64,000 nt of DNA, from positions 1,495,627 through 1,559,626 of the forward strand of contig UYJD01000003.1 of NCBI GenBank assembly GCA_900618795.1. The letters run 5' to 3'. The translations under genes and the position numbers were made by a program. Under the pieces are notes generated by a model that searched no databases, was not told the DNA's origin, and saw only the letters and a program-made list of their open reading frames with translations. Numbering within the stretch: the first letter of the stretch is position 1; each line of letters starts with the position of its first letter. The stretch comes from Cyanodermella asteris (lineage: Eukaryota; Ascomycota; Lecanoromycetes; Ostropales; Stictidaceae). Below are positions 1-64,000 of the stretch, in pieces.

Positions 1-1375
1 CCGGCTTTCTTGCCCTTTGACGGAGCAACCTCCTGGACAGCTTCGACAACCTCTTTTGCCTTACCGCGGCCTTTTTTGGTGGTTGTCTTTGCTGTCTTGG
101 TGACAGCCTCTGCAGCATCTTCAGCAACTTCGGTAGCCTTGGCATTGCCCTTCTTCACGCCCTTCTTGGCCTTCTCGACAGTTTCCTCTGTTGGAGCAGC
201 ATCCTCGACGGCGTCGACAGCATCCTCAGCGGTCTTCTTGGCTTTGCGACCGCCCTTCTTGGCCGTGGACTTGACTTCTTCGACCACCTCGGAAACTCCT
301 TCGGCGGCGTCGTCGACCGCATTCTTGGCCTTGCGACCACTCTTCTTCGCCGCAGTCTTGACCTCTTCAATCACATCGGTAGCCTCAGCAGCAGTGTCGT
401 CTACAGTCTGCTTAGCTTTGCGGCCGCCTTTCTTTGCTGTAGACTTGGCTGTTTCCACGGCTTCAGGAGCGGTTTCGGCAGCCTCATCGGCGGCTTTCTT
501 GGCTTGTCGCCCGCCTTTCTTCGCCGTAGCTTTAGCAGCATCTGTGGCCTCAGCAGTAGTCTCAGCAATCTCAGTTGCAGCACTCTTGCCCTTGGCCTTG
601 ATTTTCTTGCCAGCACTCTTTACGTCAGCGGTAGAAGGCGCGGCATCTTCGGCCTGTGCAAGTAGACCATCAATGCCACCAACGGGCTCTTCTCTCAATG
701 CTTCGTCAATCGCCTTCAATCCTTTCTTGGCAACCTCAAGCCCGCCAGCGGCAAGCTCGCCAGCCTGCTCAATGAGGGATTTCCTTTGTTTCTTAGCTTT
801 GGGTTTGTCGGAAGACGCGTCCTTTGACGGTCCTTCAGCTTCATCACCAACAGACTTGCGCTTCTTGGGCTTGCTGACCGGCTCTGCCTTTGCGTCGTCC
901 TTCTCAGCGGCAGCATCCTTGCTCTTGCGAGACTTCTTGGGTTCAGCTGTTGAAGGCGTATTGGTAGCTTCGGTTTCAGGCTCTGCCGCTTTGCGCTTCT
1001 TGACGATAGTGTCCGGCTTCACTTCAATGCGATCACCCTTGGTAGTCTTTGCAGTCTTGATGGGGTGGTTGTCAATCTTGCTGGGCTTGGTCTCCTTGGA
1101 GATAGCGTTTGCCTTGATTTCGACCTCTTGTCCATCATCGTCGAAAAAGTCGGTAGCTGTAGCGCGACGCGACATACGACCAGAGCTCCTTTTGCCTTCA
1201 GCAGCATCGCTGGTGGTGGCCTTGGACTTGGAGGCGGCGGCCTTCTTGGGCGTGGCGTCGGCTGCGGAGAAAAACAATCAGCTCAGCTCGAATTGATAAC
1301 GCGAGCGCATGGCGCGCAGACTGGAAGAAGCTTGTACATACCTTTCGCCGGCTTGGTCTTTGTCTTGGGAGGCAT
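1..1375 (-). CDS. Lysine/alanine-rich 29-residue-repeat protein, 3' end cut by window
   Basis: Exon 1 is 1342-1375, the intron is 1262-1341, and exon 2 runs from 1261 off the left edge, so at least 431 residues are present and the C-terminus is missing. The product starts MPPKTKTKPAK. A basic stretch (KRSSGRMSRR) is followed by an acidic patch (DFFDDDGQEVE) and several KKRK-like nuclear signals. The second half has four perfectly spaced 87-base repeats, each ending in AKKGGRKAK or a close variant (spaced at 241, 328, 415 and 502), and then looser copies. The composition resembles histone H1 tails and other DNA-binding basic proteins. The GGRK cores look like weak AT-hooks but lack the RGRP core. 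I infer a nuclear, chromatin-associated protein; the family is not recognised. The opposite strand is open for 428 codons here only because of the low complexity. Confidence 0.75.
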
Positions 1376-2589
1376 CCTGAACAGTATCGCAATGCAATAG
1401 GACGCTGTTGGATGCAGATGCAGTAGGTTGAGAAGACTGAGCTGCGGCGCTCTGCGAGATATGATGTGACAAAATCGCACGCGTTTCGTGCGCCCGCCGT
1501 GATTTTGCCCGGCGGCCTTGGCGCTCATGCGACTCTGCCTGGCCAACCTTGCATCTTTCACTCTTCTCATTTCTTTCATGAATGTGCGTGAAGGTGATGC
1601 TAAGGCTGACAGGAACTTTCCTAGATACTCATGGGGAACTATGGAACACCTTTTACAAGGGGATTCCACCAGGTACCTGACTGGAGACCAGCCGAAGTGA
1701 TCACCCAGTAACTTAGCTATATATTGATTCAGCTACTTTGCGAGATTTCCGATCAGCCAACTGTCTAGGGACCTTGATGGAGTCTGGGAATCGAGCTGAT
1801 ATTCAGGCTGCTCCTGAAATGGAGCTTCTGCCGGGTCTGAGGCAATATGTCCAGGCCTTCACCTTTTTGAGCCTCTCCGACCCGGGTTCGCGATGATTCT
1901 GATTGAAAGCATTTCCGTTTCACCACCAGGAGAACGTTCAGAAAGACACGAACTACGATGACCAATATTGTGAAAACAATTTTGTGCAGAACCCGAAAAC
2001 TTCCGCCAGGAGAAGCTCGAACACTGGAGGATGGATGAGATCCTTTCAGCGGGACCGCCGGGAAACAATAAGACTATATCGAGTCTTACGACGCTGGGAC
2101 TGAAAAAATTCCGCCTGATGGACATGGTTCTACGGATCTTGCCTTGGAAGACTATCCAGACTTCATTCTATGAATTATTGGTTCACTCAGCTCTCAGCTC
2201 ACGATATACCAGATGACCCTGACGAGACCGGTCCTCATAGACTGGCATATTTGCACATTCCGGATTGGCTTCAGACCCGATCGCAGTGAGACCTGAACAT
2301 AGGAAACCACATTGGACACCTTTGTGCAATACTTGTGGGGTGTTCAGCTCCTTCACTCTTTTAGAACTGCCGACCCGGCTTCCGGATAACTTCCCCACAC
2401 CGGCCTAACAACGCCCGTTGAGCAATGCGACGTGAAGGCCACGCACGCGTTCCATCTTCAACAATGTCACTCCGACATGCAGACTACCATATAGCATCGA
2501 TACAATCATGTAACTCCACGTTCCACTGCATTGAGTCTTGCGCAACTGGTTGTACCCGTTCTTCCCGATATGGCTGAACCAGATCGCCA
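1376..2589. other. Intergenic, no gene recognised
   Basis: I see no credible gene. Short open stretches around 1.9-2.4 kb on the plus strand change frame repeatedly and could be the remains of a coding region, but I recognise no family. The first part should hold the divergent promoter of the basic repeat protein. Confidence 0.5.
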
Positions 2590-4113
2590 GTCCGTTCGTT
2601 GATGATGAGAAGGAATCCCAGAAACGGGTGTCAACTGTACTCCTCGACCGACACGGTCTACCTCTTCAGCATCAGCCGAGCGGGTTCAAGTATGATCTCC
2701 CGGTAGGTCGATGACTTGCCTTTCAGTGACCCCGGGATGCTGACAAGAAACTGAGAACTGGCCTACACGTCTCAAATGGCTCGTGCTCATACCAGTCTCC
2801 TTGCTGGCCTTCCTCGGCCCTTTCAACCGTGCCTTCATCAATCCAGCATATGCCCCTCTGGCTGCGGCTTTCAATATTCCTCAGCAGGAAGACTAGTATG
2901 TCACGACGACAGCAATCGTCTTCCAGGGCGTCTTTCACTTTTATGGGCCCCGCTTGCGAACGTATATGGTCCACGCCCAGTCTACCTCATAACAACTCTC
3001 ATCGGTGTCGCAGCAACAGTAGGCACAGCTGCTTCGCCAACATGAGCGGGACTCCTTGCGGCGCGAGCCGTCTCTGGGGCCGCCACATCCGCTGCCATGG
3101 CTGTTGGTGTTGAGACTGTCAACGACATGTTTTTCACGCATGAGAAAGGCATCGAGATGGGTATCTGGACACTATTCTTCGCCAACGGCTCACATCTTGC
3201 GCCAATCATAGGTGGATATCTCCCTCGGTCCGCTGGTTTCAAATGCTGCTGGTATCTGCCCGCAATCATCAACGGTAGTCTGCTGATTGTCATGTCTTCG
3301 GCCTTCCAGAAACTCTGTTCCCACGAACAGCAGAATTCCTTGAAAAACACAGGGAAAGATCGTATCACCAATTGTTTTGGAACCTCGGCAAGATTTCCGT
3401 CGGAATCATCATGTTCGTGTGCGTGACCTGGTCCGTCCCTTTCAGCTCCTGAGACATCCTTCGATAGCGCTCATATGGCCCTATTCCTTCTGTTCCTTCG
3501 AATTCGCTGCGATACTCCCCTCCGTTACGCTCGCCATTCTCTTTCGCCAAACCTAATCCTTCTCCACGGGCATCATCGCTCTCATGCTTGGAATTCCCTC
3601 CGTCGTCGGCTTCCCCTCCGGCGAAATCCTCGCAGGCCCTTTATCTGACTTCATCCTCCACCGCTACGCCCAACCCCACGACGGCGACCGCAAATCAGAA
3701 GCACGCCTCGTAGCCCTGGTCCCGAGTGCCCTGATCACACCTGCTGGGACGATGATCTACGGTGTTTGCCTGCACTTCAAGACCAATTGGATCGGTCTCG
3801 TGGTCGGAAATGCGGTTGCTGGCTTCGGGTTGCAGTTGGTGTTGACGGTCAGCTATGCGTACTGTGCGGATTGTTACCCGTCCAGGACGGCGGAGATGGG
3901 CGCGTTGTTCAATACGGGGAAGCAAGTATTCTCGTTCACGATTGGGTTTTATGCGAAACCGTTCGCGGATCAGGGTGCAGTATGCGTGGTTTCCGTTACC
4001 CCTGATACTCATCTTGGCATTCGTTGGACCCTTGATGCTATTATTTGAGGGAGCGGGATGGAGGGCATCCATGACGAGTCCAAGTGGGCGTCTGACTGAG
4101 GCTTGATACTACG
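2590..4113 (+). pseudogene. Decayed MFS multidrug-type transporter
   Basis: Fragments in all three plus frames match, in order, a fungal major facilitator of the drug:H+ antiporter kind. First comes the cytosolic N-terminus with GFKYD. The first membrane span follows (WLVLIPVSLLAFLGPFNRAF). Then comes VYLITTLIGVAATVG, the region VNDMFFTHEKG.MGIW, and finally the C-terminal half with GEILAGPLSDFILHRY and YCADCYPSRTAEMG. There is a stop shortly after the first span (EDx at about 2896), others upstream of it, and several frame changes between 2.9 and 3.6 kb. The longest intact piece is 3584-4048. A functional protein would be about 500 residues with 12 spans. The conserved family motifs show the gene was once functional; it cannot now make a transporter. 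Confidence 0.8.
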
Positions 4114-4500
4114 ATGAGAGCTCGACCTGCCTCTCGCACCTAGGATACCGGACCCTGCGGCAGTGCATTGACCTGTCGAATTTGAATTGTACAAGATTCA
4201 CGATTCTGCTGGTCATGCGCCTTGATTTCGCAGCATCGAGAGCCACCGGCACTTTCAGTCATCAATTCTCCAAGGTAGCTCTGCTGGCCTCATACGATCT
4301 CTGTGACGTTGGGTACCAATCTGTATTGCTTTCTAGCTACTGCAACATGCCATCGTGCTTATCGCTCTCATGAACTGGCTTCTCGATAGCGCTGTCGATC
4401 TGGCTAGTTAGAACCACCTCCGGTTCCCCTCAACGCCCGTCAGGTTTTGGACATGACGCATAGTTACACAATGTCGCATGAGCAGCGCACATTCAAGTCG
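4114..4500. other. Intergenic, nothing recognised
   Basis: This 387-base spacer lies between the MFS relic and the convergent 3' end of the gene that follows. No open frame, repeat or RNA gene was recognised. Confidence 0.5.
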
Positions 4501-6396
4501 CTAGTCCGTATTCAGCTTGCGCTTCTTGTGGCTATTCACTACAACAACCGTCTCCTGTGGTGGCAGTTCCCCGGATTCTGCAATGTCTCCGGTTTGTTCG
4601 CCTTCACGGGCGACCTTTTCGACCTCAGCATCAAGGTCCTCAATTCCGCCTGCTCGCCACGGCTCCCACTCCTTGCTTCTTCGAATGATAGCGATGACTT
4701 CGGAGTTGTTGGAATCATCATGCAGTTGTGAAGTAAGGCTGTTGTCGGCAGACCATCGGTTCGGATTCGGAAAGTTCTCCTTACCAGCCGTCGCCAGACC
4801 TTGGTCATTGCTATCGGTCGAATCCTGTTCGTGAGTCTTGCGCTTTATGGCCTTCTCGCGTCTGGCTCGGATAGTTGAGATGTCATTCTTGTGCTCCGAT
4901 CTCGCATGTTGGGCATGGAACTTCCAGAGAGTCTCCGTGTCATATCCCCCACCAGCCTGGATGTTTTGGTAGTGGAACAGTGCCCACTGGGGCATGCTCA
5001 CACGCCAATCCGCATGTTTCCCCAGCGCTGTAGCCTCGGCTTTGGCTAACTTAGCTGGGAGCTCACGCAAGAGCTGGATGTATCTTGTCTTATCTGTCTC
5101 TAAACAGGCTTCGCGTTCATGGAAATTGATGGTTCTAGAAAGACCATTCTCCATGTGCCGGGTGGAAAGAACCATCAATCGGTAGGCGGTGCTGTGCAGC
5201 TTATGAAAATTCTCGTCTTTGCCGCCTTGCGCCCCTAGACGCTTGCTTTCATGTTCACGAAACTCATAGAGCTCGCGAGGGAGCCGTATAGTGAAAGCCT
5301 GGACGCATCGGGCGCTCACAATGGCAGACAAAGCCAGGTAAGTGACAGACAGGAGCTCGTCGTCATCTGAAGTCGAGTCAGCTGGAATATCTACACCAAC
5401 TCGGGAACACGAAACCTACCATCCATCTCGCTGTGGAAGTGAGCATTACTGATCAGTAAAAAAGGAAATCCAATCGCCGCGTTCAAGGCCTTCTTGTAGA
5501 TATGGATACCTTTGGGTACCAACAATCCAAGCAGGATGGCTTTACCGGCCTTTCTAACCCACTGGTAGTCCGGCAAGGTCTCGATGTCGAAAATCAGGTG
5601 TTCGCCAATAGACAAGTTTTGGAACTGTGGGACGTCCTGACCAACCAAATCCGCCTCGAGGGGTGGCCTCGGTTTCAATATGGCGTAGAGCAATCCCAAC
5701 GATTGACTCCAGAATTTCGAGTCTTCGAAGAATTCTTGCTGCTTCGCGACCAGATCCATGAGACGGGAAGACGCGATAAGAGTTTCGATCTGACTCGCAA
5801 CGGCGAGGTCAGCGGTCGTAATCAATCCATCTCGAACCAGTTTATTGACGAGCCTGAGGTCTTTGTGTGGAAACAGCTCAGGGTGCTCCTTTCGGAGGAG
5901 ATCTTTCAAGAACTTGAACCAGAAGTTTATCAAGTTCAAGTCGAAGTCTCGGATGCTGAACGTTGCAAGTCTCTTTATCTCCTTGGCACCGTCAAGAAAT
6001 GCCTCCATGCCAGCCATTAAAGTCGTATGAATTTCTGACGCCTTGTTCAGTCCAACATCGATCGCGAGGCGGCTGAAGCTGGCTTCGAAGGCGAGGAAAC
6101 GAGGAGCTCTGGGGAAATGTCCCTTCCTGGGTAATTTCCCAGCGCATCTGCCGATATGAGATGTTATCACCATTGATCGACTCAAGCCCCAAGATATCTG
6201 TCGCAGCGATGGAGAAGTCGTGTATTGACCCTTGAGATTGAGAACGTCCGCCACTCGGGATGACTTCCCTGGGGTTTCGAGCCAGCGGCGAGTCTGCGAA
6301 GGCTAATTGGTCTACTATGAGTTTTGTGCTGAAACAGACTGTTTTCAACAGCCTTGTTCTCACAGGGTCACACTTGCTGGTAGGGTCTTTGGACAT
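4501..6396 (-). CDS. Uncharacterised fungal protein, paralogue of the damaged gene at 50.1-51.9 kb
   Basis: Proposed exons are 6265-6396, 5420-6197 and 4501-5366, giving 591 residues. The second intron (5367-5419) is well supported: its donor is GTAGGT and its acceptor TTCAG, and it falls at the same place and phase (MD/DDELL) as the intron of the paralogue at 51.07-51.11 kb (D/DLELL). The first intron (6198-6264) is less sure because its donor is GTCATC. A start at 6462 is also in frame. Shared blocks with the paralogue include LVNKLVRDG / LVRKLCNHG, YKKALNAAIGFPFLL / YTRALKSDVALPVFL and QWALFHYQNI / QLAFQHYENL. The C-terminus is polar and ends in a basic KKRKLNTD, a possible nuclear signal, which the paralogue also has (TKKRKVA). 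No catalytic motif, signal peptide or membrane span is visible. The function is unknown. Confidence 0.7.
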
Positions 6397-6831
6397 GTCC
6401 CCGTTTTCTTGGAAACGTTGAGGTGGGGTTGAGTTGCTGACTAAGCTCACTTTGCAACTCAACTCAGCCGGACAGGAAACTCACAGAGTCGGTTGGGTGG
6501 GAGCAGGAGCTGAACACCCCAAAGTAACTCTTGTCGCGTTCTCTAGCATCTTTGTCTAGCATTCGATCACGGAGCAAATGCGATATGACACCGGTAGTAA
6601 GTCTACGTGTGGGCCAACGAGCAAGATCTGACCTCTGCATGCAGTATTCCAGTTCTAGCCCATCGCCACGTTTGAACGTCAGGATCGTTTAAATAAACGT
6701 CAAGAACAGAGGGCCAACTTTTGACCAAGTCTCAAGTTATCGTACAACATGCTGAAAATAAAGTAGGTGTAAAGTATTACCTAGAATATGTAAAAGCCGG
6801 CCATGTCTTCGTTACAAGCAAAAGAAGCCCC
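6397..6831. other. Intergenic, nothing recognised
   Basis: This 435-base spacer should contain the promoter of the minus-strand gene to its left and the 3' end of the GMC oxidoreductase to its right. A slightly AT-rich stretch lies near 6680-6790. No gene or RNA was recognised. Confidence 0.5.
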
Positions 6832-8499
6832 TCAAAGCTTCAAGATTAGCTCACTCGCCTTCTCGGCCGCGATCATGATACCCATTTGGGGGTTAACTGT
6901 CAACGGCGGCACGATGCTGCCGTCCACCACATGCAAATTCCTCATTCCCACGACCTGCGCATTAGCATCCACGCAGCCCTTGCCCAGCGTACAGCTGCTG
7001 CTCCAGTGCTGCACCATACCCCTCGCGTACGGGCTGCTCGTCGTGATGTACGTCCTGATCTCCTCCATCGTGGCGTTGGCGTTGATGTTCAGGGGCTTGA
7101 GCGAGAAATTGCCGAGGTGCTGGAAGATGTCGTGGATGAAAGTCGCAATGTCCGTGGCGTCTTGGCCGGCGGTGTCGGAATAGTAGACGTCTTCGGAGGG
7201 TCCGGCAACCAGGTTGCTGTCGAGGACGACGCGGCCGGAACTCTTGAGGCCGGAGGTGCCGTAGACGTTCAGCGTGATGGTGTTGTTAGACATGTAGTCT
7301 GAGTAGCCGGCCGAGTCGATCGTGCCTTGGAGGCCGGCGAAGCTGCCGTCGGCATGCTTGGCCTTGGCCCAGAAGACACTGGTCTCGGAGGCGAAGGAGT
7401 AGGGTCCTGAGCGGGAATTCTTGTATTGATCGGCGTCGGCTTGAATGGGCTGGGAATAGTTGTAGATGTAGGATTGGACGTCAGGAGATTCGAGTTCAAT
7501 ATAGGTGTTGGGGTTGTCGAAAAGAATATGTCCGACGGCGGTGTTGTTGATCCATTCGGAGGAGGGAATATCCTCAAGCTTGCCAGCGGCAGTGATGTTC
7601 TGCAGCACGGCTGGGTCACCGATGCCAGAGAGCATCAGAAGCTGAGGCGACTGCAGAGCGCCAGCGCTGAGAATGACGCGTCCGCCTTCAGCGAGCTGGC
7701 AGGTGGTGGACTGGTTATTGACGATGGCGGAGACGCACTTCGCAGTGTCGCCGTTGCGGAGGACGCGATCGACCCGTGCGCCGGTCTGAAGCTTGAAGTT
7801 CGATCTCTTCATTGCGTCCTGCAAGTATGTGGTGGCCGGCCCACCACGCTGACCGTTGCCGTAGTCGAAGATGGTGTGGCCGAAGACGTTGTCCTTGTCG
7901 TCCGCATCGTCGTTAACATTTTTCTCTTCGAAGCCCGCGCCTTCGACAAGCCATTTCTTGGCTGCATCGTAGCCACTCTGAAGGTAGAACTTTTGGTCCT
8001 GCGACGTGCGGTCCGATGACACTTGCTCCCGCTTCAATTTCCCGATCGACGTATTAACATCCTTTGACTTCCAGCCATCTGGGAAGTAGAGGTCGAAGTC
8101 AGAAGCCGGCGGTTGAAAGAAGAGACCGGCGTTGATGGCCGAGCTGCCACCCACGGTGCAGCCGACATAGGCATTGACTTGCTTGCCACAAAGAAGGTCG
8201 TCTGGGTTTGTTGTAGGGTCGAAAATCGACTTGTAAAGCCCTGGTACATCGACACGGCTCAGGTTTGTTCCCTTTAACCAGTCCGGCTGGTCACGACCAC
8301 CAGTGATGAAGTAGCTGGACCCTCCTGACTCGAGTAGCAGTGTCTTCTTTCCTGCTTCACTGAGTCGGTCTGCAACGATGATACCGGCAGGCCCGGAGCC
8401 TACCACAATGGCATCATACGTTTCATCCCGAGGCGCAAGAGGGGCTGCAAGTGCAAGGCTCGAAAGCTGAAGCACTGTGGTTAATGATGAGTATCTCAT
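6832..8499 (-). CDS. Secreted GMC oxidoreductase, cellobiose-dehydrogenase flavodomain type
   Basis: This is a single exon of 555 residues. Residues 1-19 form a signal peptide (hydrophobic, ending LALAA/PLAP). The FAD dinucleotide-binding loop VVGSGPAG lies at about 32-39. The second flavin motif, GCTVGGSSAINAGLFF, is of the kind seen in cellobiose dehydrogenase flavodomains (CAZy AA3_1-like). Near the C-terminus are the expected active-site His498 (VQHWSSSC) and Asn536 (TVNPQMG). Several NxS/T sites suggest glycosylation. Family knowledge implies oxidation of a sugar or alcohol with FAD and reduction of oxygen, a quinone or a partner protein outside the cell. The cytochrome domain of true cellobiose dehydrogenase is absent, so the electron acceptor and substrate are uncertain. 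It is intact, unlike the decayed genes on both sides. Confidence 0.9.
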   Translation of the reverse strand: MRYSSLTTVLQLSSLALAAPLAPRDETYDAIVVGSGPAGIIVADRLSEAGKKTLLLESGGSSYFITGGRDQPDWLKGTNLSRVDVPGLYKSIFDPTTNPDDLLCGKQVNAYVGCTVGGSSAINAGLFFQPPASDFDLYFPDGWKSKDVNTSIGKLKREQVSSDRTSQDQKFYLQSGYDAAKKWLVEGAGFEEKNVNDDADDKDNVFGHTIFDYGNGQRGGPATTYLQDAMKRSNFKLQTGARVDRVLRNGDTAKCVSAIVNNQSTTCQLAEGGRVILSAGALQSPQLLMLSGIGDPAVLQNITAAGKLEDIPSSEWINNTAVGHILFDNPNTYIELESPDVQSYIYNYSQPIQADADQYKNSRSGPYSFASETSVFWAKAKHADGSFAGLQGTIDSAGYSDYMSNNTITLNVYGTSGLKSSGRVVLDSNLVAGPSEDVYYSDTAGQDATDIATFIHDIFQHLGNFSLKPLNINANATMEEIRTYITTSSPYARGMVQHWSSSCTLGKGCVDANAQVVGMRNLHVVDGSIVPPLTVNPQMGIMIAAEKASELILKL

Positions 8500-9601
8500 A
8501 TTGGAAACAACGATTGTCCAACGTGGCGAGCCAAGGTCTATCTAGCCTAACCGTTGAAGCGAGTTTGAGCTCGGAATGTACCTACCTAGGATAATAAAAG
8601 CTGACCCGCCATTGACGTCAATGGAACCATTCATAGCCAGCGTCCCTGGGCCCTGGGTACCTGCGGTACGACAATTGATCCATTCAGAGAGCACAGCGAG
8701 CTGACCGGAAGCTCAAGCTCCCACGGTTCGTGCCGCCTTCGCCGTGCCGCGTTGAACATGCCCCATGAGGCTCATGACAACTGCGAGCGATGTTCGCACT
8801 GTCATGCATCCCGGGTTAACCTGACGCCCAATTGAAATTACCATCACGGCGGATGTGGCACATTAACGAGAATCACGCCATGTGCCACTTCCCGCGGCAC
8901 AGAAACGTCGTGAAAGAGGCAGTGGCCAATTCAAAGGCAATGACGGCATGTCCAAAGGGTCCGACACAAACCAAGCTTGGCACCTCGCACATGGATGCTC
9001 GAACAGTCCAGTAGGCAGACGACCGTGGTTTTGTGATAAAGTTAGCCGGTCGGAAGGACGTGGAGGAGCAAAAAATAGTGGATGATGGGGGCGGAAAGAA
9101 CGCCGCTGCCATCTGCGCCAAGATATCGGCATCATCGCTCGTGTTCGCCGGTGCAAAACTCTGGTTAGGATTCGTTGACTTTTTGAGCCTCGTAGTCCAA
9201 CGTCAGAATGGATCGGGGTCTGCCAGGGTTGTTTTTGTGTGGGCAACAGGCCCGGGCTCCGTTTCTTCATGGCGTCGAGCGGTGTGGAGATGCGTATTCG
9301 AGATTGTACCTCAGCATATGTGATGCTGCACTACAAACTACATGTAGGTGAAGAAGATGTTCAATGACATGGATTAAGATATGAACTAAGATTCGGGAAT
9401 AGGGCGAGCACATTGTTGTTCCTGACTTGAAATTGCAATAGCGTGGCACTCTTCAAGGATCTTTGATCTCCACAATCCGCCGATTTCGAGTGAGTCATTT
9501 CAACTACCACCTGTCCAACGCCGTTTCACAACTTTGCATCGTGTTGTCATCCGGGCATATCAGCAAGATCCTGCGGAGGGCCAGCTCGTCTCGATCTTAG
9601 G
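8500..9601. other. Intergenic, upstream of GMC oxidoreductase
   Basis: About 1.1 kb without a credible gene. The left part is the promoter of the minus-strand GMC gene and holds a palindromic bZIP-like site (listed separately). Short open frames around 8.9-9.3 kb on both strands have no recognisable products. Confidence 0.5.
8609..8624. promoter_or_regulatory. CRE-like palindrome TGACGTCA
   Basis: CCATTGACGTCAATGG is a perfect 16-base palindrome centred on TGACGTCA, the classical ATF/CREB bZIP site. It lies about 110 bases upstream of the GMC oxidoreductase start codon at 8499, a suitable promoter distance. Regulation by a bZIP factor is inferred from the motif and position only. Confidence 0.5.
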
Positions 9602-11215
9602 GAATGACCTCCCGGTCGCCATCTCCAAGCAAATGCAAGTTCTTCAAGCAGCAATCTCTCGATGATCTCCACGACATGCCTGCCGATGTTGGGCAACAGC
9701 TTGAAGAATGACCTGACCCGTCAGCGAGGCGCCGCAAAAAGCTGTGACACACTCACTCACTATCCCCGTGGCAAAGGTAAAGTTCTTCCATTCCGCGTGA
9801 TCGCAAATCAGGACGGATGCGTTCGCCATCTCAGCACTATTGTTCCATGTCAGTTTGAGGTCCTGAAACATGGCTGCATTCGATACCCACCATCAGCAAA
9901 ATGAGCGATTGAAAAGCCGTTTGTCGTCGAACTCGGAACGACAGGTTGCGACCTCTCGCCGCATGGTGACTTCTGATGCATTTGGGTATGTGTCTCTCGG
10001 ATGCTGCGCGTGAGACTGTGGCACAGAGATCAGCTTGGCGGACTCGGCGTCATGCGGCTGGTGCATTTTGAATCGCGAAAATCGCGGAAACTCGTCGCGG
10101 ATTTTGACTATGCCGTACTTGTAGACTGTCAAGATAAGTCACTCCTTGGGTATATCGGAGAAACGGACTCATTTGGCTTGGAAAAGAAGCCGAAACCACC
10201 GTTGTGGACCACAGAGATGCCCCTGTATCGAGCTGCCTCGCCTTGTGATAGCTCCAGGTGCGCGTACACCCAGGCCTGGACCATCAGCCTGTCCGTTGGT
10301 ACGCGATGGCTTAAAATTTTTGATCGTACCTACGAACGACACTGGTCTTTCAGATTTATGAGGGTTGGCCTCCACACCCCAGCAGCCATAACGACCTTGT
10401 CGGCTAGGTATTCGGTGCCGTCAGCTGTTTCGTCTGCGGTACAAGTGCTGCCGTGAGGTGCAAACAGAGGCTGCTTGAAGATCCCAGCACTGAGACGTCA
10501 GATGAGCAACAAACTTTAGATAAATGGTGGCCGCATACCTGCCGAATGCAATTCTTACTCCTGTGCTCTGCGAAAGTTCTTCGATTGCATTGATAGCTTT
10601 GGCAGCTGCCAGCCATCCACTATCTTTGCTGTGAACGACTTTCCAGCCTTGAGTGCCGCAAATCGCCAGCCGGGCGACTGACAGATCCACATCAGTGGCC
10701 CACCTTGATCTGATTTTGTTCGAGAAAGGGCATCTTCGTCAAGATCTCATATTCGATTCCCAGAACCTCATGCGTCTCTCCAAGGTCGACATCTTTCAAA
10801 GTTTGGTACTGCCTGCTCAGGGCCTCAATCTCTTCTTGCCAGCCAGCGCAATCAAGCTGAAATCAGTGAGCACGTAGTCACCCGTCAAATATCAGTCGTG
10901 AGATTCTCTGCCAGCATTATGAAAGTATGGCTTGAACAGTTCATCTTTATTCCACGTCTTGCGCGCTTCGAGGATCAGCTGCAAATCGCCAGCGTTTGGT
11001 AGCCGAATCCCAATGACTTCATTAAGGTCATCACCAGCCGACTAAGCAGAAGCCATTGGGTGCGTATCGAGTACTGTCATAGTCGACGGAGTATACCCGG
11101 CTCTGACCAGATGGAGGGCTGTCGACGACCCGATTGTACCGCCTCCGCCAAGGGCGATGATTGTCGTCGTCGTTCTTCCATCAGCCACCATGATCCAAAA
11201 TGATGATTCTCTCAA
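9602..11215 (-). pseudogene. Decayed fructosyl amino acid oxidase (amadoriase)
   Basis: The minus strand carries, in order, pieces of an amadoriase-type FAD oxidoreductase (DAO fold). The N-terminal FAD loop is at about 11.05-11.17 kb (GGGGTIGSSTALHLVRAGYTP). It is followed by LDTHPMASA and then, after an in-frame stop, GDDLNEVIGIRLPNAG and ARKTWNKDELFKPYFHNAG. The central part has many stops and frame changes. The C-terminus near 9.62-9.69 kb reads FFKLLPNIGRHVVEIIE and then AFAWRWRPGG, which is characteristic of this family. Intact relatives deglycate Amadori products (fructosyl amino acids) in the cytosol or peroxisome. At least six breaks are visible, so the gene is dead. It is a host metabolic gene and not a mobile element. 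Confidence 0.8.
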
Positions 11216-11955
11216 TGGTCCGATCAAGCTAGCTGAAATGACTTGTCGCCTTTTTCTCGATGTGGCCTGAAGATAGTTTGAACCTCACGAGGGCGCATTC
11301 CGCCGTGAGGATGAATGTGCTCGTCTATCTCGGACCTACCTGTGAGAGCAGTGCCCCATATGCTCCTGCGAGTCGGTACGCATAGAGCATCAATTGGGCG
11401 CATTGTGATAATGCATCTCGTCCAATGAGTTGCGTCTCAGGCTCAACGCCGGAATGACACGCTGACAGACAAGCGTGGGCACAGCAAAGCGAACTCAACT
11501 CAAATTGACCGGAGAAATTTGAGAACTTGCGCACCTGATGCTCCTCGGTGTATGCACCACATGCCTTGAAAGCTCCTTCCATATCAATTTCCATATATTA
11601 CTTCAATGTCAACCATAGGGATTACTGTACCTTTGCTCACAGAGGCAGTATTTCGGGCAGATAGAACAATACCTGCGCAACGACTTCTCTCAGCCGCCGC
11701 TGGGTACTTCCGCGAGCAGGTCACGTGCTCTTCAGAATCTTCTCCGCCCGCTCGATGCAGCTTCCTCTTCTACCCACAATCACATTGATAATCACGGCTG
11801 AACACATCGAACCGTGTGCGATAGCAAGGTTCAAGCGCCACAGCGCTTATCTTGCTACTCAATGTGTCCGTTGGCTGCACGCTACGCTCCTGCGTCCGTC
11901 TCGTGGCATCAGGCTCCACCTCAAGCATCCCAGCATGATTGCAATGCCGAGTCCG
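11216..11955. other. Intergenic, nothing recognised
   Basis: The stretch runs between the amadoriase relic and the LTR-like element. Only short frames of unknown meaning are present. The last five bases (GTCCG) are one copy of the target-site duplication of the element. Confidence 0.5.
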
Positions 11956-12082
11956 TGTAACGCGGGCACGGGGTGGTTGACTGTGTAGGCGACCAGTGAA
12001 GGACGGCGTCAAGTCTGAAGGTGTTGCTCGTAGGTCTGGGTCTTNNNNNNNNNNNNNNNNNNNNNNNNNTTTGTCCGTGACA
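11956..12082. mobile_element. Short LTR-like element (solo LTR or collapsed), copy 1
   Basis: The element begins TGTAACGCGGGCACGGG and ends CCGTGACA. It is flanked on both sides by the 5-base direct repeat GTCCG (11951-11955 and 12083-12087). TG...CA ends plus a 5-base target duplication are the signature of LTR retrotransposon insertion. A run of N (12045-12069) lies inside, so it may be a solo LTR or a longer element collapsed by the assembly. A second copy with its own target duplication lies at 58430-58644. No coding part is visible, and the family (Gypsy or Copia) cannot be told. Confidence 0.65.
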
Positions 12083-12087
12083 GTCCG

Positions 12088-12499
12088 CACTGCGGCTCAA
12101 CCAGATATCCAGAACCCCGCGACCATGAGAGTGTGGGATGTCGATGTTGTATGATAGTGGCTGTCTGCTTGTCATGTCCTGTTGCCGGTTCTACCGAGGT
12201 CGATGATAGGAAGGTGTAGAAATTGGGTGCATGGTTTGATTTGTTGAGGAAGACTATGGACTATAGGTGAGATATATGTATCCTGTATCAGGTGGCTGGG
12301 CAGGATCCAACCACTGATCCACTTGGTCACCTGGCTGACTTGCTGAATACCCGGCATTCAAGACAAGGAAGTGCTGTCGTCGCTTCAACGGACTTACTGG
12401 TACGCGTGCAGGACCCCTTGGGAACTTTGTGCAGTCAACAACTTCCCGTTGATTTGTTGTTTAAGCCCCTTGCGTTCAACTTCAAGAATTCTGACCGAC
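12088..12499. other. Intergenic, nothing recognised
   Basis: This 412-base spacer lies between the LTR-like element and the UNC93-like relic. No gene, repeat or RNA was recognised. Confidence 0.45.
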
Positions 12500-13957
12500 A
12501 TGTCCTACTTCGACGCAGCACCATCAAATAGTCATGCTGGAGGCAGATCAGATGCTCTACGAGCGAAGGGCCCCTTGCCAACGACAACAGCTAAAGAGGC
12601 TGACGATGGAGTTGATATGGAGGCTTACCAACAAGCTGTACCTTTGTGAAAGCGTGTGTATCGGCACAGTCTGATTCAAATGATGTTGCTCTCCGTACAA
12701 GCAATTTGTGGGCCAGCCATGAGCGACGCTATTGCCGGTGAGGCTCGCCAAAGAATCTGGAGACCGTTCAACATCTGGCCTTTCTAATCCTTGTTGGAGG
12801 TCGACTTGCCAACCGCAAACGAACAACATCGCGGCCACCGTCAACGACGCGATGCTTCTGATCGTTTGTTTTCCTTGGTGGATCCTTCGTTAGCAAGCTC
12901 GGGGTGAAGTGGGCTCTCGTCATTGGTGCTATGTCCTTTCCCTTGCAAGGTTTTTCATACTCTTGCAACAACAAATTCGGAAATCAATGGTACCTCATCT
13001 TCGGAGGAGCCATCTCAGGTATCGGCGCCGGCTGCATGATGTCGCTGGCACCGTCCGGAGCTCGTGGCAAATACTTGGCGCTTTCGATCGTATCATGAGA
13101 CTTGTGCCAGCTTGTCGGAGGTACGATTAATCTGGCACAAACAACGAAAAGTATGTGACCGGGGGGTCACTCCGGGTACCTACATTGCCTTCTTGATCAT
13201 CGAATGTTTTGCTTTGCCGTTCGCACTGCTGATTTCTCCGTTGGAGCATGTTGCTCGATCCGATGAAATGCGAATCGTTGTTTCGGAGAAGCTGTCCAAC
13301 AAGCAAGAATTCAAGTTCATCGGCCGTACGTGGGTCTTGAAGCTGGTGCTTCCTTCCTCTCTGTGGGCGATCTGGTCATTCTTCTACAGCGGAAGCTGGT
13401 CCACCTACCTTGCCGTATACTTCTCCGTACGAGCTCGAGCGCTTTCATCGTTAATATCTCACTTCTTCTGCATCGTTGGTTGTTTCGGACTTGGTTTTAT
13501 CCTTGAGATGAAAGTCGTGAGCCAGCGGCGTAGAGCACAGCTTGATCTGTTCACGGTCGTGATACTGAACCTTGGCGTGCATATCTGGTCGATCATGATG
13601 CAGGTCAGATTTGACAGATCTAGCCCGGGAACAATATGACGACTCGCTCTACCTGTTTGCGTTCCTCCCGTACTTCTTCGTGCAAATGACCGGACCATTG
13701 TCTCAGTCGTACTTGTGCTGGCTAATTTCGTCATTTGCGACGGACGCTCAACGTCAGTGCCGCGCTTTCCCCGCTTGCTGTAACATGCGCTAAGCGAAAT
13801 CTGGGGAACGTTCGAAACGGAGCCGCTTTCAGGTACGATCATGTGAAACGTGGGTCTCGGCATCAGCTGATAGTTGGCAGATGTATCGAAGCCGTGGGGC
13901 AGGCTATCTCGTATACCATGAACGCCGGGCTTAGCACGAGTCCTTTGGTTGGATTGT
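12500..13957 (+). pseudogene. Decayed UNC93-like MFS membrane protein
   Basis: A start codon at 12500 opens a polar N-terminus (MSYFDAAPSN). Pieces in several frames then match the UNC93-like (DUF895) branch of the MFS superfamily. They include YRHSLIQMMLLSVQAICGPAM, NIAATVNDAMLLIVCF, VSKLGVKWALVIGA, FGNQWYLIFGGAISGIGAG, TYIAFLIIECFALPFALLISP, and the end piece CIEAVGQAISYTMNAG. Frame changes and stops occur at several points (about 12.65, 12.75, 12.85, 13.08 and after 13.6 kb). The largest open part is 13064-13639. A working protein would have 10 to 12 spans and about 450-480 residues. It is a host transporter relic and the third decayed gene in 14 kb. Confidence 0.75.
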
Positions 13958-14609
13958 AGGTCCCTTCCTTTGAACTAGAAGATTGCGTACCGCTAACGAG
14001 CTCTGCGAAGCTGCGTTACCTCTACTCTCACGGGAGTGGCGCTATTACCGATGGTCGCATTGACAACCGCCACCTGACCGCATTCCAGCTGAACTTGTTG
14101 CAGAAGAGCAGGATCCGATGAAGAAAGGCTTAGCATCGAATCGAACACACAATGGCGCGAAATGGTGCAACTTTATTGCTCTGCTCAAAGCTGGACGACA
14201 TGCACTGACACACTTCATGGTTTTCATGTCATTGGTCGCGAGGGCTAATTAGAGCTTCAACTCGCATAGCCCACAACGTGCTGAGAGCCACACTTGCATC
14301 ACTACCACCCGATACCAGCTGCAAAATCTCGTTTGAAAAAATGATAGTTGCCGATGTGGCCCGATCGCGAATGAAAGTGGCCCCCAGATCAAAAGTCATG
14401 TTCAATCTGCACGAATTGGAGCTGCGGATTCTGATCTCGATCGCCATCTTTCCGGGCCACGAAGGCTGCAAGCATTTTTGCAAGTATGTCAGGCCACCAT
14501 CTAAGTTCGATCAATGAGAGTTTTCCGGAAAAGTGATGCTTGTATGATCCTGTGTCGTGGAGGTGGCAGACCCGCAGCCCCCTAACTTTATTCCCGCAAA
14601 TCAAAACAT
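13958..14609. other. Intergenic, nothing recognised
   Basis: About 650 bases without a recognisable gene, between the UNC93-like relic and the first duplicated block of the secreted-protein module. Confidence 0.45.
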
Positions 14610-14806
14610 CGGATCCTTGAGCGCCCGCTCATGGCGCAAGATATGGACGGAGAATCCTGGCAGCTGTCATCTGTGCTGTCCTACTTGGAGGCGAAACTTG
14701 CTGCGCCTCATTTAAGCGCCCTTGTGCGGGGACAGCGCATATCGCCTTTGCTTGCGGACCGCTCGGCGACCGCTTACGGCCCAGGCGAAGTCTGCAAACG
14801 AGGTTC
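14610..14806 (+). repeat. Upstream duplicated block, module copy 1
   Basis: This stretch resembles 20288-20448 at many points in the same order. Shared pieces are CCCGCTCATGGCG, a GGCAGCTG and TCTGTGCTGT pair, AAACTTGCTGCGCCT and GGCGACCGCTCGG, followed by a shared GTCTGCAA. The spacing between the two copies is about 5.7 kb, close to the spacing of the protein genes, so it marks the left end of a tandem segmental duplication. It is non-coding in copy 2, and I take it as non-coding here although a frame stays open through it. Confidence 0.6.
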
Positions 14807-15236
14807 AGGCACTGGCGCATCGAGCACTTGGTCTCGTACTCAAAGACATCATGCTGCATCGAAAAATCATTTACGTGGTACGCTAGCTAGGAAAAGGAAC
14901 CACACAGCTGTCAGCCCTTTTGTCGGCCAACTACGCCCTGTCGATGGCGGTCTTCAAAGTAATTGGAGAGGCGTACGGTTTCATGGTCTCTTGCCCATGG
15001 TCTACCAGGCCGCACACTTGCGAGCTATTGACCGGATCCTTGGAACTGGGCAAGAGATCTCGATGAGATACAATCGTGCTGTTTTTCCCTTGGCTGATCC
15101 TTACGAGCAGCCTCTGCACTGTCAGGAGCTGATCTTATTGAAACACGCCGGCTGCTCTACTATTATACTTGCCCACCATCTCGTGTGTCCATCTGATTCC
15201 GCTTGCAAAATCGTCTCTCTTGAGGAAGTCGCCACG

Positions 15237-15857
15237 ATGTTTCCCAAATACGTCATTGCTTTCATCGTTCATGTTCCACCACTCATGGCCCAAAGCAGCA
15301 CTCCGATGCCATCGTCTATGCCATCATCACTAAGCACGACGGAAGTCTCCGCGGCCACCGAACCTTCGGGTCCTGCCGGCAACTCAAGCCCGACCTGGAT
15401 AACCAAAAACGTTTACTATAGCCAGTATGTGGAGCAGAGCATGAAGCCTGCAGCGGCAAGCTATCTCGTTCAGCTCAAGTTTGGCTACAATGATGGTCGT
15501 TTCAAAGACAACGACAGAGATTTATACTCCATTTTGTACCACGGACTCTCTGACACTGATGATGTTGATCCTGATGACTTTGATGAAGTCGAGCAGCAGT
15601 CAATCAACAGATTCTTCATCGACGTTTTGCCTACAAGCGCCCAGGAGCTTCAAAGCAGCGTCGCTGCAGTATGGGAAAGCTACCAGGGGATCACTGCAGA
15701 TGCCTCGGAATCCTCTCGTTTCCATTCTCTGGTTGCTCAACACTCGTCCAAGACGGCGCTGAAAACGACCTCGAGCCAGGCAGCAGCAGTGAAGCATGCG
15801 GACGTTATCCATGGCACTCTATTCGGTGGCTGGCTCTGGGTGTTGGGCTTTCTATGA
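15237..15857 (+). CDS. Small secreted protein with GPI-like tail, paralogue 1
   Basis: 206 residues. I chose the ATG at 15237 because it gives a signal peptide (MFPKYVIAFIVHVPPLMAQSS) followed by a Ser/Thr/Pro-rich linker, as in the paralogues. The frame is open further upstream to 14631, but that part is not conserved. The core contains MKPAAASYLVQLKFGYND, then an acidic stretch, then FFIDVLPTSAQELQSSVAAVWESYQ. This aligns with MNSAAASYYLEQLYAT and GYFITLLPTKRQAYESSFISVWYSL of paralogue 2. The C-terminus has a small-residue stretch and a hydrophobic end (HGTLFGGWLWVLGFL) with no basic tail, as expected of a GPI-attachment signal. It has almost no cysteine. I infer a cell-wall or plasma-membrane-anchored protein; the family is not recognised. 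Confidence 0.75.
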   Translation: MFPKYVIAFIVHVPPLMAQSSTPMPSSMPSSLSTTEVSAATEPSGPAGNSSPTWITKNVYYSQYVEQSMKPAAASYLVQLKFGYNDGRFKDNDRDLYSILYHGLSDTDDVDPDDFDEVEQQSINRFFIDVLPTSAQELQSSVAAVWESYQGITADASESSRFHSLVAQHSSKTALKTTSSQAAAVKHADVIHGTLFGGWLWVLGFL

Positions 15858-17149
15858 GGGTATGATCGAGAATTTCGAGCTCGGGCTCGATCATGTTAGG
15901 GTCGAGCGCTGGCTTAGAAGCTTGAGAGTTGCTCGGTGAGCCAGTCTCAGCACTTTTCATCGATTCGTACTTGAACAGATCCAATGGAGAAATTGCGAAC
16001 CAGAGTGATCACAAACTGTAAACCATTTGCATAAAGTGAGTGAACAATACGCTGACGCGCGATCCAATCTGCTTCACAGTGTCGCTCGAGAAAAGACCAA
16101 CTACCAACCTTCTTCGCCCATCTTTCAAGCCTGGTGGTAAATTTGAAAAGCATTGGATGCGCAGACCGCACTGCGACCTAGTTCCATCTGGTCTCCTTGA
16201 GCTCGATCCGGTCACTTGCGTCATTTTTTCCTGGTGGCGCATCGACAATCGTGCTATTTTCCGAGGCGTAAACAAATGGTTTCAAGCTGGGGCTGATCTT
16301 CCCCATATTCCCTGATGACGACAGGAGTCCGTGTAACGGGACCTCTTGGCCCTTGGTCTGAAACGACAAGATCGAGCCATTCGGCCGCAACTGTCAGTGG
16401 CTGCCAGATTCGGCGGCGGTCACTGCCTGTCGGCCCTCGGCTATGATCTGAAGTTCGCTTTGATGCCCTACGGTCCACGCCTCCGGTCCTTGATGACGGC
16501 AAGCCTCACGTTTCTAGTTGTTTCAAGCTTGATACTGAGGGCATATGGCTGAAAATGATATTTCGGACTGTCAGAGCTGCTCGGCGCGCCGTACTGCAGC
16601 TATGATGTTCGTCTTGTTACCCAACAAGGGGCACAAGCCTCAACGACTTGGTGGCTCCCCGGACGGTCGATGAGAGTGAGCCTCGTTACCGTGGCCCAGC
16701 TTCAGTGTTTTGGTGACACGGCCTATCAGATATTCCCAAAGCCCTGTCCGTCCCTTGGCAAGAAGCATCACAGTCCGCTTTACCGTTTTACATTTTATGA
16801 GTGAGATCTCCTGAGTCTCGGACCACGATGGCACCCGCGTTTCATGGCCTCTGTCGGCCTCGTAGGAGCATCTCAAGGCGTCGAGTTATCTATGGGAGCA
16901 ATGCGTAGGATAGGCTGGTCAATTCTCCGTGTTGGCGTGGGTTGGCAGGATCGAAATTCGTAGTCATGTCAAGGCAGAAGAGGCCCAATCGGTACAGCCC
17001 CCTGGCAAAGTATTTAAGTATGCCGCATATCACCAGCCTCTGGGACCGAAGCCAACACTCATCCAAAGGAGGACAGCATTAACTCGATCTGCTGTTTCCT
17101 GTGTCGCTTTGGCCAGGAGCCTTCGTCTTTCAATTCAATTACCTCAATC
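15858..17149. other. Intergenic between small and large module genes
   Basis: About 1.3 kb with no credible gene; many short frames overlap on both strands. The right-hand 150 bases act as promoter and leader of the large gene. Confidence 0.5.
17011..17018 (+). promoter_or_regulatory. Possible TATA element of large gene 1
   Basis: TATTTAAG lies 139 bases before the ATG at 17150. The second large gene has a TATATATA stretch at a comparable distance before its ATG, which supports a core promoter role by position only. Confidence 0.35.
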
Positions 17150-19729
17150 ATGCAGGCCATGATGGTATCATCAGCCTTTTCTGCGATATTCCTCACGATT
17201 TTCTGGGCAGCGACTGCCGTGGCGGCAGTAATACCTGCAGTCACTGAGCTCTCCCCCTCTACCAACGTCCTTCAGCGACACCAACCAGGATTACCCGTCC
17301 GAGATCTCTCTCGGAGTCCTACCGTGAGACCTCGCGACGACGTAAAAATGAAACTCTTGAAGGATATTTCCAGTGCCGATTGTGACAAACTCACAAAAAA
17401 CCCGAAGAGGCCGGCCTGGAACGATGCGGGTGGCAACGAAGCCTTAGATCAGTTTCAGGAGCTCTGGACCAAGGATCTACTTTTCTGTGATGACTGCCTT
17501 GGCCTCACGAAAGACCAGTGCACAAGCCAAGGCGACGATTGCGCGATGGGTCTTCACTCGGCATCAAAAAATCAGACCCATGGGGATGCTCGTTGGGATG
17601 TTGCCCTCGCACTCTACACCGGGACGACACCGCAAACGTGCGGCGCTAACGCCGACGGCTGCAAGACTGCAGATTGTGGCAATTTCGACGGTGTCTCAGC
17701 CGCCTTTATCCTGTGGCAGTCTTTGGTTGACATCAATTCGCAGATGCAAGAGACCTGGGAAACGCTAGACGAAGCGGCTGACGCTCTCGGGCCCCAAGCG
17801 CAAACGTTTTCTGACTTCTTCGCGCCCCTCCCAGATTACAGTAAGGACAGAATCGCAAATGGTATAATCACTACTTCAACCGCTGCTATCCTTGGTGCAC
17901 TGCCGGCTATTGGAGGGACCTTCGCGGCATTTGCCAGCTTCGGAGCCGCAGCCGGAAGCAACGCATTCACAAACAGTCTGGACACGAAGCCAGCTAACAC
18001 GGGAGCATTGATTTCCGCCTTCGGTAATGGAATGAAGGACATGATGGCAATCACTTCCCAGCAACTCTTCGGGACTGATCAACTCGACAACAGCACAGAT
18101 GCTAAACAGGTCTTGTACGAAGCTTTGAAAGATGGCGCCATGCTTGATGCCCCGTTACCAGACAACTTTGCCAAGGACCTCAAGACCATGTACATCAGAG
18201 TCATCTCTCAGCAGGTCGCAGCAAGTGCTTGGCAGTCATTGCAGTCATTGGACCACGGTTATGAGTCGTCACCATTCATTACATTTGCAAACGGTCCGTG
18301 TGAGGGGCTCGATCACGGAGATAAGACAAAGGTTCCAATACTTCACGATCTTGAACATATGGACACACAAGTTGAGATCAATGGTACATGCTACTGGCTT
18401 TTGACCGCAACGCCAAAGCAGCCTGAAAACAACAATGACGCGTACGCTTGCAACGGCTTCCAACCTCTGAACGGAGGCACCAATGATGCACTCTCAAAGC
18501 AAGGCGATACCTTTGGCTACCTCAACTTGAGAGACTTCATTGAGCCCTCGGTGCTAGGGTGGCTGAACAACAATCGTGTCAACGGGTTCTCGAGAATAGG
18601 CAGCACGGACACTGTCGGGGCCTTCATTCCCGATCCTCGAGTTGCAGGCACGGTCAACTTCACGGTATGTGATTATGTAAGCCAGCATGTGCACCTCCAG
18701 CTGCCAGGCGACGGATGCCCGAAGCTTGGTGAAAACCTTCAGTTGGACCAGAAAAAATGTAATCTTCAAGTCGCCAACACGGAGGCCCCCAATCCTCTCA
18801 TCCAGTATGCGGGTGCGTGGCAGCCGGGCACTTGCAAGGTCGAGTGGATGTGGTACGGCGCAGGACTGCCTCTCGCAACGGGCTACAATCCAATACCCAC
18901 AGGTTTCCAATTAGAGATCCGAGTTCACGACAACGATAATCGAGAGATTGGCAACGCCGCGAGGCAGTACTTTCGCAATGCGTGGGAGTTACAAAACAGT
19001 GCTTTACCATACAACATATACATCAGACTCCCAAGCATCGACAAAGCCGAAGACCAACTTCAGTTCTGGTACGCCGATGACCATTGGTGGTCTGATGACA
19101 CATCGTCTCAACACAGCTGCAGTAATGGTAGATGGATAGAGGGCGTGAGATCAGGACACTGCCTGTTTCAATGCGGGATACCCCCGGTCGATGCTCACCG
19201 GGAAAATCCGAACGCGAAGACACCGCCCATCGCCGAGGACAATATGCAGGTCCCCATTACCTTTGGCGCCCCTCTCGCTACGCATGACTTCGATCGCATT
19301 CGTGACCAACCAAAGGAGCCAGACAGGTCCGGGGCTCCGGACGCCTACAGCGACAAGTCATGCTGGGTGCGAATCGTTCAGTACTGGTACGGAACAGCTA
19401 ACGTCGACAACTTCCTGTACCAAGCATATGTTGGCAGTGGCGACGGCCAAAATAGCAAAATCCTCGCGCCCGCCTACAACGCCTTGGTTCCAGCCCCTAT
19501 TGATGCTCCTCAACCTATTTACGGGTTGCGTGGCAGTTTCAATGCGTCGTTCCAACTTGACAAACTTGCTCCGATAACATTTTCATATATGAATGGCGGG
19601 AATCACGATACCTGGAAATCAGATCAGTCTAGCCGTTGCAAGCAGGAAGTTGGCTATCAGCAGCCCTCTCCCGGTGCACTGGGTAATGGCTTCAGGTCGA
19701 TATTGTGTCACCTTGCATGCGACGGATAG
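17150..19729 (+). CDS. Large secreted Cys-containing protein with Gly/Ala hydrophobic segment, paralogue 1
   Basis: This is a single exon of 859 residues. An N-terminal signal peptide (FLTIFWAATAVAAVI) is followed by a proline/arginine-rich linker. Residues about 110-132 hold a Cys motif, LFCDDCLGLTKDQC, then CGANADGCKTADC. A 35-residue Gly/Ala-rich hydrophobic stretch lies at about 238-272 (ITTSTAAILGALPAIGG onward) and could form a membrane hairpin or buried core. The C-terminal two thirds are rich in Trp, Tyr and Asn, with ALPYNIYIRLPSI, WYADDHWWSDD and CWVRIVQYWYG; each has a close match in paralogue 2. Further cysteines near 540-690 and at the end suggest disulphides. Several NxS/T sites fit secretion. 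The family is not recognised and no enzyme motif is seen. Its partner appears to be the small GPI-tailed protein upstream. Confidence 0.85.
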   Translation: MQAMMVSSAFSAIFLTIFWAATAVAAVIPAVTELSPSTNVLQRHQPGLPVRDLSRSPTVRPRDDVKMKLLKDISSADCDKLTKNPKRPAWNDAGGNEALDQFQELWTKDLLFCDDCLGLTKDQCTSQGDDCAMGLHSASKNQTHGDARWDVALALYTGTTPQTCGANADGCKTADCGNFDGVSAAFILWQSLVDINSQMQETWETLDEAADALGPQAQTFSDFFAPLPDYSKDRIANGIITTSTAAILGALPAIGGTFAAFASFGAAAGSNAFTNSLDTKPANTGALISAFGNGMKDMMAITSQQLFGTDQLDNSTDAKQVLYEALKDGAMLDAPLPDNFAKDLKTMYIRVISQQVAASAWQSLQSLDHGYESSPFITFANGPCEGLDHGDKTKVPILHDLEHMDTQVEINGTCYWLLTATPKQPENNNDAYACNGFQPLNGGTNDALSKQGDTFGYLNLRDFIEPSVLGWLNNNRVNGFSRIGSTDTVGAFIPDPRVAGTVNFTVCDYVSQHVHLQLPGDGCPKLGENLQLDQKKCNLQVANTEAPNPLIQYAGAWQPGTCKVEWMWYGAGLPLATGYNPIPTGFQLEIRVHDNDNREIGNAARQYFRNAWELQNSALPYNIYIRLPSIDKAEDQLQFWYADDHWWSDDTSSQHSCSNGRWIEGVRSGHCLFQCGIPPVDAHRENPNAKTPPIAEDNMQVPITFGAPLATHDFDRIRDQPKEPDRSGAPDAYSDKSCWVRIVQYWYGTANVDNFLYQAYVGSGDGQNSKILAPAYNALVPAPIDAPQPIYGLRGSFNASFQLDKLAPITFSYMNGGNHDTWKSDQSSRCKQEVGYQQPSPGALGNGFRSILCHLACDG

Positions 19730-20163
19730 CAGTGATTACATCATGTTTGTTTTGACAGTTGACATGACGAAATTGATCTTTCTCTCGATGCGTCAGTGCG
19801 CTCTAGCTGTGTGTGGCGTCCTTCAGGATGTGCTCAGGAAGTACCGGCTTACTGAAAATGACGCCGACAGAGAGGGTCGACCGTGATGAGACCTTCTCTT
19901 CGTGCCAAGGCTGCGGCAGGCGCATTGCGCTTTGTAAGTGGAATGAGATAACGAAGAACCTGTATTAGCGGCATATACAAACTCGAGACATTTGAATCGA
20001 AATCAGAGCCCGCGAACAATACTGCTCCACAGCATAGACTGAACCTCGTTGTATCTCATGCAAAGCGACAGTACAGCTTTACATGCCATAGCTCATCATC
20101 ACCATCATCAAAGCCAGCCAACCAAGATCGTACGTCCTCTAAAGTCAGGAGAAGGCGTTCAGA

Positions 20164-20278
20164 ATGCCAAGAGAAAGGCGATTAAGTCTAGGTTATTTAC
20201 TTAAGAAACGACGAGTATATAGGCGGGCTCGCTTAGTTATTATAAGCCTAGGCCTCTATATAAACACTTTATCCCCGA
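20164..20278. repeat. AT-rich, RIP-like repeat remnant
   Basis: This block of about 115 bases is rich in TTAT, CTATA and TTAAG steps (for example GTATATAGG and CTCTATATAAAC) in otherwise GC-balanced DNA. It looks like a fragment of a repeat mutated C-to-T by the fungal RIP process. It sits exactly at the junction between the two module copies. No family can be assigned. Confidence 0.4.
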
Positions 20279-20287
20279 GAATGGAAG

Positions 20288-20448
20288 CATTGAATCCTTT
20301 AGGACCCGCTCATGGCGTGAATCATGAGTGGAGAGTCGTGGGCAGCTGATCTGTGTGCTGTTTTGCTCGGAGGTGAAACTTGCTGCGCCTGTGGCCTGTT
20401 TGGCGACCGCTCGGAAACCGCATCCGGTCTAGAGACAGTCTGCAAGCA
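20288..20448 (+). repeat. Upstream duplicated block, module copy 2
   Basis: Counterpart of 14610-14806, with the same order of shared pieces (CCCGCTCATGGCG, GGCAGCTG, AAACTTGCTGCGCCT, GGCGACCGCTCGG). It has suffered deletions relative to copy 1. Confidence 0.6.
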
Positions 20449-21754
20449 GAGATATCGATAGTCCAACTTTCACAAAACAGAGGTACTTGGTTACTGTGGC
20501 TTGTCTCCGTTAACATCATACTGCAATCCCTTGTGAGCGTTGTGGTACGCTAGTTGCAAAGACGAAAATGCTCCAGTGTCAGCCTTGTCGGAAGCCAGAC
20601 ATATACCTACACGGGCCACTTGACAGAGGGGCGAGTGTTTCATCGACACCAGCCCAGCAGACATCGACCGCGTGGTCGCGTGACTGCCTGGATCCCAGCC
20701 TTGGCGATTCAAGAAAGCCCCGACATTATGTTCGAATCGAAGCTCAGACTCCCTTGAGCATCCTTGCAGGGTCTATTTTGTCATAAGCTTGGGTTGCGAG
20801 TCAGAAACACGCGCAGGGGACGACGCCCAAACGACCGGTTACACGAAGCGTTCAGATGCAATCGCGTGATAACTCGTCATCTCGTCCCCGTTGTTCCAAG
20901 TGCCGGGGCCTTGCAGGCATGCTTCCTGAGCTAAAAAGAACGGATTTGAAAGTTGACCCAGCTTCGGGGCACCGCCGACAGAGAGCTGCATGTCGGTAAT
21001 CTTTCAATACTTCTTTCGTGGCTCAGAGTTGGGATCCAGACACTACCTTCCTGCCACTTGGATGGTCGAAACTCCAACCTGAGTTCTCATAATGCGAGAT
21101 CGTTTGATCGCGAGGAAATTTGTCACAGATACGATCGCGAACGCTATCTGATTTCTGGGACCATGCCATCCGGACAGTAGGATTTCATGCAAGATTTGAT
21201 ACACATGCTCGAACACTAACGTTCACTGCCCCTGCCAAGATGATCCGACTACGACCTGCATACATCGTCGACTGTTTCAAGGTCGGCCATAGACTGTGAC
21301 TGATAAAGGTTCATACTTGCCAGTCTACTTCTCCTCCTTGTCGATATGCGGCACAGCATCTTAAGTATCCAGGAGCGGAGCCAGGCGAAGAGATGCTTGG
21401 CTTGTATACCGAGCCGGCTCGGTTTCAGATCGCAGCGACATGCGCCAAAGATGCGTAGATGTGCGTAACTTTCTCGTTGCTCAGTCGCCATGAGGGGCCT
21501 CGGCTTTGTACCTGCATGCAGTCATGGTATTAGAGCACAGCGGTCAGTTTAACATGCAATTGGGTCTTATGCCAAGTGTGCGGGGAAACGAAGGAGGCCG
21601 AGAATGTGGCCGTATCTGAAACTTGACCCCAACTTTCCGTCGGATACACTTCAGACTTCTTCTAGCAACGACGGTGACCAGACACGACTTCACTTACTCT
21701 TTTTCCATTGTCTACTGGAGATTTTTCCCTTCCAAAAACAACAAGCAAAACACA

Positions 21755-22360
21755 ATGACAGGCATTTTCATCGTTGCCAGCCTTTTCTCCCTCTCGGGTT
21801 GCACTTTTGCCCAGTCAAGCACCGCAGCTCCAGCCACTTCTGTGATGACTTCGAACAGTCGACAAGGACCCAGCACGGTCACATCAGCACCAAGCGCCGC
21901 CGCCACAAGTCTGTTCCTCGGCACCAAGTTCAGTAACCTCATGAGCCAAGGCATGAACAGTGCTGCAGCCAGCTACTACCTTGAACAATTGTACGCAACC
22001 GAAGAAAATCGGAACGATAATGAGCTCGCATCCAAATTAGTCCCGTACGTCGGCGACGAAGCGTTCGGTCTGCTTGACGTTGCGCCTGCTCTCACAGTGG
22101 AGGGATATTTCATCACGCTGCTGCCAACCAAGAGGCAAGCATACGAGAGTAGCTTCATCTCGGTGTGGTATAGTCTCAACAGTCAAACGCCCGACGCAGC
22201 GCTCTCCAGGAGCTACCACAGTGTTTTCGATTCGGCAACAGCGGCATTAGCCACCCGAACCTCCTCTTCCTCCTCGAGTCAAGCGGCTGCTGCTACGCAA
22301 GCGGTGCCGGCAGTTGAAGTTCTAGGGGGTATTTTGCTCGGAATGGTCGGCTTACTGTAG
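21755..22360 (+). CDS. Small secreted protein with GPI-like tail, paralogue 2
   Basis: 201 residues from the ATG at 21755, which begins a clean signal peptide (MTGIFIVASLFSLSGCTFAQSS). The frame is open upstream to 21623, but that extension is not shared. A Ser/Thr/Ala-rich linker follows, then the conserved core MNSAAASYYLEQLYAT and GYFITLLPTKRQAYESSFISVWYSL. A Ser-run (SSSSSSQAAAA) comes next, and the hydrophobic end VEVLGGILLGMVGLL fits a GPI-attachment signal. The same architecture and the QSST tetrapeptide after signal cleavage occur in paralogues 1 and 3. It lies 0.7 kb upstream of the second large secreted protein gene, in the same orientation, as in module copy 1. The function is unknown; a surface-anchored role is inferred. 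Confidence 0.8.
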   Translation: MTGIFIVASLFSLSGCTFAQSSTAAPATSVMTSNSRQGPSTVTSAPSAAATSLFLGTKFSNLMSQGMNSAAASYYLEQLYATEENRNDNELASKLVPYVGDEAFGLLDVAPALTVEGYFITLLPTKRQAYESSFISVWYSLNSQTPDAALSRSYHSVFDSATAALATRTSSSSSSQAAAATQAVPAVEVLGGILLGMVGLL

Positions 22361-23066
22361 CGCAGCTTTGGCTCTTTAAGGTCTTACTCCGTTCGAGGAT
22401 AGCAGTTCTCATTTCGATCGTCAATTCATGTCTCGCCTTGTCCGACCAATCAATTTCTGGTTGCTGTATTTCCAAGATGCAAAAACGCTATCACGATTGC
22501 TCCGTGACTGAGTTGATTTCGGCTCAATGTTGTACGTCATACAGAGGCCTGCAGGCTCCACGTGCACTGTACCCCATCAACAAACATCTCCATTGCAGTT
22601 TTAGCAGTTAGACTAGCGATTGGACGTCTCTGGGGTATGTCATTTACACTAGGCCGCTAAAAGGGTCGACTCCTGTAACCTTCCGCGTCTTATCTGATGG
22701 TGTGTCCGTTTCAGATTCTGGTCTCGGTTTCATCGTCGGAGAAGCTCCTGCAGCTTGGTCTGAAATATGCCGTCGTTGGATTACCCAAAAGTGATCGGGC
22801 GACTGTTACTATCGAAAACTACGCAAACTAGCCCCTCCTCGAGTCTTGAATTTCAAACCCGAGCGTTACGACGTTTCAAGTGGGTGAAAATGTACCAAAC
22901 GTCAGCAAGCTTCATCCCATCAACTTCGTATTGGATATATATATCCAAGACTGTCACCTGGGGCAGGCAATATGGTCTTTGACACAACTTGGCTTGCCTT
23001 GTCTCCCGCAGATCAGCCCTTGCCTCAACCCCCTCATCTTGCTGTTCCAAGTCTTGATACCCAATC
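22361..23066. other. Intergenic between small and large gene, copy 2
   Basis: About 700 bases with no credible gene, compared with 1.3 kb in copy 1. It holds the palindromic TATA-like site at 22931. Confidence 0.5.
22931..22948. promoter_or_regulatory. Palindromic TATA element of large gene 2
   Basis: TTGGATATATATATCCAA is a perfect 18-base palindrome ending 118 bases before the ATG at 23067. The TATATATA core suits a TATA box. The flanking symmetry could also be a regulator site, but nothing beyond sequence supports that. Confidence 0.4.
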
Positions 23067-25856
23067 ATGCCCTTCACCTCAGCAACTGCAAGTCATGCCC
23101 CATACATTCTCATCTTAGCGCTGCCGGTCAGTGCTAATCCTATATTCGACACTGGATTATTGCTCCCGCCGTCGGCTTCGAAGACCGACACTTCTCTGTA
23201 CCAGATTCCAATACCGCAAAGCTCTGCTGAGATCACCAGCTGTACCACCAACGGGTCGGGCTCCGTCATGCTTTCTAGCTTATCCACATCACCCGAAGAA
23301 ACTACGAGCAGCTCGCTGAATGTTTCCTCAATGCAAGACAGCTTGATTCCGACGGCCACAGAAACCGGGCCAACTACCCGTCCTCGTTTCGTGCCTTATT
23401 GGTCTCAGTTCACAATAAACACGGCTACAGCAAGTGCGACTTCAAACGTTACTGGATCGACCGATTCAACTCCAGAGAACGGTACTTGCCACAACGTTCG
23501 CGACACGCTTGGGTCCGAGGCTTGGACGAGGGGCGACGGGAATCACTGGCTCGATCAATTATTGGACATGTTCCGAAACAACAAGCTTTATTGCCAGCCA
23601 TGCTTTGGTCTGAGTAAGGATGACTGCAATGCGAGAGGTATCACTGCGAGCGGCTGCGACAAGGGCATTTACGACGCGGCGAAGGACTATTCGGATCAAC
23701 AAATTGCAAGATATGATGTTGCTGTTGGACTGTAGTCCGGCGGTAATCGACACATCAGATGCGGAGATCCAAGTGATCGTGCATGCGCCCCGCAGACTTG
23801 TGAGGCGATGAACAATAACACAGGCGGCTTTTTGATGATCAATTCAATGGCGATCCTGAGCGAGATGCTCCTCACGATACGTGAAAATCTCGATCATGCA
23901 ATACAAAGCACCACAGGCAGGGGGACTTCGTACGCGCCCGTATTTGCACCAAATAAGGACCCAAACCAGGCTAGAATACCTCTGGGCATCACAGCAGCGG
24001 TAATATCTGGTGTGCTTGGCGTAATTCCTGGGCTAGGAGGCCAGGCCGCTGCACTTGGAAGCATGTTCACAGGAATCGCCAACACCATCATCTCGAATGG
24101 CTTCGATAGCACTCCCGCTGACGCATCAACGTTCATAACTCAAGCAGGTGACATGCTTATGTCTCGCTTTTCAAACCAGACCGCAACGGTCTTTGGAAAC
24201 GGGACCTACTTTGATCCCGGACACATCGAACGGCAGGAAGCGAACATTACGGAACTGATGCGTGATGGAAAACTACTCGACGCAAAGCTTCCTGATTCGT
24301 TGAACCAAACAATGTACGACAGCTTTGTGAAACTCGTGGTAGGACAGCTAGCGCTCCATCTCTGGTCGTATGATCAGCAAGACGGAACAACACTTCGGCC
24401 AATAATCACATGGGCGCCAGGTGACTGCGGAAGTCTCGATTACAAAAGTCTCAATTCCGTGCCGTTCCCCAACAAAAATCTTGAGCATCTCGACAGCTCG
24501 ATCACCTACAACGGAACATGCTATTGGCTTCTTGCTTTTGACTCTGTGGAGCATGCGAGAGAGGGAAGGTCACAAGACGACAATAATAGCTACTGGCAAT
24601 GCGATACGCCTCGAGCTCTACCAGGGGGAACAAACAAGGAGCTGGAAAATATCAAAGACATTACAAACGGTTTCACGCTCGAGGATTTCATCATTCCCTC
24701 AGTCGAAGGGTGGATTCTGAATGGTAAGAGCAACAACTACCCACTGGCAGGATATGGACCAAATCTCTTGCCCGGTCCAAGAGCCCCAGGTGCCATCAAT
24801 ATCACCGTGTGCGATTACATGAACAGGCAAGGTTCCCCAGGTGTCAATTGTCCTGATACGCTCACTGTCACCCGGAGTTATGAAGCTTGCGGCCTTCAGA
24901 GTCCAGGAGATACCCCAAGAAATGATTTGATCATGTACCCTGGATATTGGACGCCAGAAATATGCAGGGTACAGTGGACTTGGTTTGACACGTCAGCTCT
25001 TATCAAAGATGCTCTGAATCCGATTTCAACTGGATATCAGCTCGCGGTGTCGATCATGGACAGTTCTGGTAAGGTCATTGGAAACGCGGCGAAGCAATAC
25101 GTCGGGAATGTGCTTGAGTTGTCCAACTCGCCGCTACCATACAATGTGTATATTCGGCTGCCACCTATTGAGCACGACGATGATAAGATCGAGTTTTGGT
25201 ATGATCAAGATCACTGGTTCTCCGACAACCAGGACGCAGCTCATAGCTGCGACCAGGGCAAGTTTGAAGGCAAGGTTAGGCACGGTCACTGTCTTTTCAT
25301 CTGCCGCATGCCGGGAGACAATGCGCCAAAGGAGGATTATCGTGCTAAGAACCCTCCGATAGACACGGTACAGAAAGCCATTGCATTCGGCTATCCTATG
25401 GCCACGCATCAATTCAACAACATACGCGAACAGCCATCTGACCCAGTTCGCAATGGGGTCGCTGACTATCCAAAGACCGGATCCGAATGCTGGGTTCGGG
25501 TTGTTCAATATGGCTACGGGTATAACTTGGTCAGCACTTACCAGTTTCAAGCGTACTGGGGCGTCCACGACGAGCAGTATTTGATGCCCGAGTACTCTGC
25601 ACAGGTTCCAGCGCAAGCAGATGTGTCTCAACCAATTTATGGAACCCGGGGCAGCTTCAATGTGACGTTCCCATTCGATGCAAATAAGCACATGATGTTC
25701 GAGTTCATGGATGTCGAATACGATGCTGACTACGGCCCGCCCGTTCATTGGGCTTGGGACACTGACAACAACAAGGAGTACGGGTGCAAGAAAGAGATTG
25801 GATGGGACGGCAACAAACGACAGTACAAGTGCAACTTCCATTGTAAAACAACTTGA
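23067..25856 (+). pseudogene. Large secreted Cys-containing protein, paralogue 2, frame interrupted once
   Basis: It is homologous to the 859-residue protein at 17150-19729 over nearly its whole length. It has a signal peptide (SHAPYILILALPVSANP), then a longer Ser/Thr-rich linker. The Cys motif LYCQPCFGLSKDDC and a second Cys cluster follow, and then a Gly/Ala hydrophobic segment (LGITAAVISGVLGVIPGLGG). The conserved C-terminal part has PLPYNVYIRLPPI, WYDQDHWFSDN and CWVRVVQYGYG. The first 223 residues and the remaining 682 or more lie in the same frame, but an interruption separates them. Whether it is a true lesion, a variable allele or a splicing effect cannot be told. The downstream 2 kb shows no other damage, so the break would be recent. 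Protein divergence from copy 1 is high, so the duplication is old. Confidence 0.7.
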
Positions 25857-26632
25857 GCACGATGCGCGGACGTGGTACTGAGTTGTCGAAATGGAAAATC
25901 GCGGAACTTGTTCGCGGCCGGGCGGGTACGGATAGGCTCTGAAGCTGACAATAACGACCTTCATCGCTGTAAGCGCGCAGCTCAGTACAGCCTTCGTGAT
26001 CATGACCGCCTTTCAAGCCCAGGCTGTAGGAGAGGCATTGCTTTTTTATATGCAGAATGAGAGAACGCCGAACCTGGATTACTGTGAATTGGGAACTCGA
26101 AAGATTCGATCAGCAACAGAATCCGGCCTTCTTTGCAACCCAAGTGAATTTGTGCTGTCGCTTTGCATGCCACAGCCTGGCATCATCGAAATGCATCAAC
26201 AAAATCGTACATACTCAAGTCAGAAGAGGGGCAAAGGTCTTCCGCTCACGCCAAGCGACTTTTTGTGCGGCCAATCGATGTCGATTTGTTTCACACTCAG
26301 TCCTCGCCAGCGAGTCAATGGTAAATAGCAAGCTTAACATTTCCAAGCTTGTCAAACGTCAAGTCGATCATCGTGTGACCACGGCGGCTGTGTCTGGATG
26401 TTGGACCAGGCTCTGTGAACCCGCTTTGCCAGTCCTGAATGCCTGGTGTTCAGCTTCGTCATCTGTGCTAGGTCGCAAACGCTGTCCTTTACCGAGCCTG
26501 CTTTGCGGTCTCGATCAAGTGCTCAGCAGGCAAGAGCACAATACATCTTTGATTCGCATGGCCCGCAGACCTCGTATGCTCTTACCATGTAGTTCTCACA
26601 ACTTGCAATGATTTGCGACATCTGCAAGCACA
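25857..26632. other. Intergenic, nothing recognised
   Basis: About 780 bases between large gene 2 and small gene 3. Open frames are short and change often. No RNA gene or repeat was recognised. Confidence 0.45.
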
Positions 26633-27292
26633 ATGGGTAGACTCCTTCTCACTTCATCCTTTTTGATCCCCTCGGTGATGGCTCAATCCAGCACAGCCTT
26701 GCCCAGGTCAGCCTCGTCGCTCCCAGGCAGTACCGTCTCGAGCACTGCGCCGACAGCTGCAACACCCTCTCCCACTCCTTTATTGAATGATGACGGCCCC
26801 TGGTTCACCCATACTGCTTTCTACCGCGAGGCCCTCTCTGCAGACATGAACCCTGCAGCAGCCAGCTACACCGTGAACCAGTTCTATACAACCGACGCGA
26901 ACGCAAGCCTGGAACGAGGCAAAACGAATAGAAGGCTTTCGACCAAATGGAATGGGCCTTGACCAGGACATTAGGGTCGACGAAGAGGCGAATCGTCTGT
27001 CGATTGCGGGATACTTTGTCACCTTCCTCCCCTCGTCCGCCTGCGAGTATGAGAGCAGCCTCATTGCCGTCTGGCGCAACTTGCAGAGTTCGACTATGGA
27101 TCTGTCCGAGTCGGTGCGGCTGCGTAGCTTGTTTGAATCATATGTTTCCAAAGAGCGCTTCGGCGTCTGCATCGGCATCTGCGGCCCCAGCGTCTTTTGC
27201 GAAGGCAGATCGGGGAGCAGCTGTTGCTCCGACTGGAGTTTGTTTGATGGCGATGGCAGGAATCTTTGCGGGCGCGGCGGGTGCCATCTGAG
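26633..27292 (+). pseudogene. Small secreted GPI-tailed protein, paralogue 3, damaged
   Basis: The ATG at 26633 gives a signal peptide (LLLTSSFLIPSVMAQSST) and a Ser/Thr/Pro linker as in the other two copies. The conserved MNPAAASYTVNQFYTT follows. The later core (SIAGYFVTFLPSSACEYES and LIAVWRNLQSS) and the Ala-rich hydrophobic end (CLMAMAGIFAGAAGAI) are present but lie in two other frames. About two small insertions or deletions therefore separate the parts, near 26.90 kb and near 27.15 kb. There is no large partner gene downstream, so this is the left part of a third module that has been truncated and is decaying. Confidence 0.75.
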
Positions 27293-28529
27293 TTGTGAGT
27301 CCATCGAGTATGTTCATATTAGTAGCCAGACCAAATGTTGTATTCAGTCCTCGCCCACGGCACGAGTCTTGGTATCGTGGTATCGAAATTCATGCAGGCA
27401 TTGACTAAGGTTGAATGCGGCAGGCAAGTTGCGTAGGAGTAGCTCCATTGATCGCTGGTACTTATGAGTTGAAGGCACTGGCAGACAGACGTTCACCAGT
27501 GAACGTATGGATCGTTATCATGCTGAACGAGCTTGACTGCCTTCTTGACACAGTCGCGATGCATCTTCCCGGCCAGCACGAGACAGCTGTCAGCCCTTCT
27601 CAAGACCACATTGGCGATGGTCACAAAGCCGGATTGAATCCATCAAGACACCGTGACAGGATCGTGCTCACAGCTACTCTGAGCCATATTCCCCACGAAG
27701 TTGTTCGAAGCTCAAGATCACGAGCTTGATCGCCGCAAGTGCGCAGTCCAGCACAGCCTCGCCGATCAAAACCCAGCTGCATCTCGACAGCCTCTCATTG
27801 GCCACATCCACCCTTCATCAGCCCTTCTGGAAGCCTTCCCAAACCAGCCGCAGCCGAAAACAAGCGAAAACAAAGTCCCTGGCCCCCAACTCACGCCAGT
27901 GCCAGCCGTCCGAATGAGGTCATCCTGCAACCTCGTCCCGGTCCCCACTTTGAAACACAAAACCACGAGTCCTTTCGATCCGGAGACTCGCGATGGGCAG
28001 ATCGCCTCACCTGTGGAGACACCAGAGCGTCCTGACAACGCCCGTTGGCCAACATCTGGGGTTGTCGTGCCGCACGCAACGTCACTGGCCGTGAAGTTGA
28101 GCCGTGTCCAGGGTCGTTTCAAGATGGTCCCCTGGGAACTGTTCTGCTTGTGGTAGGCAGTCCACTGGGAGCGCTCCGATTCCAGCTCGAGCCTTCGATG
28201 GCAGAGACTGGATGGAAGTGGCCTGTGTCAGGTGTCCCTGGCGGCTGGTTTTGCCTTGTGGGGATGCAGCGCTGAGCCTTGCGAGGTGCCCGACTGCACT
28301 GCGGCGTCATGAGCGACGACCTGGAAGCAGGTGAGCGTCACAGCAACAGTGAGAGTGCGAATAGCAGCCTCAAGGCATCGTTGTGCTGGTGTTCTGGCAG
28401 ATACATAAATGTAAGCGGTTCGTAACCTTTTCTCGGATTCTGCTCCACTGCATAGATCAACACATAAACACAAGAACACTGTCAAAACAAGTCAGAACTC
28501 TACACATTCCTCCTCCAAGTATCACCACC
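27293..28529. other. Intergenic with scraps of a third module copy
   Basis: No intact gene. ACAGCTGTCAGCCCTT at 27586 recurs at 14905 upstream of small gene 1, which suggests further duplicated fragments out of order. Open frames on both strands between 27.7 and 28.3 kb have no recognisable product. The last 150 bases serve as the promoter of the Gly/Ser-rich protein. Confidence 0.4.
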
Positions 28530-28973
28530 ATGCTCTCACGAAATATCCTCTTCCTCTCCCTTCTCTCCCTCACAGCCTCGTCTGCTATACCCTCAGACGC
28601 ACAAGATGTCACTCCGTCCTTTGACGTCGCAGACAACACAAATTCGACCAATCCAGACGGCATCAACATCGTCTCCAAGCCCGGCAGCGGCGGCGGAGGT
28701 GGAGGAGGAAGCAGCGGCTCTTCTTCCAGCGGGTCATCATCAAGCGGCTCCTCTTCAGGTTCCAGCTCCGGCTCCTCCGGCTCATCTGGATCAAGCTCTT
28801 CGGGCTCGAGCGGTGGCCGCAGTGGCTCGTCATCATCATCAGGTAGCCGAGGCTCCACGGGCTCTGGCACAAGCTCCTCGTCCGTGAGTGCTGCAGGTCC
28901 GATGCTGATGGTGGATATGTGGAAGGTCGAGATTGCGGCCGTCACGGCTGCGGTTGGAGTATGGGCTGTTTGA
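28530..28973 (+). CDS. Gly/Ser-rich small secreted surface protein
   Basis: 147 residues. The signal peptide is MLSRNILFLSLLSLTASSAI. A short acidic/polar segment with an N-glycosylation site (NSTN) follows. Residues about 49-115 are nearly all Gly and Ser (SGSSSSGSSSSG type repeats). A short C-terminal segment ends in hydrophobic VEIAAVTAAVGVWAV without a basic tail, which fits a GPI signal. I chose the ATG at 28530 because only it gives a signal peptide; the upstream open frame is leader. The Gly/Ser tract will be prone to slippage, so its length is likely to vary between isolates. It follows the secreted-protein modules and may be part of the same surface cluster, but its sequence is unrelated to them. 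Function unknown. Confidence 0.7.
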   Translation: MLSRNILFLSLLSLTASSAIPSDAQDVTPSFDVADNTNSTNPDGINIVSKPGSGGGGGGGSSGSSSSGSSSSGSSSGSSSGSSGSSGSSSSGSSGGRSGSSSSSGSRGSTGSGTSSSSVSAAGPMLMVDMWKVEIAAVTAAVGVWAV

Positions 28974-29244
28974 GCAACATGGCCAGACAGAGCGGGCGCG
29001 AGGCATCGTGGAGGAACTGTACTTCTACTTTGACGACACTTCATGAGCATATACCCAGAGTACGCATAGCATAGCAATAACATTTGACTTCAAACTTCGT
29101 GCTTTTCCTACTAGAAACAATCCAAGGTTCATGGCATGCAAGTGCACTGATTTCAATCGACTCCAAATTTGTTTCTCGCCAACAGCAGTATTTCTTTGAC
29201 AGTAACGCTCATCGCAAGCACTTTTCGTAGTTGTAGTCATTCAG

Positions 29245-30405
29245 CTACGCCTTCGCGGGCTTGATCACACCCTTGTTCACCACAAAGCTATCCAACACCG
29301 AAACCATTGCCCAAACCCGGTTCTCCGCCTCCTGGAACACCGTCGACCTCTGCGGATTAAAGAACACCTCATCACTAACCTCCTCCGGCTTACGCGGCAA
29401 ACAGTGCATAAACTTCCAATCGTCCTTCGCACCACCCCTCTTCGCCAACTCGCTCGTAACCTGGAATCCCTCAAACTGCTTGATCCGGTGCTGTTTCTCG
29501 CTTTCCTGACCCATGGACACCCACGTATCGGTAACGATCATATTCGCATCCTTGACCGCCTCCTCGGGAACACTCGTAGTCTCGAATTTCGCCGACGTGC
29601 CCGCAGCCTTGCCCTGTTCCAGGATGAGGGTCTCCATTCGTTTGGGGACTTCGAAGCCCTTGGGCGTGGCGACGCTGAGGTGGATGCCCATTTTCTGGCA
29701 CGCGATGGCAATGTCGAAGAGGACATTGTTCGCGTCGCCGACCCACGCCATTTTCAGACCTTCGACACCGAGCCCCTTTTGCGCGGATGACGAGCCGGTG
29801 TTGAAGGTCTCGTGGATGGTGAGCATGTTCGCGACGCTCTGCAGCGGGTGGAAGTCGTCGCTGAGCCCGTTGATGATGGGCACGGAGCTGTGTTTGGCCA
29901 GGTCTGCGACGTCCGAGTGCGGGCCCACGCGGGCCACCCACGCTTCCACCATGGACGAGATGACGATGGACGTATCGTAGAGGGTCTCGTTGACGCCGAG
30001 TTGGATGTCGTCCTTGCCGAGGAACATGGGGTGACCGCCGAGGTGGGCTACGGCGGCTTCGGTGGACACTCGGGTCCGCGTACTGAGTTTGCTGAACGTC
30101 AGGGCGACAGACTTGCCTGATAATGAACCCTTGATCGAATCAGGCGTCGACCCGGATTTGATTGCTTGCTTGTAGATGAAGGCATTTCGGACGAGTGTTG
30201 CGAATTCGTTGGCTGATACATCGGCCGCGAACAGAAAATGCCGTGGTGCAAATGGAGATGTTTGAGGTGTTGAGGCGGTCGAATTGGCCCGGACGAACTG
30301 TTTCGGAATGACCTTGCCGGCTCGGAAGCTCGACCGTATGGATGCCATTGTGGTTGATGTAATGAGAGGCCTCAATGGGTTGGAATGTAGCGTGTACAAG
30401 CTCAT
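29245..30405 (-). CDS. argB: Ornithine carbamoyltransferase, mitochondrial
   Basis: 386 residues, single exon. It catalyses carbamoyl phosphate plus ornithine to citrulline, in arginine biosynthesis in the mitochondrial matrix. The carbamoyl-phosphate loop STRTR is at 108-112, HPLQ at 186-189, the ornithine-side DTWVSMGQE at 293-301 and HCLP at 334-337; all are the family signatures. The N-terminus is rich in Ser, Arg and hydrophobic residues with no acids for about 60 residues, a typical mitochondrial presequence. Met20 (30348; MASIRSSFRAGKVIPKQF) is an equally good start and would give 367 residues. The family's mature length of about 330 fits. The gene looks fully intact and starts the housekeeping block. 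Confidence 0.96.
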   Translation of the reverse strand: MSLYTLHSNPLRPLITSTTMASIRSSFRAGKVIPKQFVRANSTASTPQTSPFAPRHFLFAADVSANEFATLVRNAFIYKQAIKSGSTPDSIKGSLSGKSVALTFSKLSTRTRVSTEAAVAHLGGHPMFLGKDDIQLGVNETLYDTSIVISSMVEAWVARVGPHSDVADLAKHSSVPIINGLSDDFHPLQSVANMLTIHETFNTGSSSAQKGLGVEGLKMAWVGDANNVLFDIAIACQKMGIHLSVATPKGFEVPKRMETLILEQGKAAGTSAKFETTSVPEEAVKDANMIVTDTWVSMGQESEKQHRIKQFEGFQVTSELAKRGGAKDDWKFMHCLPRKPEEVSDEVFFNPQRSTVFQEAENRVWAMVSVLDSFVVNKGVIKPAKA

Positions 30406-30936
30406 ATGTCAAGTTGTGGTAAGTCAAGAACGCACGGACGTTGTGTGCATTGCAGTACGCCAAGAAGTTTGAGAATTTTCGACATCCACTCGTGAACGAG
30501 CACTGATCCTACAAACCACGAACCCTGAGTTCTTTTTTGTAGGCTGCATACTCAAGAGCGATTTTGTCGGGTTATGGATTCAAGCGCAGGTGTTGCGTGC
30601 ATCTACAATGTGACTTTGGGCTGGAAGCCTTCCCAGGCGCGCCTCACCGCAGCGACCATCTGCAACATTTTCTCTTCACATTTCATTGGTAGTGAATACT
30701 TGTGATCTTTATTGAATCTACTTGCGTCTCATATGGTGATGCCCACAGCTTGTGGGATCGTCGCTTGAGCGCGGAATCGGCTTATATCTGGATCAAGACT
30801 TTCAAAATTTCATTTTGCAAATGAGCTTCTGTCTGCTATTACCGTAACATGCAGTTTTCAGGCCCGTCTTGGCGACCGATTACTATGAATTCCAGGTATC
30901 AACGTCCCGAGATCAGCAAGAGGCGTCCACTGCGCT
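30406..30936. other. Intergenic, nothing recognised
   Basis: The spacer between the argB-type gene start and the CAP gene stop (both minus) should hold the argB promoter. I looked for a general-control TGASTCA site and found none in the first 200 bases. Confidence 0.5.
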
Positions 30937-31506
30937 CTACGCGGCGTAGAGAGGCGCTTGACCGTTCGGGGGAGCCACATTCTCATGAAACAAACCGAGA
31001 GTATTGGCCGCCGGCGCGTAATTGCAGACCGTGAGCAACGCACCATAACACTGGGCGACTGCACATCCGACCGTCTTCGTACTCTTCCAAATCACCTGCG
31101 TAAAGTGTGCGTATCTGAGGTAAATATCGTAGGAGTTCCCCAACGGCGGCGTCGGCATCCCATAGAAACCCTCAAAGTTTGCGAGTTCTCGATTGTACCA
31201 GTCGTTCATGGCCGCTTCGTGGTTTAGTTGACCATGTGCGAGGTTCTGACCACCATGAGTATGGGCGTAGTAGCAGCTGTTGGCGTGCTGTTGAGCATCT
31301 TCAGCGAGGGCCATATCCCAGGTCAAGGGGTCGGCGGAGTGATTTGCGCGGTGCATGTTGTGGGTGTCGAGGGCGCTGTTCTGGAAGCCGATGTCGGTGA
31401 TGTCGGTGATGTCGGTGCTGCGAATAGCAATGCTGGGAATGACCAAAGGAGTGGCTGCAGCGCTGATCGCCAGAACCAGCGACGCGATGAAGCTAGTAAA
31501 GTGCAT
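30937..31506 (-). CDS. Secreted CAP/PR-1-like (Pry-type) protein
   Basis: 189 residues from the ATG at 31506, chosen because it starts a signal peptide (MHFTSFIASLVLAISAAATP). The CAP domain spans about 42-178. HNMHRANH (49-56) and LTWDMALAEDAQQHA begin it; the CAP1 signature HFTQVIWKST is at 134-143 followed by VGCAVAQC, and CAP2 VCNYAPAAN at 160-168. Family members bind sterols or lipids and are secreted; yeast Pry proteins export sterols and some fungal ones act in host infection. One usual tetrad Glu is replaced: the GEN motif reads GQN (Gln87), which may weaken metal binding. There is a short DITDITDI repeat before the domain. The frame is open to 31668, but that extension lacks a reason to be translated. 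Confidence 0.92.
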   Translation of the reverse strand: MHFTSFIASLVLAISAAATPLVIPSIAIRSTDITDITDIGFQNSALDTHNMHRANHSADPLTWDMALAEDAQQHANSCYYAHTHGGQNLAHGQLNHEAAMNDWYNRELANFEGFYGMPTPPLGNSYDIYLRYAHFTQVIWKSTKTVGCAVAQCYGALLTVCNYAPAANTLGLFHENVAPPNGQAPLYAA

Positions 31507-32459
31507 GGTGTGGCTTGATGACTTGCATAGGTAAAAGCGAGTGTGATCAGAGGGAAGCAATGTGCCTGGTAGTACAATTTGAGGACCGAGAGCGTCAGAG
31601 AAAACCCAAAGATGAACGATGCAGAGGGGAAAGAGTGGGTGGAGCACAGTGTGCAAGTCAGATGACAAGGTTGGGGTATTGACGATAGGAAAGCAGAGAA
31701 AGAGGAGTCAGCGGGCAGGTATCCTGGCCTTGATCACTATCGCATCGCTGTGTGGTTTGGCTTGAATTTGCATGCTCACTCTTTGGTCAGGAAATCTTTC
31801 CCATCCCTGAAGGCTGGAGAATCCAGCTTGTCCTTGTAACCTTCGATCGGTGATTGGCCGACTGCCTGACAGATTACAGCATGGCTCTCATGCCTGAGAT
31901 TAATTGACCAATGATCAAGCTCTTTCAGTGACGGACAGCTAGAGCCATGGGCTTGGACTTTACTGAATGCAAGACTGTTGGAATGCACCGTGGTCTAAAC
32001 ATGAAAATTTGCTCTCGACAGCCCATCTATGCTTCGCCTTGGCAAATAGGCAAGATCATTGATATCAATTTCGACGAGGGCTCTCCTTGCACTTGAAATA
32101 TTGGAGCGTCCCAACTGTCAGCGCCTTTTCAGCTTTCAAGAAGGGCTGTTGACCAGTGCAAATACGTAAATGTACTGAGTGGTGGCCCGATGAACTTTGT
32201 TTGGCTATGGATGAACAGTTGATGGCGTCGACTGCTTGGACCATTCTCAAACACAGTCCATGCGACGTGCAATTGTCTGTCCGTTATCTGGCCACTGGTG
32301 AAACGCAACTTCATGCTTGTTGTGAAGGAGGTCTGAGTTCAGAGGCCATCACGTGACCATCAATGTGTGCGTCATCGAACAGCTTCATCACCACGGATTT
32401 CGTACCTCGACCACCAGCTTCAATTGCTGCACATCATTCCACGACCGCAGCATGAAGGC
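31507..32459. other. Divergent intergenic, nothing recognised
   Basis: About 950 bases between the divergently transcribed CAP and J-domain genes; it must hold both promoters. Short frames at 31.8-32.35 kb have no recognisable product. Confidence 0.5.
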
Positions 32460-33320
32460 ATGCCCTTCCGCATACGACTCCCTCCCTCCGTGAAAGGTCG
32501 CCAACCAACATGTCCTCCTCCAAACTCCCGACCCTTCCTCGACCCCGGCCACATCAGCCCTGGGTCGAGGTACTTCCACACCAGCCGACGAAACCTCGCT
32601 GAAGCAACCACCCACTACGAAACCCTCGGCATCCAACCGGGCGCCTCCCAATCCGACGTCAAAAAAGCCTACTACAGGCTCTCCAAATCCACCCACCCGG
32701 ACCGCAACCCCGACGATCCCACCGCCGCGACCCGCTTCTCCGCCGTCAGCGACGCCTACGCCACGCTGGGCCATCCGGACAAGCGCGCCCGCTACGACCG
32801 GGACGTCCTCCGGACTCGAGATCCCATCCCCAGTCGTTCGGGAAGCCATTCCTCCGCGCAAGCCGGGCCCGCCGGCGGACGTTCCGCGTCCGGTCTTTCG
32901 AAGCGCAAGAGTCCGTTCCGTGGACCTCCGAGGTCTTTCTACGATACCGGCGGGTATGGACGGTATGGAGATAAGAGAGCGGCAGAAGCTGAGCAGACGG
33001 CGGCGAATGCCAGGAAGCGTAGCGGAGAGTACTACGGTGATGCCGGGACGGCTGGGGGATTCTCGGCGGGACAGGGCGCGCCGAGGGGGTTTGATAATGA
33101 TGTGCCGCATTTCGACCGTGAAGGGCATTATCGGACGCAGGAGAATGTTCAGGAGCGGTTTGCGGGGAGGGGACGGGTGAGGGAGGAGGATATTCCGTAT
33201 GATGGGTCGTCCGGCGGCGGCGTCTGGTCGGCGTTCTTCCTCGTAACGTCGGTCATGGGTGTGGGTATCCTCTTGCCATCCCTGTTCATTGGACCTGGTG
33301 AGAAGAAGGACAAGAATTGA
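32460..33320 (+). CDS. Mitochondrial J-domain (Hsp40-type) membrane protein
   Basis: 286 residues from the ATG at 32460; an in-frame ATG at 32367 would add 31 residues. The N-terminus is basic and acid-poor with RYFHTSRRNL, a typical mitochondrial presequence end. The J-domain follows at about 51-118 (HYETLGIQPGASQSDVKKAY), with the essential HPD at 79-81 and DAYATLGHPDKRARYD. The middle is Gly/Ser/Arg-rich and disordered. A single membrane span near 250-270 (WSAFFLVTSVMGVGILLPSLF) is followed by a short lysine-rich tail. There is no zinc-finger or DnaJ C-terminal domain, so it is a class III J-protein that would stimulate an Hsp70 (probably mitochondrial) at a membrane. Topology is inferred. 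Confidence 0.9.
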   Translation: MPFRIRLPPSVKGRQPTCPPPNSRPFLDPGHISPGSRYFHTSRRNLAEATTHYETLGIQPGASQSDVKKAYYRLSKSTHPDRNPDDPTAATRFSAVSDAYATLGHPDKRARYDRDVLRTRDPIPSRSGSHSSAQAGPAGGRSASGLSKRKSPFRGPPRSFYDTGGYGRYGDKRAAEAEQTAANARKRSGEYYGDAGTAGGFSAGQGAPRGFDNDVPHFDREGHYRTQENVQERFAGRGRVREEDIPYDGSSGGGVWSAFFLVTSVMGVGILLPSLFIGPGEKKDKN

Positions 33321-33465
33321 CGATCACACGCGCATTGGGAGCATTGTGCTGCAGCATTTTACGGCGTTTTGGCTGAAGCGAGTTAATATAAAGTGCGGCA
33401 ATGGAGCGGCGCTCAGTAGATAGATCGGTTTTTCAGCAAAAACATTTCACATTTCAACATTGGTT

Positions 33466-35079
33466 CTATGTGGTCCCATTCACCTGAAGATGTAAAGGCT
33501 CCACCTTTGCCAATTTCAACCACGAGTGGTCATCTTTCTTTGCTTGCTCAGCAATCTTGGCCAAAGCATCAATGAAATGAGGAACGAACGTGCCCGGTCC
33601 CTGTACGGCAGGATTCTCACCAGCTCGCTCTGCTGCAATCTCATACACGAGAACGCCAGCCAAGACAGCAAGGAGCTTGTCCTGCTTCTCGACCGCCAGT
33701 ATTGCAGCGATAGTCGCGCCCAATGTGCATCCCGTACCGGTGACTCGGCCCAAGTATGGATGTCCATTCTTGATGACAAGAACTCGACTACCGTCACTCA
33801 GATAGTCCTCCTTGCCGGTCATGAGAACAATGTTTCGTTGCCGCTCGGCAAGTGTCTTGACGGCCTGGGCCTTTTCTCTCGAACTCAATCCACTGTCGCC
33901 GCTGTCAACCCCTTTCTGCTGCACGTTGCTCGTAGCTGAAACGCTCAAGATCTCGCTTTCGTTGCCCTTGATGACATCGAAGTAGCCAGCGGCCATCAGG
34001 TTTTTGACAGCCTCTTTCCGTACCGCCGTAGCCCCAGCGCCCACTGGATCAAACAGCACTGGCCCACCAACAGCATTGTACGCCGCCAACGCAATACAAG
34101 CCTGCTCCGTCGCCAGCGACGTCGCAGACCCCATATTGATGACCAGAGAACCACCCAACGCAGCGAGATCCTTCGCTTCATTCCCATCATTCGCCATAAT
34201 CGGACTGCCCCCCACCGCCAACGCAACATTCGCCGCGAAATTCTGCACCACCAAATTCGTCATGTTATGACAAAGCGGCTTCTTCTCCTGCACCCTCTTC
34301 ATCACCTCCGGCACGTCACGCGCAAGATACGCCTCCAACAGATCCTCCACTCCCACCTCCGGCGGATACACAAGCGTGGCAAAAGGCGCCTCCTCCCGCT
34401 TCTCAATCAGGCCCCGTAACCTCTCCGCCGCGGCCTTCGGATCCGGCGCCGCGATCAGCGCACTCACCACCGCAACGCCGTCCAACCCCCTCCGGGGCCC
34501 CTGACTCTGATACATGACCCGCTGCACACTCCGCTCATTAATGCCCCCAATCGCCACCATCCCAACCCGTCTTCCAAGCTCCGCTTCCAACCCCGCCACA
34601 AACTCCACAATCTCCCGCGTCCCCGCGGTCCCAATCACGCTCTTCGTATCCTTCTTCGTGTTCGTCGCAAACATCGTCCCAATGCCCAAATAATCCGCAC
34701 CGTCACGGACCGCAGCCTCCGCTTCGTGCTTGTTACTCACCGTGATGCCGATGATCTTCGAAGGGCCGAGCATGCTCCGCGCGGTGGCGAGGTCCATGTC
34801 GTCTTGCCCCAAGTGGACGCCTTCGGCATCGGCGGCGAGGGCGACGTCGACGCGGTCGTTGATCAGGAGGGGGATGCCGGCTTTTTGGGTGATGGCGTGG
34901 AGGGCGCGGGAGGTGGCGACGAAGGTTCCCGTGTCGCCGGTCTTGTCACGGTGTTGGACTATGGTGGCGCCGCCTTTTACGGAGGCGCGGACGATGTCTC
35001 GGAGGTCCCTGTTGCCCAGGATCGCGGGGGTGGTGTCGGTGACGAGGTAGAGGCTGTAGTCGATCTTTGTACTGTCCAT
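33466..35079 (-). CDS. THI6: Bifunctional thiamine-phosphate synthase / hydroxyethylthiazole kinase
   Basis: 537 residues, single exon. Residues 1 to about 235 are the ThiE-like TIM barrel: LYLVTDTTPAI, ATIVQHRDKTGD, then DRVDVALAADAEGVHLGQDDM. It joins hydroxymethylpyrimidine diphosphate and thiazole phosphate to thiamine phosphate. Residues from about 265 are the ThiM-like kinase. It shows HNMTNLVVQNFAANVALAVG, FDPVGAGATAVRK and VIKGNESEIL, and GTGC with the active-site Cys451. This fused order is the standard fungal THI6. It is cytosolic and catalyses the last joining step of thiamine synthesis and thiazole salvage. No thiamine riboswitch is expected here, since in fungi those sit in other thiamine genes, and I saw none. 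The gene is intact. Confidence 0.96.
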   Translation of the reverse strand: MDSTKIDYSLYLVTDTTPAILGNRDLRDIVRASVKGGATIVQHRDKTGDTGTFVATSRALHAITQKAGIPLLINDRVDVALAADAEGVHLGQDDMDLATARSMLGPSKIIGITVSNKHEAEAAVRDGADYLGIGTMFATNTKKDTKSVIGTAGTREIVEFVAGLEAELGRRVGMVAIGGINERSVQRVMYQSQGPRRGLDGVAVVSALIAAPDPKAAAERLRGLIEKREEAPFATLVYPPEVGVEDLLEAYLARDVPEVMKRVQEKKPLCHNMTNLVVQNFAANVALAVGGSPIMANDGNEAKDLAALGGSLVINMGSATSLATEQACIALAAYNAVGGPVLFDPVGAGATAVRKEAVKNLMAAGYFDVIKGNESEILSVSATSNVQQKGVDSGDSGLSSREKAQAVKTLAERQRNIVLMTGKEDYLSDGSRVLVIKNGHPYLGRVTGTGCTLGATIAAILAVEKQDKLLAVLAGVLVYEIAAERAGENPAVQGPGTFVPHFIDALAKIAEQAKKDDHSWLKLAKVEPLHLQVNGTT

Positions 35080-35534
35080 CTTGAACGTCTACAGCTCGTG
35101 TTTGATAAAAGGGGTGAAAGTTGGAAAATTCTTGTTCGAGATGTGGCTTTGCTCAAAGTTCAAGCTCAATCCGTAAGGAAAGTGTGAGGTATCTTTGCAA
35201 AAAATAATCACGAGCGGAAAATATGATACACGTTCCCACGATGGCCAAAGTCGGCTATCTTCGGTCAAGATGCTGTTCAAGGAGCCAAGGACATAAATAC
35301 TCAAGTTCTTGACGTGACTTCAAACGTGAAATGCCTCTGTCGTGGCGATGTGTCGTCGAGTCTCGAATCTGCATCTGCCCGTCGAGATCATCACGAATTG
35401 CATCATCACCGGAGCCACATTCCGGGTGTGATCGCGCTCACAAACAACGAAGTCCTCAAGGACAAGCCAATCAGTTTGAATAATTCTGCGTTCTTGCAAC
35501 GTGCATAGAGCTCTTTCCGTTTTTCTATCGTAGT
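35080..35534. other. Intergenic, nothing recognised
   Basis: This 455-base spacer holds the THI6 promoter; on its other side lies the 3' end of the AVT gene. No gene or structured RNA was recognised. Confidence 0.5.
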
Positions 35535-37608
35535 CTATGAACACTGCACTGCCTCATCACTCCCGTTGATGAGTTTCAGCACCGCCTGTATCGTACTAAT
35601 CACCATCACTCCCACACCGAACGTAATGCAAGCCCAGCACAACCATCTGCTTTTCGACTTTTTCGAACTGAGTTTCAGAAAACAGGCTGGTGGGAGGATG
35701 TATGCCAAAGCGCATGCGCTCGTAGCACCAATGAGCTCAAAGACTGCACCGAGATCACACGTGAGCAAGCTCAAACCCAAAGCGCCCGCAACCAAACCGG
35801 TGGTAAGCAGTACGTGCCTCTTAAGCTCGTATGCGGGACCCTTTTCGGAGTTTCCTGGTGTTTGGTGATCTTCGTTGGGCCAGAAGTAGTTGAGCATGAC
35901 TTCGCGGCAGACAAATGCTTCGAGGGGAAGTGTGGTGAGCATGTTCAGACCAAAGCACAGACGTGCAATGTTGACCATGACATTGTCGCGGGGGAAGTTG
36001 TTAAGGACGTTTCCGACAGTCTTGCTGCCGAAAGAGAGAAAGCCACCTAGAGCCATGGCCAGGCAAGCGAACATGGAAACTGCAGTGGATGCGTGGGTGA
36101 CGATGGCGAAGCGATCCATGGTCGGGGTGTGTAGGGAGCCGTAGATGAGAAGAGAATTGTGGTGACACACGAAAGCTGGTGAATGGTTGTTAGCTAAACT
36201 TGTTCCCGCGAATTGCTTGTGTCTGTGATCGCTTACCAAAAGAAATAACCCCGATGGCCTGGAAAATGCCGCCGTTTATCAAAAGGTAGCCTGAAAAGTC
36301 GCCCCGTTCTTCCGCTGGAACCATGGCTCCTTGGGTCAAGACTGTGACTATAATTACAAGCATGCTGATCAAAGCAAGCGTCGAAGCTTTTGCCAACTAT
36401 TCGCAGATTAGACGGTAATTCATCGCAGGAGATTTGTAGTGCAAACCAACCTTGGCAATGTCTCTGTACAAACTGAGCGGATAGCTGATGCCGCCGATCA
36501 GGAGAATGATAATGAACCTTCGATCGCCGAAGATCCAAAGAAAGTCTTCCTCGGGAAGATGTGGCCAAATACTCTTCAAAACCGCTGGTATCGTATCTCC
36601 AACAATAACGCAAAACGCAACCATGCCGCCAAATGCAAATGCCCATTGCGCAACACTGATTGCAATTAGGCCGGCCTTTCCGAAACAGTGTTCCATCGTA
36701 GACTGGAAGCTGTTCGTTCCGCTCAGCTTGCTGTTCAGAACGATCAGACGAATTGTCCAGTCGACTAGTATCGTCAGGCCGACGAGTAGTATTATTCCTG
36801 TCAGTAAGCCCGCTTGCTTGAAGGCGTACGGCTGCCCGATGATGCCCGCTCCGATGATACTGTTCGCCATGTTGAAGAACGCATCCCAGATCCCACTCTT
36901 CACTTCCTGCACGACTGTGTTGCCATGGGCTGCGGCAATTCTCCTAACATCTCCTCCGCCCAGTAGACCTTGGGTATCCTCATCCTCGACATCTTCTTCT
37001 GCCAAGGGGTCTTGACTTTGCAACCAGGCTCTTTGCACTGGGTGTGGTCTTATTCTCCCGTCGCCAAACCCATTCGGACTCGGCAGGCCGGGGCTTCGAG
37101 GAGTATTTGGAGAGAAAGGGTCGTTCGCTCGTACTTGCGACCGAGGCCGCCCATTCTCGCGAAGAGTTTGTAGTTGTATCGACTTTCCGTTTGTAGCGTT
37201 GCCGTTCAGCGCTATCTCTTCAGCTGCGTCCCATAGTGGTTCTGCCTCGTGGACTTCTGGCCCATCCGCAAAGCGAACTCGGTTGCTTGTTCGCGGCGTC
37301 TTAGGCTGGCCGCCCGGGGGCGGCTGCGAGAGCGAGCTCTGGCGCCGTGGCGGAGGTCTTCGATGCGGTGGTATGTTCTGCTGGCTGGAGTTTACAGCGC
37401 CTGCAGACGACGCTCTGGCTTGTGTTGCAGGGCCGGCGGTGGTAGGGGAGTTGACGGGAGAGTCTGTGTAGGTGGCCGGATGATATTCTGGCTTCTTGTC
37501 ATCACCGCGCGAGTCCTGTGGATGAAAAGCGCTACCCAGCAGGCTCGCCGCGTCGTCGTGGCTCAGGAGCGAAGCGGAATCGTACTTGATGTCCGCGTTG
37601 TCGCGCAT
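35535..37608 (-). CDS. AVT-family (SLC38-like) vacuolar amino acid transporter
   Basis: Exons are 36451-37608, 36237-36396 and 35535-36175 (introns of 54 and 61 bases, with GT-AG ends and frame preserved), giving 652 residues. The first 230 residues are a polar, Pro/Ser-rich cytosolic region with an acidic patch (AEEDVEDEDTQG). The membrane domain then begins with GIWDAFFNMANSIIGAGIIGQPYAF, the diagnostic first span of the AAAP/AVT family (Aa_trans). About 11 spans follow, among them LLVGLTILVDWTIRLIV, FIIILLIGGISYPLSLY and WLCWACITFGVGVMVI. Relatives in yeast (AVT5-AVT7) export amino acids from the vacuole. The long N-terminal tail is common in filamentous-fungal members. The gene is intact. 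Confidence 0.92.
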
Positions 37609-38106
37609 CGTGGCATTGTTGCTCAGGAGAGCTGCATCACTGGCCGGCGAGGGATTGGGATGGGTAAGGGGGGTTTGACGATGTTTGCAGACTCAGGACG
37701 TCGTCGGTCTGATGGTGTTGCGTGGCACGGGCGATGGCTGTAAGCACTCGATGCAGTGAGCCGAGTCAAGTCCGCCGTCGCCCTGCGGTGTCAGCTGGAG
37801 GACCAGGGTCGAGCTGGTCTGACAGGGCTGCGAAGCCGACAAGGGTATGGCGGCTGAAAGTACCGCGCTTGGCGGTTGTGATGATCAGGGTCTTTGACTT
37901 TGTGGGAGCAGACGAGGCTTGAAGCTAGATTCGACCTCACAGAGTCACAGATGGCCCGAATCTCAATGACGCCCTCAGGCTTGCGGTCAATTGAATGCCG
38001 TGAGTACTGTGCCTGGTCTCGAGCTCGCTGCCAACGCATGGAGCCGACGTAGGAGCCCCTTTGCTACCAGGTAGCAATGCCCGGAGTGAACCTCCTGACT
38101 CCAAAC
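37609..38106. other. Upstream region of the AVT gene, nothing else recognised
   Basis: About 500 bases of promoter-side sequence up to the assembly gap. No gene was recognised. Confidence 0.45.
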
Positions 38107-38553
38107 NNNNNNNNNNNNNNNNNNNNNNNNNNNNNNNNNNNNNNNNNNNNNNNNNNNNNNNNNNNNNNNNNNNNNNNNNNNNNNNNNNNNNNNNNNNNNN
38201 NNNNNNNNNNNNNNNNNNNNNNNNNNNNNNNNNNNNNNNNNNNNNNNNNNNNNNNNNNNNNNNNNNNNNNNNNNNNNNNNNNNNNNNNNNNNNNNNNNNN
38301 NNNNNNNNNNNNNNNNNNNNNNNNNNNNNNNNNNNNNNNNNNNNNNNNNNNNNNNNNNNNNNNNNNNNNNNNNNNNNNNNNNNNNNNNNNNNNNNNNNNN
38401 NNNNNNNNNNNNNNNNNNNNNNNNNNNNNNNNNNNNNNNNNNNNNNNNNNNNNNNNNNNNNNNNNNNNNNNNNNNNNNNNNNNNNNNNNNNNNNNNNNNN
38501 NNNNNNNNNNNNNNNNNNNNNNNNNNNNNNNNNNNNNNNNNNNNNNNNNNNNN
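38107..38553. other. Assembly gap (447 N)
   Basis: A run of undetermined bases. Unlike the other two gaps, the flanking sequence does not show the LTR-like element ends, so the reason for the gap is not evident. Confidence 0.99.
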
Positions 38554-39540
38554 TCACCAACGGGCCCCTGGCTCCGCACATAAATTGCCCAAGTGCCGTG
38601 CCCGAACGGATTTTCCTTTCTTCAGACACGATCACAAGCATCCCGGGCGACCACAATGTTGACCATCTCAAGCATCAACGCCCGAGATGACTTCGACGCT
38701 TCTGACAATCGTCGACGATAGGCTGAGAGCTTTGCCGTTGACCCGGTTTGCCAGCTTTCAATAACGTCTGACAGCGGTTTGAAAGTCAGCTGCCACCAAC
38801 CCACCGACCATCTACAGAAGGCGCCATTCGGAGGCTCCTGACATTTCGTCGTGCCTGCACAGCCTTGGGCAACCTTTGACCAAAGACCCCGAGATGGATC
38901 GGGTAGACTTATTGGTGGTGAGTAGCGTCATCCTTAGCCAACGCACAAAGCATCGACTGATCTGATGACAGCTTCAAACGCGTGGCCTCGGCGACTTGGT
39001 CGGCCGCAAATTTGACTTCAAGTCAACTTCCATCCACTCTCTTCCACCCTCATCCTCCTTCATCAACACACATCCACCACCCCTTTTCTTCATCATCAAA
39101 CACAAACGTCCATAACCCTGCCGAGCGTGCTGAATCGAGCTCACAGTTCATCCATGGGCATCAAGCCGCTCAGGCTTCTCTTCGACCATTCGCCGAGTGA
39201 GAGACAACTGGCGCAGCAGCTTAGCTGAAGCAGCACATCTCATGTAGCACGTCTTGGCCGCTGACGAAGACAAGCTTTAACAAGGGCAATGACGATGGTC
39301 TTCGTGTTGGTCATGGCTCGAGATCGTCCCTCACTCTGTTATGGATTGAGCATAGTGATCGTCTGGACCCTGATTGCGAAAAGTGCGATGAAGTTTCATT
39401 CAACGTGGCACTCCAGCCCCAGTCAACCCTCATCCCTCCCATTGATCACAATCAAGAACTAACACTCGATGGATCAAGCCAAGATGCAAATTTGAAGTGA
39501 GCTCAAAACAACAATGTCAGTACTGCAGGTACATGGCCGA
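38554..39540. other. Intergenic, nothing recognised
   Basis: About 1 kb after the gap. A Ser/His/Pro-rich frame of 72 codons at 38982-39200 has no family or signal peptide and is probably not a gene. Confidence 0.45.
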
Positions 39541-39998
39541 GTACCCAGCTGGCTACTTGGCTAAATCTTTTGCTGAGTACTTGCTTGAATACTGGCTTGG
39601 TTACTTGTTCGACCACTTGCTTGAATGCTTGCTTAAGGATCCGCTCCAGTACTTGCTCAAGTGCTCACTCGACCACTTGACAGGTTACTCGAAACAGTAC
39701 ACGACAGAGTACATGACAGGATACTTGACAGATTACTCGATAGAGTACACGAGAGAATACGCGACCGAGTCCTTGACAGATCAGTTGACAGAGTGTTGAC
39801 AGAGTACATGCTTCAGTACTTGACCAAGTCCTTCGTTCAGGACATGTCGAAGCACATGCTTGAGTACATGCTTGCGTACATGTTTGAGCACACGTCCGAA
39901 TACATGTTTGATTCTTTGGTTGGTTGACACATGCTTGAGTACATGCTTGAGTACAAGACTGAGTACATGCTTGGGTACATGTTTGATCACACTTGAGT
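39541..39998. repeat. Degenerate 12-base minisatellite
   Basis: About 38 imperfect tandem units of 12 bases, with a consensus near GAGTACATGCTT. Units towards the left read GAGTACTTGCTT or GAATACTGGCTT and those in the middle drift to GAGTACATGACA. Because the unit is a multiple of three, frames stay open through it on both strands (tetrapeptide repeats such as EYML), but there is no start, signal or family to support a protein. Confidence 0.75.
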
Positions 39999-40039
39999 GC
40001 GGAATTGCAAGTTCATTTTGTCGAAACATGATTGCTGTT

Positions 40040-40870
40040 GAAAGACTTGCCTCAAGATGCCAAATCCCCTTGTCCATATTATGACCACGAGGACCACAGC
40101 CCCGGAGTTTCGACTTCAGTTGACCAATGGGCGGCATGAGACTGCATCCCCGCTGTTCAAGAGCGCTGTCATTTTATATATGAGATTTATCCCAGTTCAT
40201 CTGGTCGATTGCCAATGGCGTGCTACCAAGGGCCGCATTGCTGCTGCAGGCTGCAAATCTAGGGACAACACTGGTTTTTTCTTTTCATTCGTTTGCCGTT
40301 GTGTTGAGTGCGGCCAAGGCGGTGGTCGATTGGGAGTGGTTGGCCGGTCCCGATGGCCTTTACCCCTGCCCGTTCCCGGATTATGACCATGAGGCCGACA
40401 AGCTCGATTAGGAGTGGGTGGAAGCACCTCGATGCTCACCTGAGACCATACCGCTGCACCACGGGAAGGCCTGCCGCAGCATCCAATCCTCTCTTCCCGT
40501 GTGTGTGGGCCCCGATGGTCTGTACCACTGCCCCTTCACGGATTGTGACCACGAGGCGGACGGCCTTCCCCGAGGCCGACAAACTCAAGTGCAGCGTCGG
40601 GCTCCGGAATCAAAAGAAAGGTAAGAGTCTCCCTTTTATCAAGTCTGTCTCCGTCGTCTTGTGGCCGCCACAATGTCTCCGTTATGCACAAGGGTCAACA
40701 TCTCAGGGATCCCTTCAGCAATCCCTACAGCAAGCATATCAGCAAGCATATCAGCAAGTACTGCAGTCAGTACCTCACCCAGATATGGGGCTGAGAGCTC
40801 TCCACCGGATCTGGACTCTCCGTCTTTGCCAACTATATTGTTTGGTCGTTGGGTATGAGGGTATGGTGGG
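40040..40870 (+). pseudogene. Relic of a C2H2 zinc-finger gene with Q-rich tail
   Basis: GPDGLYPCPFPDYDHEAD (from about 40354) and GPDGLYHCPFTDCDHEAD (from about 40517) are two copies of the same finger start. The first is followed, one frame over, by KHLDAHLRPYRC, the His-containing half of a C2H2 finger plus the start of the next. A weaker third copy (CPYYDHEDHSP) lies near 40.08 kb. Further on a Gln-rich run appears (QQSLQQAYQQAYQQVLQ, about 40.71-40.77 kb). The parts lie in different frames with stops, so the gene is broken at three or more points. It was probably a sequence-specific DNA-binding protein. Confidence 0.55.
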
Positions 40871-41983
40871 ATGTTTGTGGGGCGTCAAAGATCGGTCCGG
40901 CGGCTCGTTTGCTAGCTGCTGCAGACATCCGGTCCGCAACGCGGAGCCGCACCCACCCCTGCGTATTCCCGATGCCCATCTCTTGCGCATCTCTTCTTGT
41001 ATCTTTTGAACCTTTGCTGACATGGACAGACACCTCGGCGTCTCGGAGCCCGGCTGGCGTGCGGGACACCAAGATCGGTAGTGTCTCTGGTGGGAAAGGG
41101 GTCGCCTGGTGGTTGGAAAGTTGGCATTTCTACGATGGATATTGAGCCTGTCGTTGGCATCAACCTTGGTGAGGGAACGGTTATTGAATGGTAAGTCTCA
41201 TCGCCGTTGCTGAATAGTCCTACGATCAGGAACAACGATCTGGACTGGTGCTGGCTTCCCAGTCCATCCAGACCGCGCCGCTACACTCCGGCCTCCGTTC
41301 ACCGAGTGCATCTTCGCCGCCGCCGCCGTCGACATGCCAGCCCGTCCTGGCTCTCGGCAATGAGCTCCGCTTGCCTGCGCTGGACAGCTTGCCATTATTA
41401 ATTGCCTTTCTGATACTGTTCATTGGCTACGAACCAAGCTGACGTGAATCACAGAGACGCACGGGCCCCAAAGGTTGGGTATAAGTTTTCTCTGCAGGTC
41501 GCGCCTTCCCTACAACCTTCTTTCTCTCCTTCATACACCGGCAGCTCAGTTTACTACAAGCGTCTTGATTGCAGAACTCGATCACCGCCTGGCATCGAGT
41601 CCGAGATCTCCACAGGCGAGTACACCCTTCCTGGGTCGTACTCGCATCTGGTCGTCGTGCAATCGTTGGCATTCTGAACTGCAGCTCGTGCACGTCTGGT
41701 CTCTTGTCAACAAGATCACTACCTGAGCTCTCACCACTAGAATTCCAGCCCCACCTTCGACCTCTCAACCCCTTGCAACTCTGGCACATCGCCTCACCAC
41801 GTCGCCTTTGGAGGTTCTTCATTGAGTAAGTGCTCTTGCGTCTATGGTCGTTGGGCAAATGCCCTTTCCTTTTTGGTCTGAACATCTCGACCTTGCTGCT
41901 GCAAGCCCATTCGCGCCGACATCCGACATCATTCAGAGACCACGCCCTGTTCCCTTTCTCGCGTCGTGAGCTGTAACACCAAT
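40871..41983. other. Intergenic, nothing recognised
   Basis: About 1.1 kb upstream of the RRM-like protein gene. Several short frames on both strands have no recognisable product. The last few hundred bases, rich in pyrimidine runs, are a likely promoter and leader. Confidence 0.45.
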
Positions 41984-44900
41984 ATGTCCAATAACAAGGA
42001 CCAACAGGACCCTTCCGGAACCGAAGATGATAAGCGTCGCAAGCGCATGGTTCAGGCCATGTTACAGGACTACGGCAACGAGCGTGGCGCCCTGGCTCGT
42101 CTTGACATGACTGATGCCCACAGGGGCCAACACATTGATACAGACAGGATCGAGAATGAGCGTCGCTTCAATGTCAGGGGCACAGCTGAGCACCAACAAG
42201 CGGTCAGAAACAAGGCCCTGATTAACGCCTGGTCGAACTTTCACACAACAGTTGACCCAGTGGACAACATCGAGGTCGCCGGTGTTGTTTTCAACGACGG
42301 ACAGTCACACCGCGCGACTTTGCAGCACGCCCTGGCAAGAAACAAGGCAATCAAGGATTCAGCATCTCGCCCAGCAAAAGGTCCACACAACGCCCAACTT
42401 AATGTGCCCCGCCGCGGCACAGTGCGTGTCAAACCTGGTCAGTCGCCACTATCACCACCGGGAAAGTCTGCCAGAACCCGCAATGCCCCTGCACGTCAGC
42501 TGTCTGACGAAAAGCTGAATGGAATGCTCGCTGAGGCTCGTGCCATGCAACGAAAACCATCAGGACGGATGCAAGATGCATCGACTGTCAAAACTGGTGG
42601 TCAAGTTCCTCGCGCACAAGCTCGCGGTATCGGGCCGCCAATGCATCCTGCTTGGGACAATGTCGACATCCACAAGACATCGTCATGGGTCGAGTCAGCA
42701 AATGCTGCCATGATTCGCCCCGAACGCACTGCTCCTGGTCCATCAGTATTACCAACATCAGGCACACCACAGTCGGCTTCTATCCAGCACCCTTCCATCG
42801 CCTCGGCTTCTGGTGGCAATACACCTCTGCAAAGCATCCAAGCGTCTGGTCATGCGGGCTCAGCTTCCACCCAAGTAAGTGACTCTCCTGTCCCTATTCA
42901 TCTCGATTATATGCTGACTGCCATCCAGAACCAGATGCCGAAGACCAGTTTGCAGGGAGACACCACCCTCATGGATGCACCAGTATCTCTCGACTATGCC
43001 ATTGAGGAGTTCGCGAGGCTGTCACTATCCACAACCTCGCCACGCCTTGCCGTGCCGCCTGTTGCTCAACCTGCTATGTCGTCCGAACGCATTGTCTATG
43101 GACAGAGCCAACTTTTGTCTCTGCAAGACACCTCTGAGTCCCCTGCTGGGTTCACCGGCTTTCAGCCTCCGCCATCCTCCGCATTCGCTTCCCAAGATCC
43201 AACATGTTCCCGCAGCAATGTCACTTTCCAAGGTAACACTCCACAAGTCTCTTCTGCCTCTAAGCAACCTCCTCCCGACACCAGCTTTACATTTTCCGCA
43301 AGTTCCAGCAACTCGAACGTGTCTCGCGAGGCTTCTGCACATCTACCAGGCTTGAAGCAGTCTGCCATCAACCAACACGCCAAGAAGGTCCCTCACATCG
43401 ACACTGTCACTCGCCCGCATCCCATTGAGGCGCCAGACAGTCGTCACTTGCTTGTGTCTGGATTCTCGCGAACACAGTGGCCGCTGTTGTGGAAGCTCTT
43501 CGACACAACAGAATCTTCCATTCGCAATATCAGACAATTTTGCAAGAGAGGCAGGATGTTCTACGTAGTCAGCTTTGTTTCAGGACCCCACGCTCACAAC
43601 AGCCTGGCAGAAATTCAAGCCAGGAGGTCAAACACTGATGCAACCGACCACCTTGCCAGAAAGGCTCATGTCGAATACTACGACCCGGGAGACTTTCTTG
43701 GTGTCTGCTTGATGGAATGGAAGCACGGGCAAGTGCGTGACAGGCTCGAAGAACCTCACAGACAGACTCAGTTACTTGTCAGTAACGTGTCTGTCCTTGC
43801 CACTTGGGATTCCTATTTCCAGGGCAACGATTGGGAGAACATGCTTGCTTCGGCCCCGGCTGTCGGCACGCACCCTGATGAGCTTCTGACCGTCGTCACC
43901 TTCGACACGCACCACCAAGCCCTTGCAGCTCTGGATGGTGACCGTGATCGTCGTGCCAAGCTATTTCCGGGAAGCGACGTTGACTGGTACTGTGCACACG
44001 AGTGTTTCTGGCGTCTTAGCCCTGAGCAAATGGCTGAGGCCATCATGGATCCAGCTCTGGCCCAGCATTGCCTTGACTATGCTGCAAGGCAAGTCCCAGT
44101 CCCAGCTTCGGTCGCCCTGATGGAGCTTATGGATCCGCAACCTGAACCGGAGCAGATACAAACCGATGTTCCCAATAACGATGTTGAGTCAGCACAAACC
44201 GACATGCCCATTAGCAACGCTCGCCCCGGTACCCCCAGTCCTGACGAACTCGACGCTGATACTATTTCTGAAACTTCCTCCACTGCCACTGTTACCCCAG
44301 CACATGGCGTTCAATCTGGCAGCACATTCGATTCTTCTGTCGCAACTACATCACCAAGGGACAGAACTCCTTTGGGTGCACGGTCTCCATTGTTCGACAT
44401 GAACGAGCCTGGTACTATCACGGTCGGTTCGGGTGGCGCTGCAAACCCTCTACAACATTCGAGACATGCATCAATCGATACACAGCTTGACACTCCCGCT
44501 GTTCGCCCGACTGTTCGGATTCCAGACAGAGCCTTCACGTCATCTGCAGAGCTCAATTGCTGGGAAGATGTGGACGAAGAGTTCGATTTGCGGGATTACC
44601 TGAGCATCAAAGATGGAAGCGTGAGGGGCATGAAGCTTGGTAACTTCATTCGAGACATGAGGCATCACTTTGAGGCCCTCGATGCCGATGTCGACCGATT
44701 TGTCGCCTTCTCTATGCATCGTACAGGTTTGGACGTCGACGTGGATATTGGCTACCTCAACGACGTCGTCTGGCATGATCTTCAGCGTGCACGTGCTCAG
44801 GATCTCGCACCGGGCTCGATCAGTCGGCCTCACTCTCGGGCATCAAGCATCTCGTCGTACAGTGGAAACTCGCGCCCCGTATCAGCAATGTCGGGCGTCT

Positions 44901-45238
44901 CTCACAATTCTTCGAAAGCTCTGTAGGTAGAGCCATTCGACCAGGCTGATGTTCATCCAGCGAAGCGCGTTCGCGCAGTCACCTTCGAGCCCAACGCAGA
45001 TCCCCTTGACATGCATGAACTGTTCAAGCGCGAGGGCTACATTACGAAAACTGGGCATATTCCATCATCACGCGTCCCAACTCCTCAAGCACACCAGCGT
45101 GCGTTGGACAGGCGTGGCAGTCGGGATTCAGGCTGTAACATTGGCACATCTGGCGCTTCATTGGCGCTTCATCGTCGCAGTTTGAGCACATCAAGCAGCA
45201 TTGACATGGGTACTGGCCATCTGGATTCTGTTCTTTGA
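41984..45238 (+). CDS. Large Ser/Pro-rich protein with two RRM-like segments
   Basis: Proposed exons are 41984-42874, 42929-44878 and 44945-45238, giving 1044 residues. The first intron (54 bases) is hidden in an open frame but has donor GTAAGTG, a GCTGAC branch site and acceptor CCAG. The second (66 bases) removes an in-frame TAG at 44924, and the same frame then runs on to 45238 (VRAVTFEPNADPLDMHELF). If that intron is not used, the protein ends at 44926. Most of the chain is disordered and rich in Ser, Pro and Thr. Two folded segments resemble RRMs. The first is at about 467-545, with HLLVSGF as RNP2-like and RMFYVVSF as RNP1-like. The second is at about 575-665, with TQLLVSNV and LLTVVTFD. 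An RNA-binding role is inferred. The protein is not recognised further. Confidence 0.7.
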
Positions 45239-45503
45239 GTGGTTGTTTTTACATTGATACCCCTTATGGGTGGAATTTGTGCTTTGACATGGTTGAGGAT
45301 ACCGGACGTTTCACAGACATGCAAGGACGAACATTTCGAGGATCTTCGCAAGGATTGCGACTTCTGATCCGGTACGAAAACGCCTAGTCTAGATGGAAAA
45401 TGACATTGAATTCCATTTGTCTCACAATACTGACTTCCAATTGTACGTGAAGCCTAATGATTGGTTGATCTCCATCTCCGCTTGATCGCCATCAACTTTG
45501 CCA

Positions 45504-46216
45504 TCAATGTCCCGCCCTCATTGCGTTGGTGGCAAAGCATCTCGAACACCCGTCTTGAACTTCGAACTGTCAGCAAGAGCCCGTGATACTCATTCAAGGC
45601 AGCGCAGTCCATGGATGCGGCAGGCGACGAGCGCACACTCACCAGCAAGATCTGAGCAATGTCAACATTCCACACCCCAGTCGTAGCGTAAATGTCCTTT
45701 TTCAAAATCTCAATCACATCCTCCCTCGTCTCCGCCTCCACCGTCACAACGCTGCCGTACAATTGCAACTTCTCGCCCTCCTTCGGCTGCGACGCGAGCA
45801 GTCCACCACCGAATTTGAGCTGTGGGCTGGAATTCAGGCCTTCGAAATGCTGTCTATCAGAGTTACCCTCAGTCAGCAAAGTTGAACCGAAGGCTACGAT
45901 CCACTGCTCTGAACACCAGGTTCTCTCTGTCTTTGCGCTGCTTTCTCGACCAGCCGGGTGCGCGTCACGATTGGTTCTGTGCTTGGGTTGGGGGTTTTTT
46001 TTTGTTTACTTACGCGCGCACTTTCATTCGCTCTTCGAGCTTGTTCGGCAAGTCGGGCACGATGACGAGCCATTCGTTCTTGGACGCCATGTTGCTGGAT
46101 GCGCGGGCCGTGAGGTGGGGTTTGCGGGTGCTGCTGCGGAGCTGGCTTGTGAGGTGTGAGAGGCGAGGCTGGATGGTTGCGCGGCTGTGATTTATAGTTC
46201 GAAGGCTGAAACTCAT
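45504..46216 (-). CDS. YCII-domain protein, probably mitochondrial
   Basis: Exons are 46014-46216, 45643-45853 and 45504-45566, with introns of 160 and 76 bases (donors GTAAGT and GTGAGT; acceptors ATAG and ACAG), giving 158 residues. From the ATG at 46090 it would be 116 residues. The core EWLVIVPDLPNKLEERMKVRAQHFEG, then LKFGGGLLASQPKEGEK and a last helix VIEILKKDIYATTGVW, is the YCII-related fold (small dimeric alpha-beta barrel) found in bacteria and fungi. Function is poorly known. The first 42 residues are Arg/Ser-rich and acid-free, so the long form may enter mitochondria and the short form stay in the cytosol. The downstream exon is less conserved and its splice site is inferred. Confidence 0.8.
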
Positions 46217-46983
46217 GCTCTGGTCGACTGGATGTTCTGAATTGGAATTCAGGTGGATGGTGCTTCATGGGTGGGTGGAGTCTTGGGTGTGGGGATGCTG
46301 TGGTCCGCGATCGGCATGAGATGGCGGCGGCGTTGAGCGCGTTCATCTGCTTTTTAATGCCATCTCTCCTTGTAAAGCTAACGCTGGCACGCCCAGGACA
46401 TCGAATAAAGAAGCGGTCGGAGTGCAAGGGTGGTCTTTTCCATCGAAACATCAATGGAATTGGTTTGAGCCAGCTCACTGTTGGCCACGCTTTGCAGCGG
46501 GGTGCGGCAAGGCCGAGGGCCAGCGCCTGCAGCAGACATACACACCTTTCAGCGCAGCCCAAAGCTTGTTGCTCATCAGGAATGACCATCATACAGCATG
46601 TGTCAGTCTCTGCATCGAGACTTGTCGGTCGTGCTCAAAGACCAGAGTTCCATTGGTCAAGTTCTGTGTCGCATTTTGCGGCAAGTCTCCATCGGTCACT
46701 GTACGCTTCAGCCTTGACCTTGTGAGTGTACCGACCTGAAGAAGTTTTTTCGGCCTTGTCTGCGTTACCCGCGATCCTCGTTTGAAAACCCTTGTTGCGA
46801 GTTAGAAGTGCATTGGCTTTTGCCTTTATCCCTGTGCAATGCCCTCGAAACGCAGAGTAGCCGCAACGCAGGACTCAAGATCGACTGCAGAGAATTTTGT
46901 TGGGGCAAGATATAGGTTGTCGCCCTGTTTCCGATTCCTGCTCCATATCTCACTCACTCTTTACGCTTCCTTTCTATTTTCGA
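46217..46983. other. Intergenic, nothing recognised
   Basis: About 770 bases. A 232-codon minus-strand frame overlaps this stretch and the YCII gene but runs across its long intron and is probably chance. No other feature seen. Confidence 0.45.
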
Positions 46984-47923
46984 CATGCAAAATGCCTTTC
47001 TAGGTTGGCTCAGACGCCACCACCGAAGCTGGATGGGACGAACTGGGCTGCAGGGTCGATGATTGGATCTATCTCTGAGCTTATTACGTGTGTATCGTTA
47101 CGATCCCGCTCCTCGTGGCGACGGTTTTGGTTGCACCTCGACTGTACGTGCGCGTGCGCTCGCGCAGAACGGTTCCAAGGACTGGCTCATGCTCGCTGCC
47201 TGGATCTACATGGCAGTCGCCTCGGCAAGTATTTGGGCTTTTGGATCGGTAGCGCAGACGACGATGTGGAACTGACGACATTCGACTTTTCAACGCGGAG
47301 ATTCCTGTCTATTGGAAGGCGTGCGAGGTCATTGTCTACGGCTTCGCGATGCTCAACGCTTGGTTCGCCAAGCTCAGCGTCGTTTGCTTGCTACTCGAGC
47401 ATGTCAGACTGCAGTCCAGAGGACGAGAATCGATGCGCAAAGCCATCTAGGTGAGTTCGTGCTCTGTTCGCTGGTCACGCTGGCGATGCTGATCGTAGGC
47501 GGCGTGTCCGCTGGCACGAACGGTGGCATCGACAACACTCATCCGAAATATGCGGATGACTTCTCCTGGGAGAAGTTCCGGTACATCGACGTATGGAAGA
47601 AAGCTCGAGGCCCCTGGACATTAGAGTTGGCAGCACTACTCTCCTGGTTTCTCTTCAGCTCGGTCCAGGACATCACCTACGCGATCATCGGCCTCATCTC
47701 GGTCCACCTACGCCAGTTCACGAGCCAGGAGAAAGGAGGCTTCGTAGCGCTCTTTCTCCTCGGGCTCTTGGCCGGCATCCTTGCTGCGATCAGGGGTGGT
47801 TGGACGTGGCATTCTTCTGCGCGCATTTGGTATGCGGTCAACTACAACAATATCAACTGGGTGATGAATGAGGGGTTCGTGCTGATGGCTTGGGGCAACT
47901 TGCCGAGACTACAGCGGCTTTAG
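46984..47923 (+). pseudogene. Decayed fungal rhodopsin-domain (Pth11-like) membrane protein
   Basis: Pieces in all three plus frames line up with the seven-span fungal rhodopsin-domain family. First comes YYVCIVTIPLLVATVLVAPRLYVRVRSR, span 1 with its RxYxR end. Then follow KDWLMLAAWIYMAVAS, EVIVYGFAMLNAWFAKLSVVCLLLEHVRL, and in the longest open part (47312-47923) SHLGEFVLCSLVTLAMLIVGG. The last piece is SFLF-type SSVQDITYAIIGLISV followed by LFLLGLLAGILAAIRGGW. Adjacent blocks change frame with no room for introns, so at least three small indels have occurred. Intact members are plasma-membrane sensors or proteins of unknown role. Confidence 0.6.
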
Positions 47924-50122
47924 AATCGTTTCAGGCATGCAAATCCAATTAGGCCGGTGCTGGTGTCGCTTGCGTATGTTGGTTAGTGTGGTACACCGAG
48001 TGGGAACATGGAGTTGGAGGCATCACGACAAGATTCGAAGGAACCGCTGGAGCCGCCAGAACCGCGCGATCAGCTTGCTACGAAGCCGACGAGACACTTT
48101 TGGTTATCCAAGTCAGAAAAGGTGTTATTTACGTCTTAGCGTTCATTGGTTAAGATCTCTGTAGTTTGTGTGCCGATAATTGTCTAGATATTGCAATGAG
48201 CCGAACATGATATTTATCCGGTCAAAAACACGTATCGCAAAAAACTTTCCAATCTCGTGATATTGTCGTCCCCGTTGCGACAACTCAGATCTCAGACGCT
48301 TTCAGCACTTCAGCTCATCGTACATGGCAAACAGTCTGTTCAAACGCTCAGATTGTGCATTCCTTTGGGTAGGTGTGGTGGGCAATCAGAAGGATCCGGG
48401 CTGTTGGGTGCGCCTTCCGCGGTGCGGTGGATCAGCCCAACGGCAGAAGTCTATTTCAACGTCAACTCCAATCCTCTTCCCGACTGGCACCTCAAGCTAC
48501 ATCGCTTCACGCACCTACATGGATCTTTGCACGCGCGAGAAGACGATCGTGACATCTTGCACATGCCCAAATATGGGCCACTCGCTTGAACCGTGTCAAA
48601 TGCTCGCTGCTTTCCCATGCATACGGCCGACCAGTTGAGCAACAGTGAGGAAGCAGATGGCTTCTGCCGGCCATAGCCACGATTGGTAGTACATGCTCAC
48701 CGCGCCGACCACAGCGCTATTTACCATGCGAGGGACGAGCCGGAATGTCGTTGCTGGGCAGTAAAAGTATGGTGTACGAGGACGCGACTCGAGCGCTTCC
48801 ACACTGCTTCGATGCCGGAAAAGAAGGCCAAACGAGCTGCAACACCCACGAAGCCGACGCGCTTCTCACCGAAACGGAACCTTCGATGCCCGTGGATCAG
48901 GTGTGGATGCCATGATTGGCCTTCTCTTCGCAGCAAGCCCGACTCGTACGAGATATCATGTCACCGCACAAGCTTTCGACAACTTCGGACCAGAGGAGTC
49001 GCCATATCCGATTGTTTCTCGTCGAGCGCTCTCGCACGACGGCGCTGCAAAACGAGAACGTTGACAAGATCGCGTTGATGCGCAGGCTTTGCATTGCTGG
49101 CACCAAACCCACTGAAGAAAACTTCTCTACACATCCTTATTTGTTCGTAACAACAAACTTTGTTGGATGCACACGTCGTCAAGCTGCACATCATCCCTGG
49201 CCGGCCCTTGAGACTTGAATTCTGTGGCGGCGTCGAATCTTTGGCTTTTTGACTTTCCTCTCATCCTGTTTGGGTCGCATTGATCTACTTATGTCTGTAC
49301 AGCCAAGTGATACAATAATGCAGAATATTGTGGACCCCTGGAACAGATTCGATGCGTACAGATGGCAATACAACACTGCGACCCAGAGTTGCTAGCGTGC
49401 GTGATGGAGGCTGCCAGTGCTGCATGCTTTTGCAGGTGCACCTGTTTTGGGAATTTCCTACTGGTACTTATTTATTTTGGAGCAAAGATGTTAGCACAGT
49501 CAAGCAGCATGTTGCTTGACCGCCGGCACTGGGTTCGTAGCATCGCCGACCCGGAAGTCTTGACTGGGCTGTCCAACCTGCATTTGGATGGCGACTCGGG
49601 TTCAATTCCCACCACCTCAGGGTTATTTTTTCCCCTTTTTGTAACACAAGTATCTCTCTTGTCAACTCTCCCGCCTTCTTAGAACTTTTGCCTGCTTTTG
49701 CCCGATTTTAGAGATTCCAAAGCCACTACTGTACGTTCCAGCTCTCACTTTCGCCAGGAATGTTTTTGCTCCATGATGTCAGTTCAAGATCTGCAGCACC
49801 GAGCCTGATGGCCCTGCCGTGAAGGCGACTGACGCCTTGAATGCCGCCATTGACCATTCACCCTCTATTTGTCATTACTCACGCATGTGTCAAACTGTTT
49901 CGCCCGCCCGCGCTTCACTTTTCCTTTGAACAGAGCACAAAACATTCGTGGCTCTCACCACCGCTTTTCCCGACTTGCTTTGTCTTTGCAACAACATCCA
50001 TCAAGCGCCTTCAACAAGTTCTTGAACTAGGCGATCACGCCTAAGACTGAACTGGTACGAAATCTGACCAGAGCTGATCTTTGTTCACCGCTGACAGCTC
50101 TACAAGACGTCGTCCCCTCAGA
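47924..50122. other. Gene-poor stretch
   Basis: About 2.2 kb. Several frames of 60 to 130 codons on both strands have no signal peptide, family motif or paralogue in the window. A Pol III B-box-like sequence near 49.6 kb was examined and rejected as a tRNA. Nothing else was recognised. Confidence 0.45.
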
Positions 50123-51914
50123 ATGAGCCGCAACGCCCGGTGCCGGCACGCCGGTTGCCCGCGAAAGAGACGAAGCTGTTGAAATCTCACTCAGACATGA
50201 TGATCGAGCGCGCCCACAACAGAGGCAACGATGAAAGGGCAGTTGCGATCATGGATAGACTTGTGGTTCCACAGAGCTCCTCATCTGCTCGAACGACCCC
50301 AAACGATCTATTCCAGGTCAGTGCCCGGGGACAGTTGACCTTCCAGCAACGTAAGTCTAGGATTGCACAGCATCATCAGTTGTGTTTGGAATAGAGGCTA
50401 ACAGTTATAGCTGGTCAATTGCAAGTCTCGCTGCAGTATGATGAACCAGACGCGATACGCGGCTTGTGTGACTCGATCGACCGGTTCAGCCTGGAAACCA
50501 CTCGCTCTGGCTTAGGGACTGGACATGCTTATGAGTACGAGAAGGATTGTGGCATTGCGCTGCACGCGATACAACGACTCAGAGAACATGAGAGAATGGT
50601 TCGGCTCGAACAACGGCCGAGCACTTGTGAGAAAACTGTGTAATCATGGTCAGTTCGACAGCCATGATACCACGAGGGCAATAGACCCAGAGAAGCTGAT
50701 GGAGGAGTATCCCGCTTTCAACGTGTACAGCAAAGCGACACTTTACATGGAGAACGTGGTGTGTAGCAGTCGGCCGCTTGCTGTGTTGTGCGAGCTTCTC
50801 TTCAGAAAACCCGAGCCTGCGAAAGCAGATCCTGTTGCGGATACCCGTCCGAGCAGATTCTACTTGCATGGATGTGCACACCATTTGTTGGAAGATCTGG
50901 CATGGTTCCCAAGCCTGGAATGGATGGATCGTGTCGCGCTGTCGATCACTGAGACTCTACTGGATACACAGAGCTCAGGCGCCTACACAAGAGCACTCAA
51001 ATCAGACGTGGCGCTGCCTGTGTTTTTGCCCCAGAACCCTCTCTTCTGCCCGGCTCTTGAGGGTAAGTACATGGTGAGTGTGAACAAGAAGCAACGCTAA
51101 TTCATGTTCAGATGATTTAGAGTTACTCGTTGCTGTCAAAGATGCACTGGTAGCCTTGTTGCGTGCCCGATGCTTCGAAGCCCTCTCCTTGAGACCTCGC
51201 GCAGATATCTACAAGTCACGCAAAACCTTCTACAAAGATCTCACGGATAACTCAAAGGTGGTTGCTTGCTTCAATCTTGTGCATTACAACGCCTACGGCT
51301 TGCTCGAGTGTTACATGAAGAGTGCAAAAGGCGCTTTCTCACGGAGGATTAAGGGTATTGACGAAGAGGCATCGCAAGCCGTCGGACGAGATACGTGGCT
51401 GCAGACACTAAGGACGGTCCCGCAGGCAACACGCCAGGCCGAGCGGATTGTGTGGTCAGCCTATCAGGACTGGATGGCCGGTATCCCGCAGCTGGCGTTC
51501 CAGCACTACGAGAACCTGGTGAACGGAACTGTGGAGCCACGATTGCTCTGGAAGCACCATCATCAATGCGCAAAGAAGGAGGCCATGGCGGGAATGTCTT
51601 ATTTCCGCCTCCAGCAAACCAAAGTCTGTGCTACGCCGGTGCGGGCCGACCTGCAGACGGTTGTGCTCCCTTTCACTTTGAACCATCCAACCAAAGATGG
51701 CGCGGGTATCATTTAACTTAGCCCTGAACTAGTCGATTGGTTCGTGCCAGAGGAAGGCGCCGAGGAGCCAAAGAGTGAGGATGGGAATATTGATACTCAA
51801 CCAGCGGAGGACATGGAAATCGACGATGACCATGCTGTTGGCAGTGTTGCTGAGCATGCTATCAAACTGACCATCCGACCGGCCAACCAGACCAAGAAGC
51901 GCAAAGTGGCGTAA
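50123..51914 (+). pseudogene. Damaged paralogue of the uncharacterised gene at 4.5-6.4 kb
   Basis: Two introns are supported: 50351-50410 (GTAAGTC to TTATAG) and one at about 51.07-51.11 kb (GTAAGTAC to TTCAG). The second matches the conserved intron of the first paralogue in place and phase. Alignable blocks are GRALVRKLCNHG, LLEDLAWFPSLEWMDRVA, YTRALKSDVALPVFLPQ, DDLELLVAVKDALVALLRARCF and QLAFQHYENLVNG. The part before about 50.59 kb is in another frame (RGLCDSIDRFS through IQRLREHERM), which implies a frameshift or an unusual 58-base intron. Near the end, a TAA at about 51714 precedes an in-frame continuation that finishes TKKRKVA, like the KKRKL end of the paralogue. The damage is light, so inactivation would be recent, or some breaks are unrecognised introns. 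Confidence 0.65.
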
Positions 51915-53743
51915 AGCGCGATCTGAACTGCATTCGATGGTTTGGCCCAGGCGGTATCTGAGATCACTTGCACGGCTAGCGGATCCTGTGCGTTCTCTTA
52001 CACCATGGATCAGGGAGCTGTGCAATTGAGAAGAGTCGATCACATCTGACATACTGCCAGAGTTGTACCAGTATCGCCAACCTCTGTCGTTAACTCCCCG
52101 CTCGGGCAGTATTCGCTCAGATATACATCGAACTCATCCTGCTGCGCAGCTTATTCTATGTGCAGGACCGGAGGCTAGATGGTTTAGGCCAAGGTGGTAG
52201 CTACCGATAGAATACTACTGGATTTCCACACTGCTGTCGTCCACATTGTAACAGCTAATTGCCATGCATCGTGCTACATACGCCTCTTCTCTCACTTCAT
52301 ATCGATGCGCTGCTCACACACCATGCCCCGTTCATGTTTTAATGGTGATACCCGAATCGGTCGTCTTCAATCGTAAACCTTCCGTAGTGCTTAGCCTCAA
52401 GACCTGTGATATTTCATGTCCTATGCATAACGAGAAGTGCTCTATGCTACCGAAACAGGAGGTATGGTGACTGTAGTGCTCGGGTACGCTGATCTTGTGA
52501 TTTCACGCCGCGTGGCCGACATGAGCGACGCCTGCGCCGGTTCTCATTCACAGATTTCGAACCGTACAAGTGGCGCGCCGCCGTTGGGCCGGTATTTATT
52601 ACTTTTGCTACCGTTACTTTAGCACAGTAAGCTGCTTATGCCGGGGATCCCGTCGGCCCCGGCTTGTGTAGGGGAGATCAAGTCATTCTCCACGCCCGAT
52701 TATCCGCATTTGCATCGGGTACTGCGATTATTCCTTACATTTTGTGTCAGCGGTTGGTAGACGTCTTTCCCTGATATGGCTTGATGAAAACATTCACACC
52801 AGTATGCTGCTCTTCAGTACGCGTTCCAATGGTCTGAGAATGACCCCAGGAATCATGGTAGGTGTATCCGTGTTGCAATTATTTCTATTGACAAAACGCC
52901 AGGCCGAAATCAGCAGCCAGAAAAATTCACCTCGCCAATTGTGAAGCTGCTCCCAGCGCCACAGGTTTGTGAATTTTTCCATCTCACTTTGCTCATTGGC
53001 CACGCATCGTTTGCCTTCTTCGCGCAACTCCTGACAAATCTTATTGGATTTGGCGGAAGCAGCACCCGTCCCTTGCATGTGTTGACATGGGTTTCTGGAA
53101 CTTAGCCATCTTCGTACCCATCAAGTCTTGGAAATGGCACTTCCAGATCCTCAGCCCCCCCGGGGGGCATCTCATTCCCCTTCGCCGCCCACCACCGAAT
53201 CAAGCACCGCTCTACTGGAAGTAGACAAAGTCGTGACCGAGAAGCGGACGAAGAGTCGGGAACCCTTGAAGAGGGCGAGAAATCCCTCGATGAAGACACC
53301 GCAGGCGCGGATGGAAATGTCGATCAAGATGCTGGTGGAGGATGTCGATGAAGACGCCGGTAAAGATACCAATGACGGAGATGATATTTTCCGGCGCGTC
53401 CTCTTCGGTGTACTTGGATACGTCGTTTAGAGGTTTCAACGTGTGAATGAAGTATCAGTCCTACTGCATGGCAGGTTGCGACCAGAAGGACAGGAGATGG
53501 CAATACCAGGGCTGGCGAGACGCGCACATTTTTGCTACCATGAGCTAACTTTAGCTGAATACTGCAAAGTACCACTAGAGGCCTCCCAAAGGCACTCTTC
53601 AAGATCTTATCATACGGAGAATCAGGTAGGAACGAGTCCCTTGCTGCTACACTAGCTATCTTGTCAATGAAGCATGCTGCACAATCATGTAGCCTTTCCG
53701 CCGACCATCAAACCATCATCGCCGCTTAGTTGCAGCAGTCGCC
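51915..53743. other. Gene-poor stretch
   Basis: About 1.8 kb without a supported gene. A minus-strand open region at about 53.1-53.45 kb has hydrophobic runs (IISVIGIFTGVFIDIL; IRACGVFIEGFLALF) in two frames and could be a scrap of a membrane protein, but I cannot place it. Confidence 0.4.
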
Positions 53744-55554
53744 TCAGCCCAAACTACTTGTATAGAGGGCATCAGGGTTCCAGTATCTAAACCCCTTGAC
53801 AACCACATGGGCGGCCTTGATCGCGGCCAAGAGGCCCCGAATCTTGTCTTGGGTAGCTGGAGGACAGTCCCAAAGCTTCGAGACGTGCGTCATGTCGAGC
53901 GTCACCCTCTCGAGCTTCTTCATCTCAGGTGCAAGCTCGGCAATGGATACACACAGACTTTCCACTAGCGTCGCAAGGTCGTTAGCGATATTGCTCTCAT
54001 CCTCGTCGTTCACGGGCTGGTGAGCCTGCGGCCAGAAAACCTTGGGCGCCCGAATGTGTTCGATACCATCGATGGTGAGTTCTTTGAGATTGGGAGGCAG
54101 TTTCGCGGCGTACATGGTCAATATTGCCGGATCGTTGTTGGGTTTTATCAGGCATGTGGCTGTCACCTCAACACGGTTCAGTGACTTGAACTCCGATAGA
54201 CCCGCAGAACGGAACTCGCTTGGGAGGAAGTCTTGCATCTTTTGTTCACTAAGAGGATCATGAATGTCCGACCACTGTCTATATTGCGTATCCCAGTCTA
54301 CGCAGGGAGGAAGCAAGTCGAGTTTCAAGTACTATAGTCTCGTTAGTGCGCTCGTGCAGAGAGAATTGGCAAGAGTCAAGTTCAAGAGTACCTCAAGTGT
54401 GTTCCGGCTCGCGCCGAAAGCGTCGACTAGCATCTTTGCGTCAAAAATCTTGTACTGTTCGTCAGAGTCCTCCCAGTCTGGCAAAGATCCCGCGGCGCGT
54501 GTGCAATTCAAGCGCTTCAGCCGGGTAGCCCGCTTTCCGATGGCTGCAAGGTCTTGAACCCGGACGGTATGGCACGCTATATTGAGCTCTTCAAGCTCGA
54601 TGGTCGAGAGCATCGCGTCATTGAACGATTCGTCCATCGGAAAGCCTTCATCGCTTGCCCAAAATCCAGAAACAGTCAACTTTCGCAAAGCTTTGAGGGA
54701 CAAGAGATGAACCAATGAGGTGGCCACATATCTTCTTTCCGTGGAGCTGAAGTGAAGTTCGAGCGTTCTCAACTTATCAAATGTGGCACAGTGCTGGTCC
54801 AACATTGGTAGGCAGATAACGCTTTCTTGAAGCAGAGCGTCGTACAGGTTATTTGGGTGATAGGCCTCTGAAAGGTCTGTTTGAGGTTCTCTACCCAGCT
54901 GAGACGGTTCAAAAGGGTTCAATATAAGATTGCGAAGCTCCTTCATTGATAAAATGGCAAGCACAAGCTCGAGAGCTGGGTCAGATACCATCTTCTGGCC
55001 CCAGTCTGACGCTGAGAATACATCCGGATAGCCTTGGAGCTTGGCTTGCTTTTTCAAGTCGCGATCGGCGTCTGCCTGGGAGATGAAGTAGTTTTGTCTC
55101 TGAAATTCAAAAAGTTCGCCAATACGAATCTCACGAACGAGTGCTGCGCACGATGGCCCTTGAGTGATCGTACGAGCGAAGTTGCGAGCCCGGTCGCCAT
55201 ATATGACCGGTCTCTCGTACAGGTTCTGCATGGCTGGACCACTGATACGGCGCGAGACCAGACAAAGACTCCACCTGACTTGGTTTAGTAAACGATCAAG
55301 AAGACTTCCTGTGGACAAACGACTTACTGAGCCTTGCAGGCACTGAGCCAACTGACGTCCGGGTCCTTTCCTCTCACCATGCCGAACTCGTCATTGGCAA
55401 CAAGACGGGCCACTGGCATCAGAGCTCCTCGCATCATGCTAGGCGCGCGCCTTGCAGTAGGGGGGGCTGGCATTACATTCGAGAAGCGAACTTCGCAGAA
55501 GATGCGGAGTAGAAGCTCATCAGAGAGGCCTTCGAGGCTGTTGACGGGTGCCAT
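53744..55554 (-). CDS. F-box protein, tandem copy 1
   Basis: Exons are 55328-55554, 54392-55274 and 53744-54331 (introns of 53 and 60 bases), giving 565 residues. The N-terminus is an F-box (NSLEGLSDELLLRIFCEV), the Skp1-binding part of SCF ubiquitin ligases. The rest is a long Leu-rich region with irregular LRR-like strands (LRTLELHFSS, LRKLTVSGFW, LEELNIACHTV, LKRLNCTRA) that would bind a substrate. The splice sites are checked by frame and by the neighbour: the first intron lies exactly where the tandem copy has one (KAQ/WSLCLVSRRIS versus HNL/WSSCLVSRRMN). Substrate and pathway are unknown. It lies 0.5 kb downstream of its paralogue in the same orientation, so it arose by tandem duplication. 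It appears intact. Confidence 0.85.
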
Positions 55555-56083
55555 TTCGATGGTGCGCGTGTTCTGTGTCTGAAAACAAGTGAAAGAAGGG
55601 CCTGGGTCGCTTTGCTGATCAAGGAAAGTAGCGAGGTGATACTGATTGTTCGATGTCTATGTTCGATGGAGCAGAGAGACAGAGCAGCTGCTGCAATTAG
55701 GGCAGACAGAGGGACAAATTTGCTCGGAGGCAGGCTTTTATATGACCCAAGAGGTGCTACAGTCCCCCTGTACATTCTGCAGATCTCGTCCATCGTGCTG
55801 AGTCGTTCGAGACGGACTCTGTAGATTCGATCATGTCTGTGACAACATCGCTGCAGACTCCCAGTCGTGGGTCCTGTGGCTCCTAGATATCGACTCGACT
55901 CGCACGCCTGAGTGTTCAGGAGTTGTGGCGCACTTGGGCCCGAGAATCGCCGCTGCTTTCACATCGAGACATCTTACAGCTGCGAAATTGAAGCAAATTA
56001 TTTTCGTAAGGACCAAGGGATCCGGTAGGAAAAACCTCAACTATTTGACAAGAATGCTGGCCATTTTCTATGTGCCAGATAGC
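55555..56083. other. Intergenic between tandem F-box genes
   Basis: About 530 bases holding the promoter of F-box copy 1 and the 3' end of copy 2. No other feature was recognised. Confidence 0.5.
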
Positions 56084-57769
56084 CTATTCTGTCGGGGGCG
56101 CTTGACGCTCTCCAGCTTCAGGGTCTTGAGAGTCCCACGCCCAACTCCACTTTCCTGTCACGAGGACTTGCACGGAATCCATCCCCGCGAATGATCTAAA
56201 CAAGATTTCTCGACACCCAAATGGGCAATCCCACATTTCGCTGATCTCACTCATAGCTAGGGTCACTTTTGCAAGCTTTTCAAGGCTAGACGTGAGAGAG
56301 GGCACGTTCAGACAGAACGATCCGACCAGTCTTTCAAGATCAGCTGAAGTTCCGTGGATGATCTCCCTTGCCACAATTCCTGCAACCTCTGGATCGGTGC
56401 ATCTGGTTGAGTGTCGATAGTCCATAGGCAGTTGAGCATGCTCCGGCTTGCGAATGGTGAGATCTATCAAGGACGGCGGCAGTCTTGCAGGATCGATGAC
56501 CCGGCATGGGGGTTCTGTTCCCATATTCATCGCGCAGGTAGGTGTTGCCACAAGGCGCTCCAGTTGGGTAAGTTCGGCAAAGTCGGCAGGCTTCATGCGC
56601 CATACGAAACATCCTCCGACGTTCGTCCGGCCCTCTAGAAGAAGTGCTCTATCCAGTGCATATAATTCGTAGAACCATATGACGTGAACAAGAAAAGTGT
56701 CGATTTCAAGACTCTATACTTGTTGTCAGCTACGCCACTCCTTCGTCAAACAAACTTCGGGTCGAGTGCAGCTCACCACCAGATTATTTTTGCACGGCTT
56801 GAAGGCATTGACGAATCTGGCCATGTCAAGGTGTTGTGAGTAGAACTTGCCATCACCCAGTCCACCAGCATCGACCTCATCCTCTGGGTTTGAGGCTACA
56901 CCAAAGATGGTTAGTTTTCGAAGGTGCCTCGGCGAGCGAAGTCGTGCAAGACAACTAACGGGAAATGAAGGGCGGCGGCCACATCGTGAATGACCAACGT
57001 CCTCAAGTTGTTGAAGTTTGTGAGCCGTTCTTGTTGTAATGGGTGTCCGTTGAATGAATGATTCATTATGGTCTCGTATAGAGAGGTCACCAGGCAGGCC
57101 TCGAGCTCACTGGGATCATAGTTCCTCTCAAGACCATGGGAAAGAAGCTCAAGATTCCGAAGCTCACTCATCGATAGTAGTGCAAGAGCGAGCTCGCCTG
57201 CTGGATTTGGCTTCAACTTTCCGTTCCAACTTGAGATCTCCTCAAATCTTTCGAAGCCGAGCGCGTTGGCGTACGCATTCAGCTGGCGCTCAGCTTCGGC
57301 GCCGGATACGAAATGGTTTTGCGTTTGTCGCCCGTGAATCACTCCAATGCGGATCGTCCGAACCAGCAATGCGCATGCCGGCGCATTCATCATTGTCCAT
57401 GAGAAGCGTCTGATGTTGTGACCATGCGATACGACTCGCTCGTAGAGTGCTTGCGTGGCGGGCCGGTTCATGCGTCGTGACACGAGACATGAGCTCCACC
57501 TGAAAACATTCAATATTGACCAAGCCTCGCTTACAGTATGCTTGCACTCACAAGTTGTGGGCCAGGTCTAACCATGCGGCATCGCCCTCCAGGTAGGCCC
57601 AGTCAGCGTTTCCCTTCATGCATACTGCATCATGTGCAAAGGCTCTATGCGTCGATGGCTCGAATATAGCATTGGTGCCACCAGAAATTCCATTATCCAT
57701 GCGAATCTGGCGAAAGATTCGAAGGAGCATCTCGTCAGATAGGCCTTCAAGACCTTTGATCGCGGTCAT
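56084..57769 (-). pseudogene. F-box protein, tandem copy 2, one frameshift
   Basis: Exons by comparison are 57552-57769, 56777-57499 and 56084-56713. The F-box IKGLEGLSDEMLLRIFRQI and the first-intron position match copy 1. I set the start at 57769 by that match, although the frame is open to 57967. In exon 2, near 56.95 kb, the homologous reading changes frame: one frame ends at HFPLVVLHDFARRG and stops, while PRHLRKLTIFGVASNPEDE continues in the next. One small indel is therefore the only clear damage. Exon 3 (FAELTQLERLVATPTC, then LEKLAKVTLAMSEISEMWDCP) matches copy 1 (KKLERVTLDMTHVSKLWDCP). The original role was probably a substrate adaptor of an SCF ligase. The frameshift could be a recent mutation or an assembly error. 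Confidence 0.7.
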
Positions 57770-58429
57770 GTTGAAACCGGCCTGTTTGTCGATCAGTTGT
57801 GATCGTATCAAAAATTTCCCTAGGCCTGCTTGTGCGCGTAATCTGAGGCTCGCGATTGGATCGTGCAAGTTTAGATTCCCTAACAGACGTGGCGATGGGG
57901 TTTGTGGCGAAGAGGATGATAAAGAGGCAGAATCCACCACGCAGTGCATTTTGCCTCCACGGACCATTCACTCATCGCACGCAGCTTTCTGTTTTCCGAA
58001 CGCTGAGTCGAGGAGAACGGAACACAGTGACACAATCGCGCTGACCGCTGGAGGAGTGAGTCCAGGATCGGACCCCTTCTTTCGCGCACATTGACTTGCT
58101 TTCAATCTCCATTCGATAGGTTTTCGTGGCCAGCACACGCGCATCCCCTCTCATGCTTCATATCCAAATGATAACTACCTCACTGCTTGGGTGCCGCCAC
58201 TCATTTCCCTTGCGCTGACGAGGCACATATCGCAGAGAGGCATTCACGAGTTGCGATTCGTGTATCCACAATCGACCATCGCGCTCGACGCGCGTTCGGC
58301 AAAAAGGATAGTTCAAGGCAATAGACTTTATGTACCTGCTTTGGGCTTGGAGAAACACAAATAGAAGCCTCAATCAGGATTCAGGCTGCGATTCGAGAAA
58401 TGCCTGCATTGATTTCGACCCTCCTGTTT
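57770..58429. other. Intergenic, nothing recognised
   Basis: Promoter side of F-box copy 2, then non-coding sequence up to the LTR-like element. The last five bases (CTGTT, 58425-58429) are a target-site duplication. Confidence 0.5.
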
Positions 58430-58644
58430 GTAACGCGGGCACGGGTTGGTTGACTATGTAGGCGACCAGTGANNNNNNNNNNNNNNNNNNNNNNNNNNNN
58501 NNNNNNNNNNNNNNNNNNNNNNNNNNNNNNNNNNNNNNNNNNNNNNNNNNNNNNNNNNNNNNNNNNNNNNNNNNNNNNNNNNNNNNNNNNNNNNNNNNNN
58601 NNNNNNNNNNNNNNNNNNNNNNNNNNNNTCCTTTGTCCGTGACA
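58430..58644. mobile_element. Short LTR-like element (solo LTR or collapsed), copy 2
   Basis: It starts TGTAACGCGGGCACGGG and ends CCGTGACA, as in copy 1 at 11956-12082. The first 44 bases of the two copies differ at only two positions. It is flanked by its own 5-base direct repeat CTGTT (58425-58429 and 58645-58649). A 156-base N run (58473-58628) fills most of the inside. The different target duplications show independent insertions, and the high similarity of the ends suggests they are fairly young. No coding part is visible. Confidence 0.65.
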
Positions 58645-60715
58645 CTGTTTCGCCCCGCAGCGAAAGACGGCTGAAATCACGTTGTCCGCGTTTTGCACTC
58701 ATAAGCTGTTCGAAACGCCCCCTCGAAGGATCTGCTCCATTAGCCGTGAATCTGAAGCACGGTTCAAGTGGATGTTCCCGGCGCAGTGGGTGGACCACCA
58801 CTGCATGTCGGGTCATCACGCTCCCAAACTTCTACCCACCCTCCACAACTATTGCGAGCGCTCGAAGACACTCCCAAACGCGACGCGCATGCGTCTTCGC
58901 TTCCAAGCGCTTCCGAAGCGAGGCCGTGATGGATGGAGACGTCCTGCACATGAGTCGTGGCGGTCACAGTGGCTCACCTGTCAATGACCCGACACTCTGG
59001 CACCGTACCCACATCAGCTCAACGTCGCAAACGTGCAGGATTTACCAACAGGAGCATCTTTCAGCTTCACGAACCAGGGCCGCGAAGTGTGGGCATATAG
59101 CGGCGAGAAAATCTCTCGCTCGTTGAAACGCAGCAATCCATCAGATCTCACATCGGCTTCCAACCACGAGATGGTCCTTTTTTCGACACCGACCCTCGCC
59201 TCTGCTCGACAGTCATCACCACCACGCCGCAGAGTGACCGGGCTCCTACCAAAACGGCCATAGTGCCTATCGCACCCGTCTGAAGCGTGCGTGTCATGAT
59301 GCTTATGCCAGCCTCCACCCCGCACGGTCCTTGACTCGGCATGGCACCACCATCCGCCTCAGTGGTAAGTGTTGTGTTCCTTTTGGCGTACCATCCCCAA
59401 GCGTCGACTACTGCTTATCTTTCATGTCTTGCGCAATCAAACTATTCCATGTGTGACATGGAGAGCCAAGCCACTCTTTTGTGGTCGATCAGTCTCGCCA
59501 AGTTGACCCTGTCACCTGTGAACGAGCCGCTTCCAAGTCTTCAACGCGTTGTTCCATCCACGGATGCGGCGATTGTCTCGTCGAAGCGGTGGTCAGATTC
59601 GACGCTTACTTGACGCTTCATGCGACCGCTATCGTCAGACATTGGATCTTGTCAGCTCTGGGTTGCATCGTAATGCAAGACCTCGGCTATGTGCGGAAAT
59701 TCATGTCTGCGTACGAAATGTTGATGGAATCGCTGTGCAGAGGTCGGCGCAGTCCCTGACGGATATGTGGCGGTGGTAGTCCTCTTACCGCAAGGTGACC
59801 TACGATCCAAGTTGGGCCCAGCGCTCAGATTCGACACCGACTGGATGGAAGGTTTCAGCTTGCGGCACAGGTACTAGAAAGCTTGATATCCCGTACCTCG
59901 AGTCTACCAGACGACGATGCTTTGACCGAGATTGTGTACCAAATGTCGGAGCTTGCATGTCCCGGTTCCCGTCGGTCCAGATCTCGTCGGCTGTCTTGGC
60001 CATGGCTCAGCTTTCAGCCCAGAGGCAAGCCGAGTCATAGGATCCCTGTTGCAGGTCCTATTATCTGCATACCTACTGGTACCAGTCTACCAATCTTGTC
60101 ATGCTTCTATATTGGTCACGGCAAACGTACCGATTGATGGCCCGTTGAAGAGGTCAATTTTTGCACACATTGACGCCGAGCGTCGTACAAGTGACGTTAT
60201 GTGTCCTTTTTGTACATGGTTGTCAACGTGTGTGCGAGCGCTGAGGGTCAATACCTAGGCTACGTACGAATTGGTGGCAATTCTGGCCCTGGAACGACTG
60301 AACCTCCCACACTCTTGGAAATTTCTGAATGCATCACGACACATTTCTGCCATCTCTTCGATGGCTTTCGGACTCTGTCATCGAGCCTCGCGAGCGCAAC
60401 GGATGCTCTTGAGGTGGTAATGTGATAATGGCATGCGGAAGCCGTGCTCGGACAAAGTTACATCAAGTTTGACCTCTCGTCCTCCCCATTGAGAACCTAC
60501 GCTCAATCAGCCCTCTTGCATGCGCATCGGACAAGATAGTATTGCCCGTCACCATGAACATGTTCAATGCACCAGTTGCCGGTCTTGCGGTTCAATTCGT
60601 TGTCCGCGCTCGCAAATTGCAACAGCTCGAGCAGCTATCAAGATCTAGTACGAACCTACATCGATGTAGATAGAATGCTCGGGAACTACGTAACTCAAAA
60701 AAAGCCGCTTTGATA
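58645..60715. other. Gene-poor stretch
   Basis: About 2 kb. Plus-strand frames from 59.3 to 60.4 kb shift repeatedly and could be a decayed gene; I considered a fungal transcription factor C-terminus but could not support it. No repeat or RNA was recognised. Confidence 0.4.
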
Positions 60716-62190
60716 TTACAAGATATCGGAAGCATCCGATCGGCGACGTAGTGCCGCCTGCACTCCATTCTTGCTCTCCTGTGAGAACAAAATCTGCGCC
60801 TTGAACTCCAGCTCCAGATCTCGGTTCTCCAGGCTCCCTGAGCTCTGCAAGAACCGGACTAGAATGTAGGAGTACTGCACTATTATCATCTTGTTCACCA
60901 GACAGATCCTGCTCCTTCCACTGAAGCGTACAAACTCCCACTGTGACAGGTCAGATGTTTGCTTCGTCTGCCACCCCTCCGGCACGAGGTCCGCCACACT
61001 CGGACCCCAGATCGACTCATCCGTGTGCAGCAGCGTCGAGTTCACCTAGACTCGGCTGCCTTTTGGAATGAGGACGGGCTGCTGCCCGGTCGCGCCACAA
61101 CTACGTGGCGAGACAGAATCTTCGATTGCATCGTGGACCATGAGGTTGACCGGGCTGAGCAATCGTAAGCTCTCCTTGATGACACACTGCACGTACTCCA
61201 AAGACTTAAGCAGTTCCCACGTCAGTGTGGCGCCGCTGGGAAGTCACCTGATATCTCCTTGGAGCCGGTCCCATGCCCTCAGAAGTCGCCTACTGGAGAG
61301 AGCTTCGTCGATGTACAAGTCAAGCACTTTGTAGACACACTGCCGATGCATATCGAGCTGCTGATCGCGCTTCCAGAACCAGCCCCAAACCCTCCCGAGT
61401 GCAATTCTGCGGAGTATCCCTCCCAGTCCCAAAGAGAACGACCTTTCGAAGGCCAAGACGTCGAACCGGGGATCACCGCCGGCCTGCGAGTCCATCAACT
61501 TGCTGAGCAATATCTCCGAAGATACATCGAGGTAGAACTCTTAAAATATCGGCTGGAGATCAACCTGAGCGCCGTTCCGTGGTGTGCTCTCCCAAAGTCG
61601 AGCCAGATGTACCTCCACGCGATCCAAGCCGGAGACGGAGGCGCGCTCAACCAGCGGTTTGAAGAGCCGTCGAGACAGTGTTCAGTGGTCGCCGTCGGAC
61701 ATGAACATTCCATGTCCCAGATAATGCTTTGGAGCTTGCGCGAGGGCTCGACGGAAAGGTATTGGAACTGAGATGTGGCCATGGCGCTGATGTTTTCTGG
61801 GTAGCCTGTAAAGAATCAGGGTTTTCCCACACCCAAGTCACGGTGGCAAGACCAGGTCCCGCAAAGAATCATGGCCGCAAAAAGGAGAGCGAGCTTCCAT
61901 TGCGGTGAGCATTGGTGTACTTATCCAAGAAGTCCGATTTCGTGTATGGAATCGTGTTGGAAGACGAACTAGGGCTGCGCACCGTTGAGAGCGGCTCAAG
62001 ATTTGGCGAGTGCCTGTTCCCCATAGATAACGTGCTGAGAGAAAGACCAGCAGGGTGGCAGCCAGACGTAGATGCGGAGTCTTGCTGAGCGAAATCGATC
62101 GCTGGTGTACTGAGCGACTGTGGCAAAGGAAGGAAAATGTTTGGCCTTCCTCAAGCTCTCGGCGAAAGACACACGCGACCTAGCAACCAC
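60716..62190 (-). pseudogene. Decayed CYP52-like cytochrome P450
   Basis: On the minus strand, in order but in different frames, these pieces appear. An N-terminal piece near 61.68 kb reads HGMFMSDGD and then RRLFKPLVERASVSGLDRVEVHL. Near 61.45-61.55 kb come VDLQPIF and EILLSKLMDSQAGGDPRFDVLAFERSF. ESLRLLSPVNLMVHDAIEDSV, the ExxR region, is near 61.15 kb. QPVLIPKGSRV and DESIWGPSVADLVPEGWQ follow. The haem loop FSGRSRICLVNKM keeps its Cys, and the end is FGS-type GSLENRDLELEFKAQI with SKNGVQAAL. The order and the terminal SKNGV-like end are typical of CYP52, the fungal fatty-acid or alkane omega-hydroxylases. Stops and frame changes occur at several places, including one after SRV, and the membrane anchor is hard to trace. 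About half a dozen breaks are visible, so the gene is dead. Confidence 0.8.
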
Positions 62191-63642
62191 TAGAACTGGT
62201 GGATCAAGAAGTCTTTAGAGAGCACTGAAAGTGGTAACAGTGAACGCTCACAAGGGCGCCCTTATCGACCTCGCTTGTCGTGTGCGCGTCAAACACGGTG
62301 AGATGAGGGCAGATCTTGTCATGCAAATAGCATGTTTCCATTTGTGCCATCAAACCGCTGACCGACCATCAAGCACTACTGTACCATCCACGACAATTGT
62401 GCCATTTCATGAGTGAAGCTCTGGCTCAGAGATTCTATGACTGTAATTGAATTCCCTCTCTGGCTGTTCATGTTCCACAATCGGCATGCCCTTTCCTTGT
62501 GTTTTTGTCACACCCTCGACGCTCCCCGGATTGTTTCGCTCGATCACTGAGCCGACTGCCCAGTTCTCAAGCCATGTCGGGCATGTCCGTATAGGAGACG
62601 CCGTGGAGAAACGATACTGTCACGTCGATGATTTTTATTTTTATTTTCTCCTGCTTGTGGACGGCTCATTACCGATCGACTGCGGACGGGGGCCTCAGTG
62701 AAAACTTGAGCGCAACCCAGCGATGGGCCCAAGTTGCTCAGACGCCCGCGGCATTTCCCGCGGCCTGGGGACCCATCAGACAAAGTTTCTGCTATACACG
62801 GGATTTTTGATCGATGCAAGAAGCAGTGCGACGCAGCAGAGGAAGCTTTGCGAAAGCATGCTTGCTTCGGACACAGGAGAAGAGACTTGAGAACAAACAA
62901 AGTCTCATCGTATCAGAGGTAAGGAATTCATAGCAATGCTTCATAGTCCATGTGTCGTGTCGTTGTGTGGGCGATGAGTGTGAATATTCGCGTGCTCTAG
63001 AGGCCCTTGGAGCCCCCTATGACTCCCCATGACTCAGTGCCCGGGGGCGTCACGCTCCAGCGGGCATGCCCCCCAAACGCACAACACTCTCCAGACTCCA
63101 CCGGTGGCACGTCGGAGTGCTCGCCCGCTCGAACGGCCTTGCAATTTCTGACATGTGGCTGTAGATAAAACCATCCAGTCCGAGTATGCATACCGAGCGC
63201 AAGCAGATACATTCGCCAGCAACTGTTGTGACTAGGGCGAGCGGAGCTGTGGCAAGGTATTGATGCCACCGCGATGACCCACAAGCATGCTGGATCCGTC
63301 TTCGTCCCCACAGACATCTTCGCCAAAATTGCCTGTCGCGACTCACTGTGACACTCAAACCATTTCCGGGCTTTTCTCCATCTTCTCTTTCTCTCATCAA
63401 GTGCATTGAACACGTATAAAGGAACGTCTCTCCGTTTAGATCAAGCTGGTCCTTTTACCAACTGTGTCAACATCACAACAATCAAGCTGTTCTGAACATG
63501 AAATACTCCGTTCGAGTTAGAGGTGGGTCGAGCATGTCGCGGACTCCTCTCGATTGGATAAAAGACTTCGAACTCTCGGGACGTTTACGAAAAGATTTCA
63601 AACCCCTGCTCGGCCCGGTCAAGGACTGCGGACCACCCACGG
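62191..63642. other. Gene-poor stretch
   Basis: About 1.45 kb. A minus-strand frame of 138 codons at 62997-63413 has no recognisable family, signal peptide or paralogue. Nothing else was recognised. Confidence 0.4.
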
Positions 63643-63810
63643 CGGTTAGTTAGCCGAGCGGAGCGAGTGTTAGGTGGTTAGCTAGCGAGCGTAGCGAGTA
63701 GATTAGGCGGCTTAGCTGGCTAGTCATAGGGGGCAGGGCTGGGGCCATTTGGGAGCGGTTTGGCGCGGAGCGCCTGGAGCGAAGCGTTAGTTAGGAGATT
63801 AGGGGTGCTA
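63643..63810. repeat. Short GAGCG-rich interspersed-type repeat cluster
   Basis: Two tandem units of about 32 bases share GGTTAGnTAGC, then GAGCGnAGCGAG, then a TTAGG end. A GCGGAGCGCCTGGAGCGAAGCG-like stretch and TTAGTTAGG follow. The imperfect palindromic GAGCG runs look like the edge of a GC-rich repeat or transposon terminal region that continues beyond the window. It is not a telomere repeat. No family is assigned. Confidence 0.45.
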
Positions 63811-64000
63811 GTTGCTTTTGTTGACTTCCATAGCTGCCATATCTAGGTAGCTGCATAGGTGAGTAAACAAAAGGTGGGTGTGGGCCGGAGGTCCGAAGTT
63901 TTTTCCTTTGACTTTGCAGGGGTTTGAAGTCCTTCATCCCCTCTTGATGGCGTCCTTGGTGCTCCACACACCATCGCGTTATCATCCGCTTGATGGTATC
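63811..64000. other. Window edge, nothing recognised
   Basis: The last 190 bases hold no supported gene; one minus-strand frame of 64 codons is without meaning. Confidence 0.4.

Follow-up and report, generated by a model that had tools for sequence, protein, structure and literature searches.

A tandem cluster of small and large genes for putative surface or secreted proteins, with partly broken later copies

Layout of the cluster and its surroundings

The window analyzed here is a stretch of 64 kb, and all positions given below are positions within it. Between 14.6 and 28.3 kb, its plus strand carries small genes (S, also used for their proteins), large genes (L), and noncoding blocks (A and B) in the order A-S1-L1-B-A-S2-L2-B-(S3) (Table 1). 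S1, L1, and S2 are intact, each in a single open frame. A sequence-only reading of the same DNA had placed small, large, small, large, and small genes in this order on the plus strand, which the open reading frame (ORF) listing bears out; its outline of the arrangement was right, but the later copies are less complete than it claimed. The window also encodes an ornithine carbamoyltransferase, a thiamine-phosphate synthase/hydroxyethylthiazole kinase fusion, and a GMC oxidoreductase, and judged by these genes it looks fungal. Its gaps amount to 628 N in total.

Table 1. Features of the cluster, in window positions
Feature	Position	Strand	Basis or remark
Block A, copy 1	14585..15148	+	Noncoding; the start of S1 follows 89 bases downstream
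S1, intact small gene (206 aa, counted from the chosen start)	15237..15857	+	Homology to S2 and S3
L1, intact large gene (859 aa, 22 Cys) for a secreted-looking protein	17150..19729	+	ORF, hydropathy, homology to L2
Block B, copy 1	19882..20174	+	Start lies 153 bases after the L1 stop
Block A, copy 2	20266..20812	+	End lies 943 bases before S2
S2, small protein, 201 aa, intact	21755..22360	+	ORF, hydropathy (both ends hydrophobic, GPI-anchor-like), homology
L2, first segment, 222 codons	23067..23735	+	Terminated by an in-frame TAG
L2, second segment, 706 codons, in the frame of the first segment	23736..25856	+	Stop-free until its end; homology to L1
Tentative relic 1 of a small-gene 5' end, AQLST	25942..26008	+	DNA likeness to 27707-27773, translation
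Block B, copy 2	25995..26258	+	Start lies 139 bases after the L2 stop
S3, broken small gene over three frames	26633..27291	+	tblastn pieces, hydrophobic tail
Tentative relic 2 of a small-gene 5' end, AQSST	27708..27773	+	DNA likeness to relic 1, translation
Tentative third large-gene fragment, 48 codons	28110..28253	+	Weak match to the second L2 segment

The DNA around the cluster holds several further features. At 12900-13640 (+), translations in several frames, with stops, resemble membrane transporter fragments, which by eye we take to be UNC93/MFS-like; within this stretch, 13268-13636 gave only a weak match to DUF6677 (E = 0.0017, below the cutoff). The stretch is possibly another decayed gene beside the cluster. 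A fragment at 3557-4045 (+) has a subthreshold match to MFS_1 (E = 0.00023; 20.6 bits versus 33.4). Beyond the other end of the cluster, 28530-28973 (+) contains a 147-aa Gly/Ser-rich ORF with hydrophobic ends, resembling a GPI protein; the S queries gave no tblastn match there at an E value of 1, and a 208-aa antisense ORF overlaps it. Finally, a 44-base repeat (11956-11999 and 58429-58472; 95% identical), the second copy of which abuts a run of N and the first of which lies near one, probably marks a site where the assembly broke.

Small and large gene families

The S1 and S2 proteins align with 47/157 identical residues (~30%; E = 4e-12), and the alignment score of 164 compares with a maximum of 56 in 300 shuffles of one partner. 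The asserted kinship of the small proteins is thus well founded, while the motifs given for them need correction. A shared N-terminal motif is present but, because S1 has MKPAAASY, its form is M[KN]xAAASY rather than MNxAAASY, and the core reported as FFI/YFI-LLPT actually occurs as FFIDVLPT, YFITLLPT, and YFVTFLPS. The S1 frame is open from 14586 to 15854, and its first ATG, at 14631, would give a protein of 408 aa. In total, 217 open codons precede the chosen start (14586-15236), yet they display no coding pattern when compared with copy 2. We kept position 15237 because homology begins there and the upstream DNA lacks a coding pattern; this putative start is a choice, made by homology to S2 and S3.

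S3, previously listed at 26633, does not form a single frame. By tblastn, its likeness to S1 is split between 26666-26935 in one frame and 26946-27152 in another, with the hydrophobic tail in a third, and the GT-AG introns enumerated for it all lack a consensus-like donor and a CTRAY branch site. Nor does S3 have a large partner that is intact. Hydropathy was the sole measure used for signal peptides and GPI tails, and by it the GPI-like tail ascribed to the small proteins is clear for S2 but weak for S1 (mean hydropathy of the last 15 residues, 2.19 versus 1.18). S1 contains no 19-residue segment at or above 1.4 on the Kyte-Doolittle scale, and the hydrophobic ends of S3 are split over frames. 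Ser, Thr, and Ala together make up 40% of S2, a composition seen in GPI proteins, and 30% of the weaker candidate S1. The small proteins are probably Ser/Thr/Ala-rich proteins GPI anchored to the membrane or wall, and they may resemble small GPI proteins of fungi in which an LPT motif occurs.

The large genes are homologous as well. L1 and the second L2 segment are identical in 250/717 columns (35%; E = 1e-142), with an alignment score of 1123 against a shuffle maximum of 65 (n = 300), and the C-terminal 312 to 315 residues of L1 and L2 are 46% identical. In the first L2 segment, residues 152 to 222 match L1 residues 89 to 155 (17414-17614). All cysteines of the second L2 segment (17/17) fall in columns invariant with L1, and the five remaining cysteines of the 22 in L1 align by eye with five of the six in the first segment. 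A hydrophobic segment is common to both proteins (238-268 in L1 and 78-107 in the second L2 segment). The common Cys motifs and hydrophobic segment attributed to the large proteins are therefore borne out by alignment and hydropathy. With a hydrophobic N terminus and five N-glycosylation sequons, L1 looks like a secreted, disulfide-bonded protein, as a prediction from its sequence.

The second large gene had been listed at position 23067. It is indeed a homolog of L1, but not an intact gene, as a TAG at 23733-23735 splits it into ORFs of 222 and 706 codons. Enumeration of GT-AG introns with fitting length and phase yielded six across this stop. Judged by coordinates, splicing out any of them would cost L2, at a minimum, the Cys codon at 23760 that it shares with L1, and all six lack both a consensus-like donor and a CTRAY branch site. 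L2 and S3 therefore look broken unless the assembly errs there; as the window has gaps, the two breaks could stem from assembly errors instead. In all comparisons of gene pieces (7/7), the third codon position was the most divergent, as expected of proteins that were once, or may still be, under purifying selection.

Possible debris of further copies lies downstream of L2. A 67-base stretch (C; 25941-26007) recurs at 27707-27773 with 49/67 bases identical, and the mismatches between the copies number 2/22, 7/22, and 9/23 at codon positions 1, 2, and 3. In one frame, both copies resemble the end of the signal peptide of the small proteins, followed by AQ[LS]ST (AQSST in the small proteins); the first copy gave no significant protein match. 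The second L2 segment finds a match of 30.0 bits and 27% identity at 28110-28253 (E = 0.014 for the whole window). No control reached 30 bits with any of six queries, whether codon shuffles (0/200) or control stretches (0/70), the latter being half-overlapping stretches from outside the cluster from which those with >50 N were dropped. Against this, the L1 query gave no matching hit at 28110-28253. We tentatively regard the C copies and this fragment as relics of further units. In a low-stringency tblastn, the matches listed were mostly noise. Repeat-induced point mutation (RIP) was rejected as the cause of decay, as 13 stretches showed no RIP signature by the usual index thresholds (TpA/ApT, 0.41 to 0.71; [CpA+TpG]/[ApC+GpT], 1.19 to 1.55).

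Neither family had been recognized from the letters, and the searches agree: no Pfam match for S or L was found at the curated cutoff (queries were S1, S2, two S3 pieces, L1, and two L2 pieces, then subpieces of L1 and L2). For L1, the only Pfam match with an E value of <0.01 was PDGLE (PF13190), at residues 208 to 261, overlapping the hydrophobic segment. Membership in this family was rejected, since the scores of 16.6 and 19.9 bits fall below the cutoff of 27 and the match is absent from the L2 pieces 23736-24440, 23808-25853, and 24918-25853; it probably reflects composition. NCBIfam (L1, two L2 segments, S1, and S2) and PHROGs (L1, second L2 segment, S1, and S2) gave only matches with E values of >0.03. 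PDB sequences contained no relative of L1 or of an L1/L2 profile, and plasmids contained none by tblastn with L1. Because the contig scans are seeded with short exact peptide patterns, they can miss distant relatives; two scans of prokaryote genome contigs with L produced 5 and 27 pattern matches, and four of viral contigs (three with L, one with S) produced 0, 35, 89, and 94, none of which was confirmed. AlphaFold2 models of L are too poor for use (mean pLDDT of 29.2 for L1 with the second L2 segment and 36.7 for the C-terminal third), although they hint that helices dominate the N-terminal half and that strands occur toward the C terminus. L may resemble other large proteins with hydrophobic segments that fungi secrete, and DUF7872 was considered as a possible relative; a literature search on DUF7872 found no paper, and those on GPI/secreted gene pairs and killer-toxin-like chitinases found nothing usable.

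Flanking blocks and the extent of the duplication

Matching noncoding blocks do precede both full units, as had been noted, but the duplication reaches further than described: block A covers the longer intervals of Table 1, and each large gene is followed by a copy of block B. The copies of block A are identical at 356/489 aligned bases overall (94/124 in the core), and those of block B at 183/246. The copy-to-copy spacing is 5681 for A and 6113 for B, and the S-L gaps measure 1,292 bases in unit 1 and 706 bases in unit 2. The S-L intergenic stretches of the two units do not align above shuffles (63/200 reach the score), nor does the DNA directly after L1 and L2 (25/200 and 33/200 in two overlapping tests). 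In this set of tests, sixteen pairwise stretches were each compared with 200 shuffles. Only the extension of block A (14966-15148) was reached by no shuffle (0/200); for thirteen stretches, 25 to 200 of the shuffles did as well. Two pairs were borderline, namely, the stretch after the second B copy versus A1 (4/200; this stretch started at 26331 and so left out 26259-26330) and A1 versus the stretch after S3 (6/200). Repeated gene order with homologous flanking DNA, the mark of a tandem segmental duplication, is thus present on both outer sides, and we therefore infer that the units arose by head-to-tail segmental duplication.

A coding role for block A was considered and rejected. Mismatches between the copies are even by codon position (41/162, 48/164, and 44/163), many indels are not in threes, and none of the three frames of copy 2 is free of stops; Pfam gave nothing for block A beyond one chance match. 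Because mismatches spread evenly over codon phases, blocks A and B behave as noncoding. Rfam gave no match up to an E value of 1 over 12000-29000, no tRNA was found in the 64-kb window, and no further copy of A, B, or the 67-base repeat C occurs elsewhere in the window at an E value of 0.01. One of the two inverted pairs found in 12 to 30 kb, with arms of 29 bases that are 83% complementary (20057-20085 and 26141-26169), has one arm inside each B copy, so block B is partly palindromic. No inverted pair of at least 25 bases bounds A or B, a length below which shorter ends would escape detection.

Genes and flanks differ markedly in divergence. Where aligned, the flanks are ~73 to 76% identical, versus 42 to 52% for coding DNA (seven comparisons). 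At fourfold sites of identical residues, L1 and L2 differ in 69/102 cases, against a random expectation of 75%; these sites are nearly saturated. Equal divergence of genes and flanks, while not strictly defining of a duplication, would be expected if nothing had happened since, and it was not observed. The flanks look much younger than the genes they enclose, and a single old duplication without later events does not predict this. Any of the following could produce the contrast: regulatory DNA under constraint, gene conversion, later copying, or unequal crossing over of haplotypes that had long been separate.

Origin of the cluster

We consider it probable that the locus arose by an old head-to-tail duplication, followed by birth and death of genes in a surface or secreted protein cluster. 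A stretch of ~5.6 to 6.0 kb comprising block A, the small gene, the large gene, and block B would have been duplicated head to tail long ago. Unit 1 would have stayed intact; unit 2 would have kept its small gene while its large gene was interrupted by a stop codon. The third small gene would have been broken, and the scraps may hint at additional lost copies. The gene order, the homology, and the breaks are what the sequence shows; the history is an inference from them. The predicted L product would be exported and held by many disulfides, with a Gly/Ala-rich hydrophobic segment in its N-terminal half. From these sequence features, S and L would be likely to act on the cell surface or in its immediate surroundings, and their copies would come and go as they do in other secreted families that are lineage specific. 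The adjacency of S and L is, as we read it, an inheritance from the duplication.

The sequence-only reading drew another conclusion from the pairing, namely, that the two proteins work together, for example as an anchored and a released partner at the cell surface. Spelled out, S would be a surface-anchored docking or protective partner of a released L, and selection would have kept the pair together. Each full unit does contain one S followed by one L, and the tentative large-gene scrap lies beyond the broken S3. However, the flanking DNA on both outer sides was copied as well, so a single segmental duplication accounts for the order. As the product of one copying event in one genome, the pairing is no independent evidence of functional coupling. 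S2 is intact while L2 is interrupted, and the S-L spacing is loose and unequal, with intergenic DNA that cannot be aligned above shuffles. The interruption of L2, together with a broken S3 that lacks an intact large gene, argues against selection keeping the pairing in the later copies, and we judge a selected partnership unlikely. The TAG of L2 might, alternatively, be read through, lie in an unrecognized intron, or be an assembly base error; the 706 further stop-free codons in the same frame, the third-position bias, and the retained cysteines speak for an unbroken gene. The loss of at least one conserved Cys codon that each of the six candidate introns would cause, and their lack of a consensus-like donor or CTRAY branch site, count against it. 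An unbroken L2 seems rather unlikely, although it keeps an appreciable share of probability.

The younger appearance of the flanks bears on two other explanations. Blocks A and B might derive from independent insertions of a mobile or repeated element beside the genes, as they are far less diverged than the genes and B is partly palindromic; B also lies directly ahead of A between L1 and S2, which would allow B-A to be a single element having truncated copies at other sites. This is weakened by the lack of further A or B copies in the window and by the lack of bounding inverted pairs of at least 25 bases, and both units have the blocks in one and the same arrangement around their genes; we consider independent insertion quite unlikely. 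Alternatively, the units might be pseudo-alleles, meaning old and divergent haplotypes of a single surface locus with two genes, kept by balancing selection in self/non-self recognition. Nearly saturated genes beside alignable flanks on both sides would fit, since haplotypes joined by unequal crossing over in conserved flanks would leave the flanks matching better than the genes. Two-gene loci with very divergent haplotypes are also known, namely, Podospora het-B (PMC10890737) and Neurospora cwr-1/cwr-2 (PMC9550227). Yet the basis here is a single genome; no HET, TIR, lectin, or PMO domain was among the Pfam matches of S1, S2, the S3 pieces, L1, and the L2 pieces, and thus no HET/TIR-like death domain such as would mark a het locus; and flank constraint, gene conversion, or later flank copying explains the contrast equally well. 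We regard pseudo-alleles as highly improbable. The same holds for a new two-gene recognition locus, in which a released disulfide-rich protein with a membrane-seeking segment and a GPI-anchored partner would persist as old haplotypes. Were the contrast truly that of balanced old haplotypes, it would point to a new surface recognition system.

Like het-B and cwr-1/cwr-2, S and L are two adjacent genes in very divergent versions. Unlike those loci, the cluster has both versions in tandem in one genome, and the Pfam searches found no domain in common with them. Under the old duplication with subsequent gain and loss that we favor, the case is one of fairly ordinary gene birth and decay, and the locus documents two fungal protein families without a match in the searched libraries, in a decaying tandem cluster. 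Such clusters are a common kind of locus in fungal secretomes. The cluster is like the lineage-specific tandem clusters of secreted or GPI protein genes in filamentous fungi in having no named domains, tandem copies, strong divergence, and broken copies; it differs from them in that no relative was identified and in that two unrelated families have been copied together.
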